NCBI RefSeq assembly: GCF_900113675.1
Contig: NZ_FOQE01000016.1
Coordinates: forward strand, 1,161 to 47,887
DNA: 46,727 nucleotides
From: Pisciglobus halotolerans
Lineage (GTDB): Bacteria; Bacillota; Bacilli; Lactobacillales; Carnobacteriaceae
Direction: 5' to 3'
Shown here piece by piece: positions 1 to 46,727 of this stretch (position 1 is its first letter; the number at the start of each line of letters is the position of its first letter). A program made the translations under genes and the position numbers. The notes under the pieces are model-generated. The model was not told the DNA's origin. It saw only the letters and a program-made list of their open reading frames with translations, and did no database searches.

Positions 1-225
1 AGTATGTGATAAAGGCTAGTTTATTGCACACTCGGCAGGCTAAATGAGTTCGAGTATATGATAAAGCTCTGTTTATCGCACACTCAGTAGGCCAAATGGG
101 TTTGAGTATGTGATAAAGGACTGTTTATAGCACACTCGGCAGGCTAAAAGGGTTTGAGTATGTGATAAAGGACTGTTTATCGCACACTCGACGATTAAAG
201 CAGCTTGAGTAGGTGCTAAAAAACT
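1..225. repeat. 52-bp tandem hairpin repeat, family A
   Basis: Four consecutive units start at 1, 53, 105 and 157 with a 52-bp period, and a decayed fifth starts at 208. Each unit carries one imperfect dyad: GAGTATGTGATAAA, a 6-base loop, then TTTATCGCACACTC, followed by a less conserved linker containing GGCAGGCTAAA. The array runs off the left edge, so its true length is unknown. It ends about 35 bp before the LURP-one gene. There are no unique spacers between units. I do not recognise the family. Confidence 0.85.
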
Positions 226-260
226 GTCAACGTATCAAATCTTTTAAAGGGAGAAAAAAG

Positions 261-749
261 ATGGAACTTTTTATTAAGCAAAAAGTATTTTCGTGGAAAG
301 ATCATTTTTCGGTAAAGGATCGTCAAGGTAGGGATTGTTATCTAGTTGAGGGAAAACTTTTTTCATGGGGAAAAAAGTTGCACGTTTTTGATCAGAGCGG
401 GAAAGAAGTATTGTATATCGAGCAGCGTTTATGGAAATGGCTGCCGACATATGTTTTGTTTATCGAAGGAAAAGAAGCAGCAGTTGTGAAGCAAGAGTTT
501 AGTTTCTTCAAACCTCGCTATACCATCGAAGGACCGAATTGGCGGATGGAAGGTTCATTTGGCGCCCATCAGTATCAAATCATGGAAAGCGGAAAAGTCA
601 TTGCAGATATTTCGAAGGAATGGTTTACGTGGGGAGATAGTTATGCTTTAAGGATCAATGACGAAGCCCATGCATTATTGGCGTTGGGCATCATCATTGT
701 GATCGATTGTGTGATCGCCAGTCAGCAGGCTGCTAGCAGCGGATCTTAA
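261..749 (+). CDS. LURP-one-related (YxjI-like) protein
   Basis: This 162-residue protein has the beta-strand-rich make-up of the LURP-one-related/tubby-like C-terminal fold: repeated short strands with aromatic-glycine turns such as LFSWGKKLHVF and EWFTWGDSYAL. A hydrophobic C-terminal helix (ALLALGIIIVIDCVIA) closes the fold. An upstream in-frame ATG at 213 exists, but the start at 261 is preceded by AAAGGGA at proper distance and fits the family length of about 160. The molecular function of bacterial members is not established. It stands alone, next to the 52-bp repeat array and convergent with the broken TSUP gene. Confidence 0.8.
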   Translation: MELFIKQKVFSWKDHFSVKDRQGRDCYLVEGKLFSWGKKLHVFDQSGKEVLYIEQRLWKWLPTYVLFIEGKEAAVVKQEFSFFKPRYTIEGPNWRMEGSFGAHQYQIMESGKVIADISKEWFTWGDSYALRINDEAHALLALGIIIVIDCVIASQQAASSGS

Positions 750-758
750 TAGGGGAAA

Positions 759-1508
759 TCAAATAAAATCGATCCATAGGAAAATGCCAAGCAGGATAAC
801 TAAAATGAACACATAACGTTCAAATTTTTGGCTGGGGATTCGGTTATATAAGAAGTTGCCGAGCAAAATCGCCAGTATGATGGCCGGCAGAGAAAAGCCG
901 TATAGCACAAAGAGTTCTTTAGACCAGAATCCGCCTAGAAAGTGTCCGAAAATAATCATCAAGCTGGAGACTAGAAAATGAGCCTGCAAAGTTCCGCGGA
1001 AAATGGCGGGGTCCCATTAGCGCATTGTGCCATAAACGACGATCGGAATGCCATTCATGTTATAAGCGCTCCCCAACATCCCGGATGCAAAACCAAAAGG
1101 CAGCGAACTGGATGGCTTTTGCAGCTTTTTGCCGACCTTGGTTTGGATCAACTTAGGATTGTTCAACGAATACGTACCATACAGAATGAGGAAAACACTT
1201 AAAATCGAAGTGGTCCATATTTTGGGAGCAAATTTGACGAGCAGCAGGCCAATGGGAATGCCAGCCAAGGTAGCTAACGAAAGCTGCAGCAAAACAGGTC
1301 GATCTACATTTTTCCAACCAGAAAGAACGGTCAAGATAGCGACTGTACAACCGACAAGACCAATCAGCGAGACAGAAGTGGAAAAACTGAGCGGCGGCAG
1401 TGCCAGCAACGGCATACTGACAACAGAATCGCCAAAGCCAAAAACGGCACGCATCAGCGAACCTAAAAATACTACACTGGCAACCAGTAAAATAAGGGTG
1501 AAATTCAT
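759..1508 (-). pseudogene. TSUP (TauE/SafE) membrane exporter, interrupted by in-frame TAA
   Basis: Read from the ATG at 1508 (AAGGAG 9 bases upstream) this encodes a full-length TSUP-family permease of about 249 codons. The N-terminal glycine-rich half contains GSLMRAVFGFGDSVVSMPLL, and the second half holds the repeat-2 motif YNMNGIPIVVYGTMR. Codon 164 (1017-1019) is TAA, and the same frame continues straight on with WDPAIFRGTLQAHFLVSS, which is the expected family sequence after that point. No frameshift is present, so one base change explains the break. Family members export small sulfur-containing or organic anions; the substrate here is unknown. It may be a pseudogene, a read-through case or a sequencing error. 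Confidence 0.85.
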
Positions 1509-1595
1509 GAGTGTCAACTCCTTTTTTCGATAGAGTAAGAAAAAGTAACCAATCTCTGTCATATCAAAAATAATGGATTCTAGTATCTTCATCGC

Positions 1596-1624
1596 TTGCT
1601 GAAAAGATAAAAAAAGACTATCGT
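1596..1624 (+). promoter_or_regulatory. Probable sigma-A promoter of the YdhF-like reductase
   Basis: TTGCTG at 1596-1601 and TATCGT at 1619-1624 are separated by 17 bp. They sit about 43 bp upstream of the ATG at 1667. The match is moderate. Confidence 0.45.
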
Positions 1625-1666
1625 ATAAATAAGTGAAATGGCTATACCATAAGGAGGAACCATACA

Positions 1667-2581
1667 ATGAACAAAATCAATTTAGGCAACAGCGGTCTTT
1701 TGGCTTCTGAGATCGGTTTGGGCTGCATGAGAATGAATGCTCTTTCAAAAAAAGAAGCTCAGACAATGATCGAAACAGCTATTGACCATGATATTAATTT
1801 TTTTGATCACGCCGACATATATGGCGATGGACAATCAGAAGAAATTTTTGCAGAAGCTTTAAAGCAAACAACTACTCAACGTGAAGAAGTGTTGTTGCAA
1901 TCCAAATGTGGTATCGTCAAAAGCAAAATGTACGACTTTTCTAAACAGCATATTTTGGAATCGGTCGAAGGGAGTTTGCAACGTTTACAAACGGATTACT
2001 TAGACGTTTTGCTGCTGCATCGTCCAGATCCATTGATGGAACCAGAAGAAGTAGCGGAAGCTTTTGCGAACCTGCATCGTTCAGGAAAAGTCCGCAACTT
2101 TGGAGTCAGTAATTTTTATCCTTACCAAGTTGAACTGATCCAAGAAGCATTGCCGCAAAAACTAATCGTCAATCAGCTTCAATATGGACTCAAGCATACA
2201 GGCATGATTGACTTTGGCGTTCATGTCAATATGAAAGACGAACGCAGTCTCAACCATGACGGTGGTGTATTGGAATATTCTCGATTGAAGCAAATGACAA
2301 TTCAAGCTTGGTCACCTTATCAATCCAGTGAAGGCGTCATGATGGACAATCCGAAATTCCCTGAATTGAATGCCAAAATGAAACAACTGGCAGAAGAAAA
2401 AGGCGTGACACCGATGGCAATTGCTTCCGCTTGGATTTTGCGTCACCCTGCAAAGATCCAAGTCATTGCTGGAACAATGAATCCAGAACGTTTAGAAAAA
2501 ATTGCAGCAGTTTCAAAAGTAAACTTAAGCCGCGAAGAATGGTACGCCCTTTACTTAGCTGCAGGAAACGATTTGCCTTAA
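1667..2581 (+). CDS. Aldo/keto reductase, YdhF-like
   Basis: The 304-residue protein is an NAD(P)H-dependent aldo/keto reductase with the (beta/alpha)8 fold. The catalytic tetrad is visible: D47 and Y52 in FFDHADIYGDGQSEE, K80 in LLQSKCGI and H118 in LLLHRPDP. The GVSNF motif and the C-terminal cofactor stretch IQVIAGTMNPERL follow the YdhF subgroup. The start has a strong AAGGAGGA ribosome site. It is followed closely by another reductase of a different AKR subgroup, but the gap of about 90 bp and the separate ribosome site leave co-transcription uncertain. The physiological substrate cannot be inferred. Confidence 0.9.
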   Translation: MNKINLGNSGLLASEIGLGCMRMNALSKKEAQTMIETAIDHDINFFDHADIYGDGQSEEIFAEALKQTTTQREEVLLQSKCGIVKSKMYDFSKQHILESVEGSLQRLQTDYLDVLLLHRPDPLMEPEEVAEAFANLHRSGKVRNFGVSNFYPYQVELIQEALPQKLIVNQLQYGLKHTGMIDFGVHVNMKDERSLNHDGGVLEYSRLKQMTIQAWSPYQSSEGVMMDNPKFPELNAKMKQLAEEKGVTPMAIASAWILRHPAKIQVIAGTMNPERLEKIAAVSKVNLSREEWYALYLAAGNDLP

Positions 2582-2674
2582 AAAGCTACAGCTCAAACGG
2601 CCAAATATATTGACAGCCAAGCTAATGAATGGGTTAAAATAGAAAGCAGCTTAATATGAAAGAGGATGATAGAT

Positions 2675-3508
2675 GTGAAAAACGCAAATGTAACCGTCAC
2701 TTTGACGAATGGGACGGAAATGCCGATCTTAGGCTATGGTACTTGGCAAAATACGGATCCTAAAGAATGTATAGATGGCGTAGAAGCCGCTTTAAAAGCC
2801 GGTTATCGTCATATCGATACCGCGCAAATGTATGGGAATGAACAGTTGGTAGGCGAAGGAATCCGAAACAGCCATGTAGCACGTGAAGAGATCTTTTTGA
2901 CAAGCAAATTGGACAACATAAACCACGGCTATGAAAAAGCGAAACAAACCATTGAAGAATCATTAGAAAGATTGGGTGTTGACTATCTTGACTTGTTCTT
3001 GATTCATTGGCCGGTCGTTGAAGGGCATGAAGAAGACTGGAAACAAGACAATATTGAAACATGGCGCGCCTTAGAGGAAGCTTATGAAGCCGGCAAATTA
3101 AAAGCAATCGGCTTGAGCAACTTTAAAGTAGAACATTTGGAAAACTTGCTGCCAAACTGCCGTATCAAACCGATGGTCAATCAAATCCGTCTGCATCCAG
3201 GCGTTTTGCAAGAAGAAACAGTCGCCATGAGCCGCGAAAACGGTATGGTTGTTGAAGCTTGGTCGCCATTGTCTCCGATTCCGCAAATGAAAGAAAACGA
3301 AGCAGTGATCAAAATGACTGACAAATACAATAAAACGATCGCACAGTTGTTACTAAGATACTGCATCCAGAAACAGTTCGTTCCGCTAACAAAATCTGTC
3401 CACAAAGATCGTATCATCGAGAACTATGATATCTTTGACTTCGAGATCGATGAAGAGGACATGCATTACTTCGACCAGTTCGAAATGGAAGGCGACATTT
3501 TTATGTAG
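2675..3508 (+). CDS. Aldo/keto reductase (AKR5-like), paralog 1
   Basis: This is a 277-residue reductase of the 2,5-diketo-gluconate reductase/YvgN type. The tetrad is D48 and Y53 (HIDTAQMY), K78 (LTSKLD) and H111 (LIHWP). The in-frame ATG at 2666 abuts the AGAGG ribosome site with no spacing. The GTG at 2675 lies 9 bases after AAAGAGG and is preferred. The protein is strongly similar to the product of 9561-10412 on the far side of the nan locus, including the shared blocks DNIETWRALE and NCRIKPMVNQIRLHPGVLQEE. It probably reduces small aldehydes or ketones; the substrate is unknown. Confidence 0.88.
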   Translation: MKNANVTVTLTNGTEMPILGYGTWQNTDPKECIDGVEAALKAGYRHIDTAQMYGNEQLVGEGIRNSHVAREEIFLTSKLDNINHGYEKAKQTIEESLERLGVDYLDLFLIHWPVVEGHEEDWKQDNIETWRALEEAYEAGKLKAIGLSNFKVEHLENLLPNCRIKPMVNQIRLHPGVLQEETVAMSRENGMVVEAWSPLSPIPQMKENEAVIKMTDKYNKTIAQLLLRYCIQKQFVPLTKSVHKDRIIENYDIFDFEIDEEDMHYFDQFEMEGDIFM

Positions 3509-3517
3509 CTAAAGTAG

Positions 3518-3561
3518 AATTAGCAAAAAAACCATCTATAAAGATGGTTTTTTTGCTAATT
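3518..3561. terminator. Bidirectional intrinsic terminator
   Basis: A 20-bp perfect stem reads AATTAGCAAAAAAACCATCT, loop ATAA, then its complement ending in TTTTTTTGCTAATT. A- and T-runs within the stem can serve both strands. It lies between the convergent reductase and nanK. Confidence 0.85.
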
Positions 3562-3600
3562 TAATAGGAATAATCGAAATGGGTGTCTATTTCTTTTTTA

Positions 3601-4494
3601 TTATACAGATGGGTGTTTTTCTTTGAAGTGGTAAAGAGCACCTATCATTCCGGCTGTATTTCCAAGATCAGCACAACGGATACTTTTTGGCATTAGACGT
3701 TCAGAAACAATGCTATTTTTCATCTTGTCATTAATCTTATTTTCAAGATACTCTTTTTGTGCAGCAATTCCGCCGCCAATGACGATCATATCAGGAGCAA
3801 TCAGATAAGCAATAGTGAGTAAACCTTGATTCAGTGATGCAATCAATTCATCAATTGCACGAGCAGCATCAGCATCACCAGCTTTTGCTTTTTTAAAAAT
3901 GATCTTTCCATTTAATTCCTCAACTGGAAAACTACTCATTTGGCTGTAATTGCGAACAAGTGCTGTGGTAGAAGCTTCGTCTTGAAAGGTATGGCCACTT
4001 GACAAAGGTAAGTAGCCTATCTCGCCGGCAGAGTGAGTAGAGCCTTTCCAAACTTTGCCATCTAATATGATAGCTCCTCCTACGCCTGTACCAACTGTCA
4101 CGCAAACAAGAGAACGGCTACCTTTGCCGGCTCCTTTCCAAAATTCACCGAGGGCAGCGCAATTGACATCGTTTTCAACTTCGCAAGGGACAGCTGCTGT
4201 TTCTTCTATCCATTGTTTAATCGGAGTGTTGGTATATCCGGGAATGGTCGGACCTGCAAAAACAACAGTTCCTTTTTCAGCATCCACCACACCCGCGGTT
4301 GATACAGCGACTCCTGCAATGTCATGATTTCTTTTCATTTCGATAATGATTTGATCAACAGCATCTATGATGTGGTTGTCTGTTTCAGTTTTTGGGGTCG
4401 GTATTTCATATGTAATAGTCAAAGGAACCCCTGAAGAATCAAAAAGACTATATTTAATGGCAGTCCCGCCTATATCTAATGCTAAAATACTCAT
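3601..4494 (-). CDS. nanK: ROK-family N-acetylmannosamine kinase
   Basis: This 297-residue ROK kinase likely phosphorylates ManNAc released by sialate lyase, feeding the NanE epimerase. The N-terminal phosphate loop LALDIGGTAIK, the catalytic Asp in CEVENDVNCAALGEF, and the second ATP motif VTVGTGVGGAIILDG are present. After HSAGEIGY the protein lacks the Cys-rich CxCGxxGC zinc motif found in many ROK kinases and reads LPLSSGHTFQDEAS instead. A GTG at 4500 lies only 3 bases from AAGGAG, so the ATG at 4494 (9-base spacing) is the better start. It follows the rpiR gene and is last in that unit. The substrate is inferred from context. Confidence 0.85.
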   Translation of the reverse strand: MSILALDIGGTAIKYSLFDSSGVPLTITYEIPTPKTETDNHIIDAVDQIIIEMKRNHDIAGVAVSTAGVVDAEKGTVVFAGPTIPGYTNTPIKQWIEETAAVPCEVENDVNCAALGEFWKGAGKGSRSLVCVTVGTGVGGAIILDGKVWKGSTHSAGEIGYLPLSSGHTFQDEASTTALVRNYSQMSSFPVEELNGKIIFKKAKAGDADAARAIDELIASLNQGLLTIAYLIAPDMIVIGGGIAAQKEYLENKINDKMKNSIVSERLMPKSIRCADLGNTAGMIGALYHFKEKHPSV

Positions 4495-4527
4495 TGTCAC
4501 TCACTCCTTGTTTATTAGAATGTAGAT

Positions 4528-5352
4528 TTAATCTTCTTTTTCTTGTAATGCTTCAAATGTGTCTTGCCACATCTCTTGCCGGTCTTGTCGATTTGTTTCC
4601 ATAAAAAAAGCATAAATGATATCAATGATGATAAGAATAGGCAATTGCGGAGAAATAATATTTCCTTTGCTTAAATTATCTTTTAAGGCAAAAAGCTGGA
4701 TTTCATCACAGTAATCTAAAATTTTATTCGTTTGATTTGCGGTAAATAAAATCGTTTTGGCTCCTCTTTTTTTTGCCGCTTTCAAGCCGTTTAACACTTC
4801 TTCTGTTTGTCCACTAATGGACAGTCCAATTACCAAGCAGTCTTCATCAAGGATAACTTGATTCATTCGCATGATGTGATTGTCCGTGATGGCTTCACAA
4901 ACCAGTCCGATTCGCATAAAGCGAAACTTCATTTCATTCGCAACGGATCCGGAACTGCCTTTTCCATAGATATAAACTCTGTTTTGAGATAGTAGCAGCT
5001 GAGTGATTCGAATGATTTTTTCTTCTTCAATAATGGAATACGTTTTATTTAAAATTTCTTGATAATTATCGATAACATTGGTCATGAGATTGGAAGAAAG
5101 CGGCTGAGGATTGGTCAAAGATTCTTGATACAAATAAATAAATTCACGATAGCCGGAAAAACCACATTTTTTAGCAAAGCGTGTCAATGATGCTTCTGAA
5201 ACGTATAATATTGTAGAGATGTTTTTAGAAGAAAAATCAGTTAACGGATCATGATATTCAATAAAGTATTGAGCTATTTTTTGTTCCAATGGAGTCAATT
5301 GATTAACCATCGATTCAATGTACGGAACGATGCTTTTTTTATAGTCTTTCAC
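4528..5352 (-). CDS. RpiR/MurR-family transcriptional regulator of the sialic-acid locus
   Basis: This protein of about 274 residues has an N-terminal RpiR helix-turn-helix (TILYVSEASLTRFAKKCGFSG) and a C-terminal SIS sugar-phosphate-binding domain with VYIYGKGSSGSVANE and IGLSISGQTEEVLNGL. An ATG at 5385 has no ribosome site and sits inside the operator. The GTG at 5352 has AAAGGAG at 9 bases and is chosen. Its position beside nanK and the nan genes suggests it senses a sialate-derived sugar phosphate, like the RpiR-type NanR of streptococci and staphylococci. A 14-bp inverted repeat around its promoter suggests autoregulation. Confidence 0.85.
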   Translation of the reverse strand: MKDYKKSIVPYIESMVNQLTPLEQKIAQYFIEYHDPLTDFSSKNISTILYVSEASLTRFAKKCGFSGYREFIYLYQESLTNPQPLSSNLMTNVIDNYQEILNKTYSIIEEEKIIRITQLLLSQNRVYIYGKGSSGSVANEMKFRFMRIGLVCEAITDNHIMRMNQVILDEDCLVIGLSISGQTEEVLNGLKAAKKRGAKTILFTANQTNKILDYCDEIQLFALKDNLSKGNIISPQLPILIIIDIIYAFFMETNRQDRQEMWQDTFEALQEKED

Positions 5353-5379
5353 GTTAATATTCTCCTTTGTAGAAGTTCT

Positions 5380-5428
5380 TTCCATTAGTTTAGCACGAAG
5401 AGCTACTCATTGTACTAAACTAATGGAA
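5380..5428. promoter_or_regulatory. 14-bp inverted repeat, candidate RpiR operator
   Basis: TTCCATTAGTTTAG at 5380-5393 is repeated as its exact complement at 5415-5428 with a 21-bp spacer. The upstream arm fills the -35/-10 spacer of the rpiR promoter and the other arm lies just past the expected transcription start. This geometry suits autorepression. Confidence 0.7.
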
Positions 5429-5437
5429 TTGATGCAA
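5409..5437 (-). promoter_or_regulatory. Promoter of rpiR-nanK
   Basis: On the minus strand TTGCAT (5432-5437) and TACAAT (5409-5414) are 17 bp apart, about 57 bp upstream of the GTG start of the regulator. Confidence 0.65.
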
Positions 5438-5440
5438 TAA

Positions 5441-5475
5441 AGAGAGTAGAGACAAAGCAAATAGCCTTGTCTCTA
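5441..5475 (-). terminator. Terminator of the nanE-nanA-transporter-nanQ unit
   Basis: On the minus strand TAGAGACAAGGC, loop TATTT, then GCTTTGTCTCTA form a 12-bp stem with one wobble. It is followed by the pyrimidine-rich CTCTCTTTATT. It separates nanQ from the rpiR promoter. Confidence 0.65.
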
Positions 5476-5524
5476 TCTAATAGCTTTTTATTTTATTGTG
5501 CATTTTCCGACAGATTAGAAAGAG

Positions 5525-5971
5525 TCAGAGTTTAACTTTAAAAACGCCTTTTTTGATTGTCGCTTTTTGCTCTATCTTGATTCCCGTTTTGTGGGTATCT
5601 TCAGGATAGAAGACCAAAAGTTGATTTGGAGACAAATCGATTGTATTTGTTTTAATACCAGTGATTTCTAAGTAATCATCTTTTTCATGGTATTCGCCAA
5701 TTTTCATTGATTCGATAAAGCTATGATAGATTCGTTCCGTTCCAGTAGCAACCACGTGAATATCTAAATAGGCTTTATGGGATTCCCAAATACGTTGTTC
5801 TTCGTTTGTTGTTTCATATTCAATGACGTTAACAAAAAAGTCATCGCCTTCTATAGAATGTGTTCCTTTTTCCATTGTTGCTAGATCATGTTCATTTAAA
5901 TAGTCTATTACTTTTCTCTGAGCTTTTGTTACATTCTCGTTTAATTGGGACGTTATACTTATTAATTCCAT
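5525..5971 (-). CDS. nanQ: YhcH/YjgK/YiaL (NanQ-type) sialic-acid anomerase
   Basis: The 148-residue protein is a DUF386/cupin-like YhcH family member. Typical motifs are WESHKAYLDIHVVATGTERI, with metal-binding His and Glu candidates, and LLVFYPEDTHKTGI followed by KGVFKV at the C terminus. E. coli YhcH (NanQ) speeds opening and anomer conversion of N-acetylneuraminate so that the lyase gets its substrate. The gene follows the transporter by about 20 bp in the nan operon, which supports that role here. Its ribosome site is AAAGGAGAAAAGAA. Confidence 0.87.
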   Translation of the reverse strand: MELISITSQLNENVTKAQRKVIDYLNEHDLATMEKGTHSIEGDDFFVNVIEYETTNEEQRIWESHKAYLDIHVVATGTERIYHSFIESMKIGEYHEKDDYLEITGIKTNTIDLSPNQLLVFYPEDTHKTGIKIEQKATIKKGVFKVKL

Positions 5972-5992
5972 TTCTTCTTTTCTCCTTTAAGC

Positions 5993-7531
5993 TTAATGAA
6001 TGGGAGTAGTAGGATCTGCTTTAATTTCTGGAATATCCATAATCGTTGTAAATTTCGGTGCTGCTTTTTTCACTGGAACCAAGAGAGAAACAATGTAACC
6101 AACAACTAAAGAAACAGAAATTGAAATCAGTGAATAGGACCATAGACTGACAGCTTCTGATGGAAGACCATATTTAATGTAGATCATCACAAGTGAAGAA
6201 GAGATCAAAGCAGCATAAGCGCCATACTTATTTCCTTTTTTTGTGAAGATTCCTAAAGCAAATGTTCCGCCTAATACACCAAGAACAAGTCCCATAAACC
6301 CATTAAAGAACTCATAAGCAGATTGGATATTAGAATGAGCCATAACAATAGAAATCACGATAGCAAAAATGCCTACTCCTAAAGAGATGGAACGAGCTAG
6401 AGTTGTTTTAGCTTTATCATCCATATTCTTAGTGAGAACTTCTTGTACATCTAATGTCCAAGAAGTAGCAACAGAGTTTAAACCAGTTGAAAGAGTAGAT
6501 TGTGATGCAGCATAGATAGCAGCTAATAGGACACCAGTCATCCCTACCGGAAGACGATAAGCAATAAAGTAGGCATAGATCTGATCTTGGGGAACAGCTG
6601 CGCCAGCATCACCTGGATTTTGCACCTTATAATATAAATAAAGTCCTGTTCCAATCAAGTAAAAAGCAGTTGCAATAAAGATTGACAGCACACCATTGGT
6701 AAACATCATTTTGTTTAATTGTTTGGTATCTGTAGTTGTGGTGAATCGCTGTACGATATCTTGCGAAGAGACATAAGAAGAACATGTATTTAAACCTGCT
6801 CCGATAACCATCATAATAACAGAAGTTTTTAAGATGTTTGGATCAAAAATAACATCGTCAGGGCCTAAAAACTTGTTATTTCCAAGAGCACTGAAGATTT
6901 CTCCGAACCCACCATTGATATCCTTAGCCAGGAAGAATAAAGAAAGCGTTACGCCAATTAATAAAACTACTCCTTGAATAAAGTCTGTCCATAAAACAGA
7001 TTTTATTCCACCAGTTTAAGAATAAATAATAGCAATAACACCCATAACAATTATTAAAACGTTTACACTTATACCAGTAAGCGTTGACAATGCAATGGAA
7101 GGTAGATACATAATAATTGACATTCTTCCTAATTGGAAAATGATAAACAGTAAAGCACCAATAACACGTAATCCTTTTGAGTCAAAACGACGTTCTAAGT
7201 AATCATAGGCAGTATCAATATCTAGTTTAGCATAAATCGGTAAAAAGAAACGGATAGCGATTGGAATTGCAATGACCATTCCTAGTTGTGCAAACCATAA
7301 AATCCAACTTCCTGCAAAAGAATTTCCAGCTAAAGTTAAGAAGGAAATGGGGCTGAGCAATGTAGCAAAGATAGAAACAGATGTAACATACCATGGAATC
7401 GTACCGTCGCCTTTAAAAAACTCTTTTCCTTCCATATCTTTTTTGGAGAATAGCAAACCTGCAAATAACACTGCAAGCAAGTACACAACTAAAATAACAA
7501 AGTCAATTGTTGTAAAACCCGTTTTTCCCAT
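5993..7531 (-). pseudogene. SSS-family sialic-acid transporter, interrupted by in-frame TAA
   Basis: From the ATG at 7531 the gene spans 513 codons, the usual length of a sodium:solute symporter (about 13 membrane helices). It opens with FTTIDFVILVVYLLAVLFAG and contains FATLLSPISFLTLAGNSF. Codon 172 (7016-7018) is TAA: the frame reads IIYS, stop, TGGIKSVLWTDFIQG. The family normally has one residue plus LGGIKAVxWTD here, so a single substitution has replaced one sense codon (a Tyr codon is one base away). The rest, including NTCSSYVSSQDIVQRF, is intact. Position between nanA and nanQ argues for sialate uptake. It is either a broken transporter, read-through or an error. Confidence 0.87.
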
Positions 7532-7560
7532 AGGGGGAGCTCCTCTCTATATATATCATT

Positions 7561-7605
7561 AAAAATAAGATAAGATCTTGCCTCTTAGAACAAGAGGCAG
7601 ATCTT
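7561..7605 (-). terminator. Intercistronic terminator between nanA and the transporter
   Basis: On the minus strand AAGATCTGCCTCTTG, a short loop, then AAGAGGCAAGATCTT form a long stem with one bulge. It is followed by ATCTTATTTTT. It starts about 10 bases after the nanA stop codon. It ends about 30 bases before the transporter ATG, so it could attenuate expression of the transporter and nanQ relative to nanE-nanA. Confidence 0.65.
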
Positions 7606-7614
7606 TCTAAAGTT

Positions 7615-8517
7615 TTATTCTTTCACGTTTTTTAAATAAGCATCATATATTTCTTTTGAACGGTTGATTTGTTCTTGTGTGGCAGAAGCCATCGGTTTTC
7701 TTGATAAAAATGCCCCCTCATTGCATCCTTGTAATTTCAATAATTGCTTAATGGTCGGATAAAGCCCGTTATCGAGAATTGCTTCGATTAAGTCATTGGT
7801 TTCATTTTGAACAGCAAGAGCTTCTTGGATTTTGCCAGCTTGAGCTAATTCAAAAATCTTACGGCTGCGCAATCCATTAACATTGTAAGTTGAACCAATT
7901 GCTCCATCTACATTATTGATAACAGCCGGTAAAAGCATTTCATCAAAGCCAGAGAAGATTAAATGGTCAGGGCAAGCTTTCCGCAAACGTTCTAACAAGA
8001 AAAAGTCCGCTGCTGTAAATTTAACACCAATAATTTTTTCATTTTCAAATAATTCTTTAAATTGAGAGACACCAATCTCAACACCTGTAAGAGCGGGAAT
8101 GGAATAAACAATCAAACGATTGTCTACTTTTTCGACTAAGTCGAAGTAATAGTTTTTCACTTCTTCAAAACTAAATTTATAATAGAAAGGAGTAACTGCT
8201 GAAATAGCATCATAACCTAGTTCTGTAGCATATTGTCCTAGTTCAATCGCTTCATACAAATTTGTACCGCCGACTTGTGCAATTAAAATTACTTCGTCTT
8301 TCGCTTCATCTTTAGCGATATCAAAAATTTGTTTTTTGGTTTCTTTTTCAAGCATAAAGTTTTCTCCTGAAGAACCGCCGACATATAGTCCATCTATTTT
8401 CATTTTTTCAATATTATGACGAATGATTTGTCGCAATCCTTTTTCATTTACCGTGCCATCTTCATTGAAGGGAACTAATAAAGCTGAAATCAATCCTTTT
8501 AAATCTTCGTTTGCCAT
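7615..8517 (-). CDS. nanA: N-acetylneuraminate lyase
   Basis: The 300-residue class I aldolase of the DHDPS/NAL superfamily splits N-acetylneuraminate into ManNAc and pyruvate. GGSSGENF (47-54) binds the pyruvate carboxylate. Y138 in VYSIPALTG is the proton relay, and K166 in GVKFTAAD is the Schiff-base lysine. Length and motifs are canonical for NanA and not DapA. AAAGGAG lies upstream of the ATG. It is second in the operon after nanE, ahead of an intercistronic terminator. Confidence 0.95.
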
Positions 8518-8554
8518 GTTGATTATCTCCTTTAATATTTTTTATAATTAATTG

Positions 8555-9256
8555 CTATAACTTCTTTTTAATTGCTGCTGCAAATTTTTCTGTGATCAGC
8601 TGGGGACGAGTAATTGCTGATCCAACTACAACACTGTAAACTCCCAGTTCTAAAACGCGTTTTACTTTTTCAGGGGTGTCGATATTGCCTTCTGCTATAA
8701 TGGGGTGGTCGATTTTTGTTAAGGCTTGCCGAATCAGTGAAAAGTCATCTGATTCAATTTTATTACCTTTGCTTTGTCTGGTATAGCCTACTAGTGTTGT
8801 TCCAATGAAATCAAAACCTAGTTCATCGGCTATAATCATTTCTTCTAAAGTCGAGCAGTCAGCCATTAACTGGCTGTCTGGGTATTTCTCACGAATTTCA
8901 TGATAAAATTCGTGAAGCGTTTGCCCGTATGGACGAGTAGACAAAGTAGCGTCTAAAGCAATGATTTCAGGTTTAACTTCCATCAATTCATCGACTTCTT
9001 TCATCGTAGCTGTAATAAAAGCATCACTATTCTCATAATTCCGTTTGATGATTCCTATAATAGGCAAATCAACAATTTTTTTAATTTCTGTGATGTCTTC
9101 TGCTGAGTTTGCACGAATACCGCTCGCTCCACCTTGTTTAGCCGCTAAAGCCATGCGTCCCATAATAAATGAGGAGTGTAAAGGTTCGTCCTCTAATGCC
9201 TGACAAGAAACGATTAGATTTCCTTCAAGCTGTTTTCGCCATTTTGGCTGTTCCAT
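8555..9256 (-). CDS. nanE: N-acetylmannosamine-6-phosphate 2-epimerase
   Basis: This 233-residue TIM-barrel enzyme converts ManNAc-6-P to GlcNAc-6-P, which then needs NagA and NagB (not in the window). Family signatures include LIVSCQALEDEPLH, GGASGIRAN, LPIIGIIKRNY, ALDATLSTRP, LMADCSTLEE and the C-terminal phosphate site IIAEGNIDTPE and VVVGSAITRP. The catalytic Lys is in IIKRNY. It is the first gene of the minus-strand nan operon, with promoter and operator elements at 9292-9403. The ribosome site is AGGTGATG. Confidence 0.95.
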   Translation of the reverse strand: MEQPKWRKQLEGNLIVSCQALEDEPLHSSFIMGRMALAAKQGGASGIRANSAEDITEIKKIVDLPIIGIIKRNYENSDAFITATMKEVDELMEVKPEIIALDATLSTRPYGQTLHEFYHEIREKYPDSQLMADCSTLEEMIIADELGFDFIGTTLVGYTRQSKGNKIESDDFSLIRQALTKIDHPIIAEGNIDTPEKVKRVLELGVYSVVVGSAITRPQLITEKFAAAIKKKL

Positions 9257-9291
9257 ATCATCACCTACTTTTTTTAGTACCGCTTACAAAT

Positions 9292-9333
9292 GAAGTATAA
9301 ATCATTATGAAACTAATTTCTATACTTCTTCAA
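9292..9333 (-). promoter_or_regulatory. nanE promoter with overlapping inverted-repeat operator
   Basis: The minus strand has TTGAAG (9328-9333) and CATAAT (9304-9309) 18 bp apart. GAAGTATA (9292-9299) and TATACTTC (9321-9328) form a perfect 8-bp inverted repeat that brackets the -10 box. The 21-bp spacer is the same as in the operator at 5380-5428. Upstream lie further GAAA/TTTC palindromes at 9339-9350 and 9361-9368. Repression by the RpiR regulator is inferred. Confidence 0.6.
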
Positions 9334-9389
9334 TTTTAGAAAGAGCTTTCAAAAATAAGTGAAATTTCCTTTGTTTGCTCTTCTTGTTG

Positions 9390-9403
9390 TGAAAGTGGTT
9401 TCA
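9390..9403. promoter_or_regulatory. Candidate CcpA cre site
   Basis: TGAAAGTGGTTTCA (read on the other strand TGAAACCACTTTCA) matches the cre consensus TGWNANCGNTNWCA with one mismatch at the central CG. It is about 57 bp upstream of the -35 box of nanE, a location more often linked to activation or looping than to roadblock. Confidence 0.5.
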
Positions 9404-9560
9404 TTAAAAAATTCTATTTTTCAAAAGCCGAACCTTCTCCCAAAATCCTTTTTGCTTCCTTCAGACCTATCATTTGAATTCGATAAGTTTGAGACGATAC
9501 AATGGACTTGAAGTAAGTTTGAAATGAACTGATAAAAGGAAAAGAAAGGAAGGATAGGAA

Positions 9561-10412
9561 ATGGCAAGTATTTTTGATATGACGGAACTGAACAATGGTG
9601 TCAGGATGCCGGTTTTTGGATTGGGAACTTCAGGAAACAAAGATCAGACTGTTTGCAATGAAACAATCAAAGCGGCGGTTGATGCTGGTTATCGCTTGAT
9701 CGATACTGCTCAAATGTATGAAAATGAAGAGCAAGTAGGAAAAGCCATTCATCAGCTTGAGCTTTCAGATAAGAATCTATTTATAACCAGTAAATTAGAT
9801 AATACGAATCATGGCTATGAAGCAGCCAGCAAAGCCATTGATGATTCATTGGAGAAATTAGGCTTGGAATATATTGATCTATATTTGATTCATTGGCCTG
9901 TTGTTAAAGGAAGAGAAGGAAGCTGGCAGGAAGATAATATTGAAACGTGGCGGGCTTTGGAAGATGCTTACGATGCCGGAAAAGTCAAAGCAATCGGCGT
10001 CAGCAACTTTATGGTGAAACACTTAGAAAACTTGATCAGCAATTGCCGCATTAAGCCGATGGTCAACCAGATTCGTTTGCACCCGGGTGTATTACAAGAA
10101 GAAATCGTCGTCTTTTGCGAAAAGGAGAATATCACTGTCGAAGCTTGGTCGCCACTATCGCCGCTCAAGCAAATGTCTGAAGACGAAAAAGTGAAAGCAA
10201 TGATGGAAAAGTATAGAAAAACTATTGCTCAGCTGCTGCTGCGATTCAGCTTGCAACACAATTTTATTCCGCTGACGAAATCTTCGAAAGCTGAACGAGT
10301 CGTGGAAAATGCTGATGTCTTTGACTTTGAGATTTCTAAAGAAGATATGGACTACTTGAATCGTTTGAAGTTTGATGATTTAGAAGCACCGGATGTGGAT
10401 GAAGAAAGATAA
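9561..10412 (+). CDS. Aldo/keto reductase (AKR5-like), paralog 2
   Basis: The 283-residue reductase has tetrad D48 and Y53 (LIDTAQMY), K78 (ITSKLD) and H111 (LIHWP) at the same residue numbers as its paralog at 2675-3508. The two also share DNIETWRALE and RIKPMVNQIRLHPGVLQEE, so they look like a gene duplication now separated by the nan locus. The C terminus differs, ending in an acidic tail LEAPDVDEER. The ribosome site AAGGAAGG precedes the ATG. The gene is divergent from nanE and monocistronic, with its own terminator. The substrate is unknown. Confidence 0.9.
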   Translation: MASIFDMTELNNGVRMPVFGLGTSGNKDQTVCNETIKAAVDAGYRLIDTAQMYENEEQVGKAIHQLELSDKNLFITSKLDNTNHGYEAASKAIDDSLEKLGLEYIDLYLIHWPVVKGREGSWQEDNIETWRALEDAYDAGKVKAIGVSNFMVKHLENLISNCRIKPMVNQIRLHPGVLQEEIVVFCEKENITVEAWSPLSPLKQMSEDEKVKAMMEKYRKTIAQLLLRFSLQHNFIPLTKSSKAERVVENADVFDFEISKEDMDYLNRLKFDDLEAPDVDEER

Positions 10413-10507
10413 CAAGCCGCTAGATTAGCATTGTGACAAAGAGCTTGGCTGAAAAAGACTAAGGAATAAAAAAGCAGCAAAAACTGTTTGTTGCACAAAA
10501 AAATAAA

Positions 10508-10556
10508 TGGACAAGTTAAAGCTGAACCTGTTTTAACTTGTCCATCTATTTTTTTG
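10508..10556 (+). terminator. Intrinsic terminator after AKR paralog 2
   Basis: TGGACAAGTTAAA at 10508-10520 pairs with TTTAACTTGTCCA at 10532-10544. A T-rich tail with seven T in a row follows. Confidence 0.8.
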
Positions 10557-10599
10557 CTAAAAAGCACTTATTTGCCACATGTATGGAAACAAAAAGGAG

Positions 10600-10627
10600 T
10601 TTATTTTTATTTGAAACGGTTTACAAT
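10600..10627 (+). promoter_or_regulatory. PTS promoter with candidate cre site
   Basis: TGAAACGGTTTACA at 10612-10625, read on the other strand as TGTAAACCGTTTCA, fits the cre consensus with one central mismatch. It overlaps a possible -10 TACAAT (10622-10627), with TTTATT 16 bp upstream. A cre at the start site would give catabolite repression of the PTS operon. The promoter assignment is weak. Confidence 0.4.
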
Positions 10628-10673
10628 AGTGTACGAAGTGTGAGGAAAATATAACTAGCTAGGAGTGCACGAA

Positions 10674-12656
10674 TTGAGTGAGAAGAAAATAAAAATTGTT
10701 GCTATGACCGCTTGTCCAGTGGGAATCGCACATACGTATATGGCGGCAGAAAATTTAGAAAAAGCTGCAGAAAAAATGGGTGTCGAAATGAAAGTCGAGA
10801 CGCACGGATCAATCGGGATCGAAAACGAATTGACTCCACAAGAAATCGATGAAGCAGATGGTGTGATTATTGCTTCAGATACTGGATTAGACAAGTCGCG
10901 TTTTGTTGGCAAACCGATGATCAGCAAAGGTGTCCAAGCCGGAATTAGAGAACCAGAGCAAATGATTCAACAAATCATTGACGGACAAGCCAGTGTTTAC
11001 GGTAATGCTAAGGATAAGCAGCAAGTGCAAGCAGAAACTAAGCGCAATAAAGAAAATCCTATCTATAAACACTTGATGCAAGGTGTTTCTTATATGGTTC
11101 CTTTTGTAGTGGTAGGAGGATTGTTGATCGCTGTTGCTTTAACGTTAGGTGGAGAACCGACCGCTGAAGGGATCGTGATTCCTGAAAACACCATCTGGTC
11201 AACCATCAATGACATTGGCGGAGCTGCCATGACCTTTATGGTGCCTATCCTCTCCGCATTTATCGCGTATAGTATTGCAGACCGTCCTGGATTAGTTCCC
11301 GGTATGATCGGTGGTTTGATTGCTGCTGACGGAAGCTTCTATGGAAGTGAAACAGGAGCTGGATTTATTGGAGGAATCATCTCAGGATTCCTAGCCGGTT
11401 ACATTGCTTTGTCATTGAAGAAATTAAAAGTGCCAAAAGCTTTACAGTCAGTTATGCCGATTATTTTTATTCCGATTTTATCTAGTTTAGCTGTAGGCTT
11501 GTTGTTCGTCTTTGTGATTGGTCAACCTATTGCGGCATTGTTCAGCGGATTATCAACATGGTTAGCCAGCATGCAAGGTTCAAGCGAAATATTATTAGCT
11601 TTAATTTTAGGTGCTATGATTTCAGTCGATATGGGTGGACCTTTCAATAAGGTGGCTTTCTTATTTGGGTCAGGTATGATCGCAGAAGGAAACTACCGTA
11701 TTATGGGACCTATTGCAGTAGCCATTTGTATTCCTCCAATCGGTTTAGGTTTAGCCTCATTGGTAATGAAGAAGAAGTTTTCTAAAGGTGAACGAGAAAC
11801 TGGGAAAGCCAGTTTGACCATGGGACTGTTTGGAATAACAGAAGGTGCGATTCCTTTTGCTTCACAAGACCCATTGCGCGTGATCCCAAGTATTGTGGTG
11901 GGTTCAATGGCCGGTTCAGTCTCTGCTACTTTAGGAAATGTCGGCGACCGTGTTGCACATGGCGGTCCTATCGTCGCTGTCCTTGGAGCAGTTGACAATG
12001 TGGTTTGGTTCTTTGTTTCTGTTTTGATCGGTGTAGCCGTTACAATACTGATGCTTCGTTTATTGAAGAAAGATATCGATCAAGGAGAACCCGTTATTTC
12101 TGCAGCTGATCAAGTACAACCGGCTGGTCAACCAGCGGCTTCTCCTGCAAATGAAACAAAAACCGCAGCTGATCCAACAGGCAATGAAAATGTAGAAATT
12201 TCAAAATTAACAGATATTTTAACAGAAGACTTGATTGAATTAAATCTGAATAATGCAACAAAAGAAGGGGCTATTGATGAGCTGATTGCCAAATTGGCAA
12301 AACACCAAGCCATTACTTCTGAAGCTGATTTTAAAGCAGCTATTCTAGCTCGCGAAGAAGAAAGTACTACAGGTATCGGCATGAACATTGCTATTCCGCA
12401 TGGCAAATCAGCTGCTGTCAAAGAACCATGTGTTGTATTCGGAAGAAGAGAAGAAGGGATCGACTGGGAAAGCTTAGATGGCAGTCCGGCAAAATTGATT
12501 TTCATGATTGCTGTACCGGCCGACAATAAAAACGATGCCCACTTGAAGATTTTGCAAATGCTGTCTAGACGATTGATGGATGATCAGTTTAGAGAAGCTT
12601 TGTTGAATGTTACAACAAAAGAAGAAGCTTATGATTTATTAAAAACTGTTGCATAA
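10674..12656 (+). CDS. PTS fructose/mannose-type EIIBCA permease
   Basis: One polypeptide of about 660 residues takes up and phosphorylates a hexose of the fructose family. Order is EIIB (Cys14 in MTACPVGIAHTYMAAE), a linker, EIIC membrane domain from about residue 125 to 455 (YKHLMQGVSYMVPFVVVGGLL; GLFGITEGAIPFAS; VAHGGPIVAVLG), an Ala/Pro-rich linker, then EIIA with active His576 in IAIPHGKS. A GTG at 10665 overlaps the ribosome site, whereas TTG at 10674 lies 8 bases past AGGAG and gives MSEKKIKIVAMTACP. The PRD regulator follows after a terminator, as in ManP/ManR of Bacillus. Substrate (fructose, mannose or a derivative) is open. Confidence 0.9.
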   Translation: MSEKKIKIVAMTACPVGIAHTYMAAENLEKAAEKMGVEMKVETHGSIGIENELTPQEIDEADGVIIASDTGLDKSRFVGKPMISKGVQAGIREPEQMIQQIIDGQASVYGNAKDKQQVQAETKRNKENPIYKHLMQGVSYMVPFVVVGGLLIAVALTLGGEPTAEGIVIPENTIWSTINDIGGAAMTFMVPILSAFIAYSIADRPGLVPGMIGGLIAADGSFYGSETGAGFIGGIISGFLAGYIALSLKKLKVPKALQSVMPIIFIPILSSLAVGLLFVFVIGQPIAALFSGLSTWLASMQGSSEILLALILGAMISVDMGGPFNKVAFLFGSGMIAEGNYRIMGPIAVAICIPPIGLGLASLVMKKKFSKGERETGKASLTMGLFGITEGAIPFASQDPLRVIPSIVVGSMAGSVSATLGNVGDRVAHGGPIVAVLGAVDNVVWFFVSVLIGVAVTILMLRLLKKDIDQGEPVISAADQVQPAGQPAASPANETKTAADPTGNENVEISKLTDILTEDLIELNLNNATKEGAIDELIAKLAKHQAITSEADFKAAILAREEESTTGIGMNIAIPHGKSAAVKEPCVVFGRREEGIDWESLDGSPAKLIFMIAVPADNKNDAHLKILQMLSRRLMDDQFREALLNVTTKEEAYDLLKTVA

Positions 12657-12673
12657 AAAAATACAATTTGAAG

Positions 12674-12716
12674 AAAAGAGCCATTGTTTATATAATAGGT
12701 AAACAATGGTTCTTTT
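12674..12716 (+). terminator. Terminator between PTS gene and regulator
   Basis: AAAAGAGCCATTGTTTA pairs with TAAACAATGGTTCTTTT (one G-T wobble) around a 9-base loop. It lies 17 bases after the PTS stop codon and may limit read-through into the regulator. Confidence 0.7.
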
Positions 12717-12751
12717 GCGTATGTTAAAAAGGATAGTGGAGGGGGAGCAAG

Positions 12752-14716
12752 ATGAAAGAAAGACAAAAAAATATTTTGCAGCAGCTGATGAATCATATCC
12801 CTGAATACCATACGATTGCTGCTCTTGCAGAAAAACAACACTGCTCGAGCCGGACAATACGCAATGACCTCAAAACAATCGAAGAAATGCTAGCGGAGCA
12901 AAACATCGACTTATCAATCGAAAAGCAGCCCGGGCTTGGGATACGATTACATGGAAGTGCCAAAGAAGTAGAAAAGCTGATGCGCTACTTGTATGATTCT
13001 TTTCCAACGAGCGAAGAAGAGAACACATTCATGCGGCAGCAAAAGATTTTTTATGATTTGTTGATGGAAAACCAACCGATAACGTTGCAAGAGCTGTCAA
13101 ATCGTTATTATGTCAATCGGTCGATCATTAAAGAAGATTTGATTCAACTGAAAAAAACAGCTGAAGAATGTCATCTTGATTTGGAAACAAAGCAAAATTT
13201 TGGAACGATCATCATCGGGAAAGAAAAAAACAAGCGAAAGGCTTTGGCAGCGACCATTCGAAACTTGAATCCAGGCAATAAAGGCCAAAAGTTATTGGAG
13301 ACTTTTTTTGATGACATAGAAGTAAGAGTTGTTCAAGAAGCGCTGAATGAACTGCAACGGACAGAAAAAATAAACTTTTCTGCAGAAACAAAGCAAAGTT
13401 TGCTGCTCCATGTTTTATTTACGATCAAACGCATTTACTTGAATCAGCAGATCGAGTTAACGGCGGAAGAGCGGGCAGCGGTACGAGATACGTTGCCATT
13501 AGAATGGAGCAAAAAGATAACGCTTTACATCGAAAAAAGATTGAATCTATTTTTTACGGAACATGAATTAGCCTATCTCGCTTTGCATATAAGAGAAGCG
13601 AGACTCGAAAAGACCAATCGAATGATTTCTGAAAACGGGGAAAACAACCGATTTGCCAGTCAATTAGCCACAAAACTAATTGACGAAGTCGGCGAGTTGC
13701 TCCAATACCCGTTAAAAAAAGATAAAACCTTGCAGATCGACTTGCTGACGCATTTGACAACAGCTGTCAATCGCTTAAGAAGCGGCCTGATCATTTCGAA
13801 TCCTTTATTAGCGACGATCAAAAAAGAATACGCTTATTTATTCTACATTGTACTGACCATTATGGAAGAGTTTAGTGATCAATGGGAAATCGAGATGCCA
13901 GAAGAGGAGGCAGGATATGTTACGGTACATTTTCAAGCAGCGATTGAACGCATCAAAACAAAAAAGCAACAGCCAATAGAAGTTGCCATCGTTTGTCATT
14001 ATGGCATCGGTGTTTCAGCTTTTTTGCAAGCGAAACTTGAAGGAGAATTTCCTGATATAAAGGTAAAAGCTTTGCTTTCGCAAGAAGAAGCACCTGCTTA
14101 TATCGCTGCGCATGCTCTGGATGGTTTACTGACAACAGTCGATATTCCGGACATTTCTGTTCCGACGATTCTGATTTCTCCTTTATTGAATCAAAATGAG
14201 TTGGCAGAAATTGCAACATTTGCTCGCAGACAAGCGACACAACAGCAAAAGCTGCCTCATCAGTGGAATATTTTAAACTATACGCAACCGTTTTTAGTTT
14301 ATTTGAATGAGCCATTGAAGACAAAGGAAGCTGTCTTGCGTTACATGACAGAAAAATTGATGCAGCAAGGATATGTAGCAGAAAGCTATGCAGAATCTGT
14401 TTTCGAGCGAGAACGGCAATCTTCGACGGGCATTGGCTCAAAAGTAGCTTTGCCTCATGGAGACTCTAAACGAGTAAAACATTCTAGTATCAGTATTCTC
14501 ACATTGGAACAGCCGATTGAATGGAATAAAGGGGAGCAAGTTTCCGTGATATTTCTTTTAGCGGTTAAAAAAGAAACGTTGAAGGAAGAAGGACTTAAAG
14601 GTTTCTTCACTTTTTTGAACCGACTTACAACAGATGCGGCTCTATTTGATCAAGTCCATAGTGAAAAAGATAAAATGAATTTTTTAAATTACTTTAAGAA
14701 CGACGAACGAAAATAG
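12752..14716 (+). CDS. PRD-containing PTS-regulated transcriptional activator (MtlR/ManR type)
   Basis: The 654-residue regulator has an N-terminal DNA-binding helix-turn-helix (TIAALAEKQHCSSRTIRNDL) and two PRDs. PRD1 His candidates are in LLLHVLFTIK and YLALHIREAR; PRD2 His candidates are in LTHLTTAVNRL and YVTVHFQAAIE. An EIIB-like domain with Cys in IVCHYGIGVSAF and a C-terminal EIIA-like domain with His in KVALPHGDSKRVKH follow. This domain order is that of DNA-binding activators controlled by PTS phosphorylation, not RNA antiterminators. It should control the adjacent EIIBCA gene. A GGAGGGGGAG ribosome site precedes the ATG. Confidence 0.88.
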   Translation: MKERQKNILQQLMNHIPEYHTIAALAEKQHCSSRTIRNDLKTIEEMLAEQNIDLSIEKQPGLGIRLHGSAKEVEKLMRYLYDSFPTSEEENTFMRQQKIFYDLLMENQPITLQELSNRYYVNRSIIKEDLIQLKKTAEECHLDLETKQNFGTIIIGKEKNKRKALAATIRNLNPGNKGQKLLETFFDDIEVRVVQEALNELQRTEKINFSAETKQSLLLHVLFTIKRIYLNQQIELTAEERAAVRDTLPLEWSKKITLYIEKRLNLFFTEHELAYLALHIREARLEKTNRMISENGENNRFASQLATKLIDEVGELLQYPLKKDKTLQIDLLTHLTTAVNRLRSGLIISNPLLATIKKEYAYLFYIVLTIMEEFSDQWEIEMPEEEAGYVTVHFQAAIERIKTKKQQPIEVAIVCHYGIGVSAFLQAKLEGEFPDIKVKALLSQEEAPAYIAAHALDGLLTTVDIPDISVPTILISPLLNQNELAEIATFARRQATQQQKLPHQWNILNYTQPFLVYLNEPLKTKEAVLRYMTEKLMQQGYVAESYAESVFERERQSSTGIGSKVALPHGDSKRVKHSSISILTLEQPIEWNKGEQVSVIFLLAVKKETLKEEGLKGFFTFLNRLTTDAALFDQVHSEKDKMNFLNYFKNDERK

Positions 14717-14820
14717 AAGAGGCCTGTTGTTGAAATGGACAACCTTTTCGGATAACATGTGAACGAAAAAGCTATACGTGCCATTTCTATTCTTTTTAAT
14801 TCATAAAAGAGGTGTGATAA

Positions 14821-16293
14821 ATGAAAGAAATCAGTTTAAAAGAAACAGTTTATCAAATCATTAACCATTACCCTGAGCTAAAAGGAATTTTAGTGGAGAT
14901 TGGGTTTACGCCTTTACAAAATCCCAGCATGGTCAATACAGTAGGACGCATGATGCCGCTTGGAAAAGGGGCTAGACGTGCGGGGGTAAGTGTAGAAACG
15001 ATTGCCCAAGCCATCGAGCCGTATGGGTATGTGATCAAGGAACGAAAAGTGAGAGATAAACCAAATCCGAAAAGCCGCCGTGCTGAAGAGATGGAATCGA
15101 GACAGCAGGTGCTAAAAGATCTGATCTTGCGATTGCATGATGGCGAAGACCAAGAAGTGATCAAAGCAGAGTTTCAAGAACATTTCGCGCATGTCAGCGC
15201 TTTTGAGATTTCGATGATGGAACGCCGTTTAATGGGAGAAGGGATCGAAGCAGAGGAGATCATGCGGCTGTGCAATATTCATGCTTCTTTGTTTGCCGGA
15301 TCAGTCAAACCAGCCGAACATACGTCAAAAGAGATGGAAAAAGCGGGGCATCCGCTGCGTGTATTGAAAGAGGAGAACTTGGCGCTGGAGAGCACGTTGG
15401 ACCGGATCGAACGTCTATTGCAAGCTCACGTTGAAGAACCGGCTGCTTTTTTAAAAGATGGTCTGCTCAAACAGTCAAAGTTGTTATGGGAATTTGATAA
15501 GCACTATGCGCGCAAAGAAAATAGCATTTTTCCAGTAATGGAAAGATATGGTATTTTAGCACCTCCTAAAGTGATGTGGGGTGTAGATGATGAAATTCGA
15601 GAGTTGTACAAGCAATTTGAAAAAATGATTCAGCAAGATCAATTAACAGAAGCTCCGGAAGCATTTACCGCTTTGAAACACGAGCTGATGGAAATGATCG
15701 TCAAGGAAGAAGACATTATGATTCCGATGGTACAAGATATCTTTAACGAAGATGATTGGTTAAAGATCGCTGAAGAATCTGAAGAAATCGGCTATTGCAT
15801 TGTGAAGCCAGAAGCCAAGTGGATTCCGGAAAGAACAGATTTTGATGAGGAATCAGCAGAAACTGCACCGGTTCAAGATGACGGGAATTTGCCATTTAAA
15901 GTCGGTTATCTGACGATGAATGAATTGGAAAACATGCTCAATCTATTGCCGCTTGAACTGACATTTGTAGATGCCAATGATACTGTGAAATACATCAATA
16001 ATGGTAAAGACCGGAAAATATTTCCGCGGACTAAAAGCTCGATCGGCCGGCAAGTACAGAATTGTCACCCGCCGAAAAGTTTGTCGATCGTCAATCAGCT
16101 GTTAAAGGACTTAAAATCAGGGAAAAAAGATAAAGAAGTCTTATGGTTCCATGCACGCGATCATTTTGTCATGGTAACGTATTGTGCCGTTCGCAATGAT
16201 GACGGTTCATATGCAGGAACATTAGAATATGTACAAGACATTCAGCCGATAAAAGATCTAGAAGGCGAGAAGAAATTGATCGAAGTTGAATAA
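14821..16293 (+). CDS. DUF438 protein with hemerythrin-like and PAS domains
   Basis: The 490-residue cytoplasmic protein combines a short N-terminal DUF1858-like segment (residues 1-60, VYQIINHYPELKGILVEIGF), a DUF438 block (about 85-155), a hemerythrin-type four-helix bundle (about 175-315) and a C-terminal PAS domain (about 365-485). Candidate iron ligands are in HPLRVLKEEN, FDKHYARKENSIFPVMERYG and LKHELMEMIVKEEDIMIPM. The PAS segment reads LPLELTFVDANDTVKYINNG. Such proteins are proposed to sense oxygen, nitric oxide or iron-sulfur damage; no output domain is present. It has its own AGAGGTG ribosome site and terminator. Confidence 0.88.
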   Translation: MKEISLKETVYQIINHYPELKGILVEIGFTPLQNPSMVNTVGRMMPLGKGARRAGVSVETIAQAIEPYGYVIKERKVRDKPNPKSRRAEEMESRQQVLKDLILRLHDGEDQEVIKAEFQEHFAHVSAFEISMMERRLMGEGIEAEEIMRLCNIHASLFAGSVKPAEHTSKEMEKAGHPLRVLKEENLALESTLDRIERLLQAHVEEPAAFLKDGLLKQSKLLWEFDKHYARKENSIFPVMERYGILAPPKVMWGVDDEIRELYKQFEKMIQQDQLTEAPEAFTALKHELMEMIVKEEDIMIPMVQDIFNEDDWLKIAEESEEIGYCIVKPEAKWIPERTDFDEESAETAPVQDDGNLPFKVGYLTMNELENMLNLLPLELTFVDANDTVKYINNGKDRKIFPRTKSSIGRQVQNCHPPKSLSIVNQLLKDLKSGKKDKEVLWFHARDHFVMVTYCAVRNDDGSYAGTLEYVQDIQPIKDLEGEKKLIEVE

Positions 16294-16297
16294 ATTG

Positions 16298-16352
16298 AAA
16301 AAGCAGAAGCATGATGGAAGATAAGTACCTTCCAAATGGTTCTGCTTTTTTT
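16298..16352 (+). terminator. Terminator after the DUF438 gene
   Basis: AAAAAGCAGAA at 16298-16308 pairs with TTCTGCTTTTT. An inner GGAAG/CTTCC stem is present and the T-run extends to 16352. It can also act toward the convergent gene. Confidence 0.75.
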
Positions 16353-16430
16353 GTGTCCTGCTCTATAAGTAAAAGACTAGGTTAGCATAAATAACTTGAA
16401 CCTGTTGCTGTCCTGTACGATAAGCAATAT

Positions 16431-18648
16431 TTACGCATCAGCAACATAGGTTTCTAAACACTTCAGCATTTTTTCCAGCAGCTGTTGTTGTTCGTCTGAA
16501 GGAAGAGCGGTGGGATTTTCTTGACGGTAAAAAGCTTCTTGAGCCATGTCGACGAAAGCAAGAATCGATTGCCGACATTGCGGCATAGTGGTGGTCCACT
16601 CTTCAAAGTATTGCTGCAATGTCTGATAAGGCAGTCTTTTTTTCTGGCGCTCATAAAGGCGGATCAGTTGCAGACATTGTTTCACTAATGATAGCTGATT
16701 CTTTTGAACAGAACGTCTCACCGGCCAAATTTGGATCTGTCGACGCTTCAAATAGCTGAAATAACCCGCAATAAGCAGTAAAAAGAAGAGTCCGTAGCGA
16801 AAGACAGAAAAAAGTCTGTTGTTGGTTGAATCAGATTTTTCGCTAGAAGGGTCTGTTGTGGATGAACGCTCTTCTTGATTGGGTTGATTGTCGACAGAAG
16901 TGTCAGATGCAGGTGCTTCTTCAGAAGAAAGGTCAGCTGATTCTTCATCTTCAACTGTTTCGTCTGCTCCATCGTTTTCAGCAGCTTCGGATAGATCAGG
17001 TTGTGCGAAAGAAGGAGTCGGTTCAAATGGGACCCATCCAACGCCAGAAAAATAAACTTCAGGCCAAGAATGCGCATTGGCATTTGTCACCTGATAATAT
17101 TGTTCGGTACTGTTTGATACTTTTTCTCCCGGTGAAAATCCTTTTACCCAGCGTGTTGGAATATCAAGCGTGCGTGCTAAAACAACGAATGCAGTTGAAA
17201 AGTTGTCACAGTAACCTACTTTAGAATGAAATAAAAAGTGGTCAACATAGTCTTGATTTTCTGGAACGAATGGTGTGTCACGCAAGCTGTAGCGAAAACC
17301 GCCATCCTTTTTTAAATAAGCCTCAAGAGAAAGGACTTTGTCAACTTGTGTCGTATCATTTGAGGTCAACTGGAGAGCCAGTTCTTGGACGCGTTGTGGC
17401 AAGTCTTTGGGCAGTTGGGTATATTGAGCCAGCTCATCAGCAGATAGGTCTTCAGATGAAGAGGCATCTAGTGAATCAAGATCAAGAGGCGCTGCTAAAG
17501 TTTTTAGCAAGTAATGATTCAAATTTTCTCTAGGTTTTACTAATGTCAGCTGCTCGGTTTCTGGTTGAAATGTTACTTCTGCTTGCGCGTTCTGTTCTTG
17601 AAAGTCCATTTCTTTTGTGCCATAAGTATAGGGCAGATAGGCAAAGGAAGGTGCCAGTTCAATAGGGATCTCCGTTGTTTCTCCTTGGGTTTCCAAATGG
17701 GGAAAGAGACCCGTGAACGGCAAACTGGCCTCTAGCGTTGCTGGACGTTGACTAGACTGCCAGCCTTTCCCTGTGTGCTCATCTTTTGATGCGATCCGCC
17801 AATAATGTGGATGGTCCGTATAAGCTTTGAAAACAAGATCAAAGTTTTGGCGAAGAGGTCCGCCCAAAACTTGGTCATTAGTGCCGTAACCCATTTGCGC
17901 AACGGCTCCGCGAGGACTATAACGATCGATCCAGTCAAAAAAGCCTTTTTCCTGCAACTTATTTTTGTAAGAGCTGGTCTGGCGTTGTGCCCATTCTTGC
18001 TGGCTGCTGAAGTTGGCTGTGCTCCATTGGGATAGGCGAGACAAACCAAAACTGACCAATCCAATAACCGCTAACGTGATCAGAAGGGAAGAGCGTTTTT
18101 CATCAGTCGGGATGCGGGCAGCACCGATAAGGATCAAGCCCCAAAATAAAACAGGCATCAGCAAAGTTGTAATGACTGTAGGGGTGAAAGTTTGCAAGAT
18201 CAATAAATAACCTAAGCAAACAAAAACAGACCATAACGGTTGGAACTGATTCAGCAAAGTATAGCAAGCCAACACGATCAAGCTGACGATCAAGGCGAGT
18301 GCCAGTATTTGATTCAACTGACTGAGTTCGCTGCCCGTTAGTTGACCAAATAGGCTTTTTAATTGCGTGTAGAAATGTCTGATCCATTGCAGGCCAAATT
18401 TTTCTTCAGCAGGAAAATAACGATAAAAAACCAGACTGATCGTCAAGGGTTGGGTCAAGAGCCACAGATGCCATTTGGAAAAAAGGATCAAAACGATCTC
18501 AGAAGCGATAAAAAAAAACGAGCAGCGGCCGTGCCGAAGGGAATTCATTGACTTGAATAAACAACTGCAGTATTGGCCAAAAGAGGCAGCCGTTCAAAAT
18601 GGCCAAAATGATCTTCTTTAGCCATAGCTGTTGCATTTTAGTTTCCAT
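16431..18648 (-). pseudogene. TgpA-like transglutaminase membrane protein, frameshifted near its start
   Basis: The natural start is the ATG at 18648 (AGGAGG upstream, 11-bp overlap with the DUF58 gene), giving METKMQQLWLKKIILAILNG. That frame stops soon after a T9 tract on the minus strand (18510-18518). The remaining 705 codons run in the next frame. With eight T the frame is continuous, so one T was gained. The body has several N-terminal membrane helices, an extracellular transglutaminase core (Cys in VGYCDNFSTAF, His in NANAHSWPEVYF, then WVPFEPTPSF), an acidic Ser/Glu-rich linker, one more helix and a DUF4129-like tail. An internal ATG at 18548 lacks a ribosome site. Confidence 0.8.
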
Positions 18649-19674
18649 GATTAAACGAGCCTCCTGATTTCTTCAGCAATGCTTGTTCGGTTAGAGTAGA
18701 GGGCGCAGAACGAGTTTCAGTGAACAGCAGCTCTTTTGTTTGCTGCGGAAGAATCACCAAATTTTGACCGCCCTGGGTTGATAGCTGTTGCCAATGGTGA
18801 AAAAGACTTTCGATCTGTTGAACAGGTTGAATGGACAAAAAATCTGCCGGTGTTTTTTTGACTTGCAAAGAGCCATTATATTGTCCGATCAAAAATAAAC
18901 GAACTGGACGTTGCTGAGAAAAATCAAGATAAATCGTGTACGCTAAACTCAGTAACTGCTCAAATGACGCAGAAGGCGCAGCCAAAAAGAAAAGATTGAG
19001 CGGTTTTGTGTCTTCCGTTTCATATTCTTTTACTAATAACCGTTGTTTGCGGAAGCTAGCTTTCCAGTCGATATCTCGCATTGGATCTTGTTGGCGATAA
19101 GTCCGGAGCTGCTTGAGCTCCATATTATTGATAAAGCCGTTTTTTTTTTCAAAGAAAGATCAGTAGGCAACTGCTTAAGAACCTGTTGATACAGGTCAGG
19201 TGTTAATGGCTGTGGATAAATAGACCATTCAACAGGGAGCTGGCGGACCAGCTGGCGAGAGAACCAGCCGAAAAGATCTTTGGTTTCTAATCGGATGTGG
19301 ACATGAGAATAAATACCATGTGCTGCAGGTGTCTCTGAAAAATCTGCTTCCACTTTCCTTTTGAATAGAGTTGGAACAAGGATAGGGGAAGACGCTGACA
19401 GTTGTTTGACCGACAGACGGACAAAAGGCGTCCATAAAGGCAGTACAGACGTAAAACGAATGCGTAACGCAAACGTTTTTTTCTGTTGTTGGATTCTCAT
19501 TGGCTCTAGTGAGACACGCGGTTTAAAAGTCAACACAGAAAGGAAAGAAAAAAGGATCAGGAGGCTAGTAAAATAAAATAAAGACCACGAAGCCGTGCTG
19601 GGAAATGTTATGGTGTAGAATAAAATGGCGACATAAACAACAAGCAGAGCAAAGTTTTTTAGATAGCGCATCAT
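18638..19674 (-). pseudogene. DUF58 protein, frameshifted at an A10 tract
   Basis: Two overlapping frames together make one DUF58 (vWA-like) protein of about 345 residues. The first (from 19674) carries two membrane helices (YLKNFALLVVYVAILFYTI; WSLFYFTSLLILFSFLSVL) and the beta domain up to LPTDLSLKKKT. The second resumes as GFINNMELKQLRTYRQQDPM then RDIDWKASFRKQRLLVKEYE, the DUF58 signature. The junction is a run of ten A on the minus strand (plus 19140-19149); one more A (or two fewer) restores the frame. Partner of MoxR ATPases in a membrane-linked chaperone-like system. Alternatives are slippage-controlled expression or a sequencing error. Confidence 0.83.
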
Positions 19675-20635
19675 TTTTTAGCCCTCTTTTGACAGGGACA
19701 GCAGATTGCTGGATCAGCTGATGAATGGAGCGGTCCTTTTGTTCTGCAGAAAGATTTTTGTAAAACAAGAGCCGATGACGATAAACAACAGAAACAACAG
19801 CCAAAATGTCATCAGGAAGCAAATAATCTCTTTTTTCCAATAAAGCATAAGCTTTCGCAGCAGCTAAGCATGCTCTGTTGCCTCGAGGGCTGATGCCCAA
19901 ACGAATAGCGGCATCTTTTCGCGTGTGCTGTCCTAAATCAACGATATAAGTAGCTAAGTCTGGATGGACATAAACCGCGTTAGCCCATTTTTTCAAAGCT
20001 GCAAAGTCAGCTAACTGCAATAAAGGACGCAGCTCTGTTAACGTTTCTTGCGGATCTTCCGTCAGCAACATTTGCACTTCTTGTTGGGGAGAAGGATAAC
20101 CTAAAGAAAGCTGCATCAAGAAACGGTCCAGCTGGGCTTCAGGCAACGGATAGGTTCCTTCATAGTCAATAGGGTTTTGAGTCGCAAGAACAAAAAAAGG
20201 ATCCGGCAATTCATGCGTCTTGTCATCAAGCGTTACATGACCTTCTGACATCGCCTCTAATAGGGCTGCCTGTGTTCGCGGTGATGTCCGATTGATTTCA
20301 TCAGCAAGCAGCAAAGAAGAGAAAAGGGGACCTTTTTTAAATACAAAGTGATGTTCTTCAGCAGACGGAACAGAAAAGCCGATAATATCGCTGGGAATCA
20401 GATCCGGTGTAAACTGGATCCTTGAAAAATCAATCCCTAGAAGGCGCGCGATCGTTTTGACAAGCAAAGTTTTTCCAACTCCAGGAATGTCTTCGAATAA
20501 AACATGTCCGCCAGCAAGCATCGCCGCAATAGTCAAACGCGTCGTCTCTTTTTTTCCGATCACGATATGATCAACTGTATCAATAAGCTCATGCAATTGA
20601 TCGATCGTCTGTTGTTGTTGTTTTGTTAATGTCAT
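19565..20635 (-). CDS. MoxR-family AAA+ ATPase with run-on C terminus
   Basis: The MoxR ATPase has Walker A IPGVGKT, Walker B LLADEINRTSP, sensor 1 VLATQNPIDYEGTYPLPEAQLDRF and sensor 2 ISPRGNRACLAAAKAYALL. Family members end near IQQSAVPVKRG, at about residue 318. Here the frame continues 38 codons through the start of the DUF58 gene (110-bp overlap), giving 356 residues with an unlikely Cys/His-rich tail. In the +1 frame a TAA stands directly before the DUF58 ATG, so a one-base slip near the CAAAAGAGGG stretch is likely. The start at 20635 has GGAGAGGTG. It is first in the operon. Confidence 0.88.
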   Translation of the reverse strand: MTLTKQQQQTIDQLHELIDTVDHIVIGKKETTRLTIAAMLAGGHVLFEDIPGVGKTLLVKTIARLLGIDFSRIQFTPDLIPSDIIGFSVPSAEEHHFVFKKGPLFSSLLLADEINRTSPRTQAALLEAMSEGHVTLDDKTHELPDPFFVLATQNPIDYEGTYPLPEAQLDRFLMQLSLGYPSPQQEVQMLLTEDPQETLTELRPLLQLADFAALKKWANAVYVHPDLATYIVDLGQHTRKDAAIRLGISPRGNRACLAAAKAYALLEKRDYLLPDDILAVVSVVYRHRLLFYKNLSAEQKDRSIHQLIQQSAVPVKRGLKNDALSKKLCSACCLCRHFILHHNISQHGFVVFILFY

Positions 20636-20688
20636 GGTTCACCTCTCCAATCGTATGATGAGGGTCATTCGTATATTGGATTTTTCTT

Positions 20689-20717
20689 ATTCTATCTGGA
20701 ATAGGCGACAAATTCAA
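20689..20717 (-). promoter_or_regulatory. Promoter of the MoxR operon
   Basis: TTGAAT (20712-20717) and TAGAAT (20689-20694) on the minus strand are 17 bp apart, about 55 bp upstream of the moxR start codon. Confidence 0.6.
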
Positions 20718-20775
20718 CGATTCTGTTAGAAGAAATCTGGCAGAAAAAACAGGTTCGTTATTGTCTAAAACAGGT

Positions 20776-20807
20776 AAAAAAGCACCGGACCTTAATGGAT
20801 CCAGTGC
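20776..20807 (-). terminator. Terminator of the short-chain dehydrogenase gene
   Basis: On the minus strand AGCACTGGATCC, loop ATTAA, GGTCCGGTGCT and six T follow the stop codon by about 20 bases. Confidence 0.8.
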
Positions 20808-20826
20808 TGCAATGTATTTTTGACGC

Positions 20827-21717
20827 TTAAGCTAATTCCGTTCCGCCCGTTACACCATAAATCTGGCCGGTCACATAGCTGGCACTGTTGGAAGCTAAAA
20901 AGACATAAACATCTGCTAACTCGACCGGTTGTCCAGCTCGTGCTAGCGGCGTTTGTTGGCCAAATGCAGGAATGGCTTCTGAAGGCTGACCGCCAGAAAT
21001 TTGAAGCGGCGTCCAGATCGGGCCAGGAGCAACAGCATTGACACGGATACCTTTTGGTGCAAGTTGTTTAGATAAGCTGCGGGTGAAGCCGTTGATCGCA
21101 AACTTCGTAGAGGCATAATCCAACAGATTGGCACTTGGATTGTAACCTTGAACGGAAGTCGTCGTTACAATAGAAGAACCTTTTGGCATAAGCGGTAAAG
21201 CTGTTTTGATCACCCATAACAAGGAGAAGACGTTGACTTCAAATGTTTTACGGAATTGTTCTGTGGTCAAATCCATAATATCTTCAACTGCTTGTTGTTT
21301 TCCGGCTACTAAAGTTAATACATCAAGCCCGCCAAGTTCTTGATGCGCTTTGGTCACTAAGTCAATACAAAATTGTTCTTCACTTAAATCGCCAGGGATC
21401 AGCACAGCTTTGCGCCCAGCCTCTTCGATCAAAGCTTTCACTTCTTCAGCATCGGACTGCTCTTCAGGCAAATAGTTAATGGCCACATCTGCTCCTTCGC
21501 GTGCATAAGCGATCGCAGCTGCGCGACCGATACCAGAGTCACCCCCTGTTACTAAGGCTTTTCTGCCAACCATTTTGTCATTGCCTTTATACGATTCTTC
21601 TCCGCAATCAGGCTTAGGATCCATTTTGCTTTGAATACCGGGAGCTTCTTGATATTGTTTATGAAATTTATCTGGATGATAAAGTTTTGTAGGGTCTTTT
21701 GGATGTTGTTCTGTCAT
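20827..21717 (-). CDS. Short-chain dehydrogenase (YdaD/YhdF/Gsp39-like)
   Basis: The 296-residue NAD(P)-dependent oxidoreductase has a cofactor motif [15 protein letters not shown], an NVFSLLWV core, and catalytic Ser in [10 protein letters not shown] and Tyr-Lys in [11 protein letters not shown] 50-residue N-terminal extension ([22 protein letters not shown]) typifies the general-stress-protein-39 subgroup. ATG at 21717 is 9 bases after AAGGAG; the in-frame TTG at 21735 overlaps that site. The substrate is unknown; relatives are stress-induced. It lies downstream of the ZIP-like gene with about 130 bp between, so it may be separately transcribed. Confidence 0.9.
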
Positions 21718-21847
21718 GATCTTCCACTCCTTCAATTTATAAATAGGGACACTGTCAGTTTAATGTCTTTACAGCCAGCATTCAAAAGATATGCCTTGAC
21801 GTACCAAGACTTTTTCTTTGAATAGGGAGCAACGAGCTATAGGCAAA

Positions 21848-22582
21848 TCAAACCATCAGCAGCAAGAAGGTATAACCAACTACCCCTATTAAGAAACTGG
21901 TGATACTACTTTTTTGTTCTTCCGGTAATTCTTCCTTCATAACGTTTAAAATAACGCCGCCTGCAATAAATGCTTGCAAAATGGAGATGCCAAAATCGCT
22001 GATCTCGGTAAATACACCAATGACCCACCCGAAAAGTGTGGCAAATGATAATAATAGGCGGCCATATTTGTCATACGCTTGTTGATGGTCTCTGCGTAAA
22101 CTCCAATCGTTCGTGATGAAATGGACAGCTAACGCTAAAAAGTAAAAGAGCAAACCGCCAGGACGAGTAAATCTTTGATGCAGCAGCAAGTAACCAATCA
22201 CAGCATTATAAATAAAGAAAGAAGCCATATGGATCCAAAAGACGCCCGAACTAGCTTCATCTGCATCTTCCAAGTCATTGCGTTCGCGAGACAGTTTTAC
22301 TAATCTCTCCAAGGCGTAGAACAAGACTAAGCCGAACATGGCAACGAGATAAATATGATTTTCAATGTAGCCTAGACTGCTGTTCTTCAGTCGTTCAGAA
22401 ACCAATTCTTGGTATTCATTCAGTTCCGGCAGCAAATGCACGAATACATAAGATACGGCCACCCCAGCTGCCATAGACAAGAATCTGCTGCGCGGTACTT
22501 TTCCTGCAAACTGCATGTAGCGCGAAAAGTAATGAATCAAAGAAAAACCGAACGCACAGAGAAACGTAAAGGTGATGTACAT
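21848..22582 (-). CDS. Divergent ZIP-like integral membrane protein
   Basis: The 244-residue protein has seven or eight hydrophobic helices. Helix 2 (GVAVSYVFVHLLPELNEY) resembles the ZIP consensus GxFLxxxxLHLLPEA. The last helices (QAFIAGGVILNVMKEELPEE) resemble the ZIP C-terminal repeat, and HMASFFIYNAVIGYLL and LAVHFITNDWSLRRDH occupy the helix 4 and 5 positions. The classical metal-binding HxxxxE and HExPHE pairs of helices 4 and 5 are not seen, so metal transport is not certain. The start has GGAAGGGGGAAG. I call it ZIP superfamily by pattern only. Confidence 0.65.
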   Translation of the reverse strand: MYITFTFLCAFGFSLIHYFSRYMQFAGKVPRSRFLSMAAGVAVSYVFVHLLPELNEYQELVSERLKNSSLGYIENHIYLVAMFGLVLFYALERLVKLSRERNDLEDADEASSGVFWIHMASFFIYNAVIGYLLLHQRFTRPGGLLFYFLALAVHFITNDWSLRRDHQQAYDKYGRLLLSFATLFGWVIGVFTEISDFGISILQAFIAGGVILNVMKEELPEEQKSSITSFLIGVVGYTFLLLMV

Positions 22583-22741
22583 GATCTTCCCCCTTCCTAC
22601 TCAAACAAAAGTCTTTTCTCACTTTTTAGCTTAAAAGGACTTTCATGTAAAAGCAAAACTTAAGCTCTTTAAACACAAGCATTTGAGCAAAAAATCCCTC
22701 TTCTGCTACACTAGTATTGTCTATATTTGAGTATAATACTA
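22583..22741. other. Intergenic stretch left of the family B repeats
   Basis: There is no gene here. The minus strand has TTGCTT and TAAGCT 17 bp apart upstream of the ZIP-like gene. A TATAAT at 22732-22737 on the plus strand points into the repeat array but has no clear -35. Confidence 0.4.
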
Positions 22742-23125
22742 CGACTCCGCCCATAGACTAGGCTTAATGTATGAAATCTTCAACTCGTTCACAGACTAGG
22801 CTTCTGTGATCAAGTTCAGAGCATAAAACCTTCAACTCGTTCACAGACTAGGCTTCTGTGATCAAGTTCAGAGTTTAAAACTTTCAACTCGTTCACAGGC
22901 TAGGCTTCTGTGATCAAGTTCAGAGCATAAAACCTTCAACTTGTTCACAGACTAGGCTTCTATGAACAAGTTCAGAGCATAAAACCTGCGACTCGTTCAC
23001 AGGACCGGCTTCTATGAACAAGTTCAGGGTTTAAAACCTTCAACTCGTTCACAGGTTAAGGGGGTGTCGACAAGTTGACTCTATTGAGTCGCAACTCGTT
23101 CACAGGACCGACTATCATCCAGTTT
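22742..23125. repeat. 52-bp tandem hairpin repeat, family B, left array
   Basis: A decayed first unit (from 22742) is followed by units starting at 22781, 22833, 22885, 22937, 22989, 23041 and 23092. All steps are 52 bp except the last (51). Each unit carries AACTCGTTCACAG, a 9-base loop CTAGGCTT-like, and CTGTGATCAAGTT, an imperfect dyad, followed by the linker CAGAGCATAAAACCTT. The last two units are degenerate. The sequence is unrelated to family A, though period and design are the same. Confidence 0.88.
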
Positions 23126-23298
23126 TGCAGCAAATCATCCCCAACGTGATAGGAGAAAACTAAAAGGTCTTTAATGGTACAAAGAAAGGCTTTGACCTAA
23201 TCGGCTTTTTTAGATGAAGCTGTGCAATAAGAATGGCTTTTCTGCAATGATATCTATTCATTTTTTTGCAAAAATGCAAAATAAAACTGTTGTATCTG

Positions 23299-23307
23299 TG
23301 TTATGAT
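23299..23307 (+). promoter_or_regulatory. Extended -10 promoter of trpS
   Basis: TGTTATGAT at 23299-23307 is an extended -10 element 48 bp before the trpS ATG. No good -35 is visible. No T-box leader (AGGGTGG-type element) is present between the repeats and the gene. Confidence 0.45.
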
Positions 23308-23354
23308 AAGAAAGAAAAGCAATGGCGAATTTTAGATCAATAAAGGAGAAGTCC

Positions 23355-24368
23355 ATGAGTAAAATTATTTTAACTGGAGACAGACCAACTGGGAAATTAC
23401 ATTTAGGACATTATGTTGGTTCTTTGAAAAACCGCGTAAAATTGCAGAACGAAGAAGGCAATAAAACGTTTATCATGATTGCGGATCAGCAGGCATTAAC
23501 GGATAACGCGCGAAACCCACAAAAAGTCAGCAGCAATTTGTTAGAAGTAGCGTTAGATTACTTGGCTGTGGGCATCGATCCGATGAAATCAACGATTTTT
23601 GTCCAATCTCAAATTCCTGAATTAGCAGAACTAACGGTTTACTACTTAAACTTAGTAACGATTTCACGGTTGAAACGAAACCCTACTGTTAAATCAGAAA
23701 TCAATGAAAAAGCATTTGGACAGAGTATTCCCACTGGCTTTTTTGTCTATCCTGTCAGTCAAGCTGCGGATATTACAGCATTCAAAGCGACTCATGTACC
23801 AGTAGGAGAAGATCAAAGCCCGATGATTGAGCAAACGCGCGAGATTGTTCATGATTTTAACCGGATTTATGAAAAAGACGTGCTGGTTTCTCCAGAAGGC
23901 ATTTTGCCGGAAAAAGGGCAAGGCAGATTGGTTGGGATCGATGGCAAAGGTAAGATGAGCAAATCGTTGAACAACGGCATTTATTTGGCCGATACAGAAG
24001 AAGAAGTCAAGCGCAAAGTGATGAGTATGTATACTGATCCAGGCCATATTCATGTTTCTGATCCTGGTAAAGTAGAAGGAAATGTTGTCTTTACTTACTT
24101 AGATGTTTTTGGTGAAGACAAAGAACAAATCCAAAGCTTGAAAGAACAGTATCAACGTGGTGGATTGGGAGACGTTAAGATCAAACGGTATTTGAATGAA
24201 GTACTAGAAGATTTTCTGAAACCAATCAGAGAAAAACGGGCACAGTATGCAGCTGACAAAGGCGAAGTTTTGAATATGCTGAAAGCTGGCAGCCTTGAAG
24301 CTGAAAAAGTTGCCGCACAAACTTTAGATGAAGTTAAAGATGCAATGGGCATCAACTATTTCAAATAA
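23355..24368 (+). CDS. trpS: Tryptophanyl-tRNA synthetase
   Basis: The 337-residue class I synthetase charges tRNA-Trp. The ATP-binding HIGH variant is in [11 protein letters not shown] and the KMSKS loop in [11 protein letters not shown]. Other family blocks include [26 protein letters not shown] and MYTDPGHI. An in-frame ATG at 23322 would add 11 residues, but AAAGGAGA sits correctly before the ATG at 23355. The gene is monocistronic, has its own terminator, and is flanked on both sides by family B 52-bp repeats. Confidence 0.95.
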
Positions 24369-24372
24369 TCGA

Positions 24373-24407
24373 AAAAAGCTGCTCTTATCAAATAGGAGCA
24401 GCTTTTT
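24373..24407 (+). terminator. trpS terminator
   Basis: AAAAAGCTGCTC pairs with GAGCAGCTTTTT around an 11-base loop, 5 bases after the stop codon. Confidence 0.85.
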
Positions 24408-24477
24408 GGATTTCATGCGGACTTGTTCAATACACAGCTAATGCAAATTGCTGAGGTTTTCCTTCTGTGATATTGCA

Positions 24478-24620
24478 TCACTTGTTCACAGACTTGGTTT
24501 CTGTTACCGAGCTCAGAGCATATAGCCTTCAACTTGTTCACAGACCACGCTTCTGTTACCAAGTTCAGAGCATAAAGCCTTCAAATTGTTCACAAGTCCC
24601 GTTTCTAGGACCAATTCGGG
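24478..24620. repeat. 52-bp tandem hairpin repeat, family B, right array
   Basis: Three units start at 24478, 24530 and 24582 with exact 52-bp steps. They contain CTTGTTCACAG, TTCTGTTACCAAGTT and the linker CAGAGCATAAAGCCTT. Orientation is the same as in the array left of trpS. The third unit is decayed. Confidence 0.85.
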
Positions 24621-25057
24621 TAAACTAGCTTACTTCTCTTGATTTGATTGATAAAAGACGTTAAGTAGTTTTAGCAGTACATGGTGGCAAATTTGACAAT
24701 GAGGAGGCAGTTGTCCAATCTTTTTTTAACGAATTTAAGAAAGTTAGTAGACTCTGGCAGTTTGCAAATGAAGAAAGTGAAATTTGATGATGAAGAATCG
24801 ATTGGAAGCTACTAGTTGATTTTTGAGACACGTCCATGTATGCGCTTGAAATAAGCTGTGCAGGTACGTTGCTTCAGTTAGGTTAATCTGTTAATCTTAG
24901 CTCATCAGCATATGAAGAAATTCTTCGATTGAACGAAGATGATAGTCAGGGAATACGCTGTGGTTTCATGGAAACATCTGACTAGTATGATTATCAAAAG
25001 GTTAAAAGAAATTTGAAGAAAAAACAAATTAATTTCTTAAGGAAAGCAGGGAGTAAA
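24621..25057. other. Intergenic region without a recognisable gene
   Basis: A frame from about 24670 to 24785 reads HGGKFDNEEAVVQSFFNEF and then meets stops. It looks like a possible coding remnant but matches nothing I know. No terminator, RNA gene or convincing promoter was seen. Confidence 0.4.
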
Positions 25058-25438
25058 ATGAAAATTGAACACATTGCACTTTGGGTAAAAGATTTGGAAG
25101 CAACAAAAGAATTCTATACCACTTATTTTGAAGCGGAGTCTAATGATTTATATCATAATCCGATGAAAGGTTTTAAATCTTACTTTTTGAGTTTTGAAGA
25201 AGGATCAAGGTTGGAACTGATGAGTCGGACAGATGTAACAGATGTTCATCTGCTAGATACTTTAGGTTGGGCTCACATGGCTATCTCTGTAGGAAGCAAA
25301 GAAAAAGTAGATCAATTGAAAGAAAGATTAGAAAAAGACGGTTACCGCTGTCAAAGCCAGCCACGCACAACAGGAGACGGCTATTACGAAAGTGTTGTTG
25401 AAGACCCAGAAGGTAATTGGATTGAGATAACCGTTTAA
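25058..25438 (+). CDS. VOC (glyoxalase/bleomycin-resistance fold) protein
   Basis: The 126-residue single-domain VOC protein starts [20 protein letters not shown] and ends [14 protein letters not shown], both family hallmarks. Metal-ligand candidates are H5, E63-region LELM, H82-region GWAHMAI and E123. GGGAG precedes the ATG at 25058; an upstream in-frame TTG at 25013 has no ribosome site. It is lactoylglutathione-lyase-like, but the substrate is unknown. Confidence 0.85.
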
Positions 25439-25490
25439 AGGATGCGAAACTTGGTCAACAGGAGCGGCAGAAAAACGAAAGTGCAATCTT

Positions 25491-25520
25491 TTGACAATCT
25501 TTGTTCACAAGGCTTACAAT
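25491..25520 (+). promoter_or_regulatory. Promoter of the FMN reductase gene
   Basis: TTGACA (25491-25496) and TACAAT (25515-25520) are 18 bp apart. The spacer TTTGTTCACAAGGCTT resembles a family B repeat unit, and AACTTGGTCAACAGG about 50 bp upstream resembles another. Confidence 0.75.
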
Positions 25521-25571
25521 TTATAAATTTATAGTGTAGAGCAAAATAAGAACAAAGAAAGGAGAAAACAT

Positions 25572-26123
25572 ATGACAAAAGTTGCTGTTTTAGTGGGCAG
25601 TTTGCGCAAAGAATCTTATACGAAAAAAATAGCTGCTGCTTTGATGCAGTTGTTTCCAGAAGATGTAGAGACTGAGTTTGTAGAAATCGGGGATCTACCT
25701 TTATACAATCAGGACTACGATGACCAAAACGAGGTACCTGAAGCTTACCGGACATTCCGTGAAAAGATGAAGCAAATGGATGCTGTTTTGTTCGCTACGC
25801 CTGAATATAATCGTTCTGTTCCAAGTGTACTAAAAAATGCTATTGATGTGGGTTCACGCCCTTATGGAGAAAGTGTTTACGACGGCAAACCTGCTGCTGT
25901 AGTTAGTGTATCTCCAGGAGCCATCAGTGGATTCGGTGCCAACCATCACTTGCGGCAGTCACTTGTTTTCTTAAATATGCCGACACTACAACAACCCGAA
26001 GCTTATATCGGGAATGTCATCAATCTGTTAGGTGAAAATGGAGAAGTGACAAACGAAAGCACGCTTGAATTTTTCCAATTGATTGTTAATTCTTTTGTTG
26101 AATTGATTCACAAATATCAATAA
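25572..26123 (+). CDS. NADPH-dependent FMN reductase (YieF/ChrR-like)
   Basis: The 183-residue flavodoxin-fold reductase has the FMN phosphate loop VGSLRKESYTKK at the N terminus, the isoalloxazine contact ATPEYNRSVPSVLKNAIDV, and KPAAVVSVSPGAISGFGANHHLRQ. Family members reduce quinones, azo dyes or metal oxyanions with NAD(P)H; the role here is open. It has a strong AAAGGAG ribosome site, its own consensus promoter and a terminator, so it is monocistronic. Confidence 0.9.
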   Translation: MTKVAVLVGSLRKESYTKKIAAALMQLFPEDVETEFVEIGDLPLYNQDYDDQNEVPEAYRTFREKMKQMDAVLFATPEYNRSVPSVLKNAIDVGSRPYGESVYDGKPAAVVSVSPGAISGFGANHHLRQSLVFLNMPTLQQPEAYIGNVINLLGENGEVTNESTLEFFQLIVNSFVELIHKYQ

Positions 26124-26143
26124 AATCAATCTAACCATAAAAG

Positions 26144-26187
26144 AACTGCCTAGAAAGCCAACATAGTATTGGTTTTCTAGGCAGTTT
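26144..26187. terminator. Terminator after the FMN reductase gene
   Basis: AACTGCCTAGAAAGCCAA pairs with TTGGTTTTCTAGGCAGTT (one wobble) and is followed by TT. The tail is short, but the stem is very stable. Confidence 0.7.
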
Positions 26188-26302
26188 TGATTTGTCCGAA
26201 AAAATTTTTTCATTAGGTGGGAAGCATTTCGGTTTAAAAAAGATAGTTTCATTTATTTAGGTTAAACTGACGCTTCTTTGGAATCTAAACGCAACAAAGT
26301 GA

Positions 26303-26572
26303 TCAGTCTTTGATTAAGTTTTTTCGTTCTAAATATTCCTCTTTACTTATTTCTCCATTAGCGAATTGTCTATCTAAAGACGCTAGAGCTGTTTCTTTAG
26401 AAGCAGGTTGTTTGTTCCTGTGTCGAATAACGAGAAAAATCACTAGGGAGATCATAAGAAAAATACTCCAATTGAAAAAGTGACCGCTCATAAAGCTGTG
26501 ACTCATGGGATTCCCCATAGACCCATGCTGGGTAAAAAGGTTTCCACAAAAATTTTGGAATGAATGGTGCAT
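26303..26572 (-). CDS. Met/His-rich small membrane protein with SHOCT domain
   Basis: The 89-residue protein starts at the ATG at 26572 with GAGGAG upstream; a longer frame to 26695 has no ribosome site. Residues 1-35 are rich in soft-metal ligands: His 2, 3, 16, 25 and 31, Met 1, 19, 23 and 28, and Cys9. One membrane helix follows (about 36-53, SIFLMISLVIFLVI), then a basic stretch and a SHOCT motif (LASLDRQFANGEISKEEYLERK). A CsoR-type operator 30 bp upstream supports copper or thiol-stress control. Copper binding is inference. Confidence 0.75.
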   Translation of the reverse strand: MHHSFQNFCGNLFTQHGSMGNPMSHSFMSGHFFNWSIFLMISLVIFLVIRHRNKQPASKETALASLDRQFANGEISKEEYLERKNLIKD

Positions 26573-26601
26573 GTTTAAATCACGCTCCTCAAAAATATAT
26601 T

Positions 26602-26619
26602 TATACCTGTATGGGTATA
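26602..26619. promoter_or_regulatory. CsoR/CstR-type operator
   Basis: TATACCTGTATGGGTATA is a near-perfect dyad (TATACC / GGGTATA) of the kind bound by the CsoR family of copper or persulfide repressors. On the minus strand it overlaps TATAAA at the expected -10 of the SHOCT gene. Confidence 0.6.
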
Positions 26620-26761
26620 CGGTAACATGAACTTGCTTTTTTAACAAGTAAAAGAATGCACAATCAATAACGAAAGAAAAAGAAAAGACATTCACTAGTC
26701 AATAATGACTTTTCATTTATTTTGGAAACAAACAAGTAAAAAAGAAATTTTAAAATTAAAA

Positions 26762-26799
26762 AGAAAGGGCTTGCAAGAAAAGCAAAGTTATGCTATTAT
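26762..26799 (+). promoter_or_regulatory. Promoter of the beta-glucoside operon
   Basis: TTGCAA (26771-26776) and TATTAT (26794-26799) are 17 bp apart. AGAAAGGGCTTGCA at 26762-26775, over the -35, is a weak cre-like sequence with three mismatches. Confidence 0.65.
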
Positions 26800-26807
26800 T
26801 TTCCCAT

Positions 26808-26897
26808 AAAGGATTGTGACTGGTGATGCAGGCAAAACCTAGATTAATGCGAAGGGACAAGTGGTTTGTCATTTGGCATTAGTTTAGGTTTTTTTTT
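26808..26897 (+). promoter_or_regulatory. RAT antiterminator and overlapping terminator, leader of licT
   Basis: The LicT/SacY-type RNA antiterminator begins AAAGGATTGTGACTGG and ends GCAGGCAAAACCT (26808-26840). Its 3' part is also the left arm of a terminator in which AACCTAGATTAATGC pairs with GCATTAGTTTAGGTT, followed by nine T. This is a textbook BglG-family switch. Confidence 0.92.
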
Positions 26898-26921
26898 ATT
26901 GGAAGAGGTGATGTTTACTGT

Positions 26922-27761
26922 ATGCGGATAGAGAAAGTCTTTAATAACAACGTCGTGCTCGCAAAAGCCAATGATCAATCTGAGATGATCGTAATGGGAA
27001 AGGGAATCGGCTTTCAAAAGAAAGTAGGAGATACTTTTGAAGAAGAACGGATCGATAAAAAGTTTGTCATTCAAGAAGATGATCCGGCTCAGCGCTTAAA
27101 GGAAATCTACCAAGATATTCCTGTGGAAGAATCAGATGCTGTTTTTATCATCATTTCTCTAGCTGAGCAGAAGTTGCAGCAAACCTTTGATCCCAATGTC
27201 TATCTGACATTAGCAGACCATATTCATTATGCTTTGCAGCGAAAAAAAGAAGGTATCCAATTAAAAAATCCACTAGCTTGGGAAGTTAAGAAATTTTATC
27301 GCCGAGAATATGAACTTGGCAAAGAAAGTTTATCTGTCATCAAAACTCATACACATACGCAGCTTGATAATGATGAAGCCGCATCGATTGCTCTCCATTT
27401 TGTAAACGCTCAAAAGGAAGGACAATTAATTGAAGAAACGATTAGAGTAACTCGAATTGTTCAAGATATTTTAAATATTGTACGATTGCACTTTGGTATA
27501 ACTTTTGATGAGGAATCTATCTCTTATAATCGTTTTTTAACTCATTTGCAATACTTTGCACAGCGAGTCGTTCTGGGAGAGTTATACCAGTCTTCACAAG
27601 ACACTTTTTTATTAGAACAAATAAAAGCCAATTATCCAGGATCTTATACTTGCACAAGCAAAATTGCTATCTATATTGAAGAAAGCTATCATTTTAACAT
27701 CTCGCCCGATGAAAAAGTGTATTTATCGATTCATATTCATCGTGTAGTCAATCAAAACTAA
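26922..27761 (+). CDS. licT: BglG/LicT-family transcriptional antiterminator
   Basis: The 279-residue RNA-binding antiterminator has a CAT domain at residues 1-55 (MRIEKVFNNNVVLAKA; GKGIGFQKKVGD). PRD1 carries H100 (or H102) and H159; PRD2 carries H208 and H271 (or H273). Phosphorylation of the PRDs by the beta-glucoside EII and HPr links activity to substrate and carbon status. It lies between two RAT elements, so it controls its own leader and that of bglP. GAAGAGGTGATG is the ribosome site. Confidence 0.94.
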   Translation: MRIEKVFNNNVVLAKANDQSEMIVMGKGIGFQKKVGDTFEEERIDKKFVIQEDDPAQRLKEIYQDIPVEESDAVFIIISLAEQKLQQTFDPNVYLTLADHIHYALQRKKEGIQLKNPLAWEVKKFYRREYELGKESLSVIKTHTHTQLDNDEAASIALHFVNAQKEGQLIEETIRVTRIVQDILNIVRLHFGITFDEESISYNRFLTHLQYFAQRVVLGELYQSSQDTFLLEQIKANYPGSYTCTSKIAIYIEESYHFNISPDEKVYLSIHIHRVVNQN

Positions 27762-27778
27762 ATCATTCATCTGCTTTT

Positions 27779-27874
27779 AAAGGATTGTGACTGGTCATGC
27801 AGGCAAAACCTAAGCAGGTAGCTGTTGGAATAGAATTTTTTCTGTTCTTCTCTAGCTATCTGTTTGGGTTTTTT
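27779..27874 (+). promoter_or_regulatory. Second RAT antiterminator/terminator, leader of bglP
   Basis: AAAGGATTGTGACTGG and GCAGGCAAAACCT recur (27779-27811). They overlap a terminator in which AACCTAAGCAGGTAGCT pairs with AGCTATCTGTTTGGGTT, then a T-run ending at 27874. LicT is expected to act here as well. Confidence 0.92.
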
Positions 27875-27898
27875 ACTTTTTCTAGACAAACCAAATAA

Positions 27899-29857
<1,959 letters not shown>

Positions 29858-29876
29858 CCAGAAAAAGTGTTATTGC

Positions 29877-29926
29877 TTGTTTTCAGGTTCTATGTCAAAA
29901 GTATAGGACATAGGGTCTGAAAACAA
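29877..29926 (+). other. Long intercistronic hairpin between bglP and the first GH1 gene
   Basis: TTGTTTTCAG, GTT, CTATGTC, a 10-base loop, then GACATAG, GGT, CTGAAAACAA form a 20-bp stem with an internal GTT/GGT section. No T-run follows. An mRNA processing or 3'-protecting element is more likely than a terminator. A possible extended -10 TGTTATGCT lies just before the next gene. Confidence 0.6.
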
Positions 29927-29981
29927 CTAAAAAATGATGTTCATTTATTAAGAAAAAATGAATGTGTTATGCTAGAAATAA

Positions 29982-32859
<2,878 letters not shown>

Positions 32860-32882
32860 GACAGGATCAAAGATAAAACAAG

Positions 32883-32945
32883 TAAACTTGGTGCAGTTTT
32901 GAAGCTGATTTTTAAAGGCTGCGCCAAGTTTATTTTGTTGTTTTT
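32883..32945 (+). terminator. Terminator of the beta-glucoside operon
   Basis: TAAACTTGGTGCAG (32883-32896) pairs with CTGCGCCAAGTTTA (32919-32932), followed by TTTTGTTGTTTTT. Confidence 0.8.
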
Positions 32946-33257
32946 CAAAAAAAATATAAAAAAACTTGATAACTGGACCGTTAGAGGAGTACACTGTTAC
33001 CTGAGAAGTTTTTAGTTGTAAGAGAATAGGTTCGCTCAGTAGCAAAAATACGTATATCGCATATGAATCATCTCCTTCCGTAAAAGAAAGAGGTGTTTTT
33101 CTATTTTTTGCGGCTCTTCTTAGCGCTAGGAAGGAAACACTTTTATTTAATAGAATAAATCAGTTGGTTCCTCGTTTAGTCAAAGAAAGGTGAACCCGTT
33201 AATCTTTTATAAAATGAGCTTTTTTACTGAAAAAAATATTTAAAGGAGAAATGTACG
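32946..33257. other. Leader region upstream of the MFS gene
   Basis: There is no gene. CCGTAAAAGAAAGA near 33080 can pair with TTTTTCTATTTTTTGCGG downstream, a possible attenuator-like hairpin before the MFS gene. No known riboswitch or clear promoter was recognised. Confidence 0.35.
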
Positions 33258-34703
33258 ATGAAAAGTGACACTACCCAGAGAAGTACATCTTTTGCCCAAA
33301 TCGTATCGATTTTAGGGGTTATCATCATGGGCTCATTTGTCACAATATTGAACCAAACCTTGATGAGTACAGCATTGCCGCGGATCATGCATGAATTTTC
33401 CATCACACCGACACAAGGACAGTGGCTGACAACCGCTTATATGCTGATCAATGGGATCATGATCCCTATTACGGCTTTTTTAGTTGACCGGTTCACGACG
33501 AGACAATTGTTTTTGTTTTCCATGTCTATTTTCTCAGTTGGAACATTGATTGGAGCAACCGCTCAAGTGTATAGCATGCTGATCGTTGGACGAATGATCC
33601 AAGCAATAGGTGCCGGCATTATTTTGCCTTTACAAATGATCGTGGTCTTATATATGTTCCCTCTAGAAAAGAGAGGCTCTGCTATGGGCTTGATCGGCTT
33701 AGCGATGAACTTTGCTCCCGCTATCGGCCCGACTTTTTCAGGATGGGTAGTCCAAAACTTCCACTGGAATATGTTGTTTTACTTTATTTTGCCATTTGCA
33801 ATATTAGATGTGATCGTTGCTTTCTTTGTATTAAAGAATGTTGGAGAAACGAGCAAGCCGAAACTGGATTTCTTAAGCGTCATTTATTCTACATTAGGCT
33901 TCGGCGGGATGCTGTTTGGATTGAGCAATGTTTCTTCTCAACCTTTCTTCAGTATAAATGTGGCTTTGCCGCTGGTAGTCGGTGCGATTTCACTGGTCCT
34001 TCTGGTCAAAAGATCAAACCAGTTAGACGAGCCGTTATTGAACTTTAGTATCTTTAAATACCGCAATTATCGTTTAAACTTGATCATCACACTGATCCAG
34101 TTGGCTGGAATGTATGGAGCCATTATTTTATTACCGATTTATTTTCAAGATATTCGAGGACTGACACCGATGCGCTCTGGAATGGCCTTGTTGCCGGGGT
34201 CGTTAGTGGTTGCTGCGATGAGTCCTATTACTGGAAGAATGTTCGACAAAATAGGCGGAAAGAAATTGGCGGTTGCTGGTTTGTTTTTAGTCACTATTGG
34301 TACCGGCTTGATTGGTTTTGTTGATTTATCTACACCGATATCTCACATTATTCTCTTGCAAGTAGTTCGTTCTTTCGGTTTTGCATTGACGCTGATGCCA
34401 TTGCAAACTTCTGCATTTAATGCGGTGCCGCTACATCTTGCTTCCCATGCGTCCGCTCTATTTAATACGATGCGCCAATTGGCTGGTTCGCTGGGGATTG
34501 CGCTGTTTGTCGTTTTGATGACATTGGTTTCACAAAATTCGCTAGCCAGCAATCATGCGCAACGTGTAGCTGACTTAGCTGGATTCCGCGCTGTGTTTAT
34601 AGGAGCTGGATTATTAACGTTAGTGGCCTTCCTATTGACTTTTATTATGCGTGATGAACCCTATACGGAAGCTGAAAAAGAAAGAATTGAAGAAAAGATG
34701 TAA
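33258..34703 (+). CDS. DHA2-family MFS multidrug efflux transporter
   Basis: The 481-residue protein has about 14 membrane helices. Motif D1-like NQTLMSTALPRIMHEF, QWLTTAYMLINGIMIP and the motif A region DRFTTRQLFL mark the EmrB/QacA drug:proton antiporter subfamily. Motif C-like GLAMNFAPAIGPTFSGWVV is present, and the second half has PITGRMFDKIGGKKL. The start has AAAGGAG at 9 bases. It has no local regulator and is monocistronic. Lincosamide-type LmrB pumps are close relatives by pattern, but the substrate is unknown. Confidence 0.9.
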   Translation: MKSDTTQRSTSFAQIVSILGVIIMGSFVTILNQTLMSTALPRIMHEFSITPTQGQWLTTAYMLINGIMIPITAFLVDRFTTRQLFLFSMSIFSVGTLIGATAQVYSMLIVGRMIQAIGAGIILPLQMIVVLYMFPLEKRGSAMGLIGLAMNFAPAIGPTFSGWVVQNFHWNMLFYFILPFAILDVIVAFFVLKNVGETSKPKLDFLSVIYSTLGFGGMLFGLSNVSSQPFFSINVALPLVVGAISLVLLVKRSNQLDEPLLNFSIFKYRNYRLNLIITLIQLAGMYGAIILLPIYFQDIRGLTPMRSGMALLPGSLVVAAMSPITGRMFDKIGGKKLAVAGLFLVTIGTGLIGFVDLSTPISHIILLQVVRSFGFALTLMPLQTSAFNAVPLHLASHASALFNTMRQLAGSLGIALFVVLMTLVSQNSLASNHAQRVADLAGFRAVFIGAGLLTLVAFLLTFIMRDEPYTEAEKERIEEKM

Positions 34704-34739
34704 AAAAACGCTGATCGATGACACCGATCAGCGTTTTTT
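34703..34739. terminator. Bidirectional terminator
   Basis: AAAAAACGCTGATCG and CGATCAGCGTTTTTT form a 15-bp perfect stem with a short loop, between convergent MFS and prenyltransferase genes. Confidence 0.9.
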
Positions 34740-34748
34740 GATTAAAAA

Positions 34749-35657
34749 TTAGAAATTCAATAAGATTCCCAAAATGGTACTTACAATCATAAATAACGGG
34801 ATAACAGCTGAGTTTTGAACAGCTGTAATAAAGGTTTCTTCTTTAACTTGTTTGTTCATAAAAATGTTGATGTTCTTTTGAATAATAGGGAACGAGAACA
34901 AGGTCAAAAGGATCAATTTTGGATAAATGCCAAGAAAAACAGAAACGATCAAAGAAAGGTAAGCGATATAGTATAATCCTTTATAAAGCGCAAGCGATTT
35001 TGGCTTGCCGATATAGTAGGGCAATGTAAAGCGGTTGTCTTCAACATCTTCTTCTAGGTCGCAAATGTTGTTGGCTAGCATAATATTTGTAACTGTAATG
35101 ACAGTAGGCAAGGAAGCTAAAAAGATTTTGCCGACTGTAGCAGCGTTTAACACCATGACATTAAAGCCATTTACGTAAACAACGACAAAAAGAATGGCGA
35201 ATCCCATTGCTAGTCCTGAAAAAATTTCTCCGAATGGTGTGCTGGAAATAGGTCTGGGACCAGCTGTATAAAAAATCCCGATTAAAAAGCAAATAATGCC
35301 GACATATAATAGCAGCATGCTGGTTTGCGCAACCAAATAAAATCCAAGTAAGGCTGAGATGATTCCAACAATATAATAAGAAGCACGAACAGCTGGTAAA
35401 GATAGCTTTTCCTGCCCGATCACCATGTGGTTTACGGAAGAGGAATGTTTATTTGAAGCGACAACGTAATCTAAGTACTCGTCACGGATATTCACTGCCA
35501 TATGAAACAAGATGGCCACGACAAAAGCAATGGCAGTCAGTCCTAAATGGAATTCCCGATAATTATACCAAGCATATAAAACGCCAATAATAGCTGGAAA
35601 AATACTTGCTGTGGTAGAATACATCTGAGATAATTTAAAAAATGATTTGATGTCCAA
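34749..35657 (-). CDS. menA: UbiA-family prenyltransferase, MenA-like
   Basis: The 302-residue membrane protein (about 8-9 helices) attaches a polyprenyl chain to 1,4-dihydroxy-2-naphthoate for demethylmenaquinone synthesis. The first Asp-rich motif is in NIRDEYLDYVV; the second is in ANNICDLEEDVEDNRFTLP. No other men gene is in the window, but the polyprenyl synthase (45229-46215) and cytochrome bd genes lie nearby, fitting a quinone-dependent respiratory role. AAAGGAG precedes the ATG. Confidence 0.85.
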   Translation of the reverse strand: MDIKSFFKLSQMYSTTASIFPAIIGVLYAWYNYREFHLGLTAIAFVVAILFHMAVNIRDEYLDYVVASNKHSSSVNHMVIGQEKLSLPAVRASYYIVGIISALLGFYLVAQTSMLLLYVGIICFLIGIFYTAGPRPISSTPFGEIFSGLAMGFAILFVVVYVNGFNVMVLNAATVGKIFLASLPTVITVTNIMLANNICDLEEDVEDNRFTLPYYIGKPKSLALYKGLYYIAYLSLIVSVFLGIYPKLILLTLFSFPIIQKNINIFMNKQVKEETFITAVQNSAVIPLFMIVSTILGILLNF

Positions 35658-35831
35658 TTTATTTTTCTCCTTTGTTTATTATTGTCTATGCTAAATGTAT
35701 TGCGACTTTAATAATATGCACTTTTTAATAGCTGCTGTCAAGGCATGGGGCCTTACAGATAAATCGAAAAAGGCTGTTAAGCATTTCCCTAACGGCTGAC
35801 TAAGTAGTTTGTTTCGCGTAGGCAAGCTGAA

Positions 35832-35882
35832 ATAAAAAGAACCAACCTATCTATAAGAGATTGAACTTACAGATAAGCTGGT
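35832..35882 (-). terminator. Terminator of the DUF454 gene
   Basis: On the minus strand ACCAGCTTATCTGTAAG pairs with CTTATAGATAGGTTGGT over 17 bp (three G-T wobbles), loop of 8, then TCTTTTTATTT. The three mismatches are wobbles only on this strand, which supports the orientation. The rest of 35658-35976 holds no gene. Confidence 0.7.
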
Positions 35883-35976
35883 CGAAGCAGCTGGTATTTT
35901 AAAGAAATAGGGGAGAGATAGACTCGCATGTATACTCTTTGCTACTTTCGCTTGCAGATCAGGTTTTGACGTCACC

Positions 35977-36366
35977 TTACTCTTTTTCTTTTTCGACAGG
36001 TCGCGTCGGGATAAAAAAGAAGAGCACGATGGTTTGTGTAACCAACATAAATACCAGCATCAATCTAATGAGGGGAAGAGGGGTGAAATAGATAGAAATG
36101 CCGACCATGATATAAACCGATAGCAGAATGTTTAGCTTATTCCGCATAGAAATAGAACGGGTCTCTAAATATTCAGCTACATAGCGTTGATAGAGTCTAG
36201 TCGTTTTCAGCCAGCGGTGAAAAGCTTCTGAACTGCGTATGAAACAGAAAGCAGACAACAGAAGAAAAGGTGTTGTAGGCAGAAGCGGCAGAACTGAACC
36301 GATCGCACCTAAGATAAAAGAGATTAAACCGATGCTGACAAGTAATATTTTTTTTAAACGTTTCAT
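35977..36366 (-). CDS. DUF454 (YbaN-like) membrane protein
   Basis: The 129-residue protein has the YbaN family pattern: helix 1 with GLISFILGAIGSVLPLLPTTPFLLLSAFCFIRSS, then FHRWL and YLETRSISMRNK, and two C-terminal helices. The function of the family is unknown, though members often lie near respiratory or heme genes; here it is divergent from cydA. It starts at the ATG at 36366 with AGGAGGAAAC. Confidence 0.88.
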   Translation of the reverse strand: MKRLKKILLVSIGLISFILGAIGSVLPLLPTTPFLLLSAFCFIRSSEAFHRWLKTTRLYQRYVAEYLETRSISMRNKLNILLSVYIMVGISIYFTPLPLIRLMLVFMLVTQTIVLFFFIPTRPVEKEKE

Positions 36367-36494
36367 TGTTTCCTCCTAGAAAGCATTCTTTGTATACTTT
36401 TGAACGCAATGGTCTTGCAGATACTAGTCTAACGTGTTAGAAGAATAAAAGAAATAGATTTTCAAATAAATCGTCGGCTTATAGAATTTTTTTA

Positions 36495-36565
36495 ACAAGT
36501 ACACCTTGTAAAATAGCTTAGAATGATTATAATGTAAAGAGGAGTGAAAAGTTACAACGCTGTAA
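36495..36565 (+). promoter_or_regulatory. cydA promoter with two small palindromes
   Basis: TTGTAA (36506-36511) and TATAAT (36528-36533) are 16 bp apart. ACAAGTACACCTTGT (36495-36509) overlaps the -35, and TTACAACGCTGTAA (36552-36565) lies about 20 bp after the -10. Either could be a redox or heme repressor site. The classical Rex half-site TTGTGA is not complete in either. Confidence 0.55.
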
Positions 36566-36621
36566 GAATACGAACTGTTTGCAAAGGCAGTGACTGTTTA
36601 TTTTACTAAGGAGGAGTTTAA

Positions 36622-38028
36622 TTGAATTTGGATATTGTATCGCTAGCACGTTTTCAATTTGCGATGACAACAGTGTACCATTTCTTCTTTGTACCTTTAT
36701 CGATTGGATTGGCTTTCGCTATTTCAATCATGGAAACCATGTATGTAGTTAAAAAAGATGAAATGTATAAAGATATGGCTAAATTCTGGGGTCATATTTT
36801 TCTGTTGAGTTTTGTAGTAGGGGTCGTTACTGGTTTGATCCAAGAGTTCCAGTTTGGTATGAACTGGTCTGATTATTCCCGATTTGTTGGAGATATTTTC
36901 GGTTCGTTATTAGCTTTAGAAGCTTTATTGGCCTTTTTCTTAGAATCGACTTTTATCGGGTTATGGATGTTCGGCTGGGATCGTTTTAACGCGAAAGTTC
37001 ATGCTGCTTTTATGTGGTTGATTTGGTTTGGATCTATTTTATCTGCCTTCTGGATTTTAGTAGCGAACAGTTTCATGCAACATCCAACTGGCTACACGAT
37101 CCGCAATGGACGGGCAGAATTGGACAACTTCGGTGCTTTGCTGACCAATGCGCAAGCTTGGTATGAAGTGACGCACGTTGTCTTTGGTGCTATTTTACTA
37201 GGTGGATTCGTAGTCGCAGGATTATCTGCCTTTAAATTATTACGCAAGCAAGACGTGAAGTTCTTTAAACGTTCATTAAATGTTGGTTTGACGATTGGCT
37301 TAGTTGGTGCAGCTTTGGCTGTCTTCTCAGGAGACTTGCAAACGAAAGCACTCGTGGAAGACCAACCAATGAAATTTGCCGCAACGGAAGGACTTTATGA
37401 AGATTCAGGAGATCCAGCTTCATGGACAGTTGTGGGGATTCAGGATACTGTCAACAAAAAATCAACTTGGTCGATCGAGATACCTTACATGTTGAGTATT
37501 TTATCATTCAATAAACCAGAAGGCGCTATTCGCGGAATGAATACCATAAACAAGGAATTGATAGAGACTTATGGTGAAAGAGATTATTACCCAGCTGTGA
37601 GAACTTTATTCTGGAGTTTTAGAGTAATGGCGATCAGCGGTGGATTCTTATTGATGATTGGTGCACTTGGCTTGTGGTTCAGTAAGAAGAAACAAAAGAT
37701 TATGGAAATGAAATGGCTGTTGTCCATTATTGCATTTTGTACGTTTGTTCCATTCATCGCTAATACGGCTGGATGGTTGATCACTGAATTAGGACGTTAT
37801 CCTTGGACCGTTTATGGCTTATTCACGATTGAAGATAGTGTATCGCCAAACGTATCCGTAGCTTCCTTAGTGACAAGTAATTCGATCTACTTTGTCTTAT
37901 TTACAGCTTTAGGAGCTGTGATGGTCTACCTTGTTTACAAAGAAATGCAAAAAGGTCCTTACCATGTAAGTGAATTGGAAAAGGGCGAAAGCGAAGAACA
38001 AGATACGTATGAAAAGGGGGCGTTGTAA
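36622..38028 (+). CDS. cydA: Cytochrome bd quinol oxidase subunit I
   Basis: The 468-residue subunit holds hemes b558, b595 and d and oxidises quinol while reducing oxygen. H20 (TTVYHFFFVPLS) and H185 (YEVTHVVFGA) are heme-ligand positions, and K251/E256 in QPMKFAATEGLY form the quinol loop. The Q loop is short, as usual in Gram-positives (468 residues versus more than 500 in E. coli). The start is TTG at 36622 with AAGGAGGAG 5 bases away; the TTG two codons later (36628) is an alternative. First of the cydABDC operon. Confidence 0.95.
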   Translation: MNLDIVSLARFQFAMTTVYHFFFVPLSIGLAFAISIMETMYVVKKDEMYKDMAKFWGHIFLLSFVVGVVTGLIQEFQFGMNWSDYSRFVGDIFGSLLALEALLAFFLESTFIGLWMFGWDRFNAKVHAAFMWLIWFGSILSAFWILVANSFMQHPTGYTIRNGRAELDNFGALLTNAQAWYEVTHVVFGAILLGGFVVAGLSAFKLLRKQDVKFFKRSLNVGLTIGLVGAALAVFSGDLQTKALVEDQPMKFAATEGLYEDSGDPASWTVVGIQDTVNKKSTWSIEIPYMLSILSFNKPEGAIRGMNTINKELIETYGERDYYPAVRTLFWSFRVMAISGGFLLMIGALGLWFSKKKQKIMEMKWLLSIIAFCTFVPFIANTAGWLITELGRYPWTVYGLFTIEDSVSPNVSVASLVTSNSIYFVLFTALGAVMVYLVYKEMQKGPYHVSELEKGESEEQDTYEKGAL

Positions 38029-38031
38029 AAA

Positions 38032-39069
38032 ATGGCTGATGTTAATAATTTACAACTGCTGTGGTTTGCTTTGATCGGTGTCTTGTTTGCCGGCTTCTTC
38101 TTTCTAGAAGGTTTTGACTTTGGAGTCGGAATGGCAACGCGCTTTGTAGCCAAAGACCTGCCTGAACGCAATCAGTTGATCTCAACGATCGGTCCAGTTT
38201 GGGATGGGAATGAAGTATGGCTGATCACAGCTGGGGGAGCATTGTTTGCTTCTTTTCCTGGCTGGTATGCTTCTTTGTTCAGCGGCTTTTACTTGATTTT
38301 ACTGATCATTCTGTTTGGTTTGATCATTCGTGGTGTTTCGTTTGAATTTCGCAGTAAGATGCAGACTCCTGCAACACGCGCAATTTGGGATTGGACGCTC
38401 TTTATCGGCAGCTTGATCGTGCCTTTCTTCTTTGGCCTGATGTTTACGAGTATGGTCAAAGGGATGCCAATGGACGCTGAAGGCAACATTCGTGCAACTT
38501 TTACCGACTATTTCAATCTCTTCTCGATCGTTGGCGGGGTAGCGATGGTTTTGCTGTGCTTCTTGCATGGTTTAAATTATATTCGCTTAAAAACAATTGG
38601 AGAAGTACATGTACGAGCTGGTGTTTATGCTAAGCGACTATATATTGTACTCTTTATAGGTTTGGCAGCATTTGCTGGTCTATTGTATACTTCAACAGAT
38701 TTCTTTACTGTGCATCCTGTTTCAACATGGTCACTGCTTGCTTTAATCATTGTCTTGTCGATCTTGGCAACTTTTGGGGCCTATAAAGACAAAGAAATCT
38801 TGGCCTTTATCACGAGCGGTTTGACTTTAGTAGCACTTGTAGCCTTGTTGTTCTTCGGCTTGTTCCCACGCGTGATGGTCAGCTCCATCTCTGCTGAAAA
38901 CAGTCTGATGATCAGTGAAGCATCAAGTACACCTTATACGTTGAAGATCATGTCTTGGGTTTCCTTGACCTTCCTACCGATCGTTTTAGGTTATCAAACT
39001 TGGTCTTACTACGTTTTCCGGAAACGGATCAAAAAAGAAAGTGGAGTGGAAGATTCATATGGTGGATAA
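38032..39069 (+). CDS. cydB: Cytochrome bd quinol oxidase subunit II
   Basis: The 345-residue membrane subunit stabilises the heme-bearing subunit. Family blocks are LWFALIGVLFAGFFFLEGFD, FGVGMATRFVA, GPVWDGNEVWLITAGGALFA and a C-terminal TYVF-like helix. It begins 3 bases after the cydA stop with GGGGGC as ribosome site, so translation is coupled. Its end overlaps cydD. Confidence 0.95.
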   Translation: MADVNNLQLLWFALIGVLFAGFFFLEGFDFGVGMATRFVAKDLPERNQLISTIGPVWDGNEVWLITAGGALFASFPGWYASLFSGFYLILLIILFGLIIRGVSFEFRSKMQTPATRAIWDWTLFIGSLIVPFFFGLMFTSMVKGMPMDAEGNIRATFTDYFNLFSIVGGVAMVLLCFLHGLNYIRLKTIGEVHVRAGVYAKRLYIVLFIGLAAFAGLLYTSTDFFTVHPVSTWSLLALIIVLSILATFGAYKDKEILAFITSGLTLVALVALLFFGLFPRVMVSSISAENSLMISEASSTPYTLKIMSWVSLTFLPIVLGYQTWSYYVFRKRIKKESGVEDSYGG

Positions 39070-40801
39070 ACGTTTATTCAGTTTATCCGGCATGAAAAAA
39101 ATCATGATATTGCTTGCAGGAATTTCTTTTCTGCAAGCTTTTATGATTGTTTTTCAAGCGCGCTATTTAGCTTTAGCAATAACAGGTTTGTGGAACGGCG
39201 AAGGATTAACAGCTCAGATTAGTCGCATGCTGTTCTTTTTTTTATCCTTTGCTGGCCGCCACTTTCTCACGATGTTGCGCGAGAAAATGCTGGATAAATT
39301 TTCTTATGAAAAAAGCCGGGAACTGCGAAAAGAACTATTAGATAAAGTCTTTTCTCTTGGACCAAAACTGGTTCAAAAAGCAGGGACGGGTAATGTCGTA
39401 ACGATGGCACTAGAAGGGATCCGCCAATTTGGCGACTATGTCACGTTGTTCCTTTCTAAAATGATGAATATGATGGTGATTCCTTGGATCGTGTTAGCTT
39501 ATACCTTTATGCTCGATACGACTTCAGGTGTAACCATGATCGTTGTTTTTCCGATTATTATTTTATTTATGATTATTTTAGGCTATGCGGCGCAAAGCAA
39601 GGCAGACCGCCAGTATGCCACTTACAAAATACTGTCCAATCACTTTGTAGACTCGTTGCGAGGATTGGAAACATTAAAACTGCTAGGGCTAAGCAAGTCC
39701 TACAGCAAAAACGTTCATCGTGTTAGTGAAGATTATCGCAAAGCAACGATGGGCGCGTTGTCGATCGGGATTCTATCGACATTTGCATTGGATTTCTTTA
39801 CGACGCTGTCTATCGCGATCATTGCAGTCTTTTTAGGGCTGCGTTTATTGAATGGCGAAATGCCATTACTGCCAGCTTTGACTGTTTTGATCTTGGCACC
39901 TGAGTACTTTTTGCCTGTTAGGGAGTTTTCAAATGATTATCATGCTACGCTAGATGGCAAAAACGCCATGGAAGCTATTTTTACCATTTTAGCTATTGAA
40001 GTGCCAGAAGATACGGAACGTTTGTCTGCAGACAAAGCCAAATGGCAAGAAACAAGTGAATTAACGATCAGCCATTTGAATGTCCGGCACGAAGAAAACA
40101 GTCCGAATGCTTTAGAAGATATCCAGCTGCATTGGAAAGGATATGGCAAAATCGGTATCATCGGGATGAGTGGATCGGGCAAGTCGACCTTTATTGATAC
40201 CTTTGGCGGCTTTTTACAACCGTTAGAAGGTGTCGAGATCGATATCAACGGCGTAAAAGTGCCTCACTTTGCACAACGCAATTGGCAAAAAGAAATCATT
40301 TATATTCCGCAAAAACCGTATTTGTTCCATGACACATTGGCCAATAATATTCGTTTCTATACACCTGAAGCTACAGACGAAGCGGTCCAACAAGCAGCTG
40401 AAAAAGCTGGCTTGGCTTCTTTTATTCGCGAATTACCAGCTGGGCTAGAAACGATCATTGGGGAAAGTGGACGGATGTTGAGCGGCGGACAAGCACAACG
40501 AGTAGCTGTTGCACGGGCTTTCTTAGACCCTGAGCGAAAAATTTTGCTGTTTGATGAACCGACTGCACACTTGGATATTGAAACAGAAGTAGAGTTGAAA
40601 GAAAGTATTCTGCCCTTGCTAGATGAACATTTGGTGCTCTTTTCAACGCATCGCCTACATTGGATGCATGAAATGGATTATATTTTAGTGCTGGATCACG
40701 GACGGATCGTGGACGCTGGGACACATGAAGAGCTGTTGGAGAAAAATGGTGCCTATACGACTTTGATGCAGCAAATGAGAGGAGGAACAACACATGCATA
40801 A
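39059..40801 (+). CDS. cydD: Heterodimeric ABC thiol exporter subunit CydD
   Basis: The 580-residue half-transporter has a six-helix exporter domain (1-320) and an ATPase domain with Walker A GMSGSGKST, signature LSGGQAQR and Walker B ILLFDEPTAHLD. With CydC it exports cysteine or glutathione and is needed to assemble cytochrome bd. The in-frame GTG at 39041 is less likely than ATG at 39059, which has GTGGAGTGG upstream and overlaps the cydB stop by 11 bp. In Bacillus nomenclature the first ABC gene is called cydC. Confidence 0.9.
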   Translation: MVDKRLFSLSGMKKIMILLAGISFLQAFMIVFQARYLALAITGLWNGEGLTAQISRMLFFFLSFAGRHFLTMLREKMLDKFSYEKSRELRKELLDKVFSLGPKLVQKAGTGNVVTMALEGIRQFGDYVTLFLSKMMNMMVIPWIVLAYTFMLDTTSGVTMIVVFPIIILFMIILGYAAQSKADRQYATYKILSNHFVDSLRGLETLKLLGLSKSYSKNVHRVSEDYRKATMGALSIGILSTFALDFFTTLSIAIIAVFLGLRLLNGEMPLLPALTVLILAPEYFLPVREFSNDYHATLDGKNAMEAIFTILAIEVPEDTERLSADKAKWQETSELTISHLNVRHEENSPNALEDIQLHWKGYGKIGIIGMSGSGKSTFIDTFGGFLQPLEGVEIDINGVKVPHFAQRNWQKEIIYIPQKPYLFHDTLANNIRFYTPEATDEAVQQAAEKAGLASFIRELPAGLETIIGESGRMLSGGQAQRVAVARAFLDPERKILLFDEPTAHLDIETEVELKESILPLLDEHLVLFSTHRLHWMHEMDYILVLDHGRIVDAGTHEELLEKNGAYTTLMQQMRGGTTHA

Positions 40802-42590
40802 TCAGCAACTGAAACAAATCTTAGCTGTTTTTAAACAAGATACTTGGGTCAGACCTTTTATGAAAAAATATGGAAAACTGCTTTATCTTGTGCTGTTCTT
40901 AGGATTTATGACCCTCTTTTGCGGCAGTGCATTGATGTTCACCTCTGGTTTTCTGATCAGCAAGTCAGCTAGTCAGCCAGAAAACATTATGCTGGTCTAT
41001 GTTCCAATCGTATTGACGAGAGGATTTGGGATCGGCCGGCCAGCTTTTCGATACGTTGAACGACTGACGAGCCACAACTGGGTTTTAAAAATGACTTCTG
41101 ATTTGCGGGTGAGATTGTATCGTTCGCTTGAAAAAGAAGCTGTCTTCTTCAAAGAAAAATATAAGACGGGAGATATTTTAGCTGTTTTAGCAGAAGATAT
41201 CGATCATTTGCAGAACCTTTACTTGCGCACCATTTTTCCAACGATTATTTCTTGGTTGATTTATATCGTAGTGATTATTGGATTAGGTCTTTTTTCAGTA
41301 CCTTTTGCTTTCATGATGCTGTTGATGATGACGGTGGTGGTTGTGTTGATGCCGCTCGTTTCGCTATTAGTCAATGGGGTTAAAATGGAAAGACAAAAAA
41401 CAGCGCGTAATCACTTGTATGATCAATTGACCGATGCTGTATTAGGGGTAGGAGACTGGTTATTTAGTGGACGTCGAGAAGATATCGTCAGCAGCTACGA
41501 GGACAGTGAGCGAGCCGTACGCAAAGATGAATATCAAATCAAACGCTTTGATCGCATGCGCGACTTCCTGCTGCAAGTCTTCTTTGCACTATTAGCAGTA
41601 GTTGTTCTAATATGGACGAGCTTTGTCTTCAAAGGCAATCAAGGAGGAGCAGCCAACTGGATCGCTGCTTTTGTTCTGGCGATTTTTCCATTGGTAGATG
41701 CTTTTGCGCCCATACCGGCAGCAACTTCAGAATTGACGATTTATAAAGACTCTGTCAAACGATTGAATGCTCTCCCAGAAGCTGAGTTGGAGGATACTAA
41801 ACCAACTTCAGCAGCTGTAGCTTTATCAAAAGAAACATTTGAAGAATTGAAAGTGAATCAAGTTGTTTTTTCTTATGAACCTGACACAAAAAAGGTGTTG
41901 AATCAATTATCGCTAACTGTACCAAAAGGGGAAAAGTTGGCGATCTTAGGTAAAAGCGGCGCCGGAAAAAGTACGCTGGGACGTATGATTCGTGGCGACT
42001 TGCTTCCACAAAGCGGATCGATCACGTTAAATGAGGTACCGGTTCAGCAGCTTGGAGAAGACATCTCTCAATGGGTCGGTGTGATCAATCAAAGTCCACA
42101 TTTGTTCAATACATCAGTACTGAATAATGTTCGTTTGGGCAATCCTTCAGCAACAGATGAAGAAGTGATCAAAACGTTGTACCAAGTAGGGCTCGGCAAA
42201 ATGATCGAGCAGTTGCCGGATGGCTTTCATACAGTAGTGGAAGAAGCAGGTGGACGTTTTTCTGGTGGAGAACAGCAGCGAATCGCACTTGCACGTATTT
42301 TGCTCCAAAATACGCCTGTAGTTTTGCTTGATGAGCCTACTGTAGGATTAGACCCTGTGACTGAACAAACCCTCTTAGACACGCTATTTGATGCCTTAGA
42401 AGGCAAAACGATCATTTGGATCACTCATCACTTACAAGGGGTAGACCAAATGGACCACGTAGTCTTTATCGAAGACGGCCAAGTCGCTATCAAAGGAACC
42501 CCTCACAAATTGTTAGAAAACAATCCGCGCTACCAGAAACTTTACAAACTCGACCGTGGAGAAAACCAAGATGCGGAGCGAGGACGATAG
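40794..42590 (+). CDS. cydC: Heterodimeric ABC thiol exporter subunit CydC
   Basis: The 598-residue partner half-transporter has membrane domain 1-330 and an ATPase domain with Walker A GKSGAGKST, signature FSGGEQQR, Walker B VLLDEPTVGLDP and H-loop TIIWITHHLQ. It overlaps the cydD stop by 8 bp with AGAGGAGG inside cydD. Last gene of the operon; no terminator follows directly and the next strong hairpin is 400 bp downstream. Confidence 0.93.
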   Translation: MHNQQLKQILAVFKQDTWVRPFMKKYGKLLYLVLFLGFMTLFCGSALMFTSGFLISKSASQPENIMLVYVPIVLTRGFGIGRPAFRYVERLTSHNWVLKMTSDLRVRLYRSLEKEAVFFKEKYKTGDILAVLAEDIDHLQNLYLRTIFPTIISWLIYIVVIIGLGLFSVPFAFMMLLMMTVVVVLMPLVSLLVNGVKMERQKTARNHLYDQLTDAVLGVGDWLFSGRREDIVSSYEDSERAVRKDEYQIKRFDRMRDFLLQVFFALLAVVVLIWTSFVFKGNQGGAANWIAAFVLAIFPLVDAFAPIPAATSELTIYKDSVKRLNALPEAELEDTKPTSAAVALSKETFEELKVNQVVFSYEPDTKKVLNQLSLTVPKGEKLAILGKSGAGKSTLGRMIRGDLLPQSGSITLNEVPVQQLGEDISQWVGVINQSPHLFNTSVLNNVRLGNPSATDEEVIKTLYQVGLGKMIEQLPDGFHTVVEEAGGRFSGGEQQRIALARILLQNTPVVLLDEPTVGLDPVTEQTLLDTLFDALEGKTIIWITHHLQGVDQMDHVVFIEDGQVAIKGTPHKLLENNPRYQKLYKLDRGENQDAERGR

Positions 42591-42993
42591 AATCATTAAG
42601 CCGCAAAGTCTCGCTATGCTCGCTTTGTATCATTTCGCTAAATTTATTGCATAAATTAAGCTCAATGGCAAAAGAGTCACAGTAAAAATAGAAAAAGTGT
42701 TTAAAAAGGTTTCTTCCTCTTTTAACGTTGGTAAAGAAATTTCCTATGATCGATGGGCTACTGATGGAAAGCCATGAGAACACATTGAGCCGAAAATCGC
42801 GTCTCAATGCTTGCAAGCTTCAAACTTAGTGTAACGGCTAAAGCCTAATACTAAGTGATTTACATTGCATCTTTTTTCATGGCTACCAGTAAGCCCTATG
42901 TGCCTCCTGAAATTTCTAGAAATAGGATTCTAACGAGTTTAGCATTAAAAAAATGATTTTTTTACAGACCAACGTTAAATATTGTAGAACCTT
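42591..42993. other. Intergenic region with a short coding relic
   Basis: No intact gene. From 42655 to 42776 a frame reads KLNGKRVTVKIEKVFKKV then SSSFNVGKEISYDRWATDGK before a stop; it looks like a protein fragment, but I cannot name it. An imperfect hairpin (CTTAGTGT ... ATACTAAG, with GGCTAAAGCC inside) lies near 42830-42858. Confidence 0.4.
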
Positions 42994-43034
42994 AAAAAGA
43001 GGCTGTCTCGAAAATCGAGATAGCCTCTTTTTTT
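42994..43034. terminator. Bidirectional terminator between cydC and pyruvate oxidase
   Basis: AAAAAGAGGCTGTCTCGA pairs with TCGAGATAGCCTCTTTTT (one G-T wobble), with A- and T-runs on both sides. Confidence 0.88.
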
Positions 43035-43037
43035 AGA

Positions 43038-44828
43038 TTATTTTTCTTGTTGCAGATTTGATTCAAGACCTTCTTTTTGTAAAAAGTAGCTGAGCGGTTC
43101 AAGTTCTTCAGCTTCAAAACGTTCTTTAAAGGCCTGGATTTCCTCTTTTGAATAAAGTGCCGGTTCTAATTTCAAAGCTTCAGCAGGTAGCGGACGATCG
43201 CGAGAAATTTTTACATCGATCAAGACAGTGCGGCCTGCTTTTTCATCTTCAACCGCTTTTTCGAAGACTTTTTTCAATTGGCTGATTTCAGTGACGGTAT
43301 AGCCCACTGCGCCTTGTGCTTCTGCGATCTTAGCAAAGTCTACTTCATTGAAGAAGACGCCATAGTAATCGTGGTTGGTGTCTTCTTGCTCATCTTTGAT
43401 GAAACCATATTGAGTGTTTGAGAAAACAACGTTGATGACGGGTAACTCGTACTGTACAGCAGTAACAATATCTTGCATCACCATTGCAAAGGCACCATCA
43501 CCGGCTAAGTTCCATGCTTGACGATCTGGAAAATCAGCTTTAGCAGCTATAGCACCTGGTAAGCCATTTCCCATCGTGGCAAAAAGGGCAGAAGTACGCC
43601 ACATATTTTTTGGTGTCAGGTGCAGGTGACGGACAGAAGTTTGTGTTGTATCTCCAACGTCGACTGAGTACAATGCATTTTCATCTGCAACTTGATTGAT
43701 AGCATTGTAGACTTGGTAAAACTGCAATTCACCATCTGTTTTTTGCTCGAGCTTATCCGTATACGTTTTCCAGTTCTTAATGTTGTTGAGATTTGCGCGA
43801 TACCAACTTGTTTCAGGCTTTTCTGAAATCTTTTTCGTTATTGCACGGATGGCATCACCAGCATCAGCAAGGATCGCAACATCTGTTTTATGGCGCTTGC
43901 CTAGCTTTTGTGGATCGATATCGATTTGAATAAATTTTTTGGTATGTTTGAAAGTATCTGAAACTTCAGCAAAAGGATAATTGCTTCCAGCAAATAAAAC
44001 CACATCTGCTTCGTCAAATACTTCTACAGCAGGTTTTCTTGAGACACGATAAGCAGAGCCGAGCAATGCTTCAAAGTCGTGCGGGAAAGTGTCATAGTTG
44101 ATACCAGAAACGGCTACAGGTGCTTTTAATTTTTGGGATAGCTCCATCACAGCATCCCCATTGCCACGGGTTCCGATACCGGCATAAATCACAGGACGTT
44201 TTGCTTGTTCAAGAAGCGCTGCAGCTTCATCAATATCTTTTTCATCTACAGCAGGATAAAGGTAATTTCTGTAAGCATTTGCTGAAGAGTACCAGTCTGT
44301 GTCATCGATTTCTACCCAACCGTAATCTACAGGAACTTCAACAGCTGCTACACCTTTTTTAGCGATTGCTGTACGAACAGCTTCATCAATGATTTTTGGT
44401 AATTGTTCTGGATAAGCAACACGACGATTATAAACGGCAACATCTGCAAAGACTGGGTTTTGATTCATTTCTTGAAAAGCATCCATATTGATTTCACGTT
44501 CTGAACGCTGACCAATGATCGCCAACACGGGTACATGATCTTCACGCGCATCATATAACCCATTCATCAAATGCGTTGCACCAGGGCCAGCTGATCCTAA
44601 AGCCACGCCGATTTCACCAGTAAATTTTGCATGCATGGATGCAGCAAGAGCACCAACTTCTTCATGACGAACTTGTATAAATTGGATGCTTTCTTTTTCT
44701 TTGTTTAGTGCATCCATCCAAGAATTCAATGATCCAGCTGGAATGCCGTAGACGTGCTTAACGCCCCAACTTTCCAATACTTTGACCGCAGCCACGCCAG
44801 CTTCAATCTTTTTACCTTTATCAGACAT
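43038..44828 (-). CDS. pox: Pyruvate oxidase
   Basis: The 596-residue ThDP- and FAD-dependent enzyme converts pyruvate, phosphate and oxygen to acetyl phosphate, carbon dioxide and hydrogen peroxide. The catalytic Glu is in VRHEEVGALAAS, FAD-domain contacts are in VIYAGIGTRGNG and FAGSNYPFAEVSDTF, and the ThDP-binding motif GDGAFAMVMQDIVTAV continues to FSNTQYGFI. Length and C terminus match lactobacillal POX rather than acetolactate synthase. AGGAGG lies 11 bases before the ATG. It is monocistronic. Confidence 0.93.
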   Translation of the reverse strand: MSDKGKKIEAGVAAVKVLESWGVKHVYGIPAGSLNSWMDALNKEKESIQFIQVRHEEVGALAASMHAKFTGEIGVALGSAGPGATHLMNGLYDAREDHVPVLAIIGQRSEREINMDAFQEMNQNPVFADVAVYNRRVAYPEQLPKIIDEAVRTAIAKKGVAAVEVPVDYGWVEIDDTDWYSSANAYRNYLYPAVDEKDIDEAAALLEQAKRPVIYAGIGTRGNGDAVMELSQKLKAPVAVSGINYDTFPHDFEALLGSAYRVSRKPAVEVFDEADVVLFAGSNYPFAEVSDTFKHTKKFIQIDIDPQKLGKRHKTDVAILADAGDAIRAITKKISEKPETSWYRANLNNIKNWKTYTDKLEQKTDGELQFYQVYNAINQVADENALYSVDVGDTTQTSVRHLHLTPKNMWRTSALFATMGNGLPGAIAAKADFPDRQAWNLAGDGAFAMVMQDIVTAVQYELPVINVVFSNTQYGFIKDEQEDTNHDYYGVFFNEVDFAKIAEAQGAVGYTVTEISQLKKVFEKAVEDEKAGRTVLIDVKISRDRPLPAEALKLEPALYSKEEIQAFKERFEAEELEPLSYFLQKEGLESNLQQEK

Positions 44829-45162
44829 TCTATCGTCAACCTCCTACAGGTTTTGAAAACCACAAAAGTAGTTTTGTAGAAATGTATTAACTCGTTGCAT
44901 AAATCTTAGACAGAATCAAAGAGCATCTAAGCATATACAAAACAAGCCTTTCTGTACTCTACGATAGCACTTTTAGTTGTAAATGCAATGATTTGCTCTA
45001 AAAGCTGGTTGCAAAGATCTGGAATAAACAAATCGGATGTTGATCGATCCAGCAGCCTGAGCGAAAAAGCTGTTCATATCTGTTATAACGAATTTGAAAC
45101 CAGTGTTATTTATTGAGGTGTTAGAAACAAAATCGTTTTTATTATTTGCTGAGGATAAATAT
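44829..45162. other. Upstream region of pyruvate oxidase
   Basis: No gene. On the minus strand TTGCAT and TATCGT 16 bp apart (near 44966-44995) may be the pox promoter, leaving a leader of about 140 bases. No clear cre site or riboswitch was recognised. Confidence 0.4.
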
Positions 45163-45210
45163 AAAAAGAGCGCCCTTAAAGCTCAAAGGTTTCTTCGAGT
45201 CTTAGGACGC
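45163..45210 (-). terminator. Terminator of the polyprenyl synthase gene
   Basis: On the minus strand GCGTCCTAAGACTC and GAGCTTTAAGGGCGC form an imperfect stem followed by TCTTTTTAT, about 20 bases after the stop codon. Confidence 0.7.
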
Positions 45211-45228
45211 TTGTCGTTTCAAATCCTT

Positions 45229-46215
45229 TTAGAAATTGCGGTATAGAAGCTCTTCTGTTAAACGATAAAGGATCTTTTTTTCTGGACGATCAGGCAAGGC
45301 TTGAATACCATTTAGCGCTTTATCTGTATAACGCTGGGCAAGTTGTTGAGCTTTAGAAGTCCCGTGATACTTTTCAATCAAGTGAACAACTTGCTGCGTA
45401 TCTTCGGGCGTCATGTCTTTGCCTTTTCGCAACAAAGGCTCAAAGGCTTCTTTATGGCCACGCATTGCTAAAATGAGCGGTAAAGAGTAAACGCCTTGTT
45501 TAACATCTTCCAGAACGGGCTTGGCTAACGTTTCGCTGTTTTGTGTATAATCTAAAATGTCATCCAACATTTGATAGGCAATGCCGATATGATGACCAAT
45601 GTGCCGACTGCTGATGATAACGCTAGGGCTGCAGAAGCCCCATTTGGCACCTTCAAAACAGCTTAAAGAAAACAGCTGTGCCGTTTTTCCAGAAATACTT
45701 CTTAAATACTGGCGAAGGGTGATGTCCATGTTATAACGTTGGTGCATCTGATCGAGCTCGCCGAGCAAGATCCGTTTCATAGCAAAGGCATTCAATTTGA
45801 CGGCTGCCGTAGAATCAGTAGCATGTGCGAGCAAATCAAAGTAAACGGTAAATAAAAAGTCTCCTGTATAAACGGCGATATCTTTACCGAATTTAGACTG
45901 GATCGATTGTGTGCCGCGTCTTGTGGGGGAATCATCAATAATGTCATCATGGACCAGCGTTGCGATGTGCAGCATCTCAACGGAAGAAGCGGCATACAGC
46001 AGCTTTTTATGGTCTTGCTTTTGAAGATTACCAAAGCGGGAAAAGAGAATAAAATAAGCAGGACGCAAAAGCTTCCCGCCGCCATTCAATAAATCAAAGA
46101 TGGCTTCTTGGATGTCTTTGTTGCGGATCCGTACTTTCTTTTCCATTAAAGCATAGCAGCCCACTAAATCTTCTTTGATTTCTGGAAAATTGTCCCATAT
46201 CGGGTGAATTGGCAT
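45229..46215 (-). CDS. Long-chain polyprenyl diphosphate synthase
   Basis: The 328-residue trans-prenyl synthase has the first Asp-rich motif LVHDDIIDD (D90-D94) and the second YQMLDDILDYT (218-222), with GGGKLLRP for IPP binding. The small residue A85 five places before the first Asp allows long chains (family rule). It probably makes the hepta- to nonaprenyl tail used by the MenA-like enzyme for demethylmenaquinone. A second small subunit, as in HepS/HepT, is not encoded here. The ribosome site is GAAAGG. Confidence 0.88.
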   Translation of the reverse strand: MPIHPIWDNFPEIKEDLVGCYALMEKKVRIRNKDIQEAIFDLLNGGGKLLRPAYFILFSRFGNLQKQDHKKLLYAASSVEMLHIATLVHDDIIDDSPTRRGTQSIQSKFGKDIAVYTGDFLFTVYFDLLAHATDSTAAVKLNAFAMKRILLGELDQMHQRYNMDITLRQYLRSISGKTAQLFSLSCFEGAKWGFCSPSVIISSRHIGHHIGIAYQMLDDILDYTQNSETLAKPVLEDVKQGVYSLPLILAMRGHKEAFEPLLRKGKDMTPEDTQQVVHLIEKYHGTSKAQQLAQRYTDKALNGIQALPDRPEKKILYRLTEELLYRNF

Positions 46216-46285
46216 GATCTTTTTTCCTTTCAGTTTGATATAAAGCCTCTATTTTCATTGTAATATCAATTAAAGCATCAATCAT

Positions 46286-46314
46286 AATTTATCTTATTCC
46301 GTGATGTGTGTCAA
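46286..46314 (-). promoter_or_regulatory. Promoter of the polyprenyl synthase gene
   Basis: TTGACA (46309-46314) and TAAATT (46286-46291) on the minus strand are 17 bp apart, about 71 bp upstream of the start codon. Confidence 0.55.
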
Positions 46315-46407
46315 TAAGCGTGTCCGAATCATGTCATGAATAGTCTCCTATTTGTTTGGTTAGTAGCTAAAAAAAGAACATAAAGAAAGAAAAACATTAA
46401 ATTTTAC

Positions 46408-46727
46408 TCAACTTTCGCAGTTCAATTGTGGTAGGTATCCCTTGATATAACTAGGCAAACAAGCTGCCCATTGTTGTACTTGACAGTCGATAAATGTTTT
46501 GAGCCTTTTGGTTGCTTTCTGGCTGATTTCTTCCAGCAATGAGAGAAGTGTCTGTAAAGCTGCTGCCCAGTCTAATTCATTCACTTCGTCACACAACTCA
46601 TAAAACATGCCGCCTAGTGTACGTTGATCGCTGCCACATCGGTTCTGCCAAGATAAAACGATATAACGGACAAAAACAATGGTCGTATGAGCAATCAGTG
46701 AATCATAGCTTCTGCCTTGGTGCTCTG
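46408..46727 (-). mobile_element. 3' end of an IS4-like transposase gene, cut by the window edge
   Basis: An open frame enters from the right edge and ends at 46408. Its roughly 105 residues include EHQGRSYDSLIAHTTIVFVR, DQRTLGGMFYELCDEV and CQVQQWAACLPSYIKGYL, ending in CES. This is the conserved C-terminal part of IS4-group DDE transposases. An internal ATG at 46608 is not the start. The element end is probably close to TTTTACTCAACTTTCGCA at 46403-46420. Completeness and the other end cannot be judged. Confidence 0.75.

Follow-up and report, generated by a model that had tools for sequence, protein, structure and literature searches.

A solitary SHOCT membrane protein gene of Pisciglobus halotolerans carries a putative CstR operator

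CsoR belongs to the same protein family as CstR, and the two bind similar palindromes. Among the closest described systems are the cst systems of Staphylococcus aureus and Enterococcus faecalis. The CstR cysteines are given as Cys31/Cys60 for S. aureus (PMC9774590) and as C31 and C62 for E. faecalis, for which a cst-like operon is described with CstR controlling RhdA, RhdB and CoaP (PMC9405070). PMC5480029 argues for just one operon under direct CstR control in S. aureus, which counts against a second target of the kind proposed here.

The window analysed here, a stretch of 46,727 nucleotides of the Pisciglobus halotolerans genome, carries on its minus strand a gene for a small membrane protein of 89 residues (26303..26572, ATG start), with a Shine-Dalgarno sequence, GAGGAG, 12 nt before the ATG (26585..26590, minus strand). 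Upstream lies an 18-bp palindrome, TATACCTGTATGGGTATA (TATACCCATACAGGTATA on the gene strand; 26602..26619), a predicted CstR-type operator with the same motif as at the promoter of the genome's own cst operon. Searching the window with the pattern TATACCNNNANGGGTATA at up to two mismatches returned 26602-26619 as the sole place, matching on both strands, where 0.08 matches were expected. The original prediction had TATACCTGTATGGGTATA overlap the promoter of the gene. This holds for a −10-like TATAAA (minus strand, 26605-26600), of which the operator takes in the first four bases; the −35-like ATGTTA (26623..26628, minus strand) is weak, and the pair that it forms with TATAAA across a 17-bp spacer was not listed by the promoter scan. 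We also considered the site as a control element of the plus-strand antiterminator gene at 26922, which is unlikely because that gene has its own promoter-like site at 26771-26799. A second plus-strand promoter-like match (26574-26601) has no gene before 26922. Between the 89-residue protein gene and an FMN reductase gene lies an inverted repeat with 18-nt arms and a 7-nt loop (26144..26186), a possible bidirectional terminator that is absent from the scanner's terminator-like list. An Rfam scan of 26100-27000 gave no family at gathering score, and a plasmid DNA search with 26250-26950 gave no match.

A search of the genome (2.44 Mb in 88 contigs, 99.99% complete) revealed one CsoR-family gene at E ≤ 0.001, on a contig other than that of the 89-residue protein gene. 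Its product, numbered from MEYN, has Cys31, Cys60 and Asn56 and not a single His; Asn56 stands at the position of the copper-binding His in copper-sensing CsoR. Judged by its sequence, this sole CsoR-family protein is a CstR-type persulfide sensor. The closest solved structures are 7MQ1 and 7MQ2, both named CsoR in the PDB; 7MQ2 is called CstR in PMC9774590. The cstR gene is the last of an operon composed of trxA, rhodanese, CoA-disulfide reductase with a rhodanese domain, rhodanese and cstR, the reductase scoring 490 bits against TIGR03385, below the cut-off of 579. The promoter of this operon is TTTACA-17-TATATT, with the operator between the hexamers and overlapping four −10 bases; the register is identical at the 89-residue protein gene, where the operator also covers four −10 bases, and the two operators are identical at 15 of 18 bases. 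About 3 kb from the cst operon is a gene for a formate/nitrite-type transporter (PF01226; locus L008, 10657-11505), a family of which some members carry hydrosulfide.

The reading that we favour, and consider likely, is that the 89-residue protein gene is a second, unlinked target of CstR and is controlled by it. The gene is probably turned on by reactive sulfur, since it appears to have the same DNA switch as the persulfide-detoxifying operon. By analogy with characterised CstR proteins, CstR would bind the 18-bp operator over the −10 and block transcription; upon sulfide stress, rising low-molecular-weight persulfides would lead to a Cys31-Cys60' cross-link and to the release of CstR, and the gene would then be expressed together with the distant trxA-rhodanese-CoA-reductase-rhodanese-cstR operon. 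Of the inducers named in the original prediction, copper or persulfide, it is persulfide that gains from the predicted CstR and from the shared operator at the cst operon. The wording "minimal unit" calls for a change, as the gene seems to belong, as an outlier, to a regulon whose regulator is encoded on another contig.

The protein had been described as having ten potential soft-metal ligands in residues 1-31, one membrane helix and a SHOCT tail, a description that we confirm. The ten Met, His and Cys residues are M1, H2, H3, C9, H16, M19, M23, H25, M28 and H31; leaving out the start Met, the binomial P of 9 or more among 30 residues is 1.8e-5. In 17 other open reading frames of the window, which we picked for the comparison and concatenated (7,601 residues), the maximum for a 31-residue stretch was 7. 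A single hydrophobic span covers about residues 31-50, and the SHOCT tail (PF09851, residues 62-85) narrowly passes the Pfam gathering cut-off, with 28.0 bits against 27. Because Lys and Arg are absent from residues 1-33 and number three in residues 51-60, the N-terminus is probably outside. The AlphaFold single-sequence model has helices at 3-15, 28-54, 57-71 and 77-88, with a mean pLDDT of 76, a pTM of 0.33 and low confidence for residues 1-30. The product would be a single-span membrane protein with its Met/His/Cys-rich segment outside and its SHOCT tail inside. Its composition and the gene neighbourhoods of its relatives suggest that it most likely serves to bind soft ligands at the outer face of the membrane, probably Cu(I) in the first place, while thiol and copper buffering is perturbed by persulfide stress; the cell might need such a binder since persulfidated thiols could unsettle the buffering of copper. 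A copper-coupled role as such we regard as possible but on balance doubtful.

Profile A1, which includes the query itself, matches the protein at E 1.2e-27, and single-query matches within the family are at 8e-11 and weaker. In alignment, the protein is 41-44% identical to six copper-island SHOCT proteins, and its C-terminal SHOCT motif is kept in relatives. No close orthologue of the gene was found in genus, family, genome-collection or viral-contig searches, from which near records were possibly omitted and of which the genus search covered one genome, the source genome itself. The genome-collection scan gave 26 relatives, none from Enterococcaceae by title; a looser form of the site pattern lies near two of them, both in proteobacterial bins (L037, L038). 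Among viral contigs there was a single, partial match. In the stretch scanned upstream of 53 related SHOCT reading frames, the exact cst-type motif was found before none, and a site with one mismatch before one (L146). Many relatives are Met-rich at the N-terminus, and 26 of the 53 have a Cys within the first 12 residues. Within its first 31 residues the window protein has five His, whereas the related frames average about 0.4 over their first 30; this mean is approximate, like that for Met, as gene starts were set by rule (those of L164 and L058 are wrong and several others look too short); N-terminal His enrichment is, in these sequences, peculiar to the window protein among the relatives compared.

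To assess gene neighbourhoods, we sampled 50 related SHOCT loci from 46 of 62 other matching genomes, the 16 excluded being mostly lower-scoring, together with 20 control loci from the same genomes; the loci span about 5 kb on each side, a few extending to as much as about 11 kb in one direction and some being cut by contig ends. In tblastn searches at E ≤ 1e-5, a copper-type gene (CopA, CopB, CopZ, CopY or CueO-type oxidase) was matched in 32 of the 50 related loci versus 3 of the 20 controls, and an ATPase at more than 250 bits in 22 versus 1, some ATPase matches possibly not being copper pumps. The control matches are L185 (CopY query, 98 bits), L191 and L195 (ATPase, 289 bits). Two of ten family loci have no copper match (L056, L060). 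One relative, on an E. hirae plasmid, is separated from tcrB by about 2.7 kb, and plasmids of E. hirae and Lactococcus raffinolactis have a relative next to lgt, with copper ATPase genes close by. Copper islands with prolipoprotein diacylglyceryl transferase are described in copper-resistant E. faecalis (PMC4511184). In our sample, lgt and a Met-rich SHOCT gene repeatedly occur together amid copper genes (L053, L057, L144-L148), and lgt matches occur in 16 of the 50 loci, including L053, the source of the lgt query. In four loci (L051, L055, L060, L182) a DUF302 gene comes after the SHOCT gene as a recurring pair (PF03625, as tested on L055), with CopB and a multicopper oxidase also present in two of the four. 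The L019/L058 relative, which has in-frame stops (one TGA, one TAG), resembles the CGNLFTQ stretch of the window protein and has copper genes in its locus; it looks like a decayed copy.

This linkage, the relative near tcrB and the Met/His-rich N-terminus would suit a copper-inducible gene, with a CsoR or CopY repressor that leaves the promoter as Cu(I) rises and a product that binds copper at the membrane. The gene-strand operator arm, TACAGGTATA, is moreover one base from the cop box TACANNTGTA. Against this, the sole CsoR-family protein found lacks any His, the window site fits the cst operator far better, and the copper genes of the genome are served by two CopY proteins and by cop boxes. 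In all, the genome has two copper-type P-type ATPases, seven matches to the HMA domain and two CopY-type repressors, one of which, at 117.0, falls just short of the NCBIfam cut-off of 122.0. Cop boxes lie before copper genes at 4210 and 11333 of L111 and at 4831 of L112, on contigs other than that of the 89-residue protein gene. The strict cop-box pattern is unspecific, since it is also found at 551, 746 and 3874 of L111 and at 6116 of L112; in the window it occurs at 15960 and 25228 only, and nowhere near the gene. The earlier statement that no CopA, CopZ or CsoR gene is adjacent is borne out, as tblastn of the surrounding 11 kb with CopA, CopB, CopZ, CopY, CueO-type and CstR queries gave no match. 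We rejected control by CopY or by a copper-type CsoR as unsupported, since CopY and cop boxes go with the copper genes found, the gene studied here lacks a cop box, and a copper-type CsoR was not found in the genome. Induction of the gene by copper is quite unlikely, and the copper half of the predicted regulation is not supported by the sequence, whereas copper stays plausible for the chemistry of the protein because many relatives lie among copper genes.

A dual input is conceivable, in which copper stress or thiol depletion, too, would release the CstR that controls the gene, so that the protein answers to both copper and persulfide. The copper-linked neighbourhoods of the relatives agree with it, and in S. 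aureus, HNO treatment is described as inducing copAZ and raising cell copper, the suggestion being that modified thiols set Cu(I) free (PMC5480029). However, the same source describes S. aureus CsoR, the paralogue of CstR, as unresponsive to sulfide, the inputs being separate there, and the CstR of this genome lacks His; we judge a dual input improbable. Under the favoured reading, control by CstR, a copper-island SHOCT protein may have been recruited to the CstR regulon, with persulfide, not copper, calling up a surface soft-ligand binder that would tie reactive-sulfur stress to copper at the cell surface; we put this forward tentatively, as a possibility that we would not expect to hold.

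We analysed how specific the operator motif is within the genome. Exact ATACCN6GGTAT occurs at two places, the cst operon promoter and the promoter of the 89-residue protein gene. At up to three mismatches, TATACCCCTATAGGTATA occurs at three places, the third being inside a rhodanese coding sequence with two mismatches, as close as the window site. The reversed control of the exact motif also gave two places; the TATACCCCTATAGGTATA search gave 2+2 matches versus 1+2 for its reversed control, and a loose motif search 14+18 versus 30+30. Raw motif counts are no higher than those of reversed controls, and the sequence-based case for an operator is the position of the site and the closeness of its match. 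In the cst operon, the first rhodanese gene contains a one-mismatch place (L008, 7266-7283; G000:C60:12265-12282) that encodes YTPKGK, and one-mismatch motifs stand at the same place of the first rhodanese gene in L225, L229 and L230. This probably reflects coding constraint, although an internal operator may exist there; we rejected the place as an operator, as the coding of YTPKGK explains the motif. Another motif place, on contig C46, was rejected since it lies inside an aldose-epimerase-like gene (named by eye).

Across 18 family genomes, the exact motif gave 41 matches. Fourteen of the genomes each have one of them ahead of a cst-type operon; one more is the window site, and 26 lie elsewhere. 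Most cst sites, and the window site, were scored "INSIDE" by the script owing to short or over-extended frames, and we reassigned them from gene positions. Among the 26, 23 are inside reading frames of at least 90 aa, which are possibly not genes, and the noncoding strays (L089, L215, L092) lie before unrelated genes, that of L092 falling shortly after a 209-aa frame begins. The four remaining genomes have a one-mismatch site, before the cst operon in three and before a yidD-cstR pair in one. A CCC or GGG arm is present in 14 of 14 cst sites and in the window site, versus none of the three noncoding strays and 5 of the 23 sites in frames. With a matrix built from 13 cst sites of other genomes, which we oriented with the C-rich arm first, the window site scores 21.1 bits, the leave-one-out range of the 14 cst sites being 16.0-27.5 and the next-best score in the window 9.1; in simulated DNA, 3 matches were obtained in 99.9 Mb. 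Against control by CstR stand the reversed-control counts, the weak −35 and the exact motif not being found upstream of related genes. A chance palindrome in an AT-rich leader, the gene being constitutive or under other control, would agree with those counts and with the relatives lacking the exact site, but it is very improbable, as equally good sites are expected at 0.07 per genome (about 6e-6 per 200 bp) and the operator stands in the same register to the −10 as it does in front of the cst operon.

The family genomes also revealed variation in cst loci. Two operator-like sites about 23-28 bp apart are present at five cst promoters (L225 4152/4175, L230 4108/4131, L228 3275/3302, L229 3283/3308 and L224 2710/2738), an arrangement that suggests tandem CstR binding, versus one operator-like site seen at the 89-residue protein gene. 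In three genomes of one genus (L227, L231, L232), cstR is paired with yidD, apart from the rhodanese-CoA-reductase operon; an exact operator precedes the rhodanese-CoA-reductase genes in G006 and G007 (both with yidD-cstR) and in G008 of the same genus. A second CsoR-family branch (L233, L234, L235, L236), seen in a survey whose narrow regular expression read 9 of 24 genes, carries NLKNC or NLKDC, with Asn at the copper-His position of CsoR, and adjoins an 814-816-aa CoA-disulfide-reductase-like protein (named by eye). This branch is probably also a sulfur regulator, given that adjoining protein.

In open-licence PMC full text, we found no report of SHOCT together with CstR, and co-mentions of SHOCT with copper look unrelated from titles and abstract openings; PMC9405070 makes no mention of SHOCT in its main text. 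If the favoured reading is true, CstR has a target beyond sulfur enzymes, and its control in this lineage extends past the cst operon to the membrane. It would also define a link between persulfide sensing and a small-protein family often found with copper resistance, and give a first functional handle on unnamed SHOCT proteins.

Compared with the cst systems of S. aureus and E. faecalis, the repressor is of the same type, the operator lies over the promoter as at the genome's own cst operon, and that operon is of the E. faecalis cst-like kind with trxA added. Unlike in those systems, whose targets, in the parts of PMC9405070 and PMC5480029 consulted, are sulfur enzymes and the cst operon itself, the putative target here is a solitary gene for a small membrane protein on another contig. 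CsoR and CopY copper operons differ in that no copper-type CsoR was found in this genome and its CopY genes and cop boxes are on other contigs. The protein resembles the copper-island SHOCT proteins of Enterococcus tcrB plasmids and of Lactobacillales CueO/CopB/lgt clusters in its size, its one span, its Met-rich N-terminus, in which those proteins often have one Cys, and its SHOCT-like tail, whereas it departs from them in being His-rich, in having no copper gene match within 11 kb and in the CstR-type operator before its gene.
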